DNA from: Brevundimonas diminuta
GTDB taxonomy: Bacteria > Pseudomonadota > Alphaproteobacteria > Caulobacterales > Caulobacteraceae
Length of the DNA: 64,000 bases
Direction: 5' to 3'
Assembly: GCF_022654015.1 (NCBI RefSeq)
Contig: NZ_CP073063.1
Coordinates: 2,997,501-3,061,500, forward strand
In this document: piece by piece, positions 1-64,000 of the stretch
Layout of the letters: every line of letters starts with the position of its first letter
Numbering within the stretch: position 1 is the stretch's first letter
Notes under the pieces: generated by a model
Told to the model about the DNA's origin: nothing
Database searches by the model: none
Seen by the model: the letters and a program-made list of their open reading frames with translations, nothing else
Made by a program: the position numbers and the translations under genes

Positions 1-340
1 GCCGCAACTCGGTCGCCTGCCCCCCGCCGCCGGAATACATGCTGCGGCTCTCCCTCTCGATCCCGGCCAGAAACCCGCCGTCCGCCAGCCGGATCAGGCC
101 ATTCCAGGGCTTGTAAATCTCGACCTCGCCCGACGCCTCTTGCGACGTGGCCGGCAGGGCGTCGGGCGCACGGATGACTGGGGTAAAGACCGGCTCACCG
201 TCACGCGTCTGCTGCGTCAGACCGACGCACAGGGCCCCGTCGGCCGTGCAGGCGCGATCCTCGGCCAGGGTCAGGGATTCGATTCCGCCCCCTGATGGCG
301 AGGATTGCAGCATGGCGATCGCGGCGAGGAGCAAGATCAT
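1..340 (-). CDS. Hypothetical secreted protein, 3' part outside window
   Basis: Reading leftwards from an ATG at 338-340, an open frame continues to the window edge, about 113 codons. It begins with a short hydrophobic stretch (MILLLAAIAMLQSS) that looks like a signal peptide, followed by a polar segment with one Cys pair (RACTADGALCVG). The C-terminus lies beyond the window. No family is recognised. The gene is divergent from the histidine kinase to its right. It is real by codon usage and signal-like start, but the product is unknown. Confidence 0.6.
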   Translation of the reverse strand, partial: MILLLAAIAMLQSSPSGGGIESLTLAEDRACTADGALCVGLTQQTRDGEPVFTPVIRAPDALPATSQEASGEVEIYKPWNGLIRLADGGFLAGIERESRSMYSGGGGQATELR

Positions 341-452
341 GCGCCGACCCTAGCCCAGACGGCGCACGACGCCATCGGCTCTTTTCGACCCGCTGCAAAG
401 GCGAGCTTAACCGATGCGCCGTAACATGGGTTTGAGTTCGAGAGAGTGCGCC

Positions 453-2024
453 ATGACCTGTTCGCCCGTTGCGGCCCTGGCCTTCCCCACAGCCGATGTC
501 GATCTGGACACCTTCTTCGATGTGTCGCTGGATCTGCTGGTGGTGCGCGAGTTGGATGGGCGCGTGGTCAAGGCCAGCGCTTCGTGGTTCACGGTGCTGG
601 GCTATCGCCCCGACGAGATCGAGGGCCAGGGCCTGCTGCGGCTGATCCACCCAGACGACCACGCCGCGACCCGCCAGAGCATCGTCGAGGTCGAAAACCG
701 GCGGCCGGGCGATCCGGTCATCGGCCAGATCAACCGCTATCGCCATAAGGCGGGTCATTACGTCACCGTCGAGTGGCGCGCCCATCGCCAGGGTGACCGC
801 ATCTATGGCATCGCGCGCGATGTGACCGAAAAGGTCGCCGCCGAACGCGCCCTGCGCGAGGCCACCGCCGCCGCCGAGGCCGCCAACCGCGCCAAGTCCG
901 ACTTCCTGGCCAATATGAGCCATGAGATCCGCACGCCCCTGAACGGCGTGATCGGCATCGTCGACGCCCTGTCGCGCACCGACCTGACGCCCGAGCAGGC
1001 CGAGATGGTCGCCCTGATCGCACGATCCGGCGTGACGTTGGAACGGCTGGTGTCCGACATTCTGGACGTGTCCAAGATCGAGGCGGGGCATCTGGACCTC
1101 GAAAGCCGCCCCTTCGACCTGGACGAGGCCGTCGCCGCCCCGCTGGACGTCATGCGGTTGAAGGCCGAGGCCAAGGGACTGACCTTCGACATCCGCCGCG
1201 ACGCCGATGCGCGCGGAATGTTCGTCGGCGACAGCACCCGCATCCGTCAGGTGCTCGACAACCTGTTGTCCAACGCCATCAAGTTCACCCACCAGGGCTC
1301 GGTCGGCGTCGCCCTTGCGGTGGACGAGGATTCCGACGGCCTGACCCAGCTGACGCTGCGGGTCGAGGATACGGGCGTCGGCTTCTCCTCCGACCACGCG
1401 GCCCGTCTGTTCGATCGGTTCAGCCAGGCGGACAGCACCATCACGCGCCGGTTCGGCGGCACGGGCCTGGGCCTGTCGATCTGTCGTTCGCTGGTCGAGT
1501 TGATGGGCGGGCGGATTTCCGCCGCCTCGACGCAGGGCGTCGGCAGCCGGTTTACCGTCGAGATCCCCCTGACGCGCGCTGCCTCCCTGACCGAACACGA
1601 TGCCCAACGACGCGCGCGTGCGGCCGAGGCCGACCGCCCCCTGGCGCCCCTGCGCGTGCTGCTGGCCGAGGATCACCCGGTCAATCAGCGCGTCGTGCAG
1701 TTGATCCTGGCGGCCCACGCCATGCAGGTCGTCACCGTCGCAGATGGCGAACAGGCCCTGGCCGCTTTCCAGTCCGAGGCCTTCGACCTGATCCTGATGG
1801 ACATGCAGATGCCGGGCATGGACGGCCTGACCGCCACCCGCGCCATTCGCCAGATCGAGGCCGCGCGTGCCGCTCAGGCCCGCACGCCGATCATCATGCT
1901 GAGCGCCAACGCCATGAGCGAGCACCGCGACCAGGCGCGCGACGCCGGCGCCGACCTGCACGTCCCCAAGCCCATCACCGCCGCCAGCCTGCTGGCCGGC
2001 ATTCAGGCGGCGACTGCGCCCTGA
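453..2024 (+). CDS. PAS-containing hybrid histidine kinase/response regulator
   Basis: About 523 aa with no membrane segment, so probably a cytosolic sensor. Order: a PAS domain in the first ~120 residues, a short coiled linker, a HisKA dimerisation domain with phospho-acceptor His157 (SHEIRTPLNG), an HATPase_c domain (N box NLLSNAIKFT, G boxes DTGVGF and GGTGLGLSI), and a C-terminal receiver whose phospho-Asp is Asp450 (LMDMQMPGMDG) with a late KP motif. It should autophosphorylate and relay to its own receiver; no partner phosphotransferase is nearby. The ATG at 453 was chosen because GAGAGAG lies just upstream; an in-frame ATG at 414 is the alternative. Function is certain by domain, signal unknown. 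Confidence 0.92.
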   Translation: MTCSPVAALAFPTADVDLDTFFDVSLDLLVVRELDGRVVKASASWFTVLGYRPDEIEGQGLLRLIHPDDHAATRQSIVEVENRRPGDPVIGQINRYRHKAGHYVTVEWRAHRQGDRIYGIARDVTEKVAAERALREATAAAEAANRAKSDFLANMSHEIRTPLNGVIGIVDALSRTDLTPEQAEMVALIARSGVTLERLVSDILDVSKIEAGHLDLESRPFDLDEAVAAPLDVMRLKAEAKGLTFDIRRDADARGMFVGDSTRIRQVLDNLLSNAIKFTHQGSVGVALAVDEDSDGLTQLTLRVEDTGVGFSSDHAARLFDRFSQADSTITRRFGGTGLGLSICRSLVELMGGRISAASTQGVGSRFTVEIPLTRAASLTEHDAQRRARAAEADRPLAPLRVLLAEDHPVNQRVVQLILAAHAMQVVTVADGEQALAAFQSEAFDLILMDMQMPGMDGLTATRAIRQIEAARAAQARTPIIMLSANAMSEHRDQARDAGADLHVPKPITAASLLAGIQAATAP

Positions 2025-2078
2025 TCCGGTGTTGACAAAGTTTGCCATGCGCCCATTCTCGTTGAGAGGAGGACGACC

Positions 2079-2324
2079 ATGGCGACGATGAACATCTCCC
2101 TGCCCGATCCGATGAAGGCCTGGGTCGAGGAACAGGCGAAATCCGGGCGCTACGCCAACACGTCAGACGTGGTGCGCGACCTGATCCGCCGCGAGCAGGT
2201 CAAGGCCGAGAAGATCGCCCATTGGCAAAGGCTGATCGCCGAGGCCGACGCCTCTGGCGTTTCAGACCAGTCGCCACGTGAAGTGATCGAGGAATTGCGC
2301 GCCCAGTTGCGTAGCACCTCTTGA
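2079..2324 (+). CDS. parD: Antitoxin, ParD/CC2985 type
   Basis: 81 aa. The N-terminal half is a ribbon-helix-helix DNA-binding fold (MNISLPDPMKAWVEEQ, then SDVVRDLIRRE), as in ParD1 of Caulobacter. The charged C-terminal tail is expected to wrap the toxin. A strong AGGAGG ribosome site sits just before the ATG. The stop codon shares its last base with the toxin start, so the two are translationally coupled, as usual for type II toxin-antitoxin pairs where the antitoxin is made first and represses the operon. Confidence 0.88.
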   Translation: MATMNISLPDPMKAWVEEQAKSGRYANTSDVVRDLIRREQVKAEKIAHWQRLIAEADASGVSDQSPREVIEELRAQLRSTS

Positions 2325-2644
2325 TGCTCCGCCTAAGCCGCGCAGCGCGGGCGGACTTGCAACAGGTCTATCTGCAAGGACTCGAGCTGTTCGGGAGCCG
2401 TCAGGCCGATGACTATATCGAGGGTCTGTTCGCGAAGCTGGACTTGCTCGCGGATTTTCCACGTCTTGGGGCAGTTCGACCGGAGTTGAGCGCGGACGCC
2501 CATGTGATCTTCTACAAAAGCCACGCCATCCTCTATCGAATCGACGATGCGGACGTGTTCGTCCGACGCATTCGGCACGAGCTGGAAGACTGGCAGTCCG
2601 ACACAACTGGCGTCGGATCGAGCGACGAACGGAGCGAACCATGA
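2324..2644 (+). CDS. parE: Toxin, RelE/ParE family
   Basis: 106 aa. The sequence has the ParE/RelE core: an N-terminal strand (LRLSRAARADL), the helix pair with GSRQADDYIEGL, and the C-terminal strands HVIFYKSHAILYRID and VFVRRIRHELEDW. ParE toxins typically poison DNA gyrase; that target is inferred from the family. The ATG at 2324 overlaps the antitoxin stop by one base; a TTG at 2321 is an alternative. The 3' end overlaps the next gene by ATGA, so the pair appears co-translated with a DUF72 protein. Confidence 0.87.
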   Translation: MLRLSRAARADLQQVYLQGLELFGSRQADDYIEGLFAKLDLLADFPRLGAVRPELSADAHVIFYKSHAILYRIDDADVFVRRIRHELEDWQSDTTGVGSSDERSEP

Positions 2645-3390
2645 CCCACCCCATCCATGTCGGCATCGGCGGCTGGACGTTCGAGCCTTGGCGCGGGGTC
2701 TTTTATCCAGAGGGTTTGGTTCAGAAGCGCGAACTGGAATATGCGGCGTCGAAACTGACCTCGATCGAGATCAACGGCACCTATTATTCGACCTTCAAGC
2801 CCGACAGCTGGAAGAAATGGCGCGACGAGACGCCGGACGGCTTCGTCTTTTCGGTGAAGGCCAGTCGCTATTGCACCAATCGCAAGGTGCTGTCCGAAGG
2901 CGCCGAGAGCTTCGACAAGTTCCTGAGCCAGGGCCTGACCGAACTGGGCGACAAACTGGGGCCGATCAACTGGCAATTCATGGGTACGAAAAAGTTTGAT
3001 TCCGAGGACTTCGAGGGCTTCCTGAAGCTGTTGCCCAAGGAGAAGGACGGGGTGCGGCTGCGGCACGCGCTGGAGGTTCGCAACCCGACCTTCGCGACCG
3101 AACAGTTCTACGATCTTGCGCGGAAATACGGCGCGGCCATCGTCTATGCCGTCGATGACGAGGAGCCGACCTGGCCCCAGATCGACGAGGCGACCGCCGA
3201 TTTCAGCTACGCGCGGCTCATGTCCAGCCGCGAGGACGAGCCGACCGGCATGACGGCGGCCGAGCTGGATGCGGTGGCGGATCAGGCGAAAGCCTGGGCC
3301 AAACGCGGCGAGGTCTTCGCCTATTTCATCTCGGGCGCGAAGGTGCGGAACCCTGCGGCGGCTCAGGCGCTGATCGCCAAGCTGAAATAG
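2641..3390 (+). CDS. DUF72 (YecE-like) domain protein
   Basis: 249 aa, full length for the family. It starts with the characteristic strand HVGIGGWTFEPWRGVFYPEG, and carries TSIEINGTYYSTFKPDSW, VKASRYCTNRK and LRHALEVRNPTF. DUF72 proteins are predicted TIM barrels of unsettled function. The start codon overlaps the parE stop (ATGA), which ties it to the toxin-antitoxin operon, although a functional link is not implied by the sequence alone. Confidence 0.88.
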   Translation: MTHPIHVGIGGWTFEPWRGVFYPEGLVQKRELEYAASKLTSIEINGTYYSTFKPDSWKKWRDETPDGFVFSVKASRYCTNRKVLSEGAESFDKFLSQGLTELGDKLGPINWQFMGTKKFDSEDFEGFLKLLPKEKDGVRLRHALEVRNPTFATEQFYDLARKYGAAIVYAVDDEEPTWPQIDEATADFSYARLMSSREDEPTGMTAAELDAVADQAKAWAKRGEVFAYFISGAKVRNPAAAQALIAKLK

Positions 3391-3466
3391 CGGTCCGTAC
3401 GCTTGCGGACCCGCGGCCGCCCTCTCATCTGAGGCCGGCTCACTGCAAAGCCTGAAGGACTTTCCC

Positions 3467-4528
3467 ATGCCGATCGCCACACGCGCCTTCGCCGCGACCG
3501 CCGCCGACAAGCCGCTAACCCCCTATAGCTTCGAGCGCCGTGATCCGGGCCCGGACGATGTGCTGATCGACATCAAATACTGCGGCGTCTGCCACTCCGA
3601 CCTGCACGCCGCGCGCGGGGAGACGGGCGGCACCGCCTTCCCCCTGGTGCCGGGTCACGAGATCGCGGGCGTGGTCAAGGCGGTGGGGTCCAACGTCACC
3701 CGCTTCAAGGAAGGCGACCGCGTCGGCGTCGGCTGCATGGTCGACAGCTGCCGTGAATGCGCCTCCTGCCGGGAAGGCGTCGAACAATATTGCATCCCCG
3801 GCTTCACCGGCACCTATGGCGGCAAGGATAAGAAGGGCGGCACGTCGGAAGCCATCACCCAGGGCGGCTATTCCGACCACATCACCGTCGATCAGCATTT
3901 CGTCCTGTCCATCCCCGACAGCCTGGCCCTGGACGTCGCCGCCCCCCTGCTGTGCGCGGGCATCACCACCTATTCGCCGCTGAAGGAATGGGGCGTGGGC
4001 CCCGGTTCCAAGGTCGCGGTCATCGGCCTGGGCGGTCTGGGCCACATGGCCGTCAAGCTGGCGGCCGCGATGGGCGCGGAAGTCACCGTCCTGTCCACCT
4101 CGGACCGCAAGAAGGCCGACGCGCAGCGGATGGGCGCCAAACACTTCCTGATCAACTCCGACAAGGATGCGATGAAGGCCGCAGCCGAGAAGTTCGACCT
4201 GATCATCAACACCGTCTCGGCCACGCACGAGATCGCCAGCCACATCCAGTTGCTGGCGCGCGACGGCACCATGATCATGTTGGGCCTGACGACCGAGGGC
4301 CTGCCGGTCTTCGCCCTGCCCCTGCTGTGGCGTCGTCGCCGCATCGCCGGCTCGCTGATCGGCGGCATTCGCGAAACGCAGGAGATGCTGGACTTCTGCG
4401 CCGAGCATGGCATCGCCTGCGACATCGAGACCATCGCTCCGGATCAGATCAACGACGCCTATGAGCGGATGCTGAAATCCGACGTCCGCTACCGCTTCGT
4501 CATCGACATGGAAAAGCTGGCCGCCTGA
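3467..4528 (+). CDS. NAD(P)-dependent zinc alcohol dehydrogenase (YahK/CAD type)
   Basis: 353 aa medium-chain dehydrogenase. Catalytic-zinc ligands are seen in CGVCHSDLH and the GHE motif (VPGHEIAGVV). The structural-zinc Cys cluster is GCMVDSCRECASCREGVEQYC. The Rossmann motif GLGGLGHMAVKLA marks the cofactor site. It resembles broad aldehyde reductases of the cinnamyl-alcohol dehydrogenase group, which reduce aldehydes with NADPH in the cytosol; the substrate cannot be told. GAAGGA lies before the ATG. A 10-bp inverted repeat follows the gene. Confidence 0.92.
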   Translation: MPIATRAFAATAADKPLTPYSFERRDPGPDDVLIDIKYCGVCHSDLHAARGETGGTAFPLVPGHEIAGVVKAVGSNVTRFKEGDRVGVGCMVDSCRECASCREGVEQYCIPGFTGTYGGKDKKGGTSEAITQGGYSDHITVDQHFVLSIPDSLALDVAAPLLCAGITTYSPLKEWGVGPGSKVAVIGLGGLGHMAVKLAAAMGAEVTVLSTSDRKKADAQRMGAKHFLINSDKDAMKAAAEKFDLIINTVSATHEIASHIQLLARDGTMIMLGLTTEGLPVFALPLLWRRRRIAGSLIGGIRETQEMLDFCAEHGIACDIETIAPDQINDAYERMLKSDVRYRFVIDMEKLAA

Positions 4529-4552
4529 TCGCCTGAGGCGAAGATTAACGAA

Positions 4553-4583
4553 ACGCGACGGAGGCATGAAACTTCCGTCGCGT
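4553..4583. terminator. Stem-loop after alcohol dehydrogenase
   Basis: A perfect 10-bp inverted repeat (ACGCGACGGA / TCCGTCGCGT) with an 11-nt loop lies 24 bases after the dehydrogenase stop and about 90 bases before phbB. There is no U-tract on the plus side, so it may act as a weak or Rho-assisted terminator or protect the mRNA 3' end. Confidence 0.45.
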
Positions 4584-4673
4584 CAGATTCTCGCCTTGCG
4601 CGCTCGCGCTCGCACGTTAATCCTGAACCGCGACAAGGCCTTCTTAAGGGTCTGCACAGGGACAGGAGACGAT

Positions 4674-5399
4674 ATGGCGCGCGTAGCTTTCGTGACGGGC
4701 GGGACCCGGGGCATCGGCAAGGCGATCGTTCAGCGCCTGCATGAGGACGGCTTCAAGGTCGCCGCCGGCTATTCCGGCAACGACGAGGCGGCCAAGGCCA
4801 TCGCCGATGCGCTGGACGTCATGGTGGTGAAGGGCAACGTCGGCAGCTTCGACGACTGCGCCCGCGCGGCGAAGGAGGTCGAGGATCAGCTCGGCCCCAT
4901 CGACATCCTGGTCAATAACGCCGGCATCACCCGCGACGGCTTCTTCCACAAGATGAGCCACGACCAGTGGTCCGACGTGATCCGCGTCAATATGGACAGC
5001 GTGTTCAACATGACGCGTCAGGTCATCAACGGCATGCGCGACCGGGGACACGGCCGTATCGTCAACATCTCCTCGATCAACGGCCAGAAGGGTCAGATCG
5101 GCCAGACCAACTATTCCGCCGCCAAGGCCGGGATGATCGGCTTCACCAAGGCGCTGGCGCTGGAGAATGCGCGCAAGGGCGTGACCGTGAACTGCATCGC
5201 GCCGGGCTATATCGACACCGAAATGGTCGGCGCCATGGACCCCAAGGTACTGGAAGGCATCATCAGCCACATCCCCGTCGGCCGCCTGGGCAAGGGCGAG
5301 GAGATCGCCGACATGGTGTCCTGGCTGGTGGGCGAGCGTGCCGGATATGTCACAGGCTGCACACTGTCGCTGAACGGCGGTCAGTACCTGGTGGGTTGA
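4674..5399 (+). CDS. phbB: Acetoacetyl-CoA reductase
   Basis: 241 aa short-chain dehydrogenase. It shows the NADP-binding TGGTRGIGKA motif at the N-terminus, NNAG, the catalytic Ser of NISSINGQKGQIGQ, the YSAAKAG Tyr/Lys pair, and the PGYIDTEMV segment typical of PhbB/PhaB. It reduces acetoacetyl-CoA to (R)-3-hydroxybutyryl-CoA for polyhydroxybutyrate. No thiolase or synthase gene is beside it here. The ATG at 4674 has ACAGGAGA upstream; the longer frame to 4566 would add a non-homologous N-terminus and was not used. Confidence 0.9.
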   Translation: MARVAFVTGGTRGIGKAIVQRLHEDGFKVAAGYSGNDEAAKAIADALDVMVVKGNVGSFDDCARAAKEVEDQLGPIDILVNNAGITRDGFFHKMSHDQWSDVIRVNMDSVFNMTRQVINGMRDRGHGRIVNISSINGQKGQIGQTNYSAAKAGMIGFTKALALENARKGVTVNCIAPGYIDTEMVGAMDPKVLEGIISHIPVGRLGKGEEIADMVSWLVGERAGYVTGCTLSLNGGQYLVG

Positions 5400-5448
5400 G
5401 GCGGGCTTCGCCCAAAATCCGCCGCGCGCGGGTTTCATCAAGTCTGTC

Positions 5449-6216
5449 ATGAAGTTGTTGGGATCGGTCAGGGCGAAAAAGTCGCCACGCGTGACCGCGA
5501 TGGCGGTCGCCGCCATCGCGGTCATCGGCGTGGGCGTCGTCGCGCCTGTGGTCGTCCCGTCCGAAAGCCACGCCCAGTCGCGCCGGACCGTGCCGCCGAC
5601 CGCCCGTTACGTCAGCAGCAGCGGCCAGGGGTTCATCCTGGACACCTCGGGATCCCGGCCTCTGATGCGGCTGGAACGCTCGACCGAGGTCTGGGTCTTG
5701 CGGCCGACGCCCGCGCCGCGCGGCGACATCATCTATCGCAACGACAATGGCGACCAGGTGCTGAAGGTCACGCCCGACGGCGCGATCACTCTTTACACGA
5801 CCACCGCCCCCCAAGGCTCGCCCGCCTCACGCGTGGGCGAGGCGCAGGGCCTGGCCAGCGCGGCCATGACCGGCGCCCAGCTGGTCGACTATTTCATGCG
5901 CCAGAGCTACCGCGCCAGCCAAGCGATGGGCCGGCTGATCGTCATCGACGTCGACATCCAGCCCGGCTCTGAACAGGTCGCCGCCGACACCGTTTCGGCC
6001 GCCAGCGACGCCATCGTGCGCATGGCGCGGTCCTCCAACCTGCGCGCCCAGGTCGAGCGGGTGCGCCGCGTCGTGGTGTCCGATCAGGGGCGTCCGGGCG
6101 TCAGCCTGGTCCAGGGCACGCTGCGGATCGTCATCGACGCCGACGCCGGCATCGCCGGCCGCCCGTCGTCGGCCCGGATCGTGCGGGTCGTGGGCGGAGA
6201 CGCCCTGAACCGCTAA
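5449..6216 (+). CDS. Exported protein, DUF4908-like
   Basis: 255 aa. A basic N-terminus and hydrophobic segment (about residues 15-35) end in SESHAQS, a likely signal peptidase site, so the protein is probably periplasmic. The mature part has no catalytic motif that I recognise. It resembles the DUF4908 family of Caulobacterales by general impression (uncertain). The stop overlaps the stop of convergent gloB by 3 bases. Confidence 0.7.
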   Translation: MKLLGSVRAKKSPRVTAMAVAAIAVIGVGVVAPVVVPSESHAQSRRTVPPTARYVSSSGQGFILDTSGSRPLMRLERSTEVWVLRPTPAPRGDIIYRNDNGDQVLKVTPDGAITLYTTTAPQGSPASRVGEAQGLASAAMTGAQLVDYFMRQSYRASQAMGRLIVIDVDIQPGSEQVAADTVSAASDAIVRMARSSNLRAQVERVRRVVVSDQGRPGVSLVQGTLRIVIDADAGIAGRPSSARIVRVVGGDALNR

Positions 6217-6941
6217 CCCTGGAAGCTGTCCTTGGCCGCCCGGCGCGCGGCGAACTGATCCGCATCCGTCGCGGTCAGGAACGGATTGAACCGCTTCTCC
6301 ACCCCCAGCGTCGTCGGCACGGTCTGTTCGCCCCGCTCGCGCGCTGCGAAGATCGCCTCGGCATGGGCGGCGGTCTCGGGCCGGTCGTCCAGGCTCAGGG
6401 TGAAGCGGGCGTTCGAGGCCGTATACTCATGCGCGCACCAGATCACCGTCTGATCGGGCCAGGCCTTCAGCCGCTGCAGGCTGTCGAACATCTGCTCGGG
6501 CGTGCCCTCGAACAACCGGCCGCAGCCCAAGGCGAACAGGGTGTCGCCTGTAAAGGCGAGGCCGTCCGCCGGGGCATGAAACACCACATGGCCGAGGGTG
6601 TGACCCGGCGTTTCGGTGACCTCGAACCGCGTCTCGCCCACCATCACCACATCGCCGTCGGCGACCACGCGATCCAAGGGCGCGACCTTGCGCACCTCTT
6701 CCGGCCCGACGATCTCGCAGGCCCAATCGGCCTTCAGCCGCGCGTTGCCCTCGGTATGATCGGGGTGCCAGTGGGTGTTCAGGATCAGGTCAAGACGCCC
6801 CCAGCCCAGGCTTTCCAGCTCTTCCAGAATGCGCGCCGCATCCGGCGTATCGACCGCCGCGACCACGCCAGTCGCCGCATCGCGGATCAGGAAGCCGTAG
6901 TTGTCGCTGCGGCAGGGAAACAGATGCACATCCAGGGTCAT
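6213..6941 (-). CDS. gloB: Hydroxyacylglutathione hydrolase (glyoxalase II)
   Basis: 242 aa metallo-beta-lactamase-fold enzyme. The dinuclear metal site is visible in THWHPDHTEG, the downstream HTLGH motif, FTGDTLFALGCGR and CAHEYT. It hydrolyses S-lactoylglutathione to D-lactate and glutathione, the second step of methylglyoxal detoxification in the cytosol. It is divergent from a methyltransferase gene only 46 bases away, so their promoters share a very short region. Confidence 0.95.
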   Translation of the reverse strand: MTLDVHLFPCRSDNYGFLIRDAATGVVAAVDTPDAARILEELESLGWGRLDLILNTHWHPDHTEGNARLKADWACEIVGPEEVRKVAPLDRVVADGDVVMVGETRFEVTETPGHTLGHVVFHAPADGLAFTGDTLFALGCGRLFEGTPEQMFDSLQRLKAWPDQTVIWCAHEYTASNARFTLSLDDRPETAAHAEAIFAARERGEQTVPTTLGVEKRFNPFLTATDADQFAARRAAKDSFQG

Positions 6942-6987
6942 GCGACCATCCTAGCAGCAGGGCCGCCGACAGGCCTATAGTGGAGCC

Positions 6988-7731
6988 ATGCGGCGCAGCA
7001 TCGACGAGCTTCGAACCTTCTACGGCGAGCCGACCGGGGCGCTGGCGCGACGGCTGGTGGCGCGACGGCTGGACGACGCCTGGGGCGAGGCGACCGATTG
7101 CGACGTGCTGGGCGTCGGCTACGCCACCCCCTGGCTGGACGCCTTCGTCGGCGCGCGGCGCGTCGTCGCGGCCATGCCGGGCGGGCAAGGCGTCGAACAC
7201 TGGCCGACGGTCGGGCGCAACCGCACCCTGCTGGTGGACGACCGCCGCCTGCCCTTCCCCGCCGGATCGTTCGACCGCATCCTGCTGGTCCACGCTCTGG
7301 AAGAGGCCGACGACCCCGCCGCCCTGCTGCTGGAAGCGGTGCGCGCGCTTTCGCCGACCGGGCGCATCATCCTGGCGGCGGCGGCGCGCGGCGGCCTGTG
7401 GGCGCGGGCGGACAACACCCCCTTTGGTCACGGCCGACCCTTCACCCGGCGCCAGCTGGAGCGGTTGGTGCGTGATGTCGGGCTGGAGCCGATGGCCTGG
7501 TCGCAGACGCTTTATGTCCCACCCTGGGGGCCGATGCTGCCGCTGGCCGAAGGGTTCGAACAGGTCGGTCGCCGGGTGTTTCCCGGAACCGCCGGGCTGA
7601 TCCTGCTGGAAGCCTCGCGCCACAGCTATGCCCGCATCCGACCCAGCGGCCATGCCGAGCGCGTCGCCGCCCCCGTCCTGGCGCCCCAACCCGTCGCCTC
7701 CGTCTCTTCGCGGGGCGAACATCGCGACTGA
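6988..7731 (+). CDS. Class I SAM-dependent methyltransferase
   Basis: 247 aa. The fold is recognisable from the motif-I-like strand CDVLGVGYATPWLD, the acidic strand VDDRRLPFPAGSFDRILLVHALEE, and RALSPTGRIILAAAARGG. The first glycine motif is less classical than usual. A methyltransferase divergent from gloB is a common arrangement in related bacteria as I recall; the substrate is unknown. GGAG precedes the ATG. Confidence 0.8.
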   Translation: MRRSIDELRTFYGEPTGALARRLVARRLDDAWGEATDCDVLGVGYATPWLDAFVGARRVVAAMPGGQGVEHWPTVGRNRTLLVDDRRLPFPAGSFDRILLVHALEEADDPAALLLEAVRALSPTGRIILAAAARGGLWARADNTPFGHGRPFTRRQLERLVRDVGLEPMAWSQTLYVPPWGPMLPLAEGFEQVGRRVFPGTAGLILLEASRHSYARIRPSGHAERVAAPVLAPQPVASVSSRGEHRD

Positions 7732-7791
7732 CGGCGAGTTGACCGTCGCCCCATCTGGCGGGCCGGGCGAAACCGCCTTATGGCGAAGGCC

Positions 7792-8301
7792 ATGCACCGA
7801 CTGATCCTGATGCGGCACGCCCAGGCCGAAGCCTCCGCCCCCTCCGGCGGCGACGAGGCCCGTCCCCTGTCCGCCGCCGGCCGCGCCGAGGCTCTACTGA
7901 TGGGGCGCGCCCTGGCCGAGCGGGGCCTGAAGCCGGACCTGGCCCTGGTGTCCACCGCCGTGCGCACCCGCCAGACCTGGGAGCAGATGCACGACGCCTT
8001 CGGCGATGTCGAAGTCCGCGACGAGGACTCCCTCTACAACGCCCCCTCCGATGTGATCCGCCGCTTCGTCGAGGCCAGCGAGGACGAGGCCGGCTGCCTG
8101 CTGATCCTGGCCCACAATCCGGGCATCCACGTGCTGGCCGCCGAATATCTGATCGAAAGCGCCGCCTCGCCGGCGGTGGTGGACAAGCTGTCGGCCGGCT
8201 TCCCGACCGGCGCGGCGGCCCTGTTCAGCGTCGATGTCGCGGGGCGCTGCACCTACGAAGGCTTCCTGACGCCGCGCTCGCTGGGCGCGCCCTCGGCATG
8301 A
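7792..8301 (+). CDS. Histidine phosphatase family protein, SixA-like
   Basis: 169 aa. The catalytic motif LMRHAQAE is at the very N-terminus, with the second conserved Arg (STAVRTRQTW) and the second His (LILAHNPGIH). The short length and layout match SixA, which dephosphorylates phosphohistidine proteins; small-molecule phosphatase activity is also possible. The ATG at 7792 is preferred because AAGG precedes it and it leads straight into the motif; 7780 is an alternative. The stop overlaps the next start (ATGA). Confidence 0.88.
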   Translation: MHRLILMRHAQAEASAPSGGDEARPLSAAGRAEALLMGRALAERGLKPDLALVSTAVRTRQTWEQMHDAFGDVEVRDEDSLYNAPSDVIRRFVEASEDEAGCLLILAHNPGIHVLAAEYLIESAASPAVVDKLSAGFPTGAAALFSVDVAGRCTYEGFLTPRSLGAPSA

Positions 8302-8642
8302 CAGACATCGCCTACAAAATCGTCGACGCCGCCGAATGGCGCGCCGCCGTCGCCGAGGGCCGCTACGACGGCGCGCCCGTCGATCTGGCCGACGGCTACA
8401 TCCATATGTCGACCGAGGCGCAACTGGCCGAGACCGCGCGGCGGCATTTCCCCGGGCGCGGAGACCTGCTGCTCCTGACCGTCGATCTCAGCCGGTTCGA
8501 CGACGACCTGATCTGGGAGCCGTCGCGCGGCGGCGATCTGTTCCCGCATCTCTACGCCCCCCTGCCCGTCGCCGCCGTCACGGCCTCGCGCGCCTTCTCG
8601 GTCACGGCCGACGGCGAGATGGCGTTCGAGGACGACGCATGA
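8298..8642 (+). CDS. DUF952 domain protein
   Basis: 114 aa. It fits the DUF952 family by length and by YKIVDAAEWRAA, DLADGYIHMSTEAQ, LLLLTVDLSRF and FPHLYAPLPVAAV. The function of the family is not established. It is translationally coupled on both sides by ATGA overlaps, to the SixA-like gene and to pyrD. Confidence 0.85.
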   Translation: MTDIAYKIVDAAEWRAAVAEGRYDGAPVDLADGYIHMSTEAQLAETARRHFPGRGDLLLLTVDLSRFDDDLIWEPSRGGDLFPHLYAPLPVAAVTASRAFSVTADGEMAFEDDA

Positions 8643-9685
8643 GCCTGGCTGACGTGGGCGCCGCCCTGCTGCGTCGGCTAGACCCGGAGCAGGCGCACCA
8701 GCTGGCGATCAAGGGTCTGGCCCTCGCCCCCCTGCCCGCGCCGGCCGCCGACGATCCGATCCTGAGAACACAACTGGCGGGACTGGACCTGCCCAATCCG
8801 GTCGGCCTGGCGGCGGGTCTGGATAAGAACGGCGAGGCCCTGCGCGGCCTGTCGAGGCTCGGCTTCGGCTTCGTCGAATGCGGCTCGGTCACGCCCCGGC
8901 CGCAGCCCGGCAATCCCAAACCCCGCCTGTTCCGCCTCAGCGAAGACCGGGCCATTATCAACCGGATGGGGTTCAACAACGCCGGGCTGGACGCCTTCGC
9001 CGCGCGGCTGGACCAGCGCCCGACGGGCGTCGTGGTCGGCGCCAATCTGGGAGCGAACAAGGACACCGAGGACAAGGCGGCTGACTATGTCGCCGGTCTG
9101 CAACGCCTCGCCGGCCGCGCTTCCTATTTCACCGTCAACATCTCCTCGCCCAATACGCCCGGCCTGCGGGCCCTTCAGGGCCGCGAGCAGTTAGACGACC
9201 TGCTGGGCCGCATCGACGCCGCCCGTCCCGTCGCCGCGCCTGACCGCGTACCCGTCTTCCTGAAGATCGCCCCGGACCTGATCGCCGATGAGATCGGCAT
9301 GATCGTCGAGGCGTCTCTGGCCCACCGGATCGACGGCCTGATCGTGTCCAACACCACGCTGGAACGGCCCGAAACCCTGCGCTCGCCGGACGCCCACGAG
9401 ACGGGCGGCCTGTCCGGCGCGCCCATCCGTCCGTTTGCGGAAAAGGCCCTGCGCGCGGCGGCCGAGGCGGCGGCCGGTCGTCTGCCCCTGATCGCCGTCG
9501 GCGGCATCGACAGCGGGGCCGAGGCCTATGCCCGCATCCGCTTGGGCGCTTCGGCGGTCCAGATCTATTCCGCCCTGATCTATGAAGGCCCCGGCCTGGT
9601 CGCCCGCATCAAGCGTGATCTGGCCGCCCGCCTGCGCGCCGACGGCTTTTCCACAACAGCCGAGGCGGTCGGCGCGCCCCGTTGA
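8639..9685 (+). CDS. pyrD: Dihydroorotate dehydrogenase (quinone), class 2
   Basis: 348 aa, the usual class 2 length, with the N-terminal amphipathic region that binds the membrane (ALLRRLDPEQAHQLAIKG). FMN and substrate motifs include NPVGLAAGLDKNGE, NRMGFNNAG, the catalytic segment NISSPNTPGLR, SNTTLERP, GGLSGAPIRP and AVGGIDSG. It oxidises dihydroorotate to orotate and passes electrons to ubiquinone, the fourth step of pyrimidine synthesis. It begins inside the end of the DUF952 gene. Confidence 0.95.
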   Translation: MSLADVGAALLRRLDPEQAHQLAIKGLALAPLPAPAADDPILRTQLAGLDLPNPVGLAAGLDKNGEALRGLSRLGFGFVECGSVTPRPQPGNPKPRLFRLSEDRAIINRMGFNNAGLDAFAARLDQRPTGVVVGANLGANKDTEDKAADYVAGLQRLAGRASYFTVNISSPNTPGLRALQGREQLDDLLGRIDAARPVAAPDRVPVFLKIAPDLIADEIGMIVEASLAHRIDGLIVSNTTLERPETLRSPDAHETGGLSGAPIRPFAEKALRAAAEAAAGRLPLIAVGGIDSGAEAYARIRLGASAVQIYSALIYEGPGLVARIKRDLAARLRADGFSTTAEAVGAPR

Positions 9686-9755
9686 CGGAGCGTTAGTGTC
9701 GATAGGCCTAGGGTGACCGATGCGAGCGATCTGCGTTCGTCATTCGAGGGCCTGA

Positions 9756-11642
9756 ATGAAATCGACCGCCGTCGATATCGCTGAAAGCAGCTGGACCGCC
9801 GCCGTTCGCCAGCGCTCGGGTGCGGCGGTGCAACGGGTCGTGGCGGCGGCGGCTGTCGCCTTGGTCGTGACCCCGATGGTCGGGGTGCGGTTCACCGTGG
9901 GCTGGGTCGTCCTGTATATGGCGGTCCAGGCCATGGAGGTGGTCGTCTATCGACCGATCCTGAAAGGTACCGACGAGCTTTCCAGCGGCCGAAAGCTGGC
10001 CGTCCTGACCGTCGTTGCGGTCAGTTCCTCCGTCTTCGCCGCCCTATCGCTGGTGATGTGGAAGATCGGCGGCGCAATTGGCGGCGTCAGCGCAGCCCTG
10101 ATGCTGAGCGCCTGCATGTTGACGGCGATGCTGAATGCAAACCGCTGTCAGGCCGTGATGATCGCCGGCCTTGCCCCTCAGACCGGCTTCCTGCTGGCTA
10201 CGCCGGTCTTCGTTTACGCCCTCGACGCCCCCGGCCCGCTGGTCATGTCGGCGGCCGCTGCAGTCGTGCTGTTCACCTTCTATGTCGCCATCACCGGCCA
10301 GCGCATGGTCGAGGCCAGCGCCAACGTCGTGCGCGCCCATGCCTCGGCCGAGGCATCACGCCTCAACGCCGAGCGCAGTCTGGCCGACCACACTACCTTC
10401 CTGGCCGCCATCGGACACGACCTGCGCACCCCGATCGGCGCGATCCTGGCCGGCGCCGCCGAGCTGCGCGCGCCCGACGCCCAGTCGCGCAACAGCGCCA
10501 ATCTGATCACCGACGCCGGCCTGATGATGAAGGCCCTACTGGACGACCTGCTGGACCACACCCGGATCGGCGCCGGACGGATGACGGTCGAGGCCAAGGA
10601 TTTCGACCTGCGGCAAATGCTGGCTCAGACGCTGATGCTTTGGCGCGGCGTCGCCGACGCCAAGGGGCTGAAGCTGCGTATCGAAGGCGCGTCGGCCATG
10701 CCGCGCCACGTCAAGGGCGACGTCATGCGCATCCGTCAGGTGCTGAACAACCTGATGTCGAACGCCATGAAGTTCACCGAGAAAGGCCAGATCACCCTGC
10801 GGGTCCGGGCCTGGCCCGAGGAGCCGTCGGGATACGCCCTGCTGTTCGAGATCGTCGATACGGGCCCGGGCATGACGACCGATCAACTGGCCCGGCTGTT
10901 CACCCCGTTCGACCAGACCGCCGACGGCGTCTCCGCCCGCTATGGCGGGTCGGGCCTGGGGCTGGCGATCAGTCGCAATCTGATCGATTTGATGGGCGGC
11001 CGGCTGACGGTTCGCAGCGCGCCGGGCCAAGGCTCGCGCTTCACCGTCTCCCTGATCCTGCCGCGCGGCGACGAGGCAGTTCAGATCGTCGAGGTCGTCG
11101 ATGAAAGCCGCCTGGACATCGCCCGCTCGCTGACGCCCACAGTCGCGTCCACGCCCCAGCCCGCGCCTGTCGCTCCTTCGCCTGAGCCTGAGCCTGAGGC
11201 GGTCGTCGCGACGCCTGCGGTCGCCGACGAGACCGAAGACCAGCCGCTGCGTCTGCTGGTCGTGGACGATCACGACATCAACCGCCGCGCGGTCCAGCTG
11301 ATCCTGCAGCCGCTCGGCTGCGAGATCACCACCGCCGCCGACGGCATGATCGCGCTGGAACGCTGTCAGGAGGCGGTGTTCGACGTCATCTTCATGGATG
11401 TGCGGATGCCCGAGCTGGACGGGCGCGAGACGACGCGACGTCTGCGCGCCGGCGGCGGACCCAACGCCGCCACCCCGGTCGTCGCCGTCACCGCCGACAC
11501 CGCGCCCGAGGACGTCGCGGCCTGTCAGGCGGCCGGCATGGCCTATTTCGTCTCCAAGCCCCTGACGCCGCCCGCCCTGATCGGCGCCTTGCAGCACGTC
11601 CTGAACGACACCGCCGCTCAGGTCGCGACCGAGGCCGCCTGA
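9756..11642 (+). CDS. Membrane hybrid histidine kinase/response regulator
   Basis: 628 aa. Several hydrophobic segments fill roughly residues 25-190, so the sensor is membrane-embedded with little extracellular sequence. HisKA phospho-acceptor is His221 (AIGHDLRTPIG). HATPase_c has NLMSNAMKFT, DTGPGM and GGSGLGLAIS. A Pro/Glu/Ala-rich linker leads to a receiver with phospho-Asp548 (FMDVRMPELDG). It is probably a phosphorelay kinase; its partner is unknown. GAGGG precedes the ATG. The 3' end overlaps convergent vsr by 25 bases. Confidence 0.92.
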   Translation: MKSTAVDIAESSWTAAVRQRSGAAVQRVVAAAAVALVVTPMVGVRFTVGWVVLYMAVQAMEVVVYRPILKGTDELSSGRKLAVLTVVAVSSSVFAALSLVMWKIGGAIGGVSAALMLSACMLTAMLNANRCQAVMIAGLAPQTGFLLATPVFVYALDAPGPLVMSAAAAVVLFTFYVAITGQRMVEASANVVRAHASAEASRLNAERSLADHTTFLAAIGHDLRTPIGAILAGAAELRAPDAQSRNSANLITDAGLMMKALLDDLLDHTRIGAGRMTVEAKDFDLRQMLAQTLMLWRGVADAKGLKLRIEGASAMPRHVKGDVMRIRQVLNNLMSNAMKFTEKGQITLRVRAWPEEPSGYALLFEIVDTGPGMTTDQLARLFTPFDQTADGVSARYGGSGLGLAISRNLIDLMGGRLTVRSAPGQGSRFTVSLILPRGDEAVQIVEVVDESRLDIARSLTPTVASTPQPAPVAPSPEPEPEAVVATPAVADETEDQPLRLLVVDDHDINRRAVQLILQPLGCEITTAADGMIALERCQEAVFDVIFMDVRMPELDGRETTRRLRAGGGPNAATPVVAVTADTAPEDVAACQAAGMAYFVSKPLTPPALIGALQHVLNDTAAQVATEAA

Positions 11643-12049
11643 CCCTGCACCGTCGCAATCAGGCGCGCGGCGAAATTAGGCTGTTTCATCTCGCATTCCC
11701 AGACCACGACCACGCGCCAGCCTGACCCCGCCAGCGCCGTCACGGCGGCGGTGTCGCGCGCGCGGTTGCGGTCAATCTTGGCGATCCAGTAATCGGCGTT
11801 GGTCTTGGGCTGGCGTGATCCACGGGCGCAATCATGGCCGTGCCAGAAGCAGCCGTGGACGAACAGGGCGACCTTGCGGCCCTTCATCACCACATCCGGG
11901 CGGCCCGGCAGACCCATGCCGCCCAGTCGATATCCGATCCCGGCCGCACGCAGGATCCTGCGCACGGCCAGTTCCGGCGACGTGTCCCGCGCCTTCACGC
12001 GACGCATCACGGCGCTGCGCTTCTCCGGGCTGAACACATCCGAGTTCAC
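11618..12049 (-). CDS. vsr: Very short patch repair (Vsr) DNA mismatch endonuclease
   Basis: About 143 aa. Vsr hallmarks are present: SPEKRSAVMRRVKARDTSPE, GLPGRPDVVMKGRKVALFVHG, the CFWHGHDC zinc-site segment, NADYWIAKIDRN and VVVVWECEM. Vsr nicks T:G mismatches formed by deamination of 5-methylcytosine. No cytosine methyltransferase gene is in this window. A GTG at 12049 gives the family-like N-terminus; a TTG at 12055 is the alternative. A 13-bp inverted repeat overlaps the upstream edge. Confidence 0.9.
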   Translation of the reverse strand: MNSDVFSPEKRSAVMRRVKARDTSPELAVRRILRAAGIGYRLGGMGLPGRPDVVMKGRKVALFVHGCFWHGHDCARGSRQPKTNADYWIAKIDRNRARDTAAVTALAGSGWRVVVVWECEMKQPNFAARLIATVQGQAASVAT

Positions 12050-12050
12050 G

Positions 12051-12092
12051 ATCAATCCACGCTCAAGTAGCGAAGCGGTAGCGTGGATTGAT
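12051..12092. repeat. 13-bp perfect inverted repeat before vsr
   Basis: ATCAATCCACGCT at 12051-12063 and its exact complement at 12080-12092 flank a 16-base loop. The repeat fills the gap between the peroxiredoxin stop and the vsr start on the minus strand. It could be the peroxiredoxin 3' stem-loop, a sequestering structure over the vsr start, or a leftover of an element. There is no clear U-tract. Confidence 0.7.
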
Positions 12093-12097
12093 CCAAT

Positions 12098-12583
12098 TTA
12101 GAGCTGCGCCAGCAGATGCTCGGCCGAGGACACCTTGAACTCGCCGCCCTGTTCAATGTTCAGCTGCTCGACCACCCCGTCCCTGACCAGCATGGAATAG
12201 CGCTGCGAACGTTCGCCCAGGCCGAAGCCCGAGCCGTCCAGCACCAGACCAAGGGCGCGGGTCAGTTCCCCGTTGCCGTCGGCCAGCATGACGATGCTGT
12301 CGTCGGTGATGCCCTGGCTCTCGCCCCAGGCCTTCATGACGAAGGCGTCGTTGACTGAGATGCATGCGACTGTGTCAACGCCCTTGCCCTGAATGTCGGC
12401 CAGGTGATCCTTGAAGCCCGGCAGGTGGCGCGCCGAGCAGGTGGGAGTGAAGGCGCCGGGCACGGCGAACAGAGCCACGGTCTTGCCGGCGAAGACGTCG
12501 TCGGTGCTGACGGGCTTGGGGCCCTCGGCGGTCGCTTGGGCGAGGGTTGCGTTCGGGATGCGATCGCCGATCTGGATGGTCAT
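12098..12583 (-). CDS. Peroxiredoxin, Prx5 family
   Basis: 161 aa. The peroxidatic Cys is in PGAFTPTCSARHLPGF, the signature of the Prx5/type II group. Other family features are IQIGDRIPNATL, ISVNDAFVMKAWG and DGSGFGLGERSQRYSMLV. These enzymes reduce hydrogen peroxide and organic peroxides in the cytosol, usually with glutathione or glutaredoxin as donor. The ATG at 12583 is the natural start; a much longer frame upstream lacks homology. Confidence 0.93.
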   Translation of the reverse strand: MTIQIGDRIPNATLAQATAEGPKPVSTDDVFAGKTVALFAVPGAFTPTCSARHLPGFKDHLADIQGKGVDTVACISVNDAFVMKAWGESQGITDDSIVMLADGNGELTRALGLVLDGSGFGLGERSQRYSMLVRDGVVEQLNIEQGGEFKVSSAEHLLAQL

Positions 12584-12712
12584 GTCTGTCTCGCTGAGGT
12601 TTGAGGCCGGCGCGTTTGAACGGCCGTGTGCGACACATAGACACCACGGGCGACACCGCAAGCGCCGGTTCGGCTTGCTTGCGCCGCTTTCCGGACGGAT
12701 GATGCCAGGATC

Positions 12713-13282
12713 ATGAGCCAAGCCTCCACCCTGACCGGCCGACTGCTGGTCGCCATGCCCGGGATCGACGACGCCCGGTTCGAGCACGCCGTCATCCTGA
12801 TCTGCGCGCACGGGCCGGATCACGCCATGGGCCTGCGGCTGGATCGACCAGCGCCGGGCGTGGATCTGAAGACGGTTCTGGACAAGCTGGACGCGCCGGC
12901 GCCGGATCAGTCCATCGGTCGCGCGGTCCTGATGGGCGGACCGGTCGAGCGCGAGCGCGGCTTCGTGCTGCATACCGACGACTGGACGGTGGGCGACGAC
13001 ACCCTGGCCTTCGGCGACGGTCTGGCGATGACCGGCACGCGCGAGGCGCTGGCCGCCATGACCGACGAGATCGCCGGTCCGCGCCGCTCGGCCCTGCTGC
13101 TGGGCTATGCCGGCTGGGGCGAGGGGCAGTTGGAGGAAGAGCTGGCCGACAACGTCTGGCTGACCGCCGACGCCGATCTGGACCTGATTTTCGACGGCGA
13201 ACACACGTCGAAATGGACGCGCGCCCTCGCCCAGCTGGGCGTGGACGCGGCCATGCTGTCGAGCCAGGGCGGCCGGGCCTGA
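12713..13282 (+). CDS. YqgE/AlgH family protein
   Basis: 189 aa. Family features are the N-terminal LTGRLLVAMPGIDDARFEHAVI, GLRLDRPAPG, MGGPVERERGFVLHT and LLLGYAGWGEGQLEEEL. The role of the family is not settled; AlgH has been linked to alginate regulation in Pseudomonas. The gene is divergent from the peroxiredoxin, about 130 bases away. Confidence 0.92.
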   Translation: MSQASTLTGRLLVAMPGIDDARFEHAVILICAHGPDHAMGLRLDRPAPGVDLKTVLDKLDAPAPDQSIGRAVLMGGPVERERGFVLHTDDWTVGDDTLAFGDGLAMTGTREALAAMTDEIAGPRRSALLLGYAGWGEGQLEEELADNVWLTADADLDLIFDGEHTSKWTRALAQLGVDAAMLSSQGGRA

Positions 13283-13305
13283 AGCCAGACCGCCCCGCTT
13301 GAGGC

Positions 13306-14160
13306 TTAGAAGCGGTAGTTCATGCCGATGCGGAACATGTGCGTTCCGAACTTGCCGTTGCTGCGGATCATGTCGGTGCCCGTGGTGTTCGGAGCCGAGA
13401 TGAAAGGGTTGCCGGGAGGTGTCGTGCCGGTGTTGCCGACGCGGATGACCGGGCTGTCGACGTCCAGCGAGGTGTAGAGGTATTCGCCGTTGACCGTCAG
13501 GCCGCGACCCAGGGCGTATTCCACGCCGCCGCCGGCCTGCCAGCCGTCGCCGTCATCGCCTTCGCTGGTTTCGGTGAAGCTGTTGGCCTGGTTCGAGGTG
13601 CGGAACTTGTTTTCGAACTTGCCGTAGGCGTAGCCGCCGGTGCCGTAGATGAGGGCCGGGCCATAGGCGTAGCCCAGCTTCAGGCGGGCGGCTGCGGTGC
13701 TCTCCAGCTCACGCGTGAAGGTGTAGAAGGCCGGGGTGGTCGAGAAGCCGGTCACCGAATCCTGGACATTGTTGACGCTGTATTCCGCCAGGGCGCCGAC
13801 GACGAAGTTGCCGAACTGCATGTCGTAACCGGCGCGAACGCCCGCTTCGACGCCGTCGTTGTCGTCACGGCAGCCCGTGGTGGGAACGGTGCTGGTCGCC
13901 GTTCCGCCGCAGAAGCCGGGGGTGAAGGCGTTTATTCCAACAGTGGCGGGGGCGACGGGCGTGGTCGTGACCTGATCGCCGTAGCGGCCATCCAGATTGC
14001 GGTCGAAACCGAGGTTTTCGTCGCCGTCGTCGTTCGACTGGTTGTAGCCGCCGAAGATGCCGATGTAGGGGCCGGACCAGTCGGGGGCGACGGACTGGGC
14101 CAGGGCGGGGGTGGAAACCATGGCCAGGGCCAGGGCGCTGGAGGCGAGGGTCTTGATCAT
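13306..14160 (-). CDS. Outer-membrane beta-barrel protein (Omp25/RopB-like)
   Basis: 284 aa. A clear signal peptide (MIKTLASSALALAMVSTPALAQ) is followed by an 8-strand-type barrel beginning DWSGPYIGIFGGYNQS, which is typical of alphaproteobacterial Omp25/RopB porin-family proteins. The last residues HMFRIGMNYRF end in Phe with alternating aromatics, the usual assembly signal for the Bam machinery. A loop near residues 60-100 contains a Cys pair. No neighbour suggests a specific role. Confidence 0.88.
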   Translation of the reverse strand: MIKTLASSALALAMVSTPALAQSVAPDWSGPYIGIFGGYNQSNDDGDENLGFDRNLDGRYGDQVTTTPVAPATVGINAFTPGFCGGTATSTVPTTGCRDDNDGVEAGVRAGYDMQFGNFVVGALAEYSVNNVQDSVTGFSTTPAFYTFTRELESTAAARLKLGYAYGPALIYGTGGYAYGKFENKFRTSNQANSFTETSEGDDGDGWQAGGGVEYALGRGLTVNGEYLYTSLDVDSPVIRVGNTGTTPPGNPFISAPNTTGTDMIRSNGKFGTHMFRIGMNYRF

Positions 14161-14301
14161 TTGGGGGAGGCTTTCGTGCCGAGAAGTGCGGGCGCGACAT
14201 CCCCGCTCGCCGTCACAAAAGCCGAACCCGGCCACAGGTTCCCAAGCTTTTGCCCCGCCAAATGTCGCACATCCGATCGCTGAGGTTGAGCGTATGGGCG
14301 G

Positions 14302-16002
14302 CTAGCGCGTCGCCATCGACACCAGAAACGCGATCAGCAGGACCAGGCTGACGCCCTGCCAGAATCGCACCGGATCGCGCTCGATCAGGGACAGCTGGCG
14401 CGGCGGCGGAGCGGCGACAGCGCTGCCGGTTTCCAGCACATGGATCAGTTCCTCGACATCCTCGAACCGCTCGTTCGGATCGACGGCGACGGCGCGCATG
14501 ATGGCCGCTTCAAGCCAGGCGGGCATATCCGGCCGGTGTCGCGTCGGCGGCGCAGGCGCCCGTTCAAAGCGCGGCGCATCGGCCGGATCCACCTCGCCCC
14601 ACGGATAGGTGCGCGTGAACAGGCGATACAGCGTCACCCCCAGGGCGAACTGATCCGTGGCGGCGTTACCGCTCTCGCCCGCATACATTTCCGGCGCCTT
14701 GTAGCCGGCGGTGCCCGGCGCCTCGGCCTCGGCGAACTCCTCGGCCAGCCGCAGGCGTGCGACGCCCAGGTCGACCAGTTTCAGCCCGCCCTGTGTCTCC
14801 AGGATCACATTGTCCGGCTTGATGTCGCGGTGCGTCACCCCTGCCCGGTGCAGGGCCGAAACCGCGCGCGCCAGGCGCAGCGCAACGCCGATCCCGTCGG
14901 CGATCTCGAACGGCCCCTCCTGCGCCAGCCGCGCATGCAGGGTCTGACCGGCATGGAAGGGTTGGGCGATATAGAGCCGGCTCTGCCGACCAGCATCCAG
15001 GCTCAGCACCTTGCCGACAAAGGGGCTGTCGATGCGCCGCCCGATGAAGGCTTCGCGCAGAAAGGCGGTGCGCGCGCCGCGCTCGGACACCACGGCGGGC
15101 TTGGGAAACTTCAGCACCACCATGCCCGCGTCGCCCAGCGTATCCTTCGCCAGAAACAGGGTCGTATAGCGCCCGTCCGCCACGATCCGCTGAAGCGCGA
15201 AGCCGTCGACATTATCGCCCACGGCGGGCGGCGGCAGGATGGCCAGCCCTTCCGCCTCGGCCGTGATCGCTTCCCAGTCGGGCGCGCCGGTGCGGACCAC
15301 GTCGATGACGATAGCGGTGGCGTTGTCGCGCGGCCCCGTCGCCTCGACCTCCGCCAGGATCGCCATGGCGTCCGCATCGGGCGAGCTGCGCCGTCCCAAC
15401 AGGCCTGCGATCGCCGCATCGGCCAGCACCCCATGCACCCCGTCGGTGGTCAGCAGCAGCCGGTCGTGCGGCTCCAGCCGTACTTGCCGGACGTCCAGCT
15501 TCACATCCGCCTCGATGCCGACGGCGCGGTACAGCACATTGCTGAGCCCCTGCTGGGCCCGCGTGTGATCTTCCGTCAGCCGCGTCAGCACCCCGTCGCG
15601 GAAATGCCAGGCCCGGCTGTCGCCCACATGAAGCGCCGTCGCCTCGCGCCCGCGCAGGATCAGGGCCGTGAAGGTCGTCGCCGCCCCCTCCATCGCCGGA
15701 TCGATCCGCCCGCGCGAATGGAGCCATCGGTTAAACCCCCTCAGCGCCTTGATGCCGTTAGCCGCGATACCGTTCAGCGGGTTCTGATCCAGATAGCCGT
15801 CGATGAAGCTGCGCGTCGTCAGCTCCGCCGCCATCCGCCCGGCCTTGGATCCCGACACCCCATCGGCGATGACCGCCACGACTCCATGCTCGCGCTGCTC
15901 GGCCGCCGTGCCGATGTGGACGCCGCCAAAATCCTGATTGTCCGCCTTGGGCCCCTGCAAGGTCGCAAAGCCGGCGGCGATCTCCAGTCTGGCGTCGGTC
16001 AT
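14302..16002 (-). CDS. Bifunctional PP2C phosphatase / serine-threonine kinase
   Basis: 566 aa. Residues ~1-240 are a PP2C phosphatase (KADNQDFGG, VIADGVSGSKAG, HVGDSRAWHF, LLTTDGVHGVL, RDNATAIV). Residues ~265-520 are a Hanks-type kinase with the ATP Lys in VVLKFPKP, catalytic HRDIKPDN near residue 391, and DLG in place of DFG. A single C-terminal membrane segment (SLVLLIAFLVSMA) anchors it, leaving both catalytic domains cytosolic. Putting opposing activities in one chain suggests a self-limiting switch. This architecture is known near nitrate-assimilation genes in some proteobacteria, but none are adjacent here. Confidence 0.9.
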   Translation of the reverse strand: MTDARLEIAAGFATLQGPKADNQDFGGVHIGTAAEQREHGVVAVIADGVSGSKAGRMAAELTTRSFIDGYLDQNPLNGIAANGIKALRGFNRWLHSRGRIDPAMEGAATTFTALILRGREATALHVGDSRAWHFRDGVLTRLTEDHTRAQQGLSNVLYRAVGIEADVKLDVRQVRLEPHDRLLLTTDGVHGVLADAAIAGLLGRRSSPDADAMAILAEVEATGPRDNATAIVIDVVRTGAPDWEAITAEAEGLAILPPPAVGDNVDGFALQRIVADGRYTTLFLAKDTLGDAGMVVLKFPKPAVVSERGARTAFLREAFIGRRIDSPFVGKVLSLDAGRQSRLYIAQPFHAGQTLHARLAQEGPFEIADGIGVALRLARAVSALHRAGVTHRDIKPDNVILETQGGLKLVDLGVARLRLAEEFAEAEAPGTAGYKAPEMYAGESGNAATDQFALGVTLYRLFTRTYPWGEVDPADAPRFERAPAPPTRHRPDMPAWLEAAIMRAVAVDPNERFEDVEELIHVLETGSAVAAPPPRQLSLIERDPVRFWQGVSLVLLIAFLVSMATR

Positions 16003-16044
16003 GGGCGGAACTGTCGTCGAAAGACGGCCCGCTGAACAGAGGTC

Positions 16045-16827
16045 TCAGAGCGCCAGGATCGCGCGCACCGCGACATAGGCGGCGACCACCAGGATCAGGC
16101 CCGCAAATAGGATGCGCCCAAGCCGGGCATTCGATCCCAGCCGACGCGCCAGCGGCAGGCCTGCCGCCGTCCCGGCGACGCCACCGACCGCCATGGCGGC
16201 GACCAGGCTCGGATCGACCCAGCCCGACAGCGCATAGTTGCCCGCCGTCGTCGCGCCGAACGCGGCCACGCTGAGCAAAGACGTCGCCTGTGCGGTCGCC
16301 AGGCTCATGCCCGTCGACGCCATCAGGCCGGGCACGATCAGAAAGCCGCCACCGATGCCGAAGAAGCCTGCGGCCGAGCCGACGCCGGCGCCCGCCATGC
16401 CGACACGCGGCGACATCGACCAGTTCAGCCGGGGCTCGGCCCGCGCGACCACCGCTTTGGGGCGCAACATCGACACGCCCACCGCCGCCATGGCCACGGC
16501 GAAGATCAGCAACAGCTGATGGCCGTCGATCCTCTTGGCCAGGGACGATCCGAACCAGGCTCCGGCCGCGCCCGTGATGGCGAACAGGGTGGCGCAGGGC
16601 CAGCGCACCCGCCCTGCCCTGGCGTGACCGGCCAGCGCCGTCACGGCGTTCAGCGCCACACCCGCCGCCGACACGCCGATGGCGACATGGGGATCGGCGA
16701 CGCCGACGACATAAAGCAGCAGCGGCACGGCCAGAACCGACCCGCCGCCGCCGAACACGGTCAGCAGCAGGGCGACGACGCCGCCGCTGAAGGCGGTCAG
16801 GACCAGCGGGGTCAGTTCCGTCGTCAT
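16045..16827 (-). CDS. TauE/SafE family sulfite/anion exporter
   Basis: 260 aa integral membrane protein with about eight hydrophobic segments and the paired glycine-rich repeats of the family (FGGGGSVLAVPLLLY near the start, FGIGGGFLIVPGLM in the middle). It starts 4 bases after the rhodanese stop, in an operon with a sulfur-responsive ArsR-type regulator. In that context it probably exports sulfite or a related sulfur anion made during sulfide or persulfide oxidation. Confidence 0.9.
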   Translation of the reverse strand: MTTELTPLVLTAFSGGVVALLLTVFGGGGSVLAVPLLLYVVGVADPHVAIGVSAAGVALNAVTALAGHARAGRVRWPCATLFAITGAAGAWFGSSLAKRIDGHQLLLIFAVAMAAVGVSMLRPKAVVARAEPRLNWSMSPRVGMAGAGVGSAAGFFGIGGGFLIVPGLMASTGMSLATAQATSLLSVAAFGATTAGNYALSGWVDPSLVAAMAVGGVAGTAAGLPLARRLGSNARLGRILFAGLILVVAAYVAVRAILAL

Positions 16828-16831
16828 CGGT

Positions 16832-17389
16832 TTATGCCGCTCTTGTCATGGGCCGGGTCGCGGCTCTGTTCCAGGGCATCACGGCCAGCAGCCGCGCCAT
16901 GCCGCAAAAGCCCGTTGCGCCCGCGAGGAACAGACCCGCGCCGACAAAGGCCGACAGACCCCAGAAGGCCGGATGCACCAGCAGCCCCAGCGCCGCGCCG
17001 ATCAGGATCAGACCGCCCGCGACCATCTGCACCTGACGCATCAGTTCGATCGGTTTGGAGCGGTCGGCGTGGGTGGCCAAGCCCTGCGCCTTCCACGCGT
17101 CCAGCCCGCCCTCCAGAACAAAGGCTTGGCCCGTCGTCTTGGCCGCCAGACGGTCGCAATTGACGCCCGTCCGATTGCCGGTTCGGCAAGTGAAGATGAC
17201 GTCGCGCCCGTTGGCGCTTACGGGCATGAAGGCGTCAAAGGCCGACAGCGGCGCATGGACGGCGCCGACGACATGTTCTCTGGCGAACTCATCCGGCTCG
17301 CGAATGTCGACCAGCACGGCTGTGTTCTGCTTCAGCCGGCGCGAAACCTCAGCGGGGGAGAGGGGGGTCAGGACGCTCATGGGGATCAT
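16832..17389 (-). CDS. Rhodanese-like protein with DUF2892 membrane tail
   Basis: 185 aa. An N-terminal rhodanese domain (VDIREPDEFAREHVVGAVHAP) has its active-site Cys in FTCRTGNRTG. The C-terminal third carries two hydrophobic segments matching the DUF2892 type (MVAGGLILIGAALGLLVHPA onward). It should move sulfane sulfur at the membrane face. The ATG at 17389 overlaps the regulator stop (ATGA); an ATG at 17380 also fits. It sits between the regulator and the TauE gene. Confidence 0.9.
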   Translation of the reverse strand: MIPMSVLTPLSPAEVSRRLKQNTAVLVDIREPDEFAREHVVGAVHAPLSAFDAFMPVSANGRDVIFTCRTGNRTGVNCDRLAAKTTGQAFVLEGGLDAWKAQGLATHADRSKPIELMRQVQMVAGGLILIGAALGLLVHPAFWGLSAFVGAGLFLAGATGFCGMARLLAVMPWNRAATRPMTRAA

Positions 17390-17718
17390 GCCTTTTCGGA
17401 AGAAACAGGGGGACAATAGATTTCGGCCAGCACGGCGATGACCTTCAGGACGGCCGGATCGGCGATGCGGTAGAAGATGGTCGTGCCGTCTCGACGGGTG
17501 CTCACCAGCGCCTCGTCGCGCAGCTTGGCCAGGTGCTGGGACAGGGCCGATTGCGACAGGCCGACCTGGGGCAGCAGTTGGCCTACGGACATCTCGCCCT
17601 CGCCCAACTGACACAGGATCATCAGCCGCTTCTCGTTGGACAGCGCGCGCAGCAACGCCGCCGCCTCGCCAGCGCTGGCCTGGAAACGCTCAAGTCCGAT
17701 GGTCTGAAGGTCGATCAT
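17386..17718 (-). CDS. bigR: ArsR-family persulfide-responsive repressor, BigR/SqrR type
   Basis: 110 aa winged-helix regulator. The recognition helix is SQSALSQHLAKLRDEALVSTRR. Only two Cys are present, Cys36 (LMILCQL) and Cys102 (EIYCPP). Their spacing matches the pair that forms a polysulfide bridge in SqrR/BigR regulators. No metal-binding motif of classical ArsR is seen. It heads the rhodanese-TauE operon and is divergent from a persulfide-dioxygenase-like gene, the normal BigR setting. ATG at 17718 was chosen over a TTG at 17727. Confidence 0.87.
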   Translation of the reverse strand: MIDLQTIGLERFQASAGEAAALLRALSNEKRLMILCQLGEGEMSVGQLLPQVGLSQSALSQHLAKLRDEALVSTRRDGTTIFYRIADPAVLKVIAVLAEIYCPPVSSEKA

Positions 17719-17724
17719 GGGGCG

Positions 17725-17767
17725 CAATATATGCGCACTTGCTAAATAAGCAATGCCTAATATATTG
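17725..17767. promoter_or_regulatory. Palindromic operator between bigR and the divergent hydrolase
   Basis: Two nested inverted repeats occupy this AT-rich gap. The outer pair is CAATATAT (17725-17732) with ATATATTG (17760-17767); the inner is TTGCTAAATAAGCAA (17739-17753). The location between the divergent genes makes them likely binding sites for the BigR-type repressor and overlapping promoters in both directions. Confidence 0.7.
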
Positions 17768-17789
17768 GATTGCGAAAGGAGCGTCCTCC

Positions 17790-18656
17790 ATGACCCAATC
17801 CCCCGACGTCCGCGGCTTTTTCGATCCCGCGACCCACACCGTCACCTATCTGGTCAGCGACCCCGCGACGGGTCACGCGGCGATCATCGACCCCGTCCTG
17901 GACTTCGACGCGCCCTCGGCCCGCACGTCGACGCGGTCGATCGACGCCGTCATGGCGGCGCTGCGGTCGGAGGGGCTGAAACTGGCTCTGGTGCTCGAAA
18001 CCCACGCCCATGCCGACCACTTGACGGCGGCGGCGCACCTGCGTGCGACGACGGGCGTGTCGATCGGCATCGGCGGGCGGATCACCCAGGTTCAGTCCAC
18101 CTTCGGTCCCCTGTTCGGCGCCGACGATGTGCGCCCGGACGGCGCCGTTTTCGATCATCTCTATGCGGACGGCGACGCCTTCGCCCTGGGCGATCTGAAG
18201 GTCGAGGTGATCCACACGCCCGGCCACACCCCCGCCTGTGTCAGCTATCGGATCGGCGATGCGGTCTTCACCGGCGACACCCTGTTCATGCCCGACTATG
18301 GCACGGCGCGAACGGACTTTCCCGGCGGCGACGCCCGAACCCTGTATCGCTCGATCCAGCGCCTTCTGACCCTGCCGGTCAAAACCCGCATCTTCGTCGG
18401 CCACGATTACCTGCCCCAGGGCCGCAGCGACTACCGGTTCGAGACCACTGTGGCCGAACAGCGCGCGCACAATATCCACATCGGCGGCGGCGTATCGGAA
18501 GACGCCTTCGTCGCCATGCGCGAGGCCCGCGACGCCACCCTGGGCGCGCCGCAACTGATCCTGCCCTCGCTTCAGGTCAACATCCGCGCCGGCGAGCTGC
18601 CGCCCCCCGACACTAACGGCCAGCGCTACCTGCGCCTGCCGCTAAACGCGATCTAA
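17790..18656 (+). CDS. blh: Persulfide dioxygenase-like MBL-fold hydrolase (Blh)
   Basis: 288 aa. Metallo-beta-lactamase motifs are ETHAHADHLTAA, HTPGHTPACVSY, FTGDTLFMPDYGTAR and FVGHDYLPQGR; the DYGTAR segment is shared with the ETHE1/Blh group that oxidises glutathione persulfide to sulfite. AAAGGA precedes the ATG at 17790. It is divergent from bigR, so persulfide should induce it. Together with the rhodanese and TauE exporter it forms a sulfide-detoxification module. Confidence 0.9.
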   Translation: MTQSPDVRGFFDPATHTVTYLVSDPATGHAAIIDPVLDFDAPSARTSTRSIDAVMAALRSEGLKLALVLETHAHADHLTAAAHLRATTGVSIGIGGRITQVQSTFGPLFGADDVRPDGAVFDHLYADGDAFALGDLKVEVIHTPGHTPACVSYRIGDAVFTGDTLFMPDYGTARTDFPGGDARTLYRSIQRLLTLPVKTRIFVGHDYLPQGRSDYRFETTVAEQRAHNIHIGGGVSEDAFVAMREARDATLGAPQLILPSLQVNIRAGELPPPDTNGQRYLRLPLNAI

Positions 18657-18659
18657 GCT

Positions 18660-20327
18660 CTAAGCCGACCGCTGTTTCAACGGCGCGGTCCCATCAGCCA
18701 GGCTCTCGGCCAGATAGACCTCGGCCTCCTGCGCCGGCAGGGCGGGGGCATAGCCGAAGCCCTGGCCGTAGTGGCATTGGGCGTCCAACAGCAGGCGGGC
18801 TAGTTCGGCGTTTTCCACGCCCTCGGCAACGACTTCCAGCGACAGGTCGCGGCCCAGATTGACCACCGACTTGACGATCTTGGCCGAGCCTTCGTCCTTG
18901 TTCATCGTCAGCACGAAATAGCGGTCGATCTTCAACGTATCGAACGGCAGGCGCGCCAGATAGGAAAGCGACGAGAAGCCGGTGCCGAAGTCGTCCAGCG
19001 CCAGCGAGGCCCCGACGTCCTTCAGCGACTGGAGCACCTCGGCGGCGCGCGCGGTGTCGCGCATGATGTCGCCCTCGGTGACTTCCAGCTTCAGCGCGCC
19101 CTTGGGCAGGCCCGTCTCCTTGATGATGCGCGCCACATCCTCGCACAGGTGCGGACGTTCGATCTCGCCGACCGACAGATTGACGCTGCAGAACAGCTTG
19201 CCGGCCAGCGGATGGCGCTCGATCCATTCGGCCAGCTGACGCGCCGACTGGGTCATCATCAGCAAGCCCAGGTCGTTCATCATGCCCAGGTCGGCGGTCA
19301 GGCCCAGGAACTCGTCCGGCGGCACCAGACCCCGGCGCGGGTGACGCCAGCGCGCCAAAGCCTCGAAACCGGCGACGGCCCCGGTGTTCAGGTTCACGAT
19401 GGGCTGGAAGAAGGGCACGATCTCGCCGCGCACGAAGGCGTTCCTCAGATCCGCCTCCAGCGCCAGACGGCTCAGGCTGTCGCTTTCCAGCGCCCGGCCA
19501 TAGGCGGCCGATCCGCCGCGCCCGGCGCCCTTGGCCGATTCGACCGCCAGCTCAACCCGGCGCAGCAGTTCGGCGGCGTCGGGCGCATCCGGCCCGCCCT
19601 CCACCATCACCGCCCCGATCGAGACGGTCGGATAGATGTCGAAGCCCGCGACCCGCAGCGGCTGTTCCAGCGCGTCTCGAACGCGGTAGCTGGTGTGGGA
19701 GGCGGTCTTGGGCACGATGATGGCGAACTCGTCCTCGCCGATCCGCGCGGCCGAGGCGTCCTTATTGAAGGCGGCGGCCAGACGCGAGCCCAGGGCCGAC
19801 AGCACCAGGTCGGTCCGCTCATGCCCCAGCGCCTCGTTCAGGCGCCGAAGCCGGTCGACGTCGCCGACCACGATCTCGTATTCGCCGGGCTGGGTCAGCA
19901 CCTCGCTGACGCGGGCCAGGAAGGCGCGACGATCCAGCAGGCCCGTCAGCGTATCGCGGTCCGATCCGGCGAACTTGGTCTCCAGCGCCACGACGCCGGC
20001 GGCGCGCAGGCCGTCCTCCAGCCAGACGCCGCGCCACAGACAGGTCTCGGACCCGCGCATCCGCAGACGCACGGCGATCTCGGCGCCCTCGTCCTGGGGT
20101 TTGAGCATCCGCTCGGCCAGGCTGCGATCCTGCGGCATGGCCAGGGCGACGAATCCGGCGGCCGTGCATTCCGGCGCCAGCGGTCCCAGGCCCAGCGATC
20201 GCGTCGCGCCGGTGAAGCGCAGTTCATCCGCCGCGGGCGTCCAGACCCACAGGGCCGTTTCGGCGGCGGCCAGCGCCTCGATGGCGGTCGTGGCGTCCCA
20301 GGCCAGCGATCGGGATCGTGGTGTCAC
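18660..20327 (-). CDS. PAS-GGDEF-EAL cyclic-di-GMP protein
   Basis: 555 aa. A PAS-like N-terminus is followed by a GGDEF domain whose signature reads IGEDEF (about residues 195-201), so the second Gly is replaced by Glu and cyclase activity is doubtful. The EAL domain looks intact: FEALARWRHP, the Asn of SVNLSVGEIE, KLEVTEGDIM, LDDFGTGFSS, KIDRYFV and VAEGVEN. The likely net activity is c-di-GMP hydrolysis, perhaps tuned by GTP binding to the degenerate domain. The stop lies 4 bases from the convergent blh stop. Confidence 0.9.
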   Translation of the reverse strand: MTPRSRSLAWDATTAIEALAAAETALWVWTPAADELRFTGATRSLGLGPLAPECTAAGFVALAMPQDRSLAERMLKPQDEGAEIAVRLRMRGSETCLWRGVWLEDGLRAAGVVALETKFAGSDRDTLTGLLDRRAFLARVSEVLTQPGEYEIVVGDVDRLRRLNEALGHERTDLVLSALGSRLAAAFNKDASAARIGEDEFAIIVPKTASHTSYRVRDALEQPLRVAGFDIYPTVSIGAVMVEGGPDAPDAAELLRRVELAVESAKGAGRGGSAAYGRALESDSLSRLALEADLRNAFVRGEIVPFFQPIVNLNTGAVAGFEALARWRHPRRGLVPPDEFLGLTADLGMMNDLGLLMMTQSARQLAEWIERHPLAGKLFCSVNLSVGEIERPHLCEDVARIIKETGLPKGALKLEVTEGDIMRDTARAAEVLQSLKDVGASLALDDFGTGFSSLSYLARLPFDTLKIDRYFVLTMNKDEGSAKIVKSVVNLGRDLSLEVVAEGVENAELARLLLDAQCHYGQGFGYAPALPAQEAEVYLAESLADGTAPLKQRSA

Positions 20328-20358
20328 GCGTCTCGCCCTTCCAGACGGCCCCCGGCCG

Positions 20359-20937
20359 TCAACGCTCGTCCTCGACCAGGCCGAACAACAAATGGTCTGC
20401 CCACTCGCCGTTAATTTTCAAATAAGCGCGAGCCCGACCTTCGTTGTGAAAGCCGGATTTCTCCAGCACCCGTCGCGACCCGTGGTTGGTGGGCAGGCAG
20501 GCCGCCTCCAGCCGGTGCAGCTTCAGCTTGTCGAAGGCGTATCCGACCACGGCCCGAACGCCCGCCGTCGCCACGCCCTGACCGGAAAACGGCTGGCCGA
20601 TCCAATAGCCCAGCGTCCCCGTCTCGGCGACGCCGCGCCGCACGTTCGACAGGGTCACCGCTCCGGCCAGGGTCTTGCCGTCCTGCACGAAGACGAAGAA
20701 GGGCCAGGCGTTGCCCAGCTCCATCTCGCGCGCATAGATCGACAGCCGGCGCCGGAAGGCCGCCTTGGTCAGGTCGTCCTCGGGCCAGGCCGGCTCCCAA
20801 GGCTGCAGATAGTCGCGCGAGCCGTCGCGCAGCGTGGACCAGGCGGCGTAATCGGCCGCGCGCGGCGGGCGCAGCATCACGCCGTCCCCCCGGATCACGG
20901 GGCCGGCTACATCGCTCATCCAGTCCAGAAGCGCCAT
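20359..20937 (-). CDS. GNAT family N-acetyltransferase, RimJ-like
   Basis: 192 aa. It matches the RimJ/RimL-type GNAT group: VMLRPPRAADYAAWSTLRD near the N-terminus, FFVFVQDGKTLAGAVTLSN, LGYWIGQPFSGQGVATAGV for acetyl-CoA binding, and LEAACLPTNHGSRRVLEKSGF. The usual reaction is acetylation of a protein N-terminal amine or a small amine; the target cannot be told. Confidence 0.9.
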   Translation of the reverse strand: MALLDWMSDVAGPVIRGDGVMLRPPRAADYAAWSTLRDGSRDYLQPWEPAWPEDDLTKAAFRRRLSIYAREMELGNAWPFFVFVQDGKTLAGAVTLSNVRRGVAETGTLGYWIGQPFSGQGVATAGVRAVVGYAFDKLKLHRLEAACLPTNHGSRRVLEKSGFHNEGRARAYLKINGEWADHLLFGLVEDER

Positions 20938-20974
20938 CGATGGGGACTATAGCATCAAGATTCGGCTCTGAACC

Positions 20975-21580
20975 TTACGGTTCGGCCAAAAGTGTCGCGG
21001 TCAGCTTCAGCGCCAGGTCACGGCCCAGCCCCTCCGGCGCGCCCAGCATCGGCGTCAGGATATCCCCGATCAGCCCCTCAGCGAAGGCCATATAGGCCGC
21101 CGTCACCACCAGGGCCTTGGCCCGCTCGGCCGCCTTGGGATCATCGGGCGCCATGGCCGCCAGCCGCTCGGCCAGATCGCGCACCACCTCGGCGAAGCTC
21201 TCCGCCCGCCCCTGCTCGCGCGCCAGCGCCAGCCAAGCCGCCATCTGCGAGGCGCCACCTGGTCCAAAGGCGTCGAACACCACGCTCATCAACCGCCCCG
21301 GCTCGACGCCGTCGCGCCCTTCGCCCACACCCTCGTTCAGACCCGCCTCGATCCGTTGCGCCAGATCGCGCACCATCGCATCCATCAGCGCGCCCTGAAG
21401 CCCGGCCGCCGAGCCGAAATGATGGATCAGATTGGCGTGGCCCACGCCCATCCGCTCGCCCACCGCCTTCAGCGTCACCGCCGCCGGCCCGCCGGTCAGC
21501 AGCAAGTCGCGCGCCGCCTCCAGCGCCTCTTCGCGCGCCAACGCCCCGCGTCGTCGCTTCACCGGACCCTTAGTTGACAT
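20975..21580 (-). CDS. TetR/AcrR family transcriptional regulator
   Basis: 201 aa. The N-terminal helix-turn-helix is AREEALEAARDLLLTGG, then VTLKAVGERMGVGHANLIHHFGS. The C-terminal ligand domain is not specific. Its start codon lies inside a 14-bp palindrome that also sits upstream of a divergent metal-dependent hydrolase gene, so it probably represses both genes. Confidence 0.9.
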   Translation of the reverse strand: MSTKGPVKRRRGALAREEALEAARDLLLTGGPAAVTLKAVGERMGVGHANLIHHFGSAAGLQGALMDAMVRDLAQRIEAGLNEGVGEGRDGVEPGRLMSVVFDAFGPGGASQMAAWLALAREQGRAESFAEVVRDLAERLAAMAPDDPKAAERAKALVVTAAYMAFAEGLIGDILTPMLGAPEGLGRDLALKLTATLLAEP

Positions 21581-21588
21581 TGATGTCA
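21575..21588. promoter_or_regulatory. Palindromic operator for the TetR regulator
   Basis: TGACATTGATGTCA is a perfect 6-2-6 inverted repeat, with further partial symmetry outside it. It covers the first codons of the tetR gene and lies 40 bases before the divergent hydrolase start, as expected for autorepression and control of the neighbour. Confidence 0.65.
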
Positions 21589-21627
21589 GTTAACTCCATT
21601 CTCCGCTCGAAATCGAGGAGCAGAACC

Positions 21628-22464
21628 ATGGCGAAATCCGCCACCCCCGCCGACCTCCAGATCAAGCCGCGCGACCTGCATATCGACCGCGAGGCTCCGA
21701 CGCCACGCTGGTGGCTGAACGACGATCCGTTCGGCACCGCCGTGATGAACGCCCTCAGCCTGACCTTTCCCGACGGCGAGCGGTTCTTCATCCAGTCGGT
21801 CAAGCGGTTCGCCAAGGACGCGCCCCCGGCTTTGGCCGCCGACATCCGCGCCTTCACGGTCCAAGAGGGCGCCCACACCCGCGAACACATGGCGTTCAAC
21901 GCCATCACCGAACGCGCCGGTTATGACACAGCCGAGATCGAGGCCTATGTCACCGCCCGTCTCGACATCGCCCGCGCCCGTCCGGCCTTGGCCCAGTTGG
22001 CGGCGACCATGGCGCTGGAGCATTTCACCGCCGCCTTCGCCCATCGGCTGCTGGCCGATCCGGAGCTGCTGAAGGGCTCGCCCCACGACCTGGCCCGCCT
22101 GTGGCGCTGGCACTCCATCGAGGAGATCGAGCACAAGGGCGTGGCCTATGACGTCTTCCTGCACGCGACCCGAGACCTTAGTCCCCTGAAGCGCTGGCGC
22201 ATCCGCCGCTGGGCCATGTTCCTGACGACCCTGCTGTTCACCCGCACGGTGCGCGAGACAACCTTCATGCTGCTGAAGCAGGACGGCATCGTCGGCTGGC
22301 GCGCGCGTCTGGGCCTGTTCCGTTGGCTGTGGCTGAAGCCGGGCCTGTATCGCCGGATGATCGGCGACTACCTGGCCTTCTACAAACCCGATTTCCACCC
22401 GTGGCAGGTCGACGACCGCGACCTCATCGCGGACGCGGAGGCCGGCCTGGCCCAACCGGCCTGA
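21628..22464 (+). CDS. Predicted metal-dependent hydrolase (PF10118 family)
   Basis: 278 aa. Family signs include the N-terminal IKPRDLHIDREAPTPRWW, SLTFPDGERFFIQSVKRF, the His/Glu-rich FTVQEGAHTREHMAFN, ALEHFTAAFAHRL and WHSIEEIEHKGVAYDVF. These look like a ferritin-like four-helix di-metal site (inference). CGAGGAG precedes the ATG at 21628. It is divergent from a TetR gene and probably induced by that regulator's ligand; the substrate is unknown. Confidence 0.85.
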   Translation: MAKSATPADLQIKPRDLHIDREAPTPRWWLNDDPFGTAVMNALSLTFPDGERFFIQSVKRFAKDAPPALAADIRAFTVQEGAHTREHMAFNAITERAGYDTAEIEAYVTARLDIARARPALAQLAATMALEHFTAAFAHRLLADPELLKGSPHDLARLWRWHSIEEIEHKGVAYDVFLHATRDLSPLKRWRIRRWAMFLTTLLFTRTVRETTFMLLKQDGIVGWRARLGLFRWLWLKPGLYRRMIGDYLAFYKPDFHPWQVDDRDLIADAEAGLAQPA

Positions 22465-22540
22465 CTCTCAAATCCGACCCCGCGACGGAGTTTCCGCCCA
22501 AAGGCGTTACAGTTTGCGGGGGACGGACGAGGAGAAGGCC

Positions 22541-24037
22541 ATGGCTTCATCACCGACCGACGCCGCCGTCGCCCTGACCCGCCTGGGGCTGGGCGCCCGG
22601 CCTGGCGAGATCGACCGCGTCGCCGCCGATCCGCGCGGCTGGGCCACTGCCCAGATTCGTCCCCAAGGCGCGCCACAGCCTTCGGGCCAGTTCGCCGACA
22701 CCGCCGAACGCGTCGCCCAATACATCGACTATCAGAGCGACGCCGGCCTAGTCCGCCTCGACCGACGCGCCGCCGCTCCGGCGACGGCCGAGGCCGCACC
22801 CTCCCCTGCCCCCGCTTTCGGTATGCCGGACGCCGCCGATCCGCAGGCCGTCGCCCGGCGCGAAGCCCGTCAGGCCGCCCGCCGCGACATCACCCAGGAC
22901 ACCGCGCAGGAGTTCCTGGCCCGCGCCCAGCTCGGCGCGACCACCAACGACGGTTTCGCCGAGCGCTGGGCCCTGTTCTGGTCGAACGCCCTGACCGTCT
23001 CGGCCGCCAAATTCGCCAGCGGCGCCTTCGTCGGTCAGTACGAGCGTGAGGCCATCCGCCCCCATGTCTTCGGCCGGTTCGAGGATCTGGTCCTGGCCGC
23101 CGAACAGCATCCCGCCATGCTGCTCTATCTGGATCAGGCCCGATCGGTCGGTCCCGACAGCATGGCCGGCGCGCGCCGCAACGCCGGTCTGAATGAAAAC
23201 CTGGCCCGCGAGATGATGGAGTTGCACACGGTCGGCGCTGACGGGGGCTACACCCAGGCCGATGTCACTGAACTGGCGCGCGCCCTGACCGGCTGGTCGA
23301 TCCCCGCCGCCCGCGATCAACGTCAGCCCAAGCGTCCGCGCCGCGCGCGCAACATGGCCGCCCAGGCCGAGCCCGGTCCCGACGGCTTCGTCTTCCGCGC
23401 CAATGTCCACGAACCCGGCTCCCGTACGGTGATGGGCAAGACCTATCCGGCGGCAGGCCTGGCCCAGGGTCAGGCCATCCTGCGAGACCTGGCCCGGCAT
23501 CCGGCGACGGGCAAACGCCTGTCGCGCCGTCTCGCCGCTCATTTCGTCGCCGACGATCCGCCGCCCGCTCTGGTCGCACGGCTGGAAACGGCCTGGACCG
23601 GCTCCGGCGGCGACCTGGCCCAGGTCGCCCGCGCCCTGGTCGAGGCGCCCGAGACCTGGACGCCCCAGCCGGCCAAGATCAAGACGCCGTACGACTTCAT
23701 CGTCTCGGCCAACCGCGCGCTGGGCACGCGACCGCAGCGGATCCAGCCGTTGCGCCAGGCCCTGCTCGACATGGGCCAGCCGCCGTTCGCGCCCCCGTCG
23801 CCCGAGGGCTGGCCCGACACGGCCGCCGACTGGGCCGGCCCCGACGCCCTGGTCAAACGGCTGAACTGGTCGCGCACCGCCGCCGATCTGGCGCAGGCGA
23901 GCGATCCAAACGCGGTCGCCGCAGCCGCCCTCGGCCCGCGCCTCGGCGAACGCACCCGCCTCGCCGTCGCCCGCGCCGAAAGCCGGCCCGAGGCCCTCAC
24001 CCTTCTGTTCATGTCGCCGGAGTTCCAACGCCGATGA
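22541..24037 (+). CDS. DUF1800 domain protein
   Basis: 498 aa. The DUF1800 pattern is visible: AAVALTRLGLGARPGEIDRVA, ARAQLGATTNDGFAERWALFWSNAL, REAIRPHVFGRFEDLV, NENLAREMMELHTVG, GYTQADVTELARALTGW and LSRRLAAHFVADDPP. No signal peptide is clear. The family is typically paired with DUF1501 proteins and its biochemical role is not established. GAGGAGAAGG precedes the ATG at 22541; the stop overlaps the next start (ATGA). Confidence 0.88.
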   Translation: MASSPTDAAVALTRLGLGARPGEIDRVAADPRGWATAQIRPQGAPQPSGQFADTAERVAQYIDYQSDAGLVRLDRRAAAPATAEAAPSPAPAFGMPDAADPQAVARREARQAARRDITQDTAQEFLARAQLGATTNDGFAERWALFWSNALTVSAAKFASGAFVGQYEREAIRPHVFGRFEDLVLAAEQHPAMLLYLDQARSVGPDSMAGARRNAGLNENLAREMMELHTVGADGGYTQADVTELARALTGWSIPAARDQRQPKRPRRARNMAAQAEPGPDGFVFRANVHEPGSRTVMGKTYPAAGLAQGQAILRDLARHPATGKRLSRRLAAHFVADDPPPALVARLETAWTGSGGDLAQVARALVEAPETWTPQPAKIKTPYDFIVSANRALGTRPQRIQPLRQALLDMGQPPFAPPSPEGWPDTAADWAGPDALVKRLNWSRTAADLAQASDPNAVAAAALGPRLGERTRLAVARAESRPEALTLLFMSPEFQRR

Positions 24038-25227
24038 CCGCCCCCAAAGCAAACCTCAACTTGAACCGCCGCCATCTGCTGGCCGCCGCTTCCGCCGGGC
24101 TCGGCCTGGCCTTCGCCGGCCGTGTCGCCGCCCAGACCAACGGCCCTGCCAACAAGCTGGTCGTCGTCATCGCGCGCGGCGCCATGGACGGCCTGTCCGT
24201 CACCGTGCCCTACGCCGATCCGAACTACGTCCCCTTGCGCGGCGGTCTGGCCATCGCCGCGCCCGGCGAGGCGAACGGCGCCCTGGCCCTGAGCGAAGGT
24301 TTCGGCCTGCATCCGGCGCTCGCGGGCCTGCATGCCCTCTATGGTCAGGGCCAGATGCGGTTCGCCCCCGCCGTCGCCCTGCCCGTGCGCATCCGCTCGC
24401 ACTTCGACGCCCAGGACGTGCTGGAGAACGGCGGCGAAGGTCTGCGCCAACAGTCCGACGGCTGGCTGAACCGCGCCATCGTCGCGGCCGGCGGAACGTC
24501 GCTGAAGGGCCTGTCGATCGGTGCCCAGACCCCGCTGATCCTGCGCGGCGACGCGCCGGTGTCCAGCTGGGCGCCCGGCGGTTTGGTGCGCGACGGCGAC
24601 CGCATCGCCTCCTTGCTTCAGGACCTCTATGTCGAGGATCCGATGCTGGGCCAGAACCTGGCGCGGGGTCTCGCGACCGAGCAACTGGTCGGCATGGAGA
24701 GCGGCGACCAACGCCTGCGTCGCAACGACGTCCAGGGCCTGGGCCAGGCCGTCGCCAAGCTGATGACCGGACCGGAGGGCGCCGACATCGTCGCCGTCTC
24801 GCTGGACGGCTGGGACACCCATGCGGGCCAGCGCGCCCAGCTTCAGACGCGGCTGACGGGCCTGGATCAACTGGTCACGGGCCTGAAGGACGGCCTGGGC
24901 GAGACCTGGTCGCGCACGGCAGTCATCGTCGCCACCGAGTTCGGCCGCACCGCCCGCGCCAACGGCACGCAAGGCACTGACCATGGCACCGGCTCGTCGC
25001 TTCTGCTGGCGGGCGGTGCGGTCAAGCGCGGCGGCCCCATCGGCGACTGGCCGACCCTGGCCGACAACCGCCTGTTTGAGAACCGCGACCTAGCCCCGAC
25101 CCTGGACATCCGTTCAGTCTTCAAGGGCGTGCTGCGCGATCACATGGGCCTCGACCGCGCCGCGCTGGACGCCCGCGTCTTTCCCGGCAGCGCCGCCGAG
25201 GCGCCGGCGATGAACGGTCTAGTCTGA
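24034..25227 (+). CDS. DUF1501 domain protein, Tat-type signal
   Basis: 397 aa. The N-terminus NRRHLLAAASAGLGLAFAG looks like a twin-arginine signal, so export in folded form is likely. The mature part has the DUF1501 features VVVIARGAMDGLSVTVPY, SHFDAQDVLENG, VSLDGWDTHAGQ, IVATEFGRTARANGTQGTDH, which resemble the sulfatase/alkaline-phosphatase superfamily. It forms a two-gene operon with the preceding DUF1800 gene. Function unknown. Confidence 0.88.
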   Translation: MTAPKANLNLNRRHLLAAASAGLGLAFAGRVAAQTNGPANKLVVVIARGAMDGLSVTVPYADPNYVPLRGGLAIAAPGEANGALALSEGFGLHPALAGLHALYGQGQMRFAPAVALPVRIRSHFDAQDVLENGGEGLRQQSDGWLNRAIVAAGGTSLKGLSIGAQTPLILRGDAPVSSWAPGGLVRDGDRIASLLQDLYVEDPMLGQNLARGLATEQLVGMESGDQRLRRNDVQGLGQAVAKLMTGPEGADIVAVSLDGWDTHAGQRAQLQTRLTGLDQLVTGLKDGLGETWSRTAVIVATEFGRTARANGTQGTDHGTGSSLLLAGGAVKRGGPIGDWPTLADNRLFENRDLAPTLDIRSVFKGVLRDHMGLDRAALDARVFPGSAAEAPAMNGLV

Positions 25228-25256
25228 CGCAGCGCCGTCCTCGCCCCTCGCCGTCT

Positions 25257-25373
25257 TTCCGGGGCGTCCGCAGGACGAACCCGGAACCCAGGACCCCAGC
25301 GCAGGTCCATGACGCGGCATATCAGGGCCGTCCCCTTGGCTTCCGGGATCTTCGCTGACGCTCAGCCCCGGAA
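25257..25373. repeat. Pair of REP-like palindromes in intergenic space
   Basis: The 334-base gap after the DUF1501 gene contains two hairpins with the same outer arms, TTCCGGG and CCCGGAA. The first (25257-25286) also has inner arms CGTCC/GGACG; the second (25341-25373) encloses an 18-base spacer. They resemble repetitive extragenic palindromes scattered in related genomes. No gene is seen in the rest of the gap. Confidence 0.6.
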
Positions 25374-25561
25374 TGACGACCTGTAAGCGGTCGTTCCCGC
25401 CACGCTTGCTTTTTGCGGCGCAACATCGCATCAGGGCGCCATCACCTTGGACCCGGCCCTGTTCGCAGGCGACGGGTGGCTATCCCCGCCGCCGATCCGC
25501 TGGGAAACCGAGCCGCCGGAAACCGAAACGTCGGTCAGGCTCATCCAGATGAAATCCTGAA

Positions 25562-27046
25562 ATGTCCATCATCGCCTCCGCGCGCCAGCAATGGCTCGCC
25601 AATCCTCGCCGCGATCTTCTGGCGGGGACCGTCGTGGCTCTGGCCCTGATCCCCGAAGCCATCGCCTTTTCCATCATCGCCGGCGTCGATCCCGCCGTCG
25701 GCCTCTACGCCAGCGTGGTCATCGCCGTGACCATCGCCTTCGTCGGCGGGCGGGCGGCCATGATCTCGGCCGCGACCGGCGCCATGGCCCTGCTGATGGT
25801 CACGCTCGTGCGCGACCACGGGCTGGAATATCTGTTCGCCGCCTCGATCCTGTGCGGCGTGTTCCAGATCGTCATCGGCCTGCTGAAGCTGGGCCGCTAC
25901 ATCAAGTTCGTCAGCCGCAGCGTCATGACCGGCTTCGTCAACTCCCTGGCCATCCTGATCTTCCTGGCCCAGATGCCCGAGCTGATCGGTCGGGGCTGGA
26001 TCACCTACGCCCTGGTCGCGGCGGCCCTGGTCGTCATCTACGGCTTTCCGCGCATCACCAAGGCCGTGCCCTCGCCCCTGGTCGCCATCATCGCCATCAG
26101 CGCCCTTGTGATCGTGCTGAAGCTGGACGTGCGCACCGTCGGCGACATGGGCCAGATGCCGACCAGCCTGCCGATGTTCCACCTGCCCGCCGTCCCGCTG
26201 ACGTGGGAGACGCTGGTCATCATCGCGCCCATCTCGGCGACCCTGGCCTTCGTCGGCCTGCTGGAAAGCCTGCTGACCGCGAACCTGATCGACGACATCA
26301 CCGACACCCCGTCGGACAAGGATCGCGAGACGCGCGGCCAGGGGATCGCCAACATCCTGTCGCCCCTGTTCGGGGGCATGGCGGGCTGCGCCATGATCGG
26401 CCAGTCGATGATCAACGTCACCTCGGGCGCGCGCGGGCGTCTGTCCACCCTGTGGGCCGGGCTGTTCCTGCTGTTTTTGATGCTGGCGCTTCAGACCTGG
26501 GTCGCCCGGATCCCTATGGCCGCCTTGGTCGCCGTCATGATCATGGTCTCGATCGGCACCTTCGACTGGTCCTCGGTGATGAAACTGCGCTCCACCCCGC
26601 TTCAATCGTCCATCGTCATGATCGCCACCACCGTGACGGTCGTCGCCACCCACGACCTGTCCAAGGGCGTCATCCTGGGCGTGCTGCTGTCGGCGATTTT
26701 CTTCATGCGCAAGGTCGGCAAGACCATCGCCGTGACCGAGGTTCCGACGCCGGAACCGGGCGTTCTGCGCTACCACGTGTCAGGCCAGTTGTTCTTCGCC
26801 TCGGCCGATCTGTTCGCCGCCAGCTTCGAGCATCATGGTCATCCCACACGCGTCGAGATCGATCTCAGCGACGCCCATCTGTGGGACCTGACCGGGGTCG
26901 CCGCCGTGGACAAGGTCGTCTTCCGCTACCGCCGTCAGGGCGCGGACGTGCAGGTCACGGGCATGAACGACGCCGCCCGCACCCTGGTCACGCGGGTGGG
27001 GCGGTTCGAGAAGATGCATTTGCCGGAGGGCGCCGGCGCGCATTAG
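25562..27046 (+). CDS. SulP family inorganic anion transporter with STAS domain
   Basis: 494 aa. About ten to twelve membrane segments begin with [20 protein letters not shown], the SulP signature region, and include [21 protein letters not shown] cytosolic STAS domain follows from about residue 395 ([37 protein letters not shown]). These carriers move sulfate, bicarbonate or other anions; the substrate is not deducible. It is convergent with a small gene 3 bases away. Confidence 0.92.
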
Positions 27047-27049
27047 GGA

Positions 27050-27241
27050 TCAGGCGGCTTCGGGCTTTGGCATCTTGCAGATGCGGTTCAGGTCGGCGCG
27101 GATCGAGCTGCCCTGGAAATGCGAGATTTCGGCGCCCGAATAGCCCTCGCCCGACAGCGCCTTGACGACGTCGCCGGTGTTCAGACAATCGTTGGTGCGG
27201 GCGAGCTGATAGGCGCGCTCGACGACGTGGGTGCGGTTCAT
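27050..27241 (-). CDS. Small hypothetical protein
   Basis: 63 aa, from an ATG at 27241 with GAAAGG upstream. It is predicted to be mostly helical ([38 protein letters not shown]) with a basic end ([13 protein letters not shown]). The compact layout could be a small DNA-binding-like fold, but I do not recognise a family. It lies between the SulP gene and the cold-shock gene leader. Confidence 0.65.
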
Positions 27242-27293
27242 GGGGATGGCCTTTCGTGCTGTTCGGTAACGCACCCCAAGCTAAACCGTTCCG

Positions 27294-27480
27294 ATCATTG
27301 GATTTTCGGACCCGTCGCCCCAAGCTTGCATCCACAGCCAATATCTGCGCACATAGGGCTCGTCGATCTCTCTGCGTAACGCCCACTCTCTCTGCGAACG
27401 CACGAGTCAAGGCCGCTCCCATTCAGACCCGACAGGCCGCAGGGACGTTCCCTCGGTCAATTTCTAACGGAGGTCTCAAA
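27294..27480 (+). promoter_or_regulatory. Long 5' region of the cold-shock gene
   Basis: About 190 bases without another gene precede the csp start. Long untranslated leaders are typical of cold-shock genes, where they fold differently at low temperature and expose the ribosome site. ACGGAGG stands 7 bases before the ATG. No specific promoter can be fixed by eye. Confidence 0.4.
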
Positions 27481-27693
27481 ATGGCTACCGGCACTGTCAA
27501 ATGGTTCAACGCCACCAAGGGCTACGGCTTCATCCAGCCTGAAGACGGCGGCAAGGACGTCTTCGTTCACATCTCGGCTGTCGAAGCCGCCGGCCTGCGC
27601 GGCCTGGACGAAAACCAGAAGGTTTCCTACGAGCTGGAACGCGACAAGCGTTCGGGCAAGGAATCGGCTGGCCAGCTGCAAACCATCGGCTGA
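27481..27693 (+). CDS. cspA: Cold-shock protein, CspA family
   Basis: 70 aa, a single cold-shock domain. RNP1 (KGYGFIQPE) and RNP2 (VFVHIS) nucleic-acid-binding motifs are intact, and the protein opens with [14 protein letters not shown]. It is an RNA chaperone that unfolds mRNA secondary structures in the cold or in stationary phase. It is a monocistronic unit ended by a strong terminator. Confidence 0.97.
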
Positions 27694-27718
27694 TTTCAGC
27701 CTCACGGCTGAACTGGCG

Positions 27719-27747
27719 ACGGCGGCTCCTCACGGAGCCGCCGTTTT
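27719..27747 (+). terminator. Intrinsic terminator of the cold-shock gene
   Basis: A perfect 11-bp stem (ACGGCGGCTCC / GGAGCCGCCGT) with a TCAC loop is followed by TTTTC, 25 bases after the csp stop. Confidence 0.9.
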
Positions 27748-27835
27748 CAATTCCGGGCTCGGTTAGATAGCGGAAACGCTGTTTCGAACATCTGCTAACG
27801 GTTGAAGACGGTCTCTGCACCAGAGATGGGAAGCG

Positions 27836-27952
27836 TCAGATGACCGCTCGCGCGAGACTTATTATGGCGACCAGAAACAGGGCTGCGAGAGCGGCGTAGA
27901 AGGCCCGCTTTCGTAAGGGGCTGCCCCATCGCTTCCGCTCTGAGTCATTCAT
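27836..27952 (-). CDS. Small single-pass membrane protein, 38 aa
   Basis: Reading from an ATG at 27952 (GGGGTGG upstream), a 38-codon frame encodes a charged N-terminus (MNDSERKRWGSPLRKR) followed by one hydrophobic segment (AFYAALAALFLVAIISLARA). The positive residues before the segment predict the N-terminus stays in the cytosol. No family is recognised. It lies 37 bases beyond the flavin reductase stop on the same strand, so it is reached after that gene in transcription. Confidence 0.5.
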   Translation of the reverse strand: MNDSERKRWGSPLRKRAFYAALAALFLVAIISLARAVI

Positions 27953-27989
27953 TGATTCCACCCCGTCATTCCGACAGCGTAAAACGGTC

Positions 27990-28544
27990 TCACGCCTTCG
28001 TCTTGTCGATCCAGGCGGCGAAGGCGTCGGTGAAGCTTTTCAAGAAGGCCTTGGTGTCGTCCTTCTTCAGCTTTCCGTTCTCGTCCAGCAGGTCGGCGAC
28101 ATTGCCGATATAGGCCTCGGGCTGCTGCATCGTGGGCATGTTCAGGAACACCAGCGGCTGGCGCAGGTGGTGGTTGGCGCCGAAGGCCGCGACGGCGCCG
28201 GGCGAGACGCTGACGATGGCGGCGGGCTTGCCCTGCCAGATGCTGTGGCCATAGGGGCGCGAGCCGACGTCCAGGGCGTTCTTCAGCGCGCCGGGAATGG
28301 AGCGATTGTATTCGGGCGTAACGAACAGCACCGCCTCGGTCGTCGCCACCTCCTCGCGGAACCGCTCCCAGGCCGGCGGCGGATTGTCGGTCTCCAGGTC
28401 GGGATCATAGAGCGGCAGGTCGCTGATCTCGACCGGCTCGATCTCCAGTCCTGGCTCGGCCAAAGCCTTCATCTCCATGCCGATGGTGCGCGAATAGGAG
28501 CCTTTGCGCAGGCTGCCGACGATCAGGGCGACGCGGACGGTCAT
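27990..28544 (-). CDS. NADPH-dependent FMN reductase family protein
   Basis: 184 aa flavodoxin-like enzyme. FMN-binding motifs are VALIVGSLRKGSYSRTIG, the TPEYNRSIPGALKNALD segment and PAAIVSVSPGA. It matches the chromate/quinone/azo-reductase group (ChrR/YieF-like), which reduces quinones or other electrophiles with NADPH in the cytosol. The exact substrate is unknown. Confidence 0.92.
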   Translation of the reverse strand: MTVRVALIVGSLRKGSYSRTIGMEMKALAEPGLEIEPVEISDLPLYDPDLETDNPPPAWERFREEVATTEAVLFVTPEYNRSIPGALKNALDVGSRPYGHSIWQGKPAAIVSVSPGAVAAFGANHHLRQPLVFLNMPTMQQPEAYIGNVADLLDENGKLKKDDTKAFLKSFTDAFAAWIDKTKA

Positions 28545-28609
28545 GAAAGGTCTCCGGACTGGACGGGTTCAAGCGCCAGCATAACCGATCCGCGCGCCGC
28601 CGCGTTCCC

Positions 28610-29878
28610 TCAGCCCCCGAACAGGGCCGCCGCGAAGGCTTCGCCCGCTGGTGCGGCCGACTTCGGGCCCAGGACGGCGCTGGCCGCCTGGCCTGAGGCC
28701 AGCACCCGGCCGCCGACGGCGCGCACGTCCTTGATCGTCTGGGCTTCCAGCTGTTCGGTCATCGACAGGCTGGCGCGCGGGGCGCCGAAGATCAGGGTTT
28801 GTGCGGCGTTGCGCCCGGCCCGGCTCATCGGGTTTTCGTCCGACATCCATAGGCCGGCCTTCATCACCGCCTTGGCCCGCGACAGCTCCTTTTCGGTCGG
28901 CCCGACCTCGGCCAGGGCCCGCACCTCGGCCGCCGAGACCTCGGCGAGCTCTTTTGCTCGATCCGCCGCCGCCCCGGCGTAGATGCCCAGCACGCCCGTA
29001 TCCTCATACGGCTCCTGATAGGCGTCGATGGCGTAGGCCAGGCCCCGCTCCTCGCGCGCGCTCTGGAACAGGCGCGACGCCATGCCGCCGCCCAGGATCT
29101 CGCCGAACAGCCGCATGGCCGACAGCGCCGGATCGGTCGCGGACAGGGCGGGCAGTTGGAACACCAGATTGGCCTGTTCGATCTTGCGCGTCAGCCTGGC
29201 ATGGCCGCCGACGAAGGCGGCCGGCGCGGGCGCATCGGCCGGCGTCGCGACCGCATCGCCGAACCAGCGCTCGGCCAGGGCCAGCAGTTCGGTCTCGTCC
29301 ACCGCGCCTGAGACCGACACCACCATCCGGTCGGGCGAATACAGCCGCGCGCGCCACGCCTCGACCGACGCCTTGTCGGCCGGCTTCAGACTGGCGACCG
29401 AGCCCAGGATCGGACGGCCCAACGGTTGCTTGGCGAAGGCGCGCGTCTGCACCATCTCGAACACATGGTCGTCGGGCGTGTCGAAGGCCTCGGCGATCTC
29501 CTGGGCCACCACATCCTTCTCGCGCTCGATCTCGGCCGGGTCCAGCGTGGGCCGGAACACCAGGTCCGACAGCACCTGCATGGCCAGCGGCAGCGAGCCG
29601 TCCAACCCCCGCACCTCGAAGCTGGTCCGCTCATAACCCGTGGAGGCGTTGATCGTGCCGCCCTCGGCCTCGATCCGCTCGACGATCTCGCGCGCGGCCA
29701 TGTCGCCGGCGCCCTTGAACACCAGATGCTCCAGCAGGTGAGACCAGCCGGATCGATCCAGCGGCTCCCACCGCGCCCCGCCCTTGACGGTGACGACGAC
29801 GGCCAGGGTCTTCAGCCCCGGCATCGGATCGCAGATGACGCGAACGCCGTTGGACAGGGTGTGCAGAGAAGAAGTCAG
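28610..29878 (-). CDS. M16 family zinc metallopeptidase
   Basis: About 422 aa. The inverted zinc motif is HLLEH (in SGWSHLLEHLVFKGAG), followed by the distal Glu in the ERIEAEGGTINAST region. The second, inactive half-domain follows, as in mitochondrial-processing-peptidase-like proteins. The conserved N-terminus LHTLSNGVRV has no ATG, GTG or TTG just before it. The best start is a CTG at 29878 that overlaps the SURF1 stop (CTGA). It ends the cytochrome oxidase run and probably degrades short peptides. Confidence 0.88.
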   Translation of the reverse strand: MTSSLHTLSNGVRVICDPMPGLKTLAVVVTVKGGARWEPLDRSGWSHLLEHLVFKGAGDMAAREIVERIEAEGGTINASTGYERTSFEVRGLDGSLPLAMQVLSDLVFRPTLDPAEIEREKDVVAQEIAEAFDTPDDHVFEMVQTRAFAKQPLGRPILGSVASLKPADKASVEAWRARLYSPDRMVVSVSGAVDETELLALAERWFGDAVATPADAPAPAAFVGGHARLTRKIEQANLVFQLPALSATDPALSAMRLFGEILGGGMASRLFQSAREERGLAYAIDAYQEPYEDTGVLGIYAGAAADRAKELAEVSAAEVRALAEVGPTEKELSRAKAVMKAGLWMSDENPMSRAGRNAAQTLIFGAPRASLSMTEQLEAQTIKDVRAVGGRVLASGQAASAVLGPKSAAPAGEAFAAALFGG

Positions 29879-30576
29879 GAGATGTCTTTCTTCATTCGAC
29901 GGCGAAGCAGGGCCACATAGAAACCCGCAAGCGCGATCGCCAGTCCGAACCACGTCAGGGCGTATCCGAAATGGTTGTTGGAAAAGGCCGCAGGCGGCGC
30001 GGAGGGCCTCAGCGCCGGGAACTCGGGATTGACGGCGGTGATGGCGAACACCGCCTCGGGCCGGACCGGCCCGGTGACGTTCAGCGCCTTGGCCATCGCC
30101 GCCGTGTCGCGGGCGTAGAAGCGACCATCGCGCGGCGCGGGGCTCATGGCGCCCGGCTTGTCGAAGGTGCGGAACTCTCCGACCATGACCAGCGGCAGGG
30201 TGGTCTCGACCACGCGCGGACGCGCCGTCACGCCGTCGCCGACGAAGCCGCGATCGACCAGCAGGGTGAAATCCGCCCCCGCGGGCTTGCATGCCGAGAT
30301 CAACCGCACCCCGGCCTCGCCGTCATGGATGCTCTGAAGCTCGACAAAGGGCGCGCTGGCCAGGCCCGGACAGACGATCAACGCCTTCCTGAACTCCAGA
30401 TCACCTTCCGCCAACACCTGCTCCAGCGGTGCAGGCGGTTTCGCCGCCGCCGCATCGGCCGCCGCGATCAGCCCTTCCTTCCACTTCAGCCGCTCGACCT
30501 GCCACACGCCCAGCCCGATCAGCAGGATCAGGCCCAGCACCGTCAGCACGGTCAGAATCCACGGGAAACGCTTCAT
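29875..30576 (-). CDS. SURF1 family cytochrome oxidase assembly protein
   Basis: 233 aa. It has the SURF1 layout: an N-terminal membrane segment (WILTVLTVLGLILLIGLGVWQ followed by VERLKWKEGLI), a large periplasmic domain with LLVDRGFV and RFYARDTAAMAKAL, and a second membrane segment near the C-terminus (HFGYALTWFGLAIALAGFYV). It assists heme a insertion into oxidase subunit I. Its start overlaps the DUF983 stop by ATGA. Confidence 0.93.
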   Translation of the reverse strand: MKRFPWILTVLTVLGLILLIGLGVWQVERLKWKEGLIAAADAAAAKPPAPLEQVLAEGDLEFRKALIVCPGLASAPFVELQSIHDGEAGVRLISACKPAGADFTLLVDRGFVGDGVTARPRVVETTLPLVMVGEFRTFDKPGAMSPAPRDGRFYARDTAAMAKALNVTGPVRPEAVFAITAVNPEFPALRPSAPPAAFSNNHFGYALTWFGLAIALAGFYVALLRRRMKKDIS

Positions 30577-30974
30577 CGCTGGTTCCGATATTGCAGCCCG
30601 ATCATCAGTCCCCGCCCCGGCCGCATCAGGGCCAGCGAAAGGGCCACCACCAGCGGCAGCCAGACGATCAGATGCACCCACATGGGCGGGTGGTATTTGA
30701 TTTCGACGAACAGGGCCGAGAAGCCGACGATGAAGCCGGCGATCTGCATGATGAAGCTGGCGGGGCCGTCGCCCGTCTGGATGGTGGAATAGTCCAGACC
30801 GCAGGCCGTGCAGCCAGCCGCCACCTTTAGAAAGCCTGCGAACAGCGCGCCCTGGCCACACCGGGGACAGCGCCCCCGCAGCGCCCAGCGAACCGGCGTA
30901 TCGGAAACGACGACGGCGCGGGACGATGGCTCGTCCCGCGCCGCTGCGATGTCTTCAGGGCCGTCTTGGATCAA
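30573..30974 (-). CDS. DUF983 membrane protein
   Basis: 133 aa. A cytosolic segment with two CxxC pairs (RCPRCGQGALF and AGCTACGLDYS) looks like a zinc ribbon, followed by two membrane segments (FIMQIAGFIVGFSALFVEI, LIVWLPLVVALSLALM). DUF983 genes commonly sit beside ctaE and SURF1 in alphaproteobacteria; a role in oxidase maturation is inferred from that. It overlaps both neighbours by 4 bases. Confidence 0.92.
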   Translation of the reverse strand: MIQDGPEDIAAARDEPSSRAVVVSDTPVRWALRGRCPRCGQGALFAGFLKVAAGCTACGLDYSTIQTGDGPASFIMQIAGFIVGFSALFVEIKYHPPMWVHLIVWLPLVVALSLALMRPGRGLMIGLQYRNQR

Positions 30975-31879
30975 CCGAAGACGACATAGACGAAGGCGAA
31001 CAGGAACAGCCAGACCACGTCCACGAAGTGCCAGTACCAGGCGGCCGCCTCGAAGCCGAAATGCTTCTGCGGGGTGAAGTCGCCCTTCAGCAGGCGGATC
31101 AGGCAGACCGCCAGGAAGATGGTGCCGATCAGGACGTGGAAGCCGTGGAAGCCCGTCGCCATGAAGAAGATCGAGCCGTACAGGCCCGAGTTCACGGCCT
31201 CTTCGTTGAAGAACAGCTTCTCGTGCAGGATGTGGTTGTACTCATAGGCCTGGACGCAGGTGAACAGCACGCCCAGGGCCACGGTGATGATCAGGGCCAG
31301 CTTGGCGCCCTTGCGGTCACCGACCTGGATCGCGTGGTGGGCCCAGGTGACGGTGCAGCCCGACAGCAGCAGGGTCACGGTGTTCAGCAGCGGCAGTTGC
31401 CACGGCGACAGGACCTCGACGCCCTTGGGCGGCCAGGTCGACCAGGCCTTGGCGGTGTCAGCCCAGGTGCCGACTTCCGGCGTAAGCGCCCGCGATTCAT
31501 GGAACAGCGCCATGTCGAAGAACATCCAGAAGAAGGCGACGAAGAACATCACCTCCGATGCGATGAACAGGATCATGCCGTAGCGCAGGCCCAGCGACAC
31601 GACCGGCGTATGGTCGCCGGCCTTGGATTCCTTGATGACGTCCGCCCACCAGCAGAAGGCCGAGATCAGCACGCCGGCCAGACCGGCGAAGAAGACGCCC
31701 GGCTTGCCTTCGGCCAGGAAGTTGGCGGCGATCGGGCCGCCGTCCGCCGGGGCCAGGCCCTTCATCCAGATCACCGCGCCGATGAACATGATGGTCGCAG
31801 CGACCGAGGACACCAGCGGCCAGGGGCTGGGCGCCACCAGGTGGTAGTCGTGCTGCGGAGTAGCGTGGGCGTCAGCCAT
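30971..31879 (-). CDS. ctaE: Cytochrome c oxidase subunit III
   Basis: 302 aa with seven hydrophobic segments. Subunit III signatures include HDYHLVAPSPWPLVSS at the start, FIASEVMFFVAFFWMFF, CTVTWAHHAIQVGD, FFMATGFHGFHVLIGTIFL and the C-terminal AAAWYWHFVDVVWLFLF. It supports proton uptake and stability of aa3 oxidase in the inner membrane. GAAGAGACG precedes the ATG. A 114-base gap upstream with two GCTATA repeats may hold an internal promoter. Confidence 0.96.
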   Translation of the reverse strand: MADAHATPQHDYHLVAPSPWPLVSSVAATIMFIGAVIWMKGLAPADGGPIAANFLAEGKPGVFFAGLAGVLISAFCWWADVIKESKAGDHTPVVSLGLRYGMILFIASEVMFFVAFFWMFFDMALFHESRALTPEVGTWADTAKAWSTWPPKGVEVLSPWQLPLLNTVTLLLSGCTVTWAHHAIQVGDRKGAKLALIITVALGVLFTCVQAYEYNHILHEKLFFNEEAVNSGLYGSIFFMATGFHGFHVLIGTIFLAVCLIRLLKGDFTPQKHFGFEAAAWYWHFVDVVWLFLFAFVYVVFG

Positions 31880-31993
31880 GAATCGCGTCTCTTCGTCGGC
31901 CAGAGTCGGTTGTTATAGCGGCTATAGCGTTCGATTTTCCCCGACGCCAGAGCCACGCCGTCTTTCCGCCTTGTTCGGGCATGCGGGCGGGGC

Positions 31994-32707
31994 TCAGCCC
32001 TTGCGGGCCATGGCATCGGCGGGGTCGTCCGGACTGTCGGCCAATGCGCCGCCCATGCCCATTCCCCCTCCCCCCATGCCAGCGCCCATCCCTGCGCCCA
32101 TCCCGCCCCCGCCCCCGCCACGGCCGCCCGTTGCGCCGGCGCCTGAGCCGCGGCCTCCGGTCGAGGACGGGCGCGCCGGGCCTTGCAAGGGCATGTCCGG
32201 TCCGGTCGGCACGGGCGCCAGGTCCAGCGCATGGCGGATGAAGTCGCGCAGCGAAACCACCAGATCATGCGTCCGCACCGGCCGCCCGGCGACCAGTTCG
32301 CGCGCCGCCTGCTGCGCCAGCCGCACCTGCTCTTCGGTGCCCAGCAGAATGATATCCGCCAGACTGGCCTCCACCGCGTCGCGGATGCGCCGGGTCCGGT
32401 CCGAGCCCGCCGTCGCCTCGGCGCTGAGATCCAGTCCCGCCCCGCCTTGCGAGACGTTGCGGCGGCTCAGGTCGCGCTTGTGCGTCGGATCGACGGTCAG
32501 GTCGCCGGTGAACGACCCGCCCAGCACCTTGTAGGCGGCGATCAGGGTCTTCAGTCGTTCGTTGATCTGGCGGTTCATCCGCTCGCGCCGTTGCTGGATG
32601 GTGAACATCATCACCAGCCGGATGCCCATGCCGATCAGCGTCACGAGCGCCAGCCCGACCAGGGTCAGCAGCAGACTGTGCCAGTTGGTGAAATCCAGAC
32701 CGCGCAA
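31994..32707 (-). CDS. Membrane-anchored protein with Gly-rich C-terminus
   Basis: 237 aa. One N-terminal membrane segment (LLLTLVGLALVTLIGMGIRLV) is followed by a basic helical region (QQRRERMNRQINERLKTLI), a conserved-looking globular part (YKVLGGSFTGDLTVDP, ASLADIILLGTEEQVRLAQ), and a tail from about residue 180 dominated by Gly and Met (GMGAGMGAGMGGGGMGMGG). I do not recognise the family. It sits inside the oxidase cluster between the Nudix gene and ctaE. Confidence 0.75.
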   Translation of the reverse strand: MRGLDFTNWHSLLLTLVGLALVTLIGMGIRLVMMFTIQQRRERMNRQINERLKTLIAAYKVLGGSFTGDLTVDPTHKRDLSRRNVSQGGAGLDLSAEATAGSDRTRRIRDAVEASLADIILLGTEEQVRLAQQAARELVAGRPVRTHDLVVSLRDFIRHALDLAPVPTGPDMPLQGPARPSSTGGRGSGAGATGGRGGGGGGMGAGMGAGMGGGGMGMGGALADSPDDPADAMARKG

Positions 32708-32780
32708 ATCCCGTCTCCGTCTCGGCGTGCAGCGTGCACCTGGAGAGGAAACGCGCGCCGACGCGAACGGCGCCGTGTGA

Positions 32781-33197
32781 TCAGACGTTCATCGCCGCGA
32801 ACGCCTTGGCCGAAAAGGCCGACAGCGGCTGGGGCAGGTCGTCCAGCGCGAACCAGCCGATCTCCGACAGCTTGTCCGGCTCGGTCAGCGTCGGCTCGCC
32901 GGCGAAGTCCCGGGTGACATAGATCAGCGACACCCAGTGCTGGCCGTCGGCCGGAATGATCTCTTCGGCTAGGCACAGGAAATCGACGGCGCCGATCGTC
33001 AGCCCGCTCTCCTCCTCGGCCTCGCGCCGCGCGGCGTCGATGGAGCGTTCCATCAGGTCGACCTTGCCGCCGACGATATTCCAGAACCCGGCCTCGGGCG
33101 CCTTCAGCCGTTTGCACAGCAAGACCCGCCCGTCGGCGCGCTGGATCACCAGGCCGCAGCCGACGCCGGGAAAGTCCACGCCCGGTCTCATGGTCAC
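32781..33197 (-). CDS. Nudix hydrolase
   Basis: 138 aa. The Nudix box is complete: GKVDLMERSIDAARREAEEE plus SGL fits Gx5Ex7REUxEExGU exactly. Members hydrolyse nucleoside diphosphates linked to another group. The protein opens MRPGVDFPGVGCGLVIQR like ADP-ribose or (d)NTP pyrophosphatases. Its start overlaps the ctaG stop (ATGA), so it is co-translated with oxidase assembly genes. Confidence 0.92.
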   Translation of the reverse strand: MTMRPGVDFPGVGCGLVIQRADGRVLLCKRLKAPEAGFWNIVGGKVDLMERSIDAARREAEEESGLTIGAVDFLCLAEEIIPADGQHWVSLIYVTRDFAGEPTLTEPDKLSEIGWFALDDLPQPLSAFSAKAFAAMNV

Positions 33198-33730
33198 GCC
33201 TTGGGCGCGTCCACGGATGGATAGAAGGTGTAGCTCAGGGTGATGTCGCGCGCGCCCTTGGCCTCACGGTCCGTGGCCAGTTCGGGGGCGATGAAATACT
33301 GGACCGGGAACTGGCGCGTCTCGCCCGCCGCCAGCGTCTGGTCGGTGAAGCAGAAGCATTGCAGCTTCTGGAAATACGGCCCCGTCTGCTCGGGCGAGAC
33401 ATTGTAGCTGGCGCGCACCTGGATCGGCTTGTCCGAGGTGTTGGTCACGTCGAAATAGGCCAGGCCCGTCTCGCCGATCCGCACCCGTTGGGTCGACTGT
33501 TCGGCGCGGAAGGTCATCGGCACGCCGCGCACATTGGTGTCGAACCGCACCATCACCGTCTCGTCCAGCACGGTGTCGGAGGCCTTGTCGGCCTTCATCG
33601 TCGTGCCGCCAAAGCCCGTGACCTGACAAAACATCCGATAGAGCGGCACCGCCGCGAACGCCGCCCCGGTCATGCCCATCACGCCGAAGACGCAGATGAT
33701 GGCGATCAGATTCTTGCGGCCCGCCTTCAT
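33194..33730 (-). CDS. ctaG: Cytochrome c oxidase assembly protein CtaG/Cox11
   Basis: 178 aa. An N-terminal membrane segment is followed by the periplasmic Cox11 domain: AAVPLYRMFCQVTGFGGT and the copper-binding LQCFCFTDQTL (CFCF). It delivers copper to the CuB site of subunit I. It overlaps genes on both sides by ATGA, within the ctaC-ctaD-ctaB assembly run. Confidence 0.95.
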   Translation of the reverse strand: MKAGRKNLIAIICVFGVMGMTGAAFAAVPLYRMFCQVTGFGGTTMKADKASDTVLDETVMVRFDTNVRGVPMTFRAEQSTQRVRIGETGLAYFDVTNTSDKPIQVRASYNVSPEQTGPYFQKLQCFCFTDQTLAAGETRQFPVQYFIAPELATDREAKGARDITLSYTFYPSVDAPKA

Positions 33731-33897
33731 GGCTGGGACGTCTCCACCGCCGTCGCCAGCGCCCGCTCGGCCGCCTGATTCTGTTGCAGGCGCAGCACCG
33801 TGGTGGCGAAAACCAGCACGATGAAGGCCACCAGCGCCGAGGCGATCCAGACGTTGCGACGCTTGCGCGCGCGAAGTTCCTCAGGCGTCAGACGCAT
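33727..33897 (-). CDS. 56-aa membrane protein in the oxidase cluster (CoxF-like position)
   Basis: From an ATG at 33897, 56 codons encode a basic N-terminus (MRLTPEELRARKRRNVWI), one membrane helix (ASALVAFIVLVFATTVLRL), and a polar tail. GGGAGCG lies upstream and the stop overlaps ctaG (ATGA). Small single-helix proteins occupy this place between ctaB and ctaG in related bacteria. A role in oxidase assembly is inferred from position only. Confidence 0.75.
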   Translation of the reverse strand: MRLTPEELRARKRRNVWIASALVAFIVLVFATTVLRLQQNQAAERALATAVETSQP

Positions 33898-33901
33898 GGT
33901 T

Positions 33902-34867
33902 TTACGCTCCCAGACCGGACAGGGCCTCGACCAGCAACGCCGAGAACAGCGCCATCAGATAGAGGATGGAAAAGGCGAACAGGTCCCGCGCCGGTTTGGC
34001 CTGGACCTTGACGTCATACAATGCGGCCTCGCGTCCCACGGCCTCGGCCTTGTCCGGCTCGTCACCCGCGCGCGAGCGATAGAGACGCACCGAAAGGCCG
34101 AGGAAGCCCAGGCCGCCCGCGACCGACACGACCAGATAGACGATCCCGCCCAGGCCCGCGAAGGCCGGGGCGATCGCGACCGGCACGAAGACCAGGGTGT
34201 AGAGCAGGATCTGCAACCGCGTGGACTTGGCCCCGCGCGCCACCGGCATCATCGGAATGCCCGCCTTGGCGTAGTCGCCGGCCGAATACAGCGCCAGCGC
34301 CCAACTGTGCGGCGGGGTCCACAGGAAGATGATCAGAAACAGCAGCCACGCCTGCCACGGCGCATGGCCCGTCGCCGCCGCCCAGCCAATCACGGGCGGA
34401 AAGGCGCCCGCCGCCCCGCCGATGACGATGTTCTGGGGCGTCCGGCGCTTTAGCAGCAGGGTGTAGAAGCCGGCGTAATAGACGATGGTCATGGCCAGCA
34501 GACCCGCCGCTAGCCAGTTCGCATTCATCCCCAGCAGCATGACCGAAAACAGGCTCAGGATGACGCCGAACGCCATGGCGTCGTTCTTGCGGACGCGTCC
34601 CGCAGCGACCGGCCGGCCGCGCGTGCGCCGCATCAGGGCGTCGGTCTCGCCTTCCAGCGCCATGTTCAGCGCCCCGGCCGCCCCGGCGCCCACGGCGATG
34701 CACAGGATGGCGATGGCCGCGACCAGCGGATTGACCGATCCGGGCGCGACGATCAGCCCGGTCGCGGCGGTGAACACCACCAGCGACATCACGCGCGGCT
34801 TCAGCAGCTGGAAGAAATCCTCCGGCTGGGCGGTCGAGATGGCGGGGCGGGTCTGAACTTCGGTCAT
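33902..34867 (-). CDS. ctaB: Protoheme IX farnesyltransferase (heme o synthase)
   Basis: About 321 aa UbiA-superfamily enzyme with about nine membrane segments. The prenyl-diphosphate motif is NMALEGETDALMRRTRGRP, and the second is in the loop around YSAGDYAKAGIPMMP. It adds a farnesyl group to heme b to make heme o, the precursor of heme a for the neighbouring oxidase. The start is uncertain: ATG at 34867 is given; 34882 is in frame. Confidence 0.93.
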   Translation of the reverse strand: MTEVQTRPAISTAQPEDFFQLLKPRVMSLVVFTAATGLIVAPGSVNPLVAAIAILCIAVGAGAAGALNMALEGETDALMRRTRGRPVAAGRVRKNDAMAFGVILSLFSVMLLGMNANWLAAGLLAMTIVYYAGFYTLLLKRRTPQNIVIGGAAGAFPPVIGWAAATGHAPWQAWLLFLIIFLWTPPHSWALALYSAGDYAKAGIPMMPVARGAKSTRLQILLYTLVFVPVAIAPAFAGLGGIVYLVVSVAGGLGFLGLSVRLYRSRAGDEPDKAEAVGREAALYDVKVQAKPARDLFAFSILYLMALFSALLVEALSGLGA

Positions 34868-34891
34868 CGGTGAGGGCCGCATAGCATACCC

Positions 34892-34932
34892 AAATGAAGA
34901 AGGCCGCCCCTTCCGACGGAAAGAGCGGCCTT
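34892..34932 (-). terminator. Terminator after ctaD
   Basis: On the minus strand AAGGCCGC and GCGGCCTT (34925-34932 and 34900-34907) form a stem with an inner TTCC/GGAA pair, followed by TTCATTT. It lies just after the ctaD stop, so ctaCD can be ended here while some transcription continues into ctaB. Confidence 0.75.
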
Positions 34933-34955
34933 CGATTTCATATCTCTGGAAAGGC

Positions 34956-37648
<2,693 letters not shown>

Positions 37649-37856
37649 ATGAGACTTCCCCATAAAACCGTTATGCAGCAGATACTTGCGAATGGCTCGC
37701 AAGAGATCACGCTGGTGCGATTCCCACGCCCGGCGTTCTCGGTCACCTATCGGATCGCTTTCGGCTTGCCAAGCGATCAACGGCGCTCAGGCCGCAAAGC
37801 CGCCTTCAGCCGGCCTCGATTAAATCGTTGTCATGTTTCGATAGCTACCTTGCGTC

Positions 37857-37870
37857 ACAAGATACCTTGT
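37857..37870. promoter_or_regulatory. Inverted repeat before padR
   Basis: ACAAG-ATAC-CTTGT is a 5-4-5 inverted repeat 33 bases before the padR start; TACCTTG also recurs 19 bases earlier as a direct repeat. Such sites are typical PadR operators, so autorepression is likely. The same 250-base gap must hold the divergent ctaC promoter. Confidence 0.55.
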
Positions 37871-37902
37871 CGTAGTCAATTGTCATCAACGGGAGAGCCG
37901 AG

Positions 37903-38247
37903 GTGCCAGAAACTATCGAGATACAGCTGAAGAAGGGCGTGTTGGGGCTTTGCGTCCTGGCCCTTCTGAATCGGGCGGACAGCTACGCCTACGAGATCGC
38001 CAGCCGCCTCTCGGACGCGATCGATATGGGGGAAGGCACGATCTACCCCCTGATGCGCCGCATGCAGTCCGAAGGACAGGTCGAGACCTATCTGGTCGAA
38101 TCCTCCGCCGGGCCGTCACGCAAATACTACCGACTGACCGAAGCGGGCCGGGGGGCCCTCGCCGCCCAGACTGCCGAATGGTCCGCCTTCACCAAGGCCG
38201 TCGACGCCATCGTGGCGAACGACGCCGATCAGGGAGCCGCTCAATGA
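37903..38247 (+). CDS. PadR family transcriptional regulator
   Basis: 114 aa, GTG start with GGGAGAG upstream. The winged helix is typical: KKGVLGLCVLALLNRADSYAYE, GEGTIYPLMRRMQSEGQVET, then KYYRLTEAGRGAL. It heads a three-gene overlapping operon with DUF1700 and DUF2807 proteins, the standard PadR partner arrangement for an envelope-related unit. Confidence 0.92.
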   Translation: MPETIEIQLKKGVLGLCVLALLNRADSYAYEIASRLSDAIDMGEGTIYPLMRRMQSEGQVETYLVESSAGPSRKYYRLTEAGRGALAAQTAEWSAFTKAVDAIVANDADQGAAQ

Positions 38248-38843
38248 CGCGCGCCGAATTCATCGATCGTCTGAAGGAAGGCCTCGTCGGCCTGCCGACC
38301 ACGACCGCCAACGACATCATCGCCGACTATCAGACCCACTTCGACGACGGCATCGCCGCCGGCCGCACCGAGGCCGAGGTCGCCTTTGCGCTCGGCGATC
38401 CGGTCCGCCTAGCTCGCGAACTGAAAGCGGAAGCCGGCATCCAGCGCTGGCATCAGGAGAAGAACTTCTCCGCCGCCGCCGGCGCCGTCTTTGCTGTCCT
38501 GGGCCTGGGGGCGCTGGACATCCTGATCCTTCTGCCCCTGCTGATGGGCGTGATCGGGACCGTGTTCGGCTTCTTCCTCGCCGCCATCGGCCTGTTCATA
38601 GGCGGCGGCGTGATCATGGTCGCCGGCCCCTTCGCCGGCTTCCCCGGCGGGCCGTTCGCGGCGATCCTGATGGGGCTGGGCCTGATGGCCGGCGCCGTCT
38701 TCATCGGCACCCTGCTGACCATCTTCACCATCTGGCTGGTCAACGGCGTCGTCTGGTTCGCCCGCCTGCACTACCGCCTGCTGAAGCCGGCGCTTGAGCC
38801 GACCAGCGTTCAATCCACCTCGACCTCGGGAGTCTCGGCATGA
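38244..38843 (+). CDS. DUF1700 (HAAS domain) membrane protein
   Basis: 199 aa. The N-terminal ~75 residues are the helical HAAS/DUF1700 domain (TRAEFIDRLKEGLVGLP, FALGDPVRLARELKAEAG). Three or four membrane segments follow (DILILLPLLMGVIGTVFGFF, AAIGLFIGGGVIMVAG, LMAGAVFIGTLLTIFTIWLV). It starts inside the padR stop (ATGA). The family is thought to work with PadR in sensing envelope state; this is inference. Confidence 0.88.
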   Translation: MTRAEFIDRLKEGLVGLPTTTANDIIADYQTHFDDGIAAGRTEAEVAFALGDPVRLARELKAEAGIQRWHQEKNFSAAAGAVFAVLGLGALDILILLPLLMGVIGTVFGFFLAAIGLFIGGGVIMVAGPFAGFPGGPFAAILMGLGLMAGAVFIGTLLTIFTIWLVNGVVWFARLHYRLLKPALEPTSVQSTSTSGVSA

Positions 38844-39622
38844 TCCGCACCCTGTTCATCATCGCCGGCGCCGCCCTGGGGCTGTGCCTGGTCACCGTCG
38901 GCGGCGCGCTGGCGATCGGCGGCCACGACCTCCAGCGCCACGGCTGGGCCTGGACCATCAAGGACCAGGACGGCGAGACCATCCGCTTCGAGCGGGTCAA
39001 GGGCGGCGGGACCGACGACCTCGGTCCCCTGACCACCCGCACCCTCGCCTGGACCGGCGGCGAAACCCTGACCGTCGATTCCAGCATCGACGTCGAATAC
39101 GTCCAAGGCGACGCAAACACCGTCGTCATCACGGGGCCCAAGGGTCTGACCGACCGGGTCCGGCTGGTCGACGGCCGCCTCGATCTGGGCGACGGCGACG
39201 AGCGGGTCGTGTTCGGCTGGGACAACGGCAACTTCTCCGCCCGCTCCGAGCGCGACGAGCTGAAGGTCGTCATCACCGCGCCCAAGGTGAACCGCTTCAA
39301 CACCAAGGGTTCGGGCGACCTGCAGATCACCGGCTATGACCAGCCGTCGCTGATGCTCGATATCGCCGGCTCGGCCGAGGTCACCGCCTCGGGCCGCACC
39401 GACGAGCTGAAGCTGGACATCGCCGGCTCGGGCGATGCGTCCCTGGGCGACCTGGCGACCCGCGACGCCTGGGTGGACATCGCCGGCTCCGGCGACGCCC
39501 GCATCGCCCCGACCGGCGACGTCAAGGTCGCCATCGCCGGCTCCGGCGACGTGGCCCTGGCCACCCGCCCCGCCAACCTGAATAGCACCGTCTCCGGCTC
39601 TGGCGACGTCTATCAGGACTGA
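38840..39622 (+). CDS. DUF2807 (GIN domain) exported protein
   Basis: 260 aa. A hydrophobic N-terminus (LFIIAGAALGLCLVTVGGALAI) acts as signal or anchor. The C-terminal half is a repetitive beta-solenoid-like head with the recurring phrase DIAGSG (LDIAGSAE, LDIAGSGDAS, VDIAGSGDAR, VAIAGSGDV, VSGSGDV). This is the DUF2807 pattern. It ends the PadR operon and is followed by a strong terminator. The function of the family is unknown. Confidence 0.88.
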   Translation: MIRTLFIIAGAALGLCLVTVGGALAIGGHDLQRHGWAWTIKDQDGETIRFERVKGGGTDDLGPLTTRTLAWTGGETLTVDSSIDVEYVQGDANTVVITGPKGLTDRVRLVDGRLDLGDGDERVVFGWDNGNFSARSERDELKVVITAPKVNRFNTKGSGDLQITGYDQPSLMLDIAGSAEVTASGRTDELKLDIAGSGDASLGDLATRDAWVDIAGSGDARIAPTGDVKVAIAGSGDVALATRPANLNSTVSGSGDVYQD

Positions 39623-39644
39623 CGGTCACACCGATCACCGACGG

Positions 39645-39673
39645 AAAAGGGGCTGATCCACCAGCCCCTTTTT
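39645..39673 (+). terminator. Intrinsic terminator of the PadR operon
   Basis: AAAAGGGGCTG and CAGCCCCTTTTT pair perfectly around a 6-base loop, ending in a T-run, 22 bases after the DUF2807 stop. Confidence 0.92.
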
Positions 39674-39741
39674 CATGCGCCATCCTTCGAAACGGGGGGC
39701 GACGCCTTCACCCCTCGCCCCCTTCGCGCTAAGTCAGCCGC

Positions 39742-40773
39742 ATGACTTTCGCTCCCCTCCCCGACGCCGGCGCCAACTGGGTGGATCGGCATGCGCCGGA
39801 GGGGCTGAAGCCGTGGTTGAAGCTGGGTCGGTTCGATCGGCCCATCGGCATCTGGCTGTTGCTGCTGCCCGGCTGGCAGGGGATCGCCCTGGCTTTGGCG
39901 CAGTATCGGCAGGCGCCAGATCTCTATGATCTGTGGCTGTTTATCGGCTTCGGCATCGGCGCTTGTCTGATGCGGGCGGCCGGGTGCGCCTTCAACGATA
40001 TCGTCGATCGGGATTTCGACGCTCAGGTCGCCCGCACGGCCCAGCGCCCCATTCCGTCGGGCCGCATCTCGGTCAAACAGGCCTGGGCCTTCGTGGTGGG
40101 ATGCAGCCTAATCAGCCTTTTGATCCTGCTGACCCTGCCGACCGTCGCCATTCTGCTGGGCGTCGGGTCGCTGGGCCTTGTTGCGGCCTATCCCTTCATG
40201 AAGCGGATCACCTGGTGGCCCCAGGCCTGGCTGGGCCTGACGTTCAACTGGGGCGCCCTGATGGGGTTCGCCGCCGCCCTGCCGCTGGCGGCGGCCGCCT
40301 TGCTGCTGCCCGCCGATCTCGCCGGCGAGTTTCGGCCGTTCCTGTGGTCGCCCGCAAGCGAGAGCGGCCATGCGATCGCCCTGGCGTGGCAGGCCTATAT
40401 TCCCGCCGTCCTGCTGTGGATCGGCGGGGTCTTCTGGACCCTGGGCTACGACACCATCTACGCCCTGCAAGACATCGAGGACGACGCCATGATCGGCGTG
40501 AAATCCTCGGCCCGCCGCCTGGCCTCGGCCGTGCGGCCGGGCGTGGCGGTCTTCTATGGCCTGACAGTAGTCCTTGCCGCCCTGACCGGCCTCGCCGCGG
40601 GGCTTGGGCCGCTTTTCGGGCTCTGTCTGGTGATCTACGTCGTCCACCTGGCGTGTCAGGTCATCCGGCTGGACCGCAACGACGGCGCCCTGGCGCTGAA
40701 ACTGTTCAAGTCCAATCGCGAGGCCGGTCTGATCCTGCTGGCCGCCATCGCGATTGGCTCGATCTCCCTGTGA
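39742..40773 (+). CDS. ubiA: 4-hydroxybenzoate octaprenyltransferase
   Basis: 343 aa membrane enzyme. The two Asp-rich motifs are FNDIVDRDFDAQVARTAQRP and DTIYALQDIEDDAMIG. About eight or nine membrane helices are spread between. It attaches the polyprenyl chain to 4-hydroxybenzoate in ubiquinone synthesis. The RP-IPSGRIS segment after the first motif is typical of UbiA. It is monocistronic, with the lipoprotein gene 22 bases downstream possibly cotranscribed. Confidence 0.94.
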   Translation: MTFAPLPDAGANWVDRHAPEGLKPWLKLGRFDRPIGIWLLLLPGWQGIALALAQYRQAPDLYDLWLFIGFGIGACLMRAAGCAFNDIVDRDFDAQVARTAQRPIPSGRISVKQAWAFVVGCSLISLLILLTLPTVAILLGVGSLGLVAAYPFMKRITWWPQAWLGLTFNWGALMGFAAALPLAAAALLLPADLAGEFRPFLWSPASESGHAIALAWQAYIPAVLLWIGGVFWTLGYDTIYALQDIEDDAMIGVKSSARRLASAVRPGVAVFYGLTVVLAALTGLAAGLGPLFGLCLVIYVVHLACQVIRLDRNDGALALKLFKSNREAGLILLAAIAIGSISL

Positions 40774-40795
40774 TCCCCCGATGATGGAGTTTCCC

Positions 40796-41632
40796 ATGTC
40801 GCGCACCGCCCGCACCCTGCTGTTGTCCGCCGCTGTCGCCGCCACGCTTTGTGCATCTCTGTCCGCCTGCCAGCGCAAGGAAGACAAGGCCCAGGCGCCG
40901 GTCGCGCCGGCTCCAGCCGCTGCGCCGGCCGTGTCGAACACCCCCGTCGGCTATGACAGCAAGACCCCCTATGCCGCCGTCAAACTGACCCTGCCGCAGG
41001 CGATCAAGACCACGCCCGCCCTGCACGCCGCCCTCTATGCCGACACGGTGCGCGACTTGAAACAGTTCGAGGAAGGCGCCCAGGCCGATCTCAGCGAGGC
41101 CGGCGGCGGCCCGAACCCTTACGAAAAGACCATCGCCTTCGCGCCGGGCGCCGAGACCGGAAAGCTGGTCAGCCTGGCGCGCACCGATTTCGAGTTCACC
41201 GGCGGCGCCCATCCCAACACCAGCTTCGACGCCGTGATCTGGGACAAGACGACCAACAAGCGGCTGGGCTTCGGCGACCTGTTCCGGCCGGGGGCCGATC
41301 TGTCGGTCCTGGACAAGGCCCTGTGCGTCGCCGCCAACGCCGCCAAACAGGCCCGCTCGCCGGGCTCGGAGGCCGCGACCCTGGACGGCAAGATGTGGAC
41401 CTGCCCCAAGGCCGTCTCGACACCGTTCGTCCTGACGCCGGGCGCGACGCCGGGCAAGGCGGGGGGCGTGACCTTCCTGCTGGGGCCGTATCAGATCGGC
41501 CCCTACTCCGACGGCCCCTACTGGATCGCCCTGCCGCAGAGCGTCTTCCGCGCCCTGCTTAACCCCGCCTACGCCGACCAGTTCGACGGCGCCCCGGTCA
41601 AGGCCGGCGACGTGACGCCGAAGAATGGCTGA
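40796..41632 (+). CDS. Lipoprotein with DUF3298-like domain
   Basis: 278 aa. A lipobox (ATLCASLSACQRKED, Cys ~26) marks it as a membrane-anchored lipoprotein. An Ala/Pro-rich linker follows. The body contains FEFTGGAHPNTSFDAVIWD and the C-terminal FLLGPYQIGPYSDGPYWIALP, which match the DUF4163/DUF3298 peptidoglycan-associated type. GATGGAG precedes the ATG at 40796. The exact role is not known. Confidence 0.85.
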   Translation: MSRTARTLLLSAAVAATLCASLSACQRKEDKAQAPVAPAPAAAPAVSNTPVGYDSKTPYAAVKLTLPQAIKTTPALHAALYADTVRDLKQFEEGAQADLSEAGGGPNPYEKTIAFAPGAETGKLVSLARTDFEFTGGAHPNTSFDAVIWDKTTNKRLGFGDLFRPGADLSVLDKALCVAANAAKQARSPGSEAATLDGKMWTCPKAVSTPFVLTPGATPGKAGGVTFLLGPYQIGPYSDGPYWIALPQSVFRALLNPAYADQFDGAPVKAGDVTPKNG

Positions 41633-41636
41633 ACCA

Positions 41637-41662
41637 ATCCTCCCCCGTTTCCGGGGGAGGAT
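41637..41662. terminator. Stem-loop between convergent genes
   Basis: ATCCTCCCCCG and CGGGGGAGGAT form an 11-bp perfect stem with a TTTC loop, 4 bases after the lipoprotein stop and 9 before the convergent hydrolase stop. It probably ends transcription from either side although T-runs are short. Confidence 0.75.
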
Positions 41663-41671
41663 CTTCAAGGC

Positions 41672-42619
41672 TCACTTCGCCAGAAACGTGTCGATCAGTT
41701 CGGCGAACCGCTCGGGCTGATCGGCCGTGATGAAGTGTCGCGAGCCGTCGACGCGGATCAGGGTCACGCCGGGCAAGGCCGCATACTCTCGCGTCCACAT
41801 CGCATCGGCCATCGCCGCCGGCGCCCCGCCGTCTGCATCGGCGGCGTAAAGCGCCGTCACCGGCGTTGTCATGTCCGCCAGCCCCGGACGCGCATCGGTG
41901 GTCATCACATCCTTCATCGCCGAGGCCATTGCATGGCGGTCGGTCGCCAGCGACCACGCCACGATCCGCGCCTGTTCCGACGGGGTGCGCGACAGGCCCT
42001 GCGCCGTCGCCTCCTGCTGGGTGCGGTAGCTCGCCGTGTCCGCTGACAAAATCATGCTGGCCGCCTGGTCCGCGAAAGGCTTTGCGCTCTCTGCCGTCGC
42101 GGTCGGCCCGAACATCGCGCTGTAGAAGGGCAGCGAGTCGACCGTCATCACCCGCCCGACCAGATCCGGCTGCTGTTGCGCCAGCAGAAGTCCGCTCAGA
42201 CCGCCCATCGAATGGCCGATCACCGCCGGCCGATCCAGCCGCGCCTGGCGGATGTAGCGCGCCAGTTCATCCACCTCGGGCTGGACGAAGGCGCCGTCGC
42301 CGTGCGTCCAGGGTTCGCCGGCGAACCCGGCCAACTGCACCAGATGCACGCGGTGCGTCGCCTTCAGCCGGTCCGCTGTCGCGCGCCACACTTCCCGCGA
42401 AGACGCCAGTCCGGGGATCAGGATCACGTCAGGGCCTTGGCCCACCACCTCGACCGAAAGCCGGTCGGAGGTGAAGGGCGCGGCGGCGGGCGCGGCAGGG
42501 GGCGCGACTTTGGCCCGCGCCTGATCGCTGGCCACAGCACAGGCGATCACGACGCCAAGGATGACGGCAAGGCGCGATGGGGCGAAGACGCCCCGGCAAG
42601 GGCGAATGAAGTTCGACAT
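41672..42619 (-). CDS. Exported alpha/beta hydrolase
   Basis: 315 aa. A signal peptide (LAVILGVVIACAVASDQARA) precedes an alpha/beta-hydrolase fold with oxyanion motif ILIPGLASSREVW, nucleophile elbow VIGHSMGGLSG and C-terminal His in GSRHFITADQPE. Location is probably periplasmic; substrate unknown. The ATG at 42619 has TTGGAG upstream. It is the last gene of a three-gene unit with an XRE regulator and a membrane protein. Confidence 0.87.
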   Translation of the reverse strand: MSNFIRPCRGVFAPSRLAVILGVVIACAVASDQARAKVAPPAAPAAAPFTSDRLSVEVVGQGPDVILIPGLASSREVWRATADRLKATHRVHLVQLAGFAGEPWTHGDGAFVQPEVDELARYIRQARLDRPAVIGHSMGGLSGLLLAQQQPDLVGRVMTVDSLPFYSAMFGPTATAESAKPFADQAASMILSADTASYRTQQEATAQGLSRTPSEQARIVAWSLATDRHAMASAMKDVMTTDARPGLADMTTPVTALYAADADGGAPAAMADAMWTREYAALPGVTLIRVDGSRHFITADQPERFAELIDTFLAK

Positions 42620-42644
42620 CACAGTCTCCAATTGTAAGGTTATT

Positions 42645-42660
42645 CTGACTTTTCGGTCAG
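42645..42660. promoter_or_regulatory. CTGAC-GTCAG inverted repeat, copy 1
   Basis: CTGAC-TTTTCG-GTCAG overlaps the XRE gene stop and lies just before the hydrolase start. A nearly identical site precedes the first gene of the unit, so this may be an internal operator for the XRE protein. Confidence 0.5.
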
Positions 42661-42857
42661 CCCGCGTGCGGGTTTTCGAAAATCTCTTCGACCGGCCGCT
42701 CGAACACGGCGGCGATCCGGTAAGCGAGGTCCAGCGACGGATCGTGCCGCTCGGTCTCCAGGGCGATCACCGCCTGGCGCGAGACCCCCAGCGCCTGACC
42801 CATATGTTCCTGGGTCCAGCCGCGCTCGACGCGTAGAAGCTTCAGACGGTTCTTCAT
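42657..42857 (-). CDS. XRE-family helix-turn-helix regulator, 66 aa
   Basis: 66 aa, essentially one HTH_3 domain: RLKLLRVERGWTQEHMGQAL, GVSRQAVIALETERHDPSLD, then IAAVFERPVEEIFE. The form is that of small Cro/C-like regulators that are co-expressed with a membrane protein. Its start overlaps the preceding gene stop (ATGA). Repeated CTGAC...GTCAG sites before and inside the unit are the likely targets. Confidence 0.93.
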   Translation of the reverse strand: MKNRLKLLRVERGWTQEHMGQALGVSRQAVIALETERHDPSLDLAYRIAAVFERPVEEIFENPHAG

Positions 42858-43261
42858 CGGCTGCTCCGGATGAAGGGCGAAACGACCCCATACAGCGCCC
42901 AGAACACCGGCACGATCAGCCAGGTCTGCATATGCGGCGCGCCGGCGAAACTCTCGCCGAAGCCCCAGAAGGCGGCGACGGCCATCGCCAGTCCTGCGGC
43001 GACGATGAACTGTTTGGCGGTGACGCCGCGCACGAACTCGTCGCTCTCGCGCATAAGCGCCAATGTCGCCCAGATCTGACCGATCACCGGCGCAGCCACC
43101 GCCGCTGCAAGGATCCAGGCCGCCGGCTTGCCCATCAGATCATCAAAGGCGTCTGTGGTTATCATCGCCACGCAAATCGCGACGTATGGGGCTGTGAACG
43201 CCATCGTGCGGATAAGATAGCGCCGATAGGCCGGTGTGCCGCTATTCCATGCTTTCATCAT
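42854..43261 (-). CDS. Small multi-pass membrane protein
   Basis: 135 aa with about four hydrophobic segments (IRTMAFTAPYVAICVAMITT; WILAAAVAAPVIGQIWATL; FIVAAGLAMAVAAFWGF; WLIVPVFWALYGVVSPFI). No catalytic motif is visible. The ATG at 43261 has GAGGGAG upstream. It is the first gene of the unit and is translationally coupled to the XRE regulator, a widespread pairing of unknown function. Confidence 0.82.
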   Translation of the reverse strand: MMKAWNSGTPAYRRYLIRTMAFTAPYVAICVAMITTDAFDDLMGKPAAWILAAAVAAPVIGQIWATLALMRESDEFVRGVTAKQFIVAAGLAMAVAAFWGFGESFAGAPHMQTWLIVPVFWALYGVVSPFIRSSR

Positions 43262-43313
43262 GTCTTGTCTCCCTCTGTAAGGACAACCTGACACCACACT
43301 CATGTCATGTCAA

Positions 43314-43330
43314 CCTGACTTTTTGTCAGG
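43314..43330. promoter_or_regulatory. CTGAC-GTCAG inverted repeat, copy 2, with promoter elements
   Basis: CCTGACTTTTTGTCAGG is a perfect 6-5-6 palindrome about 53 bases before the membrane-protein start. On the minus strand it is followed directly by TTGACA, a -35-like box, so an XRE protein bound here would overlap the promoter. Confidence 0.62.
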
Positions 43331-43388
43331 CGCGCCCAACATTTCTCCGTTGCTTTTCCAGAGGGGCTTACGGGGCTAGACTCGCCTC

Positions 43389-44336
43389 ATGTCCGCCGCC
43401 CCACGCATCGCCCCGTCGGCCTTGTTCACACCGCAGGAGTGGAAGCCGTTTCAGATGCGCTCGGCCTGGGTCGGCCCGCTGCTGGTGACCCACTGCTGGG
43501 CGGTGATCGCCCTGGCTGTTTTCGCCGGCGTGCTGATGCCATGGCTGATTCCGCTGTGCATCATGGTCGTCGGCACGCGTCAGCTGGGTCTGGCCATCCT
43601 GATGCACGAAGCGGCGCATGGCGGCCTGTCGAAGTCGAACCACCTGAACGATTTTCTTGGCCACTGGCTATGCGCCGTGCCGATCGGCGCCAGCCTGAAG
43701 GCCTATCGCCCCTATCATCTGACGCATCATCGCTTCGCCCAGCAGGCCGAGGATCCCGATCTGATGCTGTCGGCGCCCTTTCCCGTCAGTCCGGCTTCGT
43801 TGCGCCGAAAGCTGATCCGCGACCTGACGGGCCAGACCTTCTTCAAGCAGCGGGTGCTGCTGCCGCTGGCCAAAGCGCGCTCAAGCGGCCCCCGAGATGA
43901 TGGCGCCCATGACTATGAGGCGATCGTGACGGGCCGATCCGTCCTGCCCTTCCTCGCCTTCAACGTGGTCCTGCTGGCGGGCTTCATCGCCGCCGGCGCT
44001 TGGTGGGCCTTTTTCGTGTTGTGGCTGCTGCCGATGGCGACGTGGTTTCCGATGGTGACGCGTCTAAGAAACATCGCCGAACACGCCTGCGTCGAGGGTT
44101 CGTCGGCCGACCCCTTTCGGGCCGCTCGAACCACCAAGGCCAGCCTGTGGGAACGCGCCTTCATCGCGCCCTACTGGGTCAACTTCCACGCCGAGCACCA
44201 CCTGTTCATGCACGTGCCCTGCTGGAAGCTGCCGCGCCTGCACCGCGCCATTCATACGAAGCCGCAAGCCGAGGCCATGGAGGTCGCACCCGGCTATGCC
44301 AGCGTGCTGAAGGCTGTTACGCGCCAGTCGGAATGA
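43389..44336 (+). CDS. Fatty acid desaturase family membrane protein
   Basis: 315 aa. The three His boxes are HEAAHGG, HLTHHRF and HAEHHLFMH, as in membrane di-iron desaturases/hydroxylases. Four or so membrane segments flank them. It inserts a double bond or hydroxyl in a lipid chain or related substrate; which one is not deducible. Its stop overlaps the next gene start by ATGA. Confidence 0.9.
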   Translation: MSAAPRIAPSALFTPQEWKPFQMRSAWVGPLLVTHCWAVIALAVFAGVLMPWLIPLCIMVVGTRQLGLAILMHEAAHGGLSKSNHLNDFLGHWLCAVPIGASLKAYRPYHLTHHRFAQQAEDPDLMLSAPFPVSPASLRRKLIRDLTGQTFFKQRVLLPLAKARSSGPRDDGAHDYEAIVTGRSVLPFLAFNVVLLAGFIAAGAWWAFFVLWLLPMATWFPMVTRLRNIAEHACVEGSSADPFRAARTTKASLWERAFIAPYWVNFHAEHHLFMHVPCWKLPRLHRAIHTKPQAEAMEVAPGYASVLKAVTRQSE

Positions 44337-44983
44337 CCGTTCTCGATCCCGCCGCCTTCATCCGCGACAACACCCGGCTTCAGCCCGTGCCGCACGCGCC
44401 CGAGATCTCTTTGTGGCTGGCCGACGAGATCACGCCCATCTGGCGGCTGACAGAAGAAGAGCTGGGCGAATTGGGCGTGCCGCCACCCTTCTGGGCCTTC
44501 GCCTGGGCCGGCGGACAGGCGCTGAGCCGGTACCTGCTGGATCATCCGCAGGAGATCGCCGGCAAGCGCGTCTTGGACTTCGCCGCCGGTTCGGGCCTGG
44601 TCGGCGTGGCGGCGATGAAGGCTGGGGCGACCCATGTCCTGTGCGCCGACATCGATCCCTTCTGTCAGGCCGCCGTCTCCGCCAATGCGATGGCGAACGG
44701 CGTGACGCTGGACTTCACCCAGACCAATCTGCTGGACGCCGCCCCGCCGGATGTGGACGTCATCTGCGCAGGCGACATCTGCTACGAGCGCCCAATGACT
44801 GACGCCGTTCTGTCTTGGCTGGCCCAGGCCCGCGCCAGGGGAACGCGGGTCCTGATCGGCGATCCGGGACGCACCTATTTCCCGCGCACGGGCCTGGATT
44901 TTCTGGCCGAATACCGCGTCCCGACCTCGCGCGAGTTGGAGGACCAGGAGATCAAGCGGTCCTCCGTCTGGGCGATGCCTTAG
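44333..44983 (+). CDS. SAM-dependent methyltransferase, ETFB-lysine/NNMT-like
   Basis: 216 aa. SAM motif I is RVLDFAAGSGLVGVAAMKAG, followed by the acidic VLCADIDPFC and the VDVICAGDICYERPM segment. The whole looks like the Methyltransf_16 group that includes the electron-transfer-flavoprotein beta lysine methyltransferase. The ATG at 44333 overlaps the desaturase stop; earlier in-frame starts lie inside that gene. Confidence 0.87.
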   Translation: MTVLDPAAFIRDNTRLQPVPHAPEISLWLADEITPIWRLTEEELGELGVPPPFWAFAWAGGQALSRYLLDHPQEIAGKRVLDFAAGSGLVGVAAMKAGATHVLCADIDPFCQAAVSANAMANGVTLDFTQTNLLDAAPPDVDVICAGDICYERPMTDAVLSWLAQARARGTRVLIGDPGRTYFPRTGLDFLAEYRVPTSRELEDQEIKRSSVWAMP

Positions 44984-44997
44984 GCGGCGGCCCTCCT

Positions 44998-45564
44998 TTA
45001 AGCGGCGGCCCGCCCCTCGTGGCGGCCTTCGGCGAATTCCTCGATCATCTTGGCGTTGAAGGCGGGAATGTCGTCGGGGCAGCGGCTGGTCACCAGGCCC
45101 TGATCCACCACGACCGCCTCATTGACCACATTGGCCCCGGCGTTCTTCAGGTCGGTGCGGATGCTTTCGAACGACGTCATCGTGCGCCCCTCGACCACGC
45201 CCGCCTCGATCAGTAGCCAGGGCGCGTGACAGATGGCGGCGACCGGCTTGCCGGCGTCAAAGAAGGCCCGAACGAACTTCACGGCGTCCTCGTCCGCGCG
45301 CAGCAGGTCCGGGTTGGCCACGCCGCCCGGCAGCAGCAGGGCGGAATAGGTCGAGGCGTCGACCGCCGCCACCGCCTTGTCGGCCGTGACCTTGTCGCCC
45401 GGCGTCAGATGGTCGAAGCCTTGGAACTCGCCGGCCTTCAGCGACACGATCTCGACCACCGCGCCCGCATCCTTCAGCGCCTTCATCGGTTCATTCAGTT
45501 CGACCAGCTCGACGCCGTCGGTCGCCAGGATGGCGACGGTCTTGCCGGAAAGGGATTGGGCCAT
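44998..45564 (-). CDS. DJ-1/PfpI family glutamine amidotransferase-like protein
   Basis: 188 aa. The nucleophile elbow is AAICHAPWLLIEAG with an active Cys, the acidic partner is in LATDGVELVEL, and SRCPDDIPAFN closes the site. This is the YhbO/PfpI group implicated in stress and in repair of glycated proteins. The ATG at 45564 gives MAQSLSGKTVAILATDGVE; the longer frame adds nothing conserved. Confidence 0.92.
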   Translation of the reverse strand: MAQSLSGKTVAILATDGVELVELNEPMKALKDAGAVVEIVSLKAGEFQGFDHLTPGDKVTADKAVAAVDASTYSALLLPGGVANPDLLRADEDAVKFVRAFFDAGKPVAAICHAPWLLIEAGVVEGRTMTSFESIRTDLKNAGANVVNEAVVVDQGLVTSRCPDDIPAFNAKMIEEFAEGRHEGRAAA

Positions 45565-45670
45565 GAGGAATGCTCCGTTCGTGAAAAGTGTTCGGCGGGA
45601 TGAACCCACAGAAACTCAAAGGGTTGCGGCTCCGCTTGGCGGCGATGGCGCGCGTCCCCACATCGTGTCC

Positions 45671-46060
45671 ATGCGATCGCTCCTGACCCTGACCGCCCTG
45701 TTGGCCGCTGCCGCTACGCCGGCCTTGGCCCAGACCTATCCTCAGGTCGGCCGCCCCTACGGCGCCTATCCGGGGAGCGTCCCCGCCGCCATCGCCGACC
45801 AGCACCGCTATGAAAACGACCGTCTGCGTTCTCAGGCGCAGTCGAACGCCGATCAGGCGCGTCAACAGCAGATCGAGACCCAGCTTCGCCTGCGCGCCAT
45901 CGAAGGCGCACGCGAACCGACCTTCGCCCAGACCTTGCCGCCCCGCCCGCTCTACAGCCCCGAGCAGGAGCGGGCCCTGCGCCAATCCGCCGCCGAACGC
46001 CGCCAGCAGACAGCCCAGGGCATGAGCCAGATCGACAACTGGCTTGATCGTCCGAACTGA
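45671..46060 (+). CDS. Hypothetical periplasmic protein
   Basis: 129 aa. A signal peptide (MRSLLTLTALLAAAATPALA) is followed by a Gln/Arg/Ala-rich, probably helical chain (DRLRSQAQSNADQARQQQIE) that could form a coiled coil. No family is recognised. The ATG at 45671 is preferred because it begins the signal; a longer frame extends upstream without it. Confidence 0.72.
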   Translation: MRSLLTLTALLAAAATPALAQTYPQVGRPYGAYPGSVPAAIADQHRYENDRLRSQAQSNADQARQQQIETQLRLRAIEGAREPTFAQTLPPRPLYSPEQERALRQSAAERRQQTAQGMSQIDNWLDRPN

Positions 46061-46125
46061 CGCATCCCTTCCCTTGCACCCGCGTTCCTGCCTAGCTTAA
46101 CCAGGATCGGGCGGAGGGATATGAG

Positions 46126-46977
46126 ATGCGTTGGAAGGGCGGAGACACGAGCGGTCGTATCGAGGACCGACGCGGCATGGGCGGCGGCGCCATTGCAGGC
46201 GGCGGCCTGGGCGTGGGCGTCCTGGCCATCATCGGTTACCTTGTGTTCGGCATCGATCCTTCGACCACAACGCAAATCGCCAGCCAGTTTGGCGGCGTCG
46301 GCGCTTCTGAGCAGCAGGGCAAGGTCGGAACGCCTGAAGACGAGGCTGGCCGGTTCGTCGATGTCGTCCGCACCAATATCGATCAGGTCTGGGCCACGAA
46401 GCTGCAAGGGTATCAGCCCCCCCAAGTTCGCCTGTACGAACAGGGCACACCCACCGGCTGCGGCTATGGTCAGTCGGCCATGGGTCCCTTCTACTGCCCG
46501 ACCGACAAGACGGTCTATCTGGACCTCGGCTTCTGGCAGGAGATGGAAAACCAGCTTGGCGCCTCAGGCGCCGACTTCGCCCGCGCCTATGTCATCGCCC
46601 ACGAGTTCGGCCATCACGTCCAGACCCTGACGGGCACCTCAGATCAGGTTCGCCAGGCCCAGCAGCGCGCCTCCGGTCAGGCCGAAGCCAATCAATATTC
46701 CGTCGCGCTGGAACTTCAGGCCGACTGCTACGCCGGCGTCTGGGCCCGGAACGCCTCGGCCGTCTCCAACGGTCAGGTCGCTCTTGAGCCCGGCGATATT
46801 GAAGAGGGCATGAAGACCGCCCAAGCCATCGGCGACGACACCCTACAACGGCGCAGCGGCGGCCGCGTCTCTCCCGAGAGCTTCACCCACGGCTCTTCTG
46901 CGCAACGCGTCGAATGGCTGCAGCGCGGCTATCAGTCAGGCGATCCGGCGTCCTGCGACACCTTCAGCGGCGCCTGA
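46126..46977 (+). CDS. ypfJ: Neutral zinc metallopeptidase, YpfJ family
   Basis: 283 aa. It begins MRWKGGDTSGRIEDRRGMGG, has one membrane helix (IAGGGLGVGVLAIIGYLVFG), and carries the zinc motif VIAHEFGHHVQ. The family segment YCPTDKTVYLDLGFW and LELQADCYAGVW are present. Related proteins are membrane-anchored with the domain outside; the substrate is unknown. GGAGG lies 9 bases before the ATG. Confidence 0.92.
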   Translation: MRWKGGDTSGRIEDRRGMGGGAIAGGGLGVGVLAIIGYLVFGIDPSTTTQIASQFGGVGASEQQGKVGTPEDEAGRFVDVVRTNIDQVWATKLQGYQPPQVRLYEQGTPTGCGYGQSAMGPFYCPTDKTVYLDLGFWQEMENQLGASGADFARAYVIAHEFGHHVQTLTGTSDQVRQAQQRASGQAEANQYSVALELQADCYAGVWARNASAVSNGQVALEPGDIEEGMKTAQAIGDDTLQRRSGGRVSPESFTHGSSAQRVEWLQRGYQSGDPASCDTFSGA

Positions 46978-47013
46978 TCGCCGCGCCCCTTCAAAACGAT
47001 TGATTGACTGACG

Positions 47014-48651
<1,638 letters not shown>

Positions 48652-48655
48652 TGGC

Positions 48656-49600
48656 TTAGCCGACCGTGATCTCCATCGGCCGTTCGACGAACAGGCCGGT
48701 GCCGCCCAGGTCCAGCGCAAGCCGCCGGTTCTCGAACGCGGCCATGCCGACCAGGGCCTTGGGAAAGCCGGGCACGGCGACGTCATCATAGATGGCGACC
48801 GCCGCCTGACGATACAGTTCGTCGCCGATGGTCAGGGTGCGCACGACGACGGTCTCGGCGCGCACGGTGCCGCCCAGGACGATGCTCTGGCCCGGCGTGC
48901 GTTCGCGTCCGTCCAGCAGGCCGGCGGCCTCGGCGGTCTCGCGCGTGACGGCCAGCACGGCCGAGGCGCCGGTGTCGATCACCGCATTGACCGTCGCCCC
49001 TTCCAGGGTGATGCCCGCCTGCAAGGCCTTGCCGGCCCGCGTCACCGGAACGGGCTTCAGCGACGACGGCGGCGTCCAGCCCTCGCGCGGCAGGAACCGG
49101 ACCCGATGCTCGGCCGTGTCCAGCTCCAGCACCAGTTCGCGCAGCACGTCCTGCCCCAGGATCAGCGCCGCACCCAATCCCTGATCACTGGCCAGCGGCC
49201 CCAGGCCGAGGATCGCCGCGCGCAATCCGGTCAGCCGCAAGCCGCCGATCGCCACATCCAGCGTCGTCCCGCGTCCGACCCGGGCGTCGCCGCCGACGCC
49301 GTAAGCCACCATCGGGATGTTGAAGGCGTTGGTCAGCCCCAGCCGCTCGACCAGCGACCGGTCGATGACCGAATATTGCGCGCCCGAATCGATCAGGGCC
49401 CGCACCGGCTGTCCGTTCACGGTCACCTCGACCGTCGGGGTCGGCGCGCGCGGCTCGGCATAGGGCAGCCAGCCGCTGGAGCCGTTCGCGGCGAAGACGA
49501 CCGTCGGCCCGCGCCAGACCACATGGTCGCGCAGCCACCAGGCCCCGCCCACCCCGCCGGCGACCAGCCCCAGCCGGATCAGAAGATCGCGTCGTCTCAT
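48656..49600 (-). CDS. Exported retroviral-type aspartic protease-like protein
   Basis: 314 aa. Two aspartyl-protease half-domains carry VRALIDSGAQYSVID and NAVIDTGASAVLAVT, each with a D-[ST]-G. The N-terminus MRRRDLLIRLGLVAGGVGGAWW resembles a twin-Arg or uncleaved signal anchor. It could be a one-chain pepsin-like peptidase in the periplasm. ATG at 49600; 49612 also fits. Confidence 0.85.
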   Translation of the reverse strand: MRRRDLLIRLGLVAGGVGGAWWLRDHVVWRGPTVVFAANGSSGWLPYAEPRAPTPTVEVTVNGQPVRALIDSGAQYSVIDRSLVERLGLTNAFNIPMVAYGVGGDARVGRGTTLDVAIGGLRLTGLRAAILGLGPLASDQGLGAALILGQDVLRELVLELDTAEHRVRFLPREGWTPPSSLKPVPVTRAGKALQAGITLEGATVNAVIDTGASAVLAVTRETAEAAGLLDGRERTPGQSIVLGGTVRAETVVVRTLTIGDELYRQAAVAIYDDVAVPGFPKALVGMAAFENRRLALDLGGTGLFVERPMEITVG

Positions 49601-49735
49601 GGCGCCTGACATGGACCGTCGCAGCGATCCGCGCCAGCGGGGCGATGTCGCAACCCCTGTTGCAGGACCGACCACATTGCACCTGAGGCGGCAAAAATGT
49701 GCGCCTTAACCAACACTTCGATCACCAGACGCGTA

Positions 49736-49767
49736 TTGTCGGGCCACAGCCCGCGAAAACCCGACAA
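49736..49767. promoter_or_regulatory. Inverted repeat in the thrC leader
   Basis: TTGTCGGG (49736-49743) and CCCGACAA (49760-49767) form an 8-bp stem 56 bases before the thrC start, followed by AAT. It might be a leader stem-loop or an operator. I do not see a Thr-rich peptide here. Confidence 0.4.
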
Positions 49768-49823
49768 AATCATCCAGAAAGCGGGTGACGCCGCCGCCCC
49801 GTCTGGCTACGACCATCCGCGTC

Positions 49824-51218
49824 ATGAGCACCTCCAGCGCCCGCTACGTCTCGACCCGAGGCCAATCTTCCGAAACGGATTTCACCGACGCCCTGCTGCG
49901 CGGCATCGCGCCCGACGGCGGCCTCTATATGCCGACCGCCTGGCCCGGCCTGTCGCCCGCCGCCTGGACGGGAACGGCCGATTACAAATCCATCGCGCTG
50001 CAAGCCATCGCCCCCTTCATCGGCGACGCCCTGCCCCACGGCGCCCTGGACCGGGCGCTGGAGCGGCTGATCGCCGGGTTCGACCATCCGCTGGTTACGC
50101 CTCTGGTCGAGCTGGAGCCGGGCCTGTTCGTGCTGGAGCTGTTCCACGGCCCGACCGCCGCCTTCAAGGATCTGGCGATGCAGCTGGTCGCCAGCCTGAC
50201 CGACGAGGCCCTGGCCGCCTCGGGCGAGCGTCTGACCATCCTGACCGCCACCTCGGGCGACACCGGCGCCGCGGCCGTGCGCGCCTTCGCCAGGGCCAAG
50301 TCCGTCGATCTGGTCGTGCTCCACCCGCTGGACCGCGTCTCGCCGGTTCAGCGCAGACAGATGACGACGGTCGAGGCCGACAATGTCCTGAACCTGGCCG
50401 TCCGCGGTGATTTCGACGACTGCCAGCGCCTGGTGAAGGGCCTGCTGGCCGACGAGGCCCTGCGCGAACGCGGCCGCCTGTCTTCGGTCAATTCGATCAA
50501 CTGGGCGCGTCTGGGCGGCCAGATCCCCTACTATGTCTCCGCGACTGCCCAGTTGGGCGGGGCCGCGACCTTCGTGGTGCCGACGGGCAACTTTGGCGAC
50601 GCCTTCGCCGGCATCGCCGCCACCAAAATGGGCCTGCCGTCCAACGGCTTCGTCGCGGCGGTGAACCAGAACGACGCCCTGGCCCGCGCCCTGAACGACG
50701 GCCTGTATTCGCGCCGTCCGGCGGTCGAGAGCGGCAGCGTCTCCATGGACGTCCAGGCGCCGTCCAACTTCGAGCGGCTGGTGTTCGAGGCGACGGGCCG
50801 GAACGCCGAGGCGACGCGCACCGTGTTCGAAACCTTCGCCCGCGACGGCGCCTTCGCCTTCGATCCGGACCTTCTCACCGCCCTGCGCGAACAGGTCTCG
50901 GCGGTCTCCATCGACGAGGACGAGACGCGCGCCGAGATCGCCCACGTCTATGAAACCTGGGGCCGCGTCATCTGCCCGCATACGGCCGTGGCGCTGGCCG
51001 TCGCGCGTCGGCAGGACCGCGCGAAAGGCCCCCTCGTCGCCCTGTCCACCGCCCATCCGTCCAAGTTCGGCGACTTCGTCTCGAACGTCCTGGGCTTCGA
51101 ACCCGAACTCGCAAACGCCATCGCCGCCCTAGGCGACAAGCCCGAGCGGTTGACGATCGTCGATGGGACGATGGACGCGGCGCGTGACGCCGTGGCGGCC
51201 TTTTCAGGCCGCCACTAA
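49824..51218 (+). CDS. thrC: Threonine synthase
   Basis: 464 aa, the longer family form. It opens YVSTRGQSSETDFTDALLRG IAPDGGLYMP-like sequence, and the PLP lysine is in GPTAAFKDLAMQL. LTATSGDTGAAAVRAF and VPTGNFGDAFAG hold the cofactor. It converts O-phosphohomoserine to threonine. The partner genes thrB and the kinase-dehydrogenase fusion are on the opposite strand 0.4 kb further on. The ATG at 49824 starts the conserved N-terminus. Confidence 0.95.
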   Translation: MSTSSARYVSTRGQSSETDFTDALLRGIAPDGGLYMPTAWPGLSPAAWTGTADYKSIALQAIAPFIGDALPHGALDRALERLIAGFDHPLVTPLVELEPGLFVLELFHGPTAAFKDLAMQLVASLTDEALAASGERLTILTATSGDTGAAAVRAFARAKSVDLVVLHPLDRVSPVQRRQMTTVEADNVLNLAVRGDFDDCQRLVKGLLADEALRERGRLSSVNSINWARLGGQIPYYVSATAQLGGAATFVVPTGNFGDAFAGIAATKMGLPSNGFVAAVNQNDALARALNDGLYSRRPAVESGSVSMDVQAPSNFERLVFEATGRNAEATRTVFETFARDGAFAFDPDLLTALREQVSAVSIDEDETRAEIAHVYETWGRVICPHTAVALAVARRQDRAKGPLVALSTAHPSKFGDFVSNVLGFEPELANAIAALGDKPERLTIVDGTMDAARDAVAAFSGRH

Positions 51219-51223
51219 ACGCC

Positions 51224-51538
51224 TTAGCGACGACCGCCGCCGGTCAGGGCGCGCAGCAGAAGCAGGCCGACGCCGGCGACCGACAGGGTCGTGACCAGCG
51301 GACGCTTGCGCGCTTCGGCGGCGACAGTGCGGGCCTTGTCGCGGTAGTCGGCGGGGACCTTTTCGACCAGGCGATCGACCGAATCCATCGCCTTGCCGAA
51401 GGTTTCCAGCGAGCGGCCCTTGGCGTCGTTGTAGGCGCCCTCGACCTGCATCTTCTGGTCGCCGACCATCTTGCCGACGCCTTTTTGGAACTTGCCTTGC
51501 GCCTGCGAGGCGGCGCCGTTGATGGTTTCGTCAGTCAT
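51224..51538 (-). CDS. CsbD family stress protein with membrane tail
   Basis: 104 aa. The CsbD-like N-terminus (INGAASQAQGKFQKGVGKMV, then QVEGAYNDAKG) is followed by a helical stretch and a hydrophobic C-terminus (TTLSVAGVGLLLLRALTGG). Such proteins accumulate under general stress; the membrane tail is reminiscent of ElaB/YqjD-like ribosome anchors. It is convergent with thrC, 5 bases apart. Confidence 0.87.
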   Translation of the reverse strand: MTDETINGAASQAQGKFQKGVGKMVGDQKMQVEGAYNDAKGRSLETFGKAMDSVDRLVEKVPADYRDKARTVAAEARKRPLVTTLSVAGVGLLLLRALTGGGRR

Positions 51539-51631
51539 GATCTTCGTCCTCGGGGAGCGGCGGACTTCGCCGTTGCACCATCAAAATCCCGGCCAAGCTT
51601 TCGGTTCCAGCGACGGAGCCGCGCAGGCGCC

Positions 51632-52585
51632 TCAGGCCGGCTCGGTCGCGCGCCAGTGGTCCATCCGACGCAGGAAGACCGCCGGATCCTTGGGCGTCAC
51701 CAGATTGGCGGGATCGTGGAATATCCGGTCGTGCAGCCGTGTCACAGTGAACCGCAGGGCCGCCGCTTCGCCCAGACGCGGCAAGGCTTCCCGCTCGGCG
51801 GCGTTCAGCGGCCGCACGGACTCATAGCCGCGCTGGAAGGCCGCCAGGGCGTCCGGCATGGCCCGCCCCTCGGCGTCGAAGCCCCAGGCCGACAGGGCGA
51901 TGGCGAGGTCATAGGCGAAGGCGCCGGTGCAGCCGAAATAGAAGTCGATCACCGCCGAAACGGCGCCGTCCTCGAACAGCACATTGTCGGGGAAATAGTC
52001 GGCATGGATCGCCCCGCCCGGCAGATCGGTCGTAAAGGGATCGCCCAAGCGCGCCAGCGTCGCCTGAACCTGTCTCAGCAGCGCGCGATCCGCGTCGGAC
52101 GCACGCCCTTCTCCCTCGACGCACCGATCGACCAGCCGACGCCACGTCGACGGCCCGACCGGATTGACGCGCCTCAGCTCGAAGTCCGCCGCCGTCAGGT
52201 GAAGTCGCGCCAGCACCGCCCCCGCCGCCGCCTGATCGGCCGATGACGGCGTGCGCAGCCAGGCGCCGGTCTTCCATTCGATCACCGCCGCCGCCCGGCC
52301 GTTCAGTCGTCCAAGCCAGTCACCGGTCCGGTTCTCGATGGGCGTGGGACACGCAAAGCCGCGCGCCGCCAGATGCGCCGTCAGCCCCAGGCAGAAGGGC
52401 AGCGACGCCTCGTCCGTCCGCCCCTCGAACAGGGTCAGCACGAACCGCCCGCGCGTCGTGTCCAGCCGATAGTTGGTGTTCTCCACCCCCTCGGCGATGG
52501 CCGTCAGTTCGACCAGCTCCCCGATGTCGTAGCCGGCCAGGAACGCGTCAGCGTCGGCGATAGAGACAGGGGTGAAGACGGCCAT
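51632..52585 (-). CDS. thrB: Homoserine kinase (ThrB, aminoglycoside-kinase-like type)
   Basis: 317 aa of the APH-fold homoserine kinase: IAEGVENTNYRLDTTRGRFV (ATP site), AIHADYFPDNVLFEDG with the HxDxxxxN catalytic loop, and VIDFYFGCTGAFAYDLA as the metal site. It phosphorylates homoserine on the way to threonine. Its ATG is 4 bases after the stop of the kinase-dehydrogenase gene, so both follow the attenuator leader in one operon. Confidence 0.94.
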   Translation of the reverse strand: MAVFTPVSIADADAFLAGYDIGELVELTAIAEGVENTNYRLDTTRGRFVLTLFEGRTDEASLPFCLGLTAHLAARGFACPTPIENRTGDWLGRLNGRAAAVIEWKTGAWLRTPSSADQAAAGAVLARLHLTAADFELRRVNPVGPSTWRRLVDRCVEGEGRASDADRALLRQVQATLARLGDPFTTDLPGGAIHADYFPDNVLFEDGAVSAVIDFYFGCTGAFAYDLAIALSAWGFDAEGRAMPDALAAFQRGYESVRPLNAAEREALPRLGEAAALRFTVTRLHDRIFHDPANLVTPKDPAVFLRRMDHWRATEPA

Positions 52586-52589
52586 GGCC

Positions 52590-54326
52590 TTAGTTTAGGC
52601 CCGCATCGGCGCGCCGTGCACGCACGATCTCGGCCAGGTCCGCCAAGATGCTCTCGGTCGTGGCCCAACGCCCGGCGCCCCGGCCCCGGCAGCGCCACAC
52701 GCGGCCGTCGGCGCCGTAGACCTTCAGCGCATTGCCCTCGCCGCGCAGGGTGGAGAACAGCGGATCGCCATGGTCGGCGCTCAGCGACACCGACGGGCGG
52801 ATCACCCCGTCCTTCAGATGGGCGGAGCCGATCTGACGCACCCCGCCGGCGGCTGAGGTCGCCTCAGTCAGGTGGTCGCGCGGCACGTCGCCATCGGGCG
52901 AGCGACCGAACGCTTCGTGGCACAGCAGCCGCACCTTGGCCGCCGCATCCAGGCCTTCCAGATCCGAGGACGGATCCTCCTCGGCAAAGCCAGCCGCGCG
53001 GGCGTCCGCCAGGGCTTCGTTGAAGGCCGCCCCGTCGCCCAGCCGCTCCAGCATGAAGTTGACCGTGCCGTTCAGCACCGCCTCGAAGCCGACCACCTCT
53101 CCGGCCGCACGGGCCGCGCGGACCGTCTCGATCATCGGCGATCCGCCCCCGACCGAGGCCGACCAGAAGATGCGCCGTCCATTGGCCTCCGCCAGGGCCT
53201 GAAGGCCGCCCGGATCGCGGCTGACCGCCTGCTTGTTGGCGCTGGCTACGTCACAGCCGGCCTCGAGCGCAGCGCGGATCACGGCGTGGCCTGCCTCGCC
53301 TTCCGACAGGGCCTCCAGCACGATGTCGGGCTTCCTGGCCCAAAGGTCCGCCGGGTTGGCGGTGAACAACGAGGCCGGACAGTCCACGTCGCGGGCCTTC
53401 TTCGGATTGCGCACCAGCACGCCCACTACCTCGTAGCGAGGATCGTCTAGCAGCTTGGCCAGCACGCCGCCGCCGACCACGCCGCATCCGGCGACCGCGA
53501 CCTTCAGCGGCGGCAGGGCGGGCGCGGGACCGGGCGGCGCCGACTTATCGCCGATGACCGTGCCGTCGGCGCGATCCAGCGCCGCCACCTCGATCTCGAC
53601 CCCGCGGCTTTCGCCCAGGTCGATGGCGTCGTGCTGGACCAGAGCGCCGCCCAGCTTGCGCGCCACGTCCCAAGAGGCGCGGCGATAGCGCAGGGCCGGG
53701 GCCGTCTTGTCGTTGGGGTCGTGGTCGTAAAGGCCGTCCACGTCCTTGACCAATCGCACCTTCTTCAGCCCCAACTCGGCTGCGAGGAACACCGCCGTCA
53801 GGTCCGATCCGCCGCGTCCCAGCAGGGCCACCTTGCCGTCCGGCCGCACCGCGCCGAACCCGGGCACCACCACCACCTCGTGCCGATCCAGCGCCTGTTT
53901 CAGATGGTCGGGGCGCAGGCCGCAAGGGCGTGAATGCTCCGGCTCGCCCTCCGCCACGATGCCCAGTTCGCGCACCGACAGGGCGCAGGCGTCCAGACCG
54001 ATCCGGTCGCAAGCGATGGCCACGAGCGCCGCCGACTTCTCCTCGCCCAGGGCGACGTAGCCGGGCAGCAGGTCGTTGGAATGGGCCAGGCCCAGCGCCC
54101 GCGCCTCGCCCAGCAACCGGTCCGTCGCCCCGCCGAAGGCCGAGACCACCGCCACCACCTTTCGGCCCGCCCGCACATGGCCATAGACGGCCGAGGCGAC
54201 CAGCGGCGCCTCCGCCGGGCTGCGCAGGATGGACGAGCCGAACTTCAGCACCACCACCTCTGGCGCAGCCTGACTGCTGGGATCGAGGCTTTCGGATTTT
54301 TCTACGACGGCGAGTTGGGCGGACAT
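52590..54326 (-). CDS. Fused aspartate kinase-homoserine dehydrogenase without ACT domain
   Basis: 578 aa. Residues ~22-262 are an amino-acid kinase domain: VVLKFGSSILR, ALGEEKSA, LGRGGSDLTAVFLAAELG (170-187), VKDVDGLYDHDPNDKTAP. Residues ~275-578 are homoserine dehydrogenase: VAVAGCGVVGGGV (NAD(P) loop), SANKQAV, SASVGGGSPMIETV, EDPSSDLEGLDAAAKV (catalytic Asp/Lys region). The ~15-residue Pro/Ala linker replaces the paired ACT domains present in ThrA-type enzymes, which are ~820 aa. It would make aspartyl phosphate and reduce the semialdehyde to homoserine. No allosteric domain is seen, so control likely rests with the upstream attenuator. Confidence 0.9.
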   Translation of the reverse strand: MSAQLAVVEKSESLDPSSQAAPEVVVLKFGSSILRSPAEAPLVASAVYGHVRAGRKVVAVVSAFGGATDRLLGEARALGLAHSNDLLPGYVALGEEKSAALVAIACDRIGLDACALSVRELGIVAEGEPEHSRPCGLRPDHLKQALDRHEVVVVPGFGAVRPDGKVALLGRGGSDLTAVFLAAELGLKKVRLVKDVDGLYDHDPNDKTAPALRYRRASWDVARKLGGALVQHDAIDLGESRGVEIEVAALDRADGTVIGDKSAPPGPAPALPPLKVAVAGCGVVGGGVLAKLLDDPRYEVVGVLVRNPKKARDVDCPASLFTANPADLWARKPDIVLEALSEGEAGHAVIRAALEAGCDVASANKQAVSRDPGGLQALAEANGRRIFWSASVGGGSPMIETVRAARAAGEVVGFEAVLNGTVNFMLERLGDGAAFNEALADARAAGFAEEDPSSDLEGLDAAAKVRLLCHEAFGRSPDGDVPRDHLTEATSAAGGVRQIGSAHLKDGVIRPSVSLSADHGDPLFSTLRGEGNALKVYGADGRVWRCRGRGAGRWATTESILADLAEIVRARRADAGLN

Positions 54327-54362
54327 CGGGCTTCTCGGGAAAGATCGGGATGGGGTGGGTTG

Positions 54363-54399
54363 AAAAGAAAAAACCCCGCCTGGCGGACCGGGCGGGGTT
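54363..54399 (-). terminator. Attenuator terminator before the kinase-dehydrogenase gene
   Basis: On the minus strand AACCCCGCC...GGCGGGGTT form a stem of up to 12 pairs with a CGGA loop, followed by a run of six T, C, then four T. It lies between the leader peptide and the structural gene, 37 bases before the ATG, so it must be bypassed for expression. The 5' arm includes CCCGCCCG (54389-54396), the exact complement of CGGGCGGG (54440-54447) in the leader. Confidence 0.88.
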
Positions 54400-54429
54400 C
54401 GGGTTCTGCGGTTGCCGGGGTTCGGCGCG

Positions 54430-54570
54430 CTAAACTCGTCCCGCCCGTTCGGGCATGGTGGTGGTGCCGGTGGTACCGCCGATAATCGCGCCGCCGAGGA
54501 TCATGCCGAAACGCGTCGCGGCGAGGCCGGCGACGGTCGAAACTTCGGCGATGAGCGAGCGCTGTTGCAC
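54430..54570 (-). CDS. Ile/Thr-rich leader peptide (thrL-like)
   Basis: A 46-codon frame from a GTG at 54570 to a TAG at 54430 ends with FGMILGGAIIGGTTGTTTMP-ERAGRV. Ile-Ile is encoded ATT ATC and the Thr run is ACC ACC GGC ACC ACC ACC. Five Thr and paired Ile just before a terminator is the design of E. coli thrL. The antiterminator half CGGGCGGG lies within codons for Arg-Ala-Gly right after the Thr run, where a stalled ribosome would leave it free and a ribosome at the stop would cover it. The start is uncertain: no good ribosome site is seen before the GTG; an ATG at codon 23 would give a shorter version. Confidence 0.7.
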   Translation of the reverse strand: MQQRSLIAEVSTVAGLAATRFGMILGGAIIGGTTGTTTMPERAGRV

Positions 54571-54600
54571 AGGGCAAGGTCCGGTTGAAATCTGAGCCTA

Positions 54601-54629
54601 GGGTGATCGGACGCCCCCCGCCCTGTCAA
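54601..54629 (-). promoter_or_regulatory. Possible promoter of the leader-thr operon
   Basis: On the minus strand TTGACA (54624-54629) is a perfect -35 box. The -10 is weak (around CACCCTAGG at 54599-54607). A start about 54595 would place the leader GTG some 25 bases in. Confidence 0.4.
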
Positions 54630-54724
54630 GTCAGGTTGGACGATTTTTTCACGACAAGGCGTTTATGTTGCGTTTTCACCCCTTAGAAATCGCACCAGGT
54701 CATCAATGAGGTTGAATTTTTCGC

Positions 54725-54755
54725 TTGACCGGCGCCGCCTCGATCATCAACGTAA
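54725..54755 (+). promoter_or_regulatory. Possible promoter for the metX riboswitch transcript
   Basis: TTGACC at 54725-54730 with a 17-18-base spacer leads to an AACGTA-like -10 near 54749. Transcription would begin just before the riboswitch P1 stem at 54759, the usual distance. Confidence 0.45.
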
Positions 54756-54758
54756 AGT

Positions 54759-54875
54759 CACTCATCAAGACCAGCCGAGGGATTAGGCCCTTTGACGCTG
54801 GGGCAACCATCGGGTCTCACAGCTCGAAACGGTGCCAACTCCTGCGGGGTCCTTCGGGGTCGCGAGAGATGAGTG
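54759..54875 (+). promoter_or_regulatory. S-box (SAM-I-type) riboswitch upstream of metX
   Basis: The conserved S-box core can be followed across the element. P1 is CACTCATC with GATGAGTG (54759-54766 / 54868-54875). Then come CATCAAGA, a P2 with CCAGC/GCTGG, GAGGGATTAGGCCC, TTTGA, GGCAACC, a P3 whose ACC/GGT pairs close, GGTGCCAACTCCTGC, a P4 with a TTCG loop, and AGAGATGAGT. These are the S-box signature pieces in order. SAM binding should stabilise P1 and switch off metX-metB. It is not the SAM-II class usually found ahead of these genes in alphaproteobacteria. Confidence 0.87.
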
Positions 54876-54942
54876 GAGCATCGACGAGACGACGCTCCAC
54901 GCTCTGTCACCGCATCGAGACTTGCTGAGCGAGAACGATGCG
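54873..54942 (+). promoter_or_regulatory. Putative expression platform of the SAM riboswitch
   Basis: GTGGAGC (54873-54879) pairs with GCTCCAC (54894-54900), and its first bases overlap the 3' strand of P1, so the two stems compete. A second stem, CGCATCG (54911-54917) with CGATGCG (54936-54942), ends 8 bases before the metX ATG where the ribosome site should be. There is no T-run, so translational control is more likely than termination. Confidence 0.5.
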
Positions 54943-54950
54943 GAACGACG

Positions 54951-56003
54951 ATGACTCTGGCCGAAACCACCCTGCTCGAAGACCCTGACTGTCGCCGCGC
55001 GACAGCCCTTACCCCTGCCCGCGAACCGACGCGTGAGCGCGGCGGCGCCCGCGACGTCATCGTTCCCATTCCCGCCGACTTCCGCCTCGCCTCGGGCGAA
55101 AAGCTGAACCAGCCCAATATCGTCGGCCGCCTGCATGGCCGGATCGGCGCCCCCGTCGTCGTGGTCGCCGGCGGCATCTCGGCCGGCCGCTTCGTCCACC
55201 GGACGGAGACCAACGGCCTGGGCTGGTGGTCGGGCGCCGTTTCGGTGCGCGGGCCCATCGATCTGAGCCGCCTGCAAGTTCTGGCCGTCGATTTCGCCCC
55301 CGGCGCCGAGTTCCTGGACAAGGCCGTCACCATCACCACCCAGGATCAGGCCCGCCTGCTGGCCCTGGTGCTGAACCATCTGAAGATCGAGCGCGTCGCC
55401 GCCTTCGTCGGCTGCTCGTACGGCGGCATGGTCGGCCTGGCCTTCGCCGAACTGTTCCCCGACTGGGCCGAGCAGCTGATCATCGTGTCGGCCGCCCATC
55501 GCGCCCATCCCCAGGCCACCGCCTGGCGCGGCATTCAGCGCCGCATCCTGCAGTTCGCCGTCGCCGCCGGCCGTCCCGAGGAGGGCGTCGCCCTGGCCCG
55601 CGAACTGGCCATGACCACCTATCGCACGGCCGAGGAGTTCGACGATCGCTTCGACACCACCGCGCCCGCGGCGGTCGGCGGCGCCTATCCCGTCTGCGAC
55701 TATCTGACGGCGCGGGGCCAGGCCTACCGGACCCACACCACCCCGGCCCGCTGGCTGTCGATGTCCGATTCCCTGGACCGCCACAGCGTAACGCCCGAGG
55801 CCATCACAACCCCCGTCACCCTGATTGGCTTCACCTCCGACCGGCTGGTGCCGATCGACGACATCCGCGAACTGGCCGCGCGGTTGCCGACTCTGTGGCG
55901 CTTCGTCGAGGCGCCCTCGCTCTATGGCCACGACGCCTTTCTGAAGGAGGACGCCTTCGTCGGCGATATCCTCCGCGCCGCCTTGAAGGATATCAAAGCA
56001 TGA
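54951..56003 (+). CDS. metX: Homoserine O-acyltransferase, MetX type
   Basis: 350 aa alpha/beta-hydrolase-fold acyltransferase. The nucleophile elbow is VGCSYGGMVGLAFAEL, and the Asp and His are in FTSDRLVPIDDI and LYGHDAFLKE. The GxSYGGM form rather than GGSMGGM resembles the MetX subset that uses succinyl-CoA, so the acyl donor (acetyl or succinyl) is uncertain. It commits homoserine to methionine. The ATG at 54951 follows the SAM riboswitch; metB begins inside its stop codon. Confidence 0.9.
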   Translation: MTLAETTLLEDPDCRRATALTPAREPTRERGGARDVIVPIPADFRLASGEKLNQPNIVGRLHGRIGAPVVVVAGGISAGRFVHRTETNGLGWWSGAVSVRGPIDLSRLQVLAVDFAPGAEFLDKAVTITTQDQARLLALVLNHLKIERVAAFVGCSYGGMVGLAFAELFPDWAEQLIIVSAAHRAHPQATAWRGIQRRILQFAVAAGRPEEGVALARELAMTTYRTAEEFDDRFDTTAPAAVGGAYPVCDYLTARGQAYRTHTTPARWLSMSDSLDRHSVTPEAITTPVTLIGFTSDRLVPIDDIRELAARLPTLWRFVEAPSLYGHDAFLKEDAFVGDILRAALKDIKA

Positions 56004-57181
56004 CTTCCCGTCCCGCCAATCCGCACACCATCGCCGCCCGCACGGGCGTGGATACGGATACGGCCCACGGCGCGGTCATGCCGCCGCTGTATCTGTCGTC
56101 CAACTATTCCTTCGCCGGCTTCGATCAGAAGCGGAAGTACGACTACAGCCGTTCGGGCAATCCGACCCGCGACGTGCTAGCCGAGACCCTGACCGAGCTG
56201 GAAGGCGGCGCGGGCTGCGTCATCACCGCCACCGGTATGGCGGCGGTCGACCTGCCCCTGACTCTGCTGGAGCCGGGCGATTTGCTGATCGCGCCGCACG
56301 ACTGCTACGGCGGCACCTGTCGCCTGCTGAACGCCCGCGCGAAGAAGGGGCATTTCGAACTGCTGCTGGTCGATCAGGGCGATCCCGTCGCCTTCGAGGC
56401 CGCCCTGGCGCTGAAGCCCAAGCTGGTGCTGGTCGAGACCCCCTCCAATCCGCTGCTGCGTCTGGTCGATGTCGCCGACATCTGCACCCGCGCCCATGCG
56501 GCGGGCGCCAAGGTTGTCTGCGACAACACCTTCCTGTCGCCGGCGCTGCAGAACCCGATCAAGCTGGGCGCCGACTTCGTAGTCCACTCAACGACCAAGT
56601 TCATCAACGGCCATTCCGACGTGGTCGGCGGCGCCGTCATCTCGGCCGACGCCGAGGATCACCAGACCCTGGCCTGGTGGGCCAACTGCACCGGCGTTAC
56701 CGGCTCGCCCTTCGACGCCTATCTGACCCTTCGCGGCGTGCGCACCCTGTTCGCGCGTATCGAGCGGCAACAGGCCACGGCGGGCAAGATCGCCGAAAAG
56801 CTGGCCGCCCACCCGGCGGTCAAGGCCGTCCACTATCCGGGCCTGAAGTCGCACCCCAACCATGCCCTGGTCGCGGCCCAGCAGGCCGGCCCCGGCGCCA
56901 TGCTCAGCTTCGAACTGCAAGGCGGCACGGACGCCGTGCGCGATCTGGTCGAGACGCTGGAGATCTTCACTCTGGCGGAATCGCTGGGCGGCGTTGAAAG
57001 CCTGATCGCCCACCCGGCCACCATGACCCACGCCGCCATGACGCCGGAACAGCGCGCCACGGCCGGCATCGGCGATGGTTTGGTGCGCCTGTCGGTGGGT
57101 CTGGAGCATGTCGAGGATTTGATCGCCGACCTGTTCCCGGCGCTGGACGCCCTCGTGCCCGCAACCGCCGCGGCCGCGTAA
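56000..57181 (+). CDS. metB: Cystathionine gamma-synthase-type PLP enzyme
   Basis: 393 aa Cys/Met-metabolism PLP enzyme. It has RSGNPTRDVLAETLTELEGG, the PLP Lys in VVHSTTKFINGHSDVVGG, DNTFLSPALQNPIKLGAD and C-terminal ESLGGVESLIAHPATMTHA. With MetX directly upstream and overlapping (ATGA) it most likely condenses O-acylhomoserine with cysteine. A cystathionine lyase or sulfhydrylase role cannot be excluded from sequence alone. Confidence 0.9.
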   Translation: MTSRPANPHTIAARTGVDTDTAHGAVMPPLYLSSNYSFAGFDQKRKYDYSRSGNPTRDVLAETLTELEGGAGCVITATGMAAVDLPLTLLEPGDLLIAPHDCYGGTCRLLNARAKKGHFELLLVDQGDPVAFEAALALKPKLVLVETPSNPLLRLVDVADICTRAHAAGAKVVCDNTFLSPALQNPIKLGADFVVHSTTKFINGHSDVVGGAVISADAEDHQTLAWWANCTGVTGSPFDAYLTLRGVRTLFARIERQQATAGKIAEKLAAHPAVKAVHYPGLKSHPNHALVAAQQAGPGAMLSFELQGGTDAVRDLVETLEIFTLAESLGGVESLIAHPATMTHAAMTPEQRATAGIGDGLVRLSVGLEHVEDLIADLFPALDALVPATAAAA

Positions 57182-57206
57182 CTTTTTGCTTGCAGGAGAG
57201 GCCGAA

Positions 57207-57229
57207 CCGGGGCAAATGCGCCGCCCCGG
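57207..57229 (+). terminator. Stem-loop after metB
   Basis: CCGGGGC and GCCCCGG pair around a 9-base loop between the metB stop and tRNA-Glu. No T-run follows, so it may be a weak terminator or a processing barrier. Confidence 0.4.
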
Positions 57230-57233
57230 CCGC

Positions 57234-57308
57234 GGTCCCTTCGTCTATCGGTTAGGACGTCAGGTTTTCAACCTGAAAAGAGGGGTTCGACTCCCCTAGG
57301 GACTGCCA
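57234..57308 (+). tRNA. tRNA-Glu (anticodon TTC)
   Basis: 75 nt including encoded CCA. The acceptor GGTCCCT pairs with AGGGACT, the D-arm is CGTCTATCGGTTAGGACG-like, the anticodon stem CAGGT/ACCTG holds TTTTCAA with anticodon TTC, and the T-arm is GGGGTTCGACTCCCC. All four arms are intact. Confidence 0.97.
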
Positions 57309-57524
57309 CCGGCGGCGCCTTTGCAGCGCCCTTCCCGAACATCGTCGAGCGAACGCTCCGATCCCGGATTAAGATTTTGGTAACCATTTTGTCCGGAAAC
57401 GGGCAGTAAGTCTTTCGATTCACGGACTTTTTTCGGACGCACTCAGGAACTATCCACAGGGACTGTGGTTAACCCATCGTTAGCTCGGCGCAGAAGCGCC
57501 TCTCCCTCCTGCACCGAGACCCTC
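57309..57524. other. Gene-free, AT-richer stretch with an inverted repeat
   Basis: No gene is seen. CCACAG-GGA-CTGTGG at 57454-57468 is a perfect 6-3-6 inverted repeat, next to TTAACCC. The sequence is less GC-rich than its surroundings, perhaps a promoter region for the following small gene. Confidence 0.4.
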
Positions 57525-57791
57525 ATGTTTATCGCCATCGCCCGCCCGGCGGTGGAGCCCAAAGGCCCCGACGCCGTCGCCGTCCCCGGCTCTCCCGCCA
57601 TCGCCGAATTGTCGCCCCGCGCCCTGCATGCGCGCCTTCTCCAGAACGCAGCCCTGCGCCGCCTGCGTGGACTGGAGCGCCGCCGGGAGCAGCGTCTCGA
57701 AGACGCCGACTACTGGCTGCATGCCGCACCGATCGCCGTCCGGAAAGCCAGCGCCCTGCGCGAAGAACGCAGCTTCTCGCCGATCCCCTGA
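57525..57791 (+). CDS. Small hypothetical protein, 88 aa
   Basis: 88 aa, Ala/Arg/Leu-rich, helical C-terminal half (LLQNAALRRLRGLERRREQR). No membrane segment or known family. The ATG at 57525 lacks a strong ribosome site. Codon use is ordinary for the window; I keep it as probable rather than certain. Confidence 0.45.
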   Translation: MFIAIARPAVEPKGPDAVAVPGSPAIAELSPRALHARLLQNAALRRLRGLERRREQRLEDADYWLHAAPIAVRKASALREERSFSPIP

Positions 57792-57869
57792 CAGTCGCTG
57801 CACACCCCTGAATACCCATGGCAGTGATTTGGGGTTGATTTACCGATCCTCGGTATCCGACAAGTGCGG

Positions 57870-59039
57870 ATGGGCGAAGTCGGATCGGCGCTGACATCTG
57901 CGAAGGCGATCCTGGTCACGGGCGGCGCGGGCTATATCGGCGCCCATGTGTGCGAGGCCCTGGCGGCTGCCGGCTATCGGCCCGTCACCTATGACAACCT
58001 GTCGACCGGCCGTCGCCGTTTCGTGCGCTGGGGACCGCTGGTCGAGGGCGATGTCTGGGATGCCGACAAGGTGCGCCACACCCTGATCGCCCACGACATC
58101 TGCGCCGCCATGCATTTCGCCGGCTCGTCCGTGGTCCCGGAATCGGTGCGCGCGCCGCTGGACTACTACCGCAACAATGTCGGGGGCTTGTTCGGCCTGT
58201 TGGGCGGGATGCATGCGGCGGGCGTGAACCGGCTGGTCTTTTCCAGTACCTGCGCCGTCTATGGCGATCCCGGCGGCGATCCGATCACCGAGGCGACGCC
58301 GCTGGCGCCCATCACCCCCTATGGCCGTTCCAAACTAGGCTGCGAACAGATCCTGTCGGACGCCAGCGCCGCGCATGGGCTGAACGTCGTCGCGCTACGT
58401 TATTTCAATGCCAGCGGCGCCTCGGCGTCAGGCCTGATCGGCGAAGATCGGCCGGTCGAGACCCATCTGATCCCGCGCGCCATGATGGCCTTGCGCGGCT
58501 GGATCGACGACTTCGCCGTTCATGGGACCGACTATCCGACGCCCGACGGCACGGCGGTGCGCGACTATATCCACGTCTGCGACCTGGCTCAGGGCCATAT
58601 CGCCGCTTTAGGCCAGCTGCTCAGAGACCGGCACGGATTCTTCGCCTGTAATCTGGGCGCAGGTCGCGGCCATTCGGTTCGGCAGGTGCTGGACGCGATC
58701 ACGAACCACAGCGGCCTTCGCCTGCCCGACGCAGCCGGATCTCGCCGCGCGGGCGACCCGCCGCATCTTGTGTCAGACATCACTCTGGCGCGTCAGGAGT
58801 TGGGCTTTGCGCCACGCCAGTCGGACCTGGCCTCCATCGTCGCGAGCGCCTGGGTCTGGCACGGCCAGCTCAGCGCAGTTCGGGCATCCGGCGGCGCAGC
58901 GAGGCTTTCAGCTTTTCGAACTTCTGCCCCGCCGACTTGCGCCTTACCCGCCGACGCAGCTCCAGCCCGCCACCCCACAGCGAATGGACCGGCGCTTCAA
59001 GATGCGGATGGCGATCATGCTGATGGACGATGGGGCTGA
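57870..59039 (+). CDS. galE: UDP-glucose 4-epimerase with C-terminal extension
   Basis: 389 aa, extended SDR fold. GGAGYIGAHVCEAL binds NAD, the catalytic Ser/Tyr/Lys are in FSSTCAVYGDPGG and PYGRSKLGCEQ, and RYFNASGA, RDYIHVCDLA and GRGHSVRQVL are GalE landmarks. It interconverts UDP-glucose and UDP-galactose for surface polysaccharide. The family end falls near VASAWVWHG (about residue 332); the frame then runs ~55 residues further, antisense to the next gene, with low-complexity Ala/Pro composition. ATG at 57870; a GTG lies at 57864. Confidence 0.9.
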   Translation: MGEVGSALTSAKAILVTGGAGYIGAHVCEALAAAGYRPVTYDNLSTGRRRFVRWGPLVEGDVWDADKVRHTLIAHDICAAMHFAGSSVVPESVRAPLDYYRNNVGGLFGLLGGMHAAGVNRLVFSSTCAVYGDPGGDPITEATPLAPITPYGRSKLGCEQILSDASAAHGLNVVALRYFNASGASASGLIGEDRPVETHLIPRAMMALRGWIDDFAVHGTDYPTPDGTAVRDYIHVCDLAQGHIAALGQLLRDRHGFFACNLGAGRGHSVRQVLDAITNHSGLRLPDAAGSRRAGDPPHLVSDITLARQELGFAPRQSDLASIVASAWVWHGQLSAVRASGGAARLSAFRTSAPPTCALPADAAPARHPTANGPALQDADGDHADGRWG

Positions 59040-59814
59040 TGCTGGCGTCGGGATTGACGACCTTGCCCCCTTCGAACTTCAGCGTTTCGCCGGGCGTCAG
59101 GCCCAGGGTCGCCACGCGCCCGTAGTTGGGGCGCACGCTCATCGCCGTCAGACCCTGATGGATCGCCATGTTGAAGGCCGCCTGATCGGCGCCGAACGCC
59201 CCGCCGATCTCGGAGCGCGGCGTCGCCGCCAGCGACAGGATCAGCCGGGAAAGGCGCGAAACCTCGGCGCGCGGCCCGACGATCGTGCCGACGCACAGAC
59301 AGGCCTTGTCGGCCAGCTGCCGCGCCTGCGCCTCGCCGAACAGGGCGCGCAGATACTTCATGTTGAAGGCGTGATCGGCCAGCGGCGTCTCGGCCTCGAC
59401 ATAGGCCTCAAGCCCCTCGGGCGCCGGATCGAAGGGCGGCGCCTGAAAGATCACGTCGCGCACGTCGCAGGCCAGGGCCGCGCCGGGCCGCTCGCCCATC
59501 AAACCGGCGAAGGCCACGAACCGCTGCATCACCGGATGCGGCGCCCATCCGCGCCAGCCCGGCGCATCGACGGCGGTCACCCGATGCTCGGCCAGAAAGG
59601 CGCGCAGAGCCGGTTCGGCGTCGACCACCAGGGCCACCGGACCGTCGAACACGGCCCGCAGCGACAGGACGAAGGGCGCGATGTCGGCCGCGTCGTATCC
59701 CGTCGCATAACCGACGACGACATCGCCGTCCGGCAGGGGCGTAAACCGGCGACCGACCTCGAACGCCTCGGCCAGCCAGTCCAAATAGTCCGACCGAACC
59801 GCCCCCCGTCTCAT
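58870..59814 (-). CDS. Glycosyltransferase-like protein
   Basis: 314 aa. The segment ALACDVRDVIFQAPPFDPAP is the D-x-RDV-FQ motif seen in GT-A-type nucleotide-sugar transferases, and GGAFGADQAAFNMAI matches the acceptor-side helix of such folds. VVVGYATGYDAADIAPFVLS is the first strand-helix. The C-terminus is basic. Adjacency to galE suggests a polysaccharide or glycoconjugate role (inference). Its 3' end overlaps the galE extension by 170 bases on opposite strands. Confidence 0.72.
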   Translation of the reverse strand: MRRGAVRSDYLDWLAEAFEVGRRFTPLPDGDVVVGYATGYDAADIAPFVLSLRAVFDGPVALVVDAEPALRAFLAEHRVTAVDAPGWRGWAPHPVMQRFVAFAGLMGERPGAALACDVRDVIFQAPPFDPAPEGLEAYVEAETPLADHAFNMKYLRALFGEAQARQLADKACLCVGTIVGPRAEVSRLSRLILSLAATPRSEIGGAFGADQAAFNMAIHQGLTAMSVRPNYGRVATLGLTPGETLKFEGGKVVNPDASISPIVHQHDRHPHLEAPVHSLWGGGLELRRRVRRKSAGQKFEKLKASLRRRMPELR

Positions 59815-59832
59815 GACATCAACTTCATGGCG

Positions 59833-60993
59833 TCAGCGATCGCCCATAAGATCGGCGAACCGGTCGAACAGATAAAGGCTGTCGGTCGGTCCGGGCGAGG
59901 CCTCGGGGTGGTGCTGGACGCTGAAGATCGGCTTGTCCTTGACCGCGATGCCGCAGTTGGTGCCGTCGAACAGGCTGACGTGGGTCTCGGTCACGGCGTC
60001 GGGCAGGCTGTCGCGATCGACGGTGAAGCCGTGGTTCATCGACACGATCTCGACCTTGCCGGTGGTCAGATCCTTGACCGGATGGTTGGCGCCGTGGTGG
60101 CCCTGATCCATCTTCACCGTCTTGGCGCCCAGGGCCAGGGCCAGCATCTGGTGGCCCAGGCAGATGCCCATCAGCGGCTTGCCGCTGGCGACCAGTTTCT
60201 GGATTTCAGGCACAGCGTACTCGCCCGTCGCGGCCGGATCGCCCGGTCCGTTCGACAGGACCACGCCGTCGGGATTGCGGGCCAGAACCTCGTCCGCCGT
60301 CGTCGTCGCCGGGACCACGGTGATGCGCGCGCCGGTCGAGGCCAGGGCACGCAGGATGTTGCGCTTCACGCCGTAATCGATGACCACCACGTCCTTGCGG
60401 CCTTCGGTCTTCGGGTGCCCTTCCGGCCAGTTCCACAGACCCTCGTTCCATTCGAACGCCTGCAGCGTCGAGGCGGGCTTGGCCAGGTCCAGACCGACCA
60501 GGCCGGTCCAGCCGCGCGCCTGAGCGACCAAGGCCTCCAGGTCGAAGTTTCCGTCCGGGTCGTGGGCGATGACGGCGTGGGGCGCGCCCTTGTCGCGGAT
60601 GATCTTGGTCAGGGCGCGGGTGTCGACCCCGGCCAGACCCACGACGCCGCGCCGCTTCATCCAGTCGTCGAAACTGGCGTCCGAGCGATAGTTGGCCGGA
60701 TCGGTCGGAACGTCGCGGAAGATGGCGCCGCGCGCCGAGGTGTCGGACGCGCCGCCCATCTGCTCGATGTCTTCGACATTGGTCCCCACATTGCCGACGT
60801 GCGGGAAGGTGAAGGCCAGGATCTGGCTCATGTAGGACGGGTCGGTCAGGATTTCCTGATAGCCGGTCATGGCGGTGTTGAAGACCACCTCGCCCAGGGC
60901 CGAGCCGACGGCGCCCACGCCGACGCCCTGCAGGATCGTGCCGTCTGCGAGCGCGAGAACGCCGGTGGCGCCCGGAAGAATCTTCGTCGTCAT
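59833..60993 (-). CDS. carA: Carbamoyl-phosphate synthase small subunit
   Basis: 386 aa. The N-terminal CPSase_sm domain ([39 protein letters not shown]) precedes a class I glutaminase with Cys in [16 protein letters not shown] and the His/Glu pair in [14 protein letters not shown]. It supplies ammonia from glutamine for carbamoyl phosphate in pyrimidine and arginine synthesis. ATG at 60993 with AGGAG upstream. Confidence 0.96.
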
Positions 60994-61090
60994 GGGCGCG
61001 CTCCTAAAATCGAATCCGGCCGATACGAAGGCCGAAGGCAAACGGCGGCGTCGTTAAGCCCTGCCGCCTGCCCCGTCAACGTGGCGCGCG

Positions 61091-63418
61091 TCACCGCCCG
61101 TCGGTGATCGACGCCGGACCGATCAGCTGGAACGTCGCCTTGGCCCCGCCCTGGGCGTGCGGCGCCAGCCAGACGTCGAACAGACCGGGCTCGATGCGCC
61201 AGGTCTCGTCCGCGCCGATGAAGCCCAGTTGGCGGGCGTTCAGGGTGAAGGTCACCTTGGCGCTTTGCCCCGGTTTCAGCGGCACGCGCTTGAAGTCCTT
61301 CAGCAATCGGCCCGGCTGGGTCAGGCTGGCGACCCGGTCGTGGATATAGAGCTGCACCAGTTCCTCGGCCGGATGCGACCCGGTGTTGGTCACGGTCACG
61401 GCCAGATCCAGCGTGCCGGCCCAGGCCAGCTTGTCGCTCTCCATCTCGACCGGCCCATAGCTGATCGCGCCATAGGTCAGGCCATAGCCGAAGGGATACA
61501 GCGCCGTATTGGTCGTCTCGCGATAGCGGGCCTTGTATTCCTCGCTCGCCAGATCGGGATTGGCCGGGCGGCCGGTGGTCTTGCGGTCGTAGGAATAGGG
61601 CTGCTGGCCTGACTTGTGCGGGAAGCTGACCGGCAGGCGCGCGGACGGGCCGTGATCGCCGAACAGGACGTCGGCGACGGCATGGCCCATCTGTTCGCCC
61701 AGGAACCAGGTCACGACGATGGCCTGGGCGTTCTTCACATTGCCTTCCAGCGCAAGCGCCCGGCCGTTCCTCAGCAGGATGACCATGGGCTTGCCCAGCG
61801 CCGCCATGGCGTCGACCAGGGCGACCTGCGGGGCGGGCACCACGATCTCGGTGCGCGACTGGGCCTCGCCCGACATGTTGGTCGCTTCGCCGATGGCCAG
61901 GACGATGACCTCGGCGTCGCGGGCGGCCGCGACGGCCTGCTCGATCCCGCCGTCCAGCGGCGTCTCGACGCCCGAACCGCGTGCGAGGGTCAGGTTCTGC
62001 GGATCGCTCATGGCCGCGCGGAAGCCGGCCTCCAGCGACACGCGCCGCTCGGGCGCGCCCCAGATGGTCCACGGCCCCCAGACATTGTCCACGTCGTCGG
62101 CGAACGGGCCGACCAGGGCGATCTTCTGGCTCTTCTTCAACGGCAGCAGGCCGTTATCGTTCTTCAGCAGTACGACCGACTTGCGGCCCGCCTCGCGCGA
62201 CAGCTCGACGTGCTCGCGCGAGCCGACCACCGCCTTTTCACGCACCGGATCGGTGCCGCGATAGGGGTCGTCGAACAGGCCCAGCGCCGCCTTGGTGTTC
62301 AGGACGCGGCGCACCGCCTCGTCCAGCCGCGCCATCGACACCTCGCCCGAGGCGACGAGGCTGGGCAGATGTTCCAGATACAGACCCGACACCATCGACA
62401 CATCGACCCCGGCGTTGAAGGCCAGGCGGGCGGCGTCGCGGCCGTCCTCGGCGAAGCCGTGGGCCACCAGCTCCTGCTCGGAGGTGTAGTCGGAGACGAC
62501 GAAGCCCTCGAAACCCCATTCGCCGCGCAGGATGTCGGTGAGCAGTTTTCGGCTGCCCGACGCCGGCACGCCGTTGACGTCGTTGAAGGCGCTCATGATC
62601 GACAGGGCGCCGGCGTCCACCGAGGCCTTGAACGGCGGCAGGAAGACCCCGCGCAGCGTCTGCTCGCTCATGTCGGTGGTGTTGTATTCGACCCCGCCGA
62701 CGGCGGCGGAATAGGCGGCCATGTGTTTGGCGGTGGCCAGGACCGCGTCACGGTCGTCCAGACCCTTTTCGCCCTGGAAGCCGCGCACGCGGGCGGCGGC
62801 CAGCAGGTTGTTCAGCAGAACGTCCTCGCCGGCGCCCTCGACGTTGCGGCCCCAACGCTGGTCGCGCGCCACGTCCACCATGGGGGCGTAGGTCTGGTGA
62901 ACGGCCGAGGCCGCCGTCTCGACCGCCGCGGCCCGCGCCGTGCGCCGCGCCAATTCGGTGTCGAAGGCCGCCGCCTCGGCCAGAGGCACGGGGAAGATGG
63001 TCGACAGACCGTGGATCACGTCCGCTGCGAACAGCAGCGGGATTTTCAGCCGGCTCTCCTCCATCGCCACGCGCTGGATGCGGCGGCCCGCCTCGGCGCC
63101 GATGCCGTTGAACAGGCTGCCGACCTTGCCTTCGCGGATCAGGGCGGTGACGCGCGCGGGATCACCCGTGCCGTCCAGCGGGTTCACCGCCGTCGGCATC
63201 CAGCGGAACGGATCGGCTAGCAGGTTCAGCTGGCCCGCCTTCTCCTCGACCGTCATGGCCGCGATCAGATCCTCGATCTTCTGGCGGTGACGGGCGACGG
63301 TGCGGGACGCTTGGGCGGATACAGGCATGGGGAACACTCCGGCGCCCATCAGGGCCAAAAGCCCCAGGCCAGACAAGAAATTTCTACGGGAAGCCGCAGG
63401 CTTGAGAGGTCGCGTCAT
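61091..63418 (-). CDS. bglX: Glycoside hydrolase family 3 beta-glucosidase (BglX-like)
   Basis: 775 aa. A twin-Arg-type signal (SRRNFLSGLGLLALMGAGVF) indicates periplasmic export. GH3 features follow: AADVIHGLSTIFPVPLAEAA, TYAPMVDVARDQRWGRNVEG, nucleophile region FVVSDYTSEQELVAHG, the second alpha/beta domain with VIVTWFLGEQMGHAVADVLF, and a C-terminal Fn3-like domain (LVQLYIHDRVASLTQPGRLL). It removes terminal beta-D-glucose from oligosaccharides. An inverted repeat overlaps its probable promoter. Confidence 0.94.
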   Translation of the reverse strand: MTRPLKPAASRRNFLSGLGLLALMGAGVFPMPVSAQASRTVARHRQKIEDLIAAMTVEEKAGQLNLLADPFRWMPTAVNPLDGTGDPARVTALIREGKVGSLFNGIGAEAGRRIQRVAMEESRLKIPLLFAADVIHGLSTIFPVPLAEAAAFDTELARRTARAAAVETAASAVHQTYAPMVDVARDQRWGRNVEGAGEDVLLNNLLAAARVRGFQGEKGLDDRDAVLATAKHMAAYSAAVGGVEYNTTDMSEQTLRGVFLPPFKASVDAGALSIMSAFNDVNGVPASGSRKLLTDILRGEWGFEGFVVSDYTSEQELVAHGFAEDGRDAARLAFNAGVDVSMVSGLYLEHLPSLVASGEVSMARLDEAVRRVLNTKAALGLFDDPYRGTDPVREKAVVGSREHVELSREAGRKSVVLLKNDNGLLPLKKSQKIALVGPFADDVDNVWGPWTIWGAPERRVSLEAGFRAAMSDPQNLTLARGSGVETPLDGGIEQAVAAARDAEVIVLAIGEATNMSGEAQSRTEIVVPAPQVALVDAMAALGKPMVILLRNGRALALEGNVKNAQAIVVTWFLGEQMGHAVADVLFGDHGPSARLPVSFPHKSGQQPYSYDRKTTGRPANPDLASEEYKARYRETTNTALYPFGYGLTYGAISYGPVEMESDKLAWAGTLDLAVTVTNTGSHPAEELVQLYIHDRVASLTQPGRLLKDFKRVPLKPGQSAKVTFTLNARQLGFIGADETWRIEPGLFDVWLAPHAQGGAKATFQLIGPASITDGR

Positions 63419-63459
63419 TTAGGCTGGCGCTCCTTTCGAGGGACAATCGAGCAGCGAAG

Positions 63460-63478
63460 CGAGAGGCCTAGCCTCTCG
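63460..63478. promoter_or_regulatory. Palindrome overlapping the bglX promoter
   Basis: CGAGAGGC-CTA-GCCTCTCG is an 8-3-8 inverted repeat. On the minus strand TTGAAG (63489-63494) with a 17-base spacer leads to CTAGGC (63466-63471), so the palindrome covers the presumed -10, a typical repressor position. Confidence 0.5.
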
Positions 63479-63558
63479 GCCCCGACGGCTTCAACCCCCG
63501 CCCGCCATGTAAATCGATGTAACGCCCCGCTGCGCGGTCACGCCGCGTTTCGCCCGCG

Positions 63559-64000
63559 TCATCCCAGGGCGATGTCCAGGAACATCATTCCGACCAGGCC
63601 GATCATCAGGCCGATCATCGACCCCTCGCCCTTGGACTTCTCGCGGGTCTCGGGAATGATCTCGGCGGTGACGACATAGATCATGGCTCCGGCCGCCAGG
63701 CCCAGCCCCCACGGCAGGGCGCCGGGCAAGAGATCGACCACGCTGGCGCCGATCAGGCCGCCGACCGGCTCGACCAGGCCCGAAGCCAGGGCCGCAGCGA
63801 ACGCCGGCCAGCGGCCGTATCCCAGGGTCGCCATCGCCGCCGACACCGCCAGACCCTCGGGCATGTTCTGGATGCCGATGCCGAGCGCCGTGGACAGCCC
63901 TTGATGCATGTCGCCGCCGCCGAAGCTGACGCCCACCGCCGCGCCCTCGGGGAAGTTGTGCAGGGTGATGGCCATGATGAACAGCCAGATGCGCCGCGAC
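63559..64000 (-). CDS. zupT: ZIP family metal transporter, N-terminus outside window
   Basis: The C-terminal ~147 codons are present. The ZIP metal-binding helices are visible: MAITLHNFPEGAAVGVSF and GIGIQNMPEGLAVSAAM, then ASGLVEPVGGLIGA. At least four membrane helices remain. These carriers import zinc and other divalent cations. The frame is open through the window edge (SRRIWLFI before MAITLHN), so the start is missing. Confidence 0.9.
   Translation of the reverse strand, partial: SRRIWLFIMAITLHNFPEGAAVGVSFGGGDMHQGLSTALGIGIQNMPEGLAVSAAMATLGYGRWPAFAAALASGLVEPVGGLIGASVVDLLPGALPWGLGLAAGAMIYVVTAEIIPETREKSKGEGSMIGLMIGLVGMMFLDIALG

Follow-up and report, generated by a model that had tools for sequence, protein, structure and literature searches.

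The fused aspartokinase-homoserine dehydrogenase (AK-HDH) gene of Brevundimonas diminuta is preceded by a short reading frame with clustered threonine codons and by a GC stem with a run of T, which raises the question of whether the operon is controlled through translation of its own leader. In E. coli, thrL uses Ile/Thr codons for ribosome-mediated attenuation, and a first-pass annotation of the 64,000-nucleotide stretch of DNA analysed here (the window) read this locus in the same way. Comparative sequence supports that reading: the Thr/Ile codons, the complementary segment and the T-run are conserved in relatives. Leader frame, complementary segment and hairpin very probably constitute a ribosome-mediated transcription attenuator, through which a shortage of charged threonyl-tRNA (and isoleucyl-tRNA) would turn on the AK-HDH operon.

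Organization of the Leader and Operon

The leader frame occupies 54430..54570 of the minus strand, the strand of every attenuator feature given below; it begins with GTG and runs for 46 codons (MQQRSLIAEVSTVAGLAATRFGMILGGAIIGGTTGTTTMPERAGRV) to a TAG stop. The annotation's description of this frame, its TAG and the GC stem with T-run was confirmed at its positions on the minus strand. Two isoleucine codons, ATT ATC (54481..54486), with a further one at 54501-54499, precede five clustered threonine codons (54457..54474), arranged as ACC ACC (54474-54469) and ACC ACC ACC (54465-54457). Segment 1, GCCC (54451..54454), may pair across a 4-nt loop with the GGGC of segment 2. Segment 2, CGGGCGGG (54440..54447), lies in the final leader codons, which read CGG GCG GGA CGA GTT TAG, and would provide the 5' strand of an antiterminator. 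Segment 3, CCCGCCCG (54389..54396), is common to antiterminator and terminator in the sequence and in the predicted folds. Segments 2 (54447-54440) and 3 (54396-54389) are exact complements, as had been claimed. Folding predicts an upper part of the antiterminator (54400..54438) that consists of CG/CG, a GUUU/GAAC pairing spanning the stop codon, and an inner hairpin. The predicted intrinsic terminator, GAACCCCGCC-CGGTCCGCCA-GGCGGGG followed by six T (54368..54400), has its arms at 54400-54391 and 54380-54371 and its six T at 54373-54368; 29 nt separate the leader stop from the hairpin, and 41 nt separate the T-run from the ATG of AK-HDH.

AK-HDH (52590..54326, minus strand) is a protein of 578 aa with the Pfam domains AA_kinase, NAD_binding_3, and Homoserine_dh; the nearest named loci are Brevundimonas, with 98% identity in this protein. 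A homoserine-kinase-like gene of the APH family (51632..52585, minus strand) starts 4 nt downstream and likely shares an operon with AK-HDH; we take it to fill the ThrB role on the basis of its family. A short frame with codons for the end products is thus placed 5' of its cognate operon, the arrangement seen in ribosome-mediated attenuators. Divergent from the attenuator, on the plus strand, Rfam matches a SAM riboswitch (RF00162, 54759-54875), and an alpha/beta-hydrolase gene, presumably metX, lies downstream of it on the same strand. One intergenic region therefore holds two RNA elements back to back, a putative attenuator on the minus strand and a SAM riboswitch on the plus strand.

Conservation of the Leader in Relatives

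Ninety-six loci (L001-L096) were fetched, and a leader was found in 83, 82 of them by script and one by eye (L088, where a run of N breaks the gene); the 82 script-found leaders reduce to 64 distinct stretches, which were aligned. The 13 leaderless loci comprise a separate aspartokinase (L002), fused genes directly behind a metY-like gene outside Brevundimonas (L027, L085), fused genes from other genera (L028-L031), a met-operon HDH (L094), a Niastella locus (L096), and loci at contig ends, without upstream sequence (L019, L049, L060, L092). The upstream regions of L027-L031, L085, and L094, seven in all and with no leader match, were inspected by eye.

A promoter is predicted from a -35 element TTGACA (54624..54629) and a -10 element CACCCT (54600..54605) at a spacing of 18, with transcription predicted to start near 54593. 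A strict sigma-70 scan of 52000-55000 found no promoter, and the pair is proposed because it is conserved: TTGAC[A/G/C] stands at the same place in all 64 distinct relatives, as does CANNNT at a spacing of 17 or 18. The first in-frame start codon falls 57-64 nt past the start of the -35 element in 56 of the 64 sequences. Start codons are GTG in 51, TTG in nine, and ATG in four, counted with a rule that took an upstream TTG in L008 and L038 despite a homologous GTG there; L068 has no start codon at the usual place.

The codon content of the leader is also conserved. Every one of the 64 has five to eight threonine codons per 16 counted (mean 5.9), and 61 have at least one isoleucine codon within the same 16; AK-HDH itself contains 2.1% Thr and 2.3% Ile. 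Upstream of the threonine run the peptide varies among species groups. The motif GG[C/T]GG is present in the final leader codons of all 64, and where these codons overlap the antiterminator the alanine codon is GCG (62/62) and the glycine codon GGA or GGG (62/62), counts that come from related sequences and do not stand for 62 independent events; the downstream genes encode alanine as GCG in 29% and as GCC in 64% of cases and favor GGC (65%) for glycine. By this comparison of sequences, codon choice in the overlap follows the RNA helix and not the preference of the genes.

Between the terminator arm and the six codons that close the leader, the longest stretch of Watson-Crick complementarity has a length of at least 7 in 59 of the 64 distinct relatives. 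Control windows drawn from these leaders give a mean match of 3.7, and in four of 64 rows one of them reaches the observed value. Letter shuffles equal the observed match in 508 of 6400 trials, a frequency explained by the GC-rich sequence; in these alignments it is the genus-wide conservation, rather than the lone 8-mer, that carries conviction.

Predicted Alternative RNA Structures and the Proposed Mechanism

In folds of the transcript cut before the 3' arm of the terminator, segments 2 and 3 pair in 64/64, giving an antiterminator that overlaps the leader frame and excludes the terminator, as expected of an attenuator. The stop-codon segment is paired in all 64 truncated folds as well, compared with a mean of 47.9/64 after shuffling of the loop. 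Two variants of the upper helix, GUUU/GAAC and GGUU/AACC, were each read from single folds. RNAalifold returns a covariation term of -0.01, i.e., almost none, because the lower helix hardly varies. When the leader is masked to 10 nt past its stop codon, the terminator folds in 64/64 (62/64 under a stricter position rule), and all 64 have a hairpin followed by four or more T within eight letters; a stricter terminator scan missed only L070 among the leader loci examined. Folded at full length from segment 2 onward, without a ribosome, the antiterminator prevails in 48 of the 64, including the window's own sequence; in the remaining 16 it could prevail only if it formed before the terminator did. 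Treated likewise, at full length and without a ribosome, the E. coli leader also gives the terminator.

A stem of at least 3 bp just after the threonine codons, overlapping segment 2, occurs in 60/64, compared with 42% after shuffling; the register of this small hairpin appears to shift between subgroups. The two-state layout proposed in the annotation is supported for the pairing of the 8-mers and is amended in two respects: the predicted antiterminator is longer and takes in the stop codon, and there are perhaps three alternative helices, not two.

The following sequence of events is proposed. With charged threonyl-tRNA scarce, a ribosome waiting at the last threonine codon, which in the window starts 12 nt before segment 2, would, given the size of a ribosome footprint, end approximately where segment 2 begins and leave it free. 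Free segment 2 would pair with segment 3 in a helix predicted to continue through the stop codon and to exclude the terminator, allowing RNA polymerase to read on. A ribosome that reaches the stop codon would cover segment 2 instead; segment 3 would then pair with the 3' arm of the terminator, and transcription would end. Without a ribosome, the 4-bp hairpin between segments 1 and 2 may hold segment 2 closed. Among the relatives, the last Thr/Ile codon starts 14 nt before GG[C/T]GG in 46/64 and 2-11 nt before it in 18/64; in the latter a stalled ribosome would overlap segment 2, so earlier threonine codons would have to act.

Distribution among Brevundimonas and Other Genera

A covariance model, R1, was built from the same 64 leader sequences. 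It matches at E <1e-15 in 25/25 Brevundimonas members with a full fused gene and in 0/15 members without one, which is a tally and not an independent test, since the 25 genomes are largely the training set of R1. One of the 15 (G183) has a weak match (E 0.0097); G066, in which the match to the gene begins at residue 160, was counted as without a full fused gene, and in G102 the leader is at the end of one contig and the gene at the end of another. Over 299 genomes of the family, 87 match R1 at E 0.01, with strong matches only in Brevundimonas; over 385 genomes of the class, six match at E 1e-3, of which the window's own genome alone does so strongly. Two candidates from these searches were rejected: the best match outside the genus (E 1.6e-6) is a leader at most two ORFs before ilvC, and the next match in the class (E 3.0e-7) belongs to a distinct leader, upstream of asd. 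A Thr-rich leader with a terminator was looked for and not found upstream of 20 additional genes for HDH or AK-HDH (11 HDH-only ones of Brevundimonas and nine from other genera); by eye, none was seen before thrC, lysC, and the first asd of the window's own genome. The annotation had suggested that relatives across Caulobacterales be compared for these features; Thr/Ile codons, complement and T-run are kept in Brevundimonas, and in the genomes sampled they do not extend to the order at large.

The only Rfam family that reaches its gathering score in 54200-55000 is SAM (RF00162), on the opposite strand; matches on the minus strand of this interval are at chance level only (rnk_pseudo, E 3.3; SAH, E 2.8). 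Elsewhere in the window a sul1 RNA (RF03058) is present at 25446-25509 on the plus strand (59.1 bits).

Alternative Explanations

The same features might be accounted for by a small-protein gene that ends in its ordinary terminator, with AK-HDH transcribed from a promoter of its own. The frame does have its own promoter-like pair, and its T-run is 41 nt away from the ATG of AK-HDH; however, the choice of its final codons tracks an RNA helix, it has many codons for amino acids that this pathway makes, and it accompanies the fused gene and was absent upstream of those met-operon HDH genes that were inspected, and we consider this explanation very unlikely. Alphaproteobacterial attenuator RNA and peptide with roles in trans are on record in the consulted excerpts of two papers (PMC10117765, PMC7298713), and the terminated leader RNA or peptide might likewise act mainly in trans, in the manner of Sinorhizobium rnTrpL/peTrpL, with attenuation in cis secondary. 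That the leader peptide changes freely between species outside the threonine run and the last codons fits action in cis better, and a chiefly trans role seems improbable here.

Direct binding of threonine by the leader RNA, as in a riboswitch, would suit a threonine gene with structure in its 5' region (z-score -1.72), but the minus strand here has no Rfam match at gathering score, and conservation sits in codons and in two overlapping helices while the loop is variable; we give this possibility almost no weight. It is similarly hard to credit that leader translation affects AK-HDH translation or Rho access rather than an intrinsic terminator: the distance from leader to gene is short, as such coupling would favor, but the hairpin with at least four T in eight is retained in 64/64, with L070 the sole locus missed by the stricter scan among those examined. 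Ribosome-mediated attenuation in cis is the reading retained below.

Relation to Known Attenuators

The locus resembles thrL of E. coli K-12 in its Thr/Ile codons, in glycine and alanine codons complementary to the 5' arm of the terminator (in E. coli, GGTGCGGGC with GCCCGCACC), in the stop codon and terminator that follow, and in the fused AK-HDH and homoserine kinase genes downstream. It differs in bacterial class, in the length and start of the leader (46 codons with GTG, compared with 21 codons with ATG in E. coli), and in the enzyme, in that ACT domains are present in E. coli ThrA and none was found in the AK-HDH of the window. Unlike thrL (RF00506), it has no Rfam Thr_leader match, either at gathering score in the 64-kb window or at E <=10 in 54200-55000. 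A putative thrL-like attenuator is hereby placed in an alphaproteobacterial genus; a thrL layout without a match to the Rfam model would fit a separate origin but does not show one. A survey of Rfam motifs suggests, in the excerpt consulted, that amino-acid attenuators may originate in gammaproteobacteria, with very few transfers (PMC3766115).

Ribosome-mediated attenuation has been described in the same bacterial family for ilvBN of Caulobacter crescentus, according to the consulted part of PMC4117421; that attenuator differs in having Ile/Val codons and in controlling an ilv operon. In Sinorhizobium meliloti, the SEP5 sORF is translated, contains six Thr and three Lys codons, and is suggested to be a leader peptide; it lies in the 5' UTR of a gene termed aspartate dehydrogenase (PMC10117765). 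SEP5 differs from the Brevundimonas leader in its downstream gene and its lysine codons, and the consulted excerpt of that paper does not mention a terminator or antiterminator. No threonine attenuator of Brevundimonas or Caulobacter appeared among the literature matches listed, nor is one named in the consulted excerpts of PMC2965389, PMC4833913, and PMC1273637; an earlier description is possible.

Homoserine Dehydrogenase Paralogs and ACT Domains

In a midpoint-rooted tree of 39 HDH domains, for which 20 leader-bearing rows were chosen from the 83 and in which L085 has a long branch, the leader-bearing genes form one clade (100/98). The HDH-only genes of Brevundimonas (11 rows) form a neighboring clade (98/93), and the two clades are joined at 98/95. 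In all three HDH-only surroundings that were read (G058, G117, and G186), the order is SAM riboswitch, metX-like gene, metY-like gene, HDH, with gene names assigned by eye; the other eight HDH-only loci are known from partial upstream sequence or from the tree. Two fused genes (L085 and that of G009, L119) also lie behind a SAM riboswitch and a metY-like gene. Of three HDH-only proteins whose N-terminal stretch was compared pairwise with aspartokinase, two retain a piece of it (E 5.7e-9 and 5.9e-7), and the third gives E 0.02. Both kinds of gene are present in G117 and G186, and six Brevundimonas genomes that are 99-100% complete (G024, G037, G073, G092, G143, and G147) have no Homoserine_dh match at E 1e-3, a search that found the domain in 14/14 control genomes.

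No ACT domain was found in the AK-HDH of the window, in two further fused proteins, or in three HDH-only proteins, nor among the domains listed for 120 homologues, the best of 2578; ACT domains are present in the separate aspartokinase of the same genome, in two HDH proteins of another genus, and in E. coli ThrA. Where an enzyme lacks recognizable ACT domains, as here, its restraint may come from the leader RNA. A tentative extension, which we hold possible without favoring it, is that RNA replaced allostery at the Thr/Met branch of Brevundimonas: an ancient duplication would have given two ACT-less HDH copies, one with an intact aspartokinase under the Thr/Ile attenuator; in the other, which a SAM riboswitch controls within a met operon, the aspartokinase would have decayed. 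Species would retain either copy or both, and the pair would be an RNA-only analogue of E. coli ThrA/MetL.

Other Leader-Like Frames

In the window's own genome, the frame before the second asd is short and has many Thr, Lys, Ile, and Met codons (L167, approximately 1000-1090; ...VIKRPIKAMTSKTTGFGGAVSGARAI), as if it sensed every product of the aspartate family. Similar frames stand before the second asd in several genera (L132, which is the same place as L165, and L134, L147, L153, L155, L158, L161, L129, and L164), with hairpins and clear T-runs only in L129, L132/L165, and L164. Two loci from other families combine a short frame with a T-run hairpin: MTQATKRATTTKTKPSGAGIARA before an asd-like gene (L162, in G437) and MTYPTTATMTTTATRCGGP before a threonyl-tRNA synthetase-like gene (L163, in G575), both genes being named by eye. 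Short frames ending GGPGRVVAR or GGPGKVVVR, each with a terminator-like hairpin, occur upstream of an ilvC-like gene in L123 and L127; in L127 an acetyltransferase-like frame lies between leader and gene. In L124 and L125, an Ile-rich frame (AFIVAAAIIIITEPVVG) and a terminator-like hairpin directly precede a small kinase-like gene, an unexpected target.
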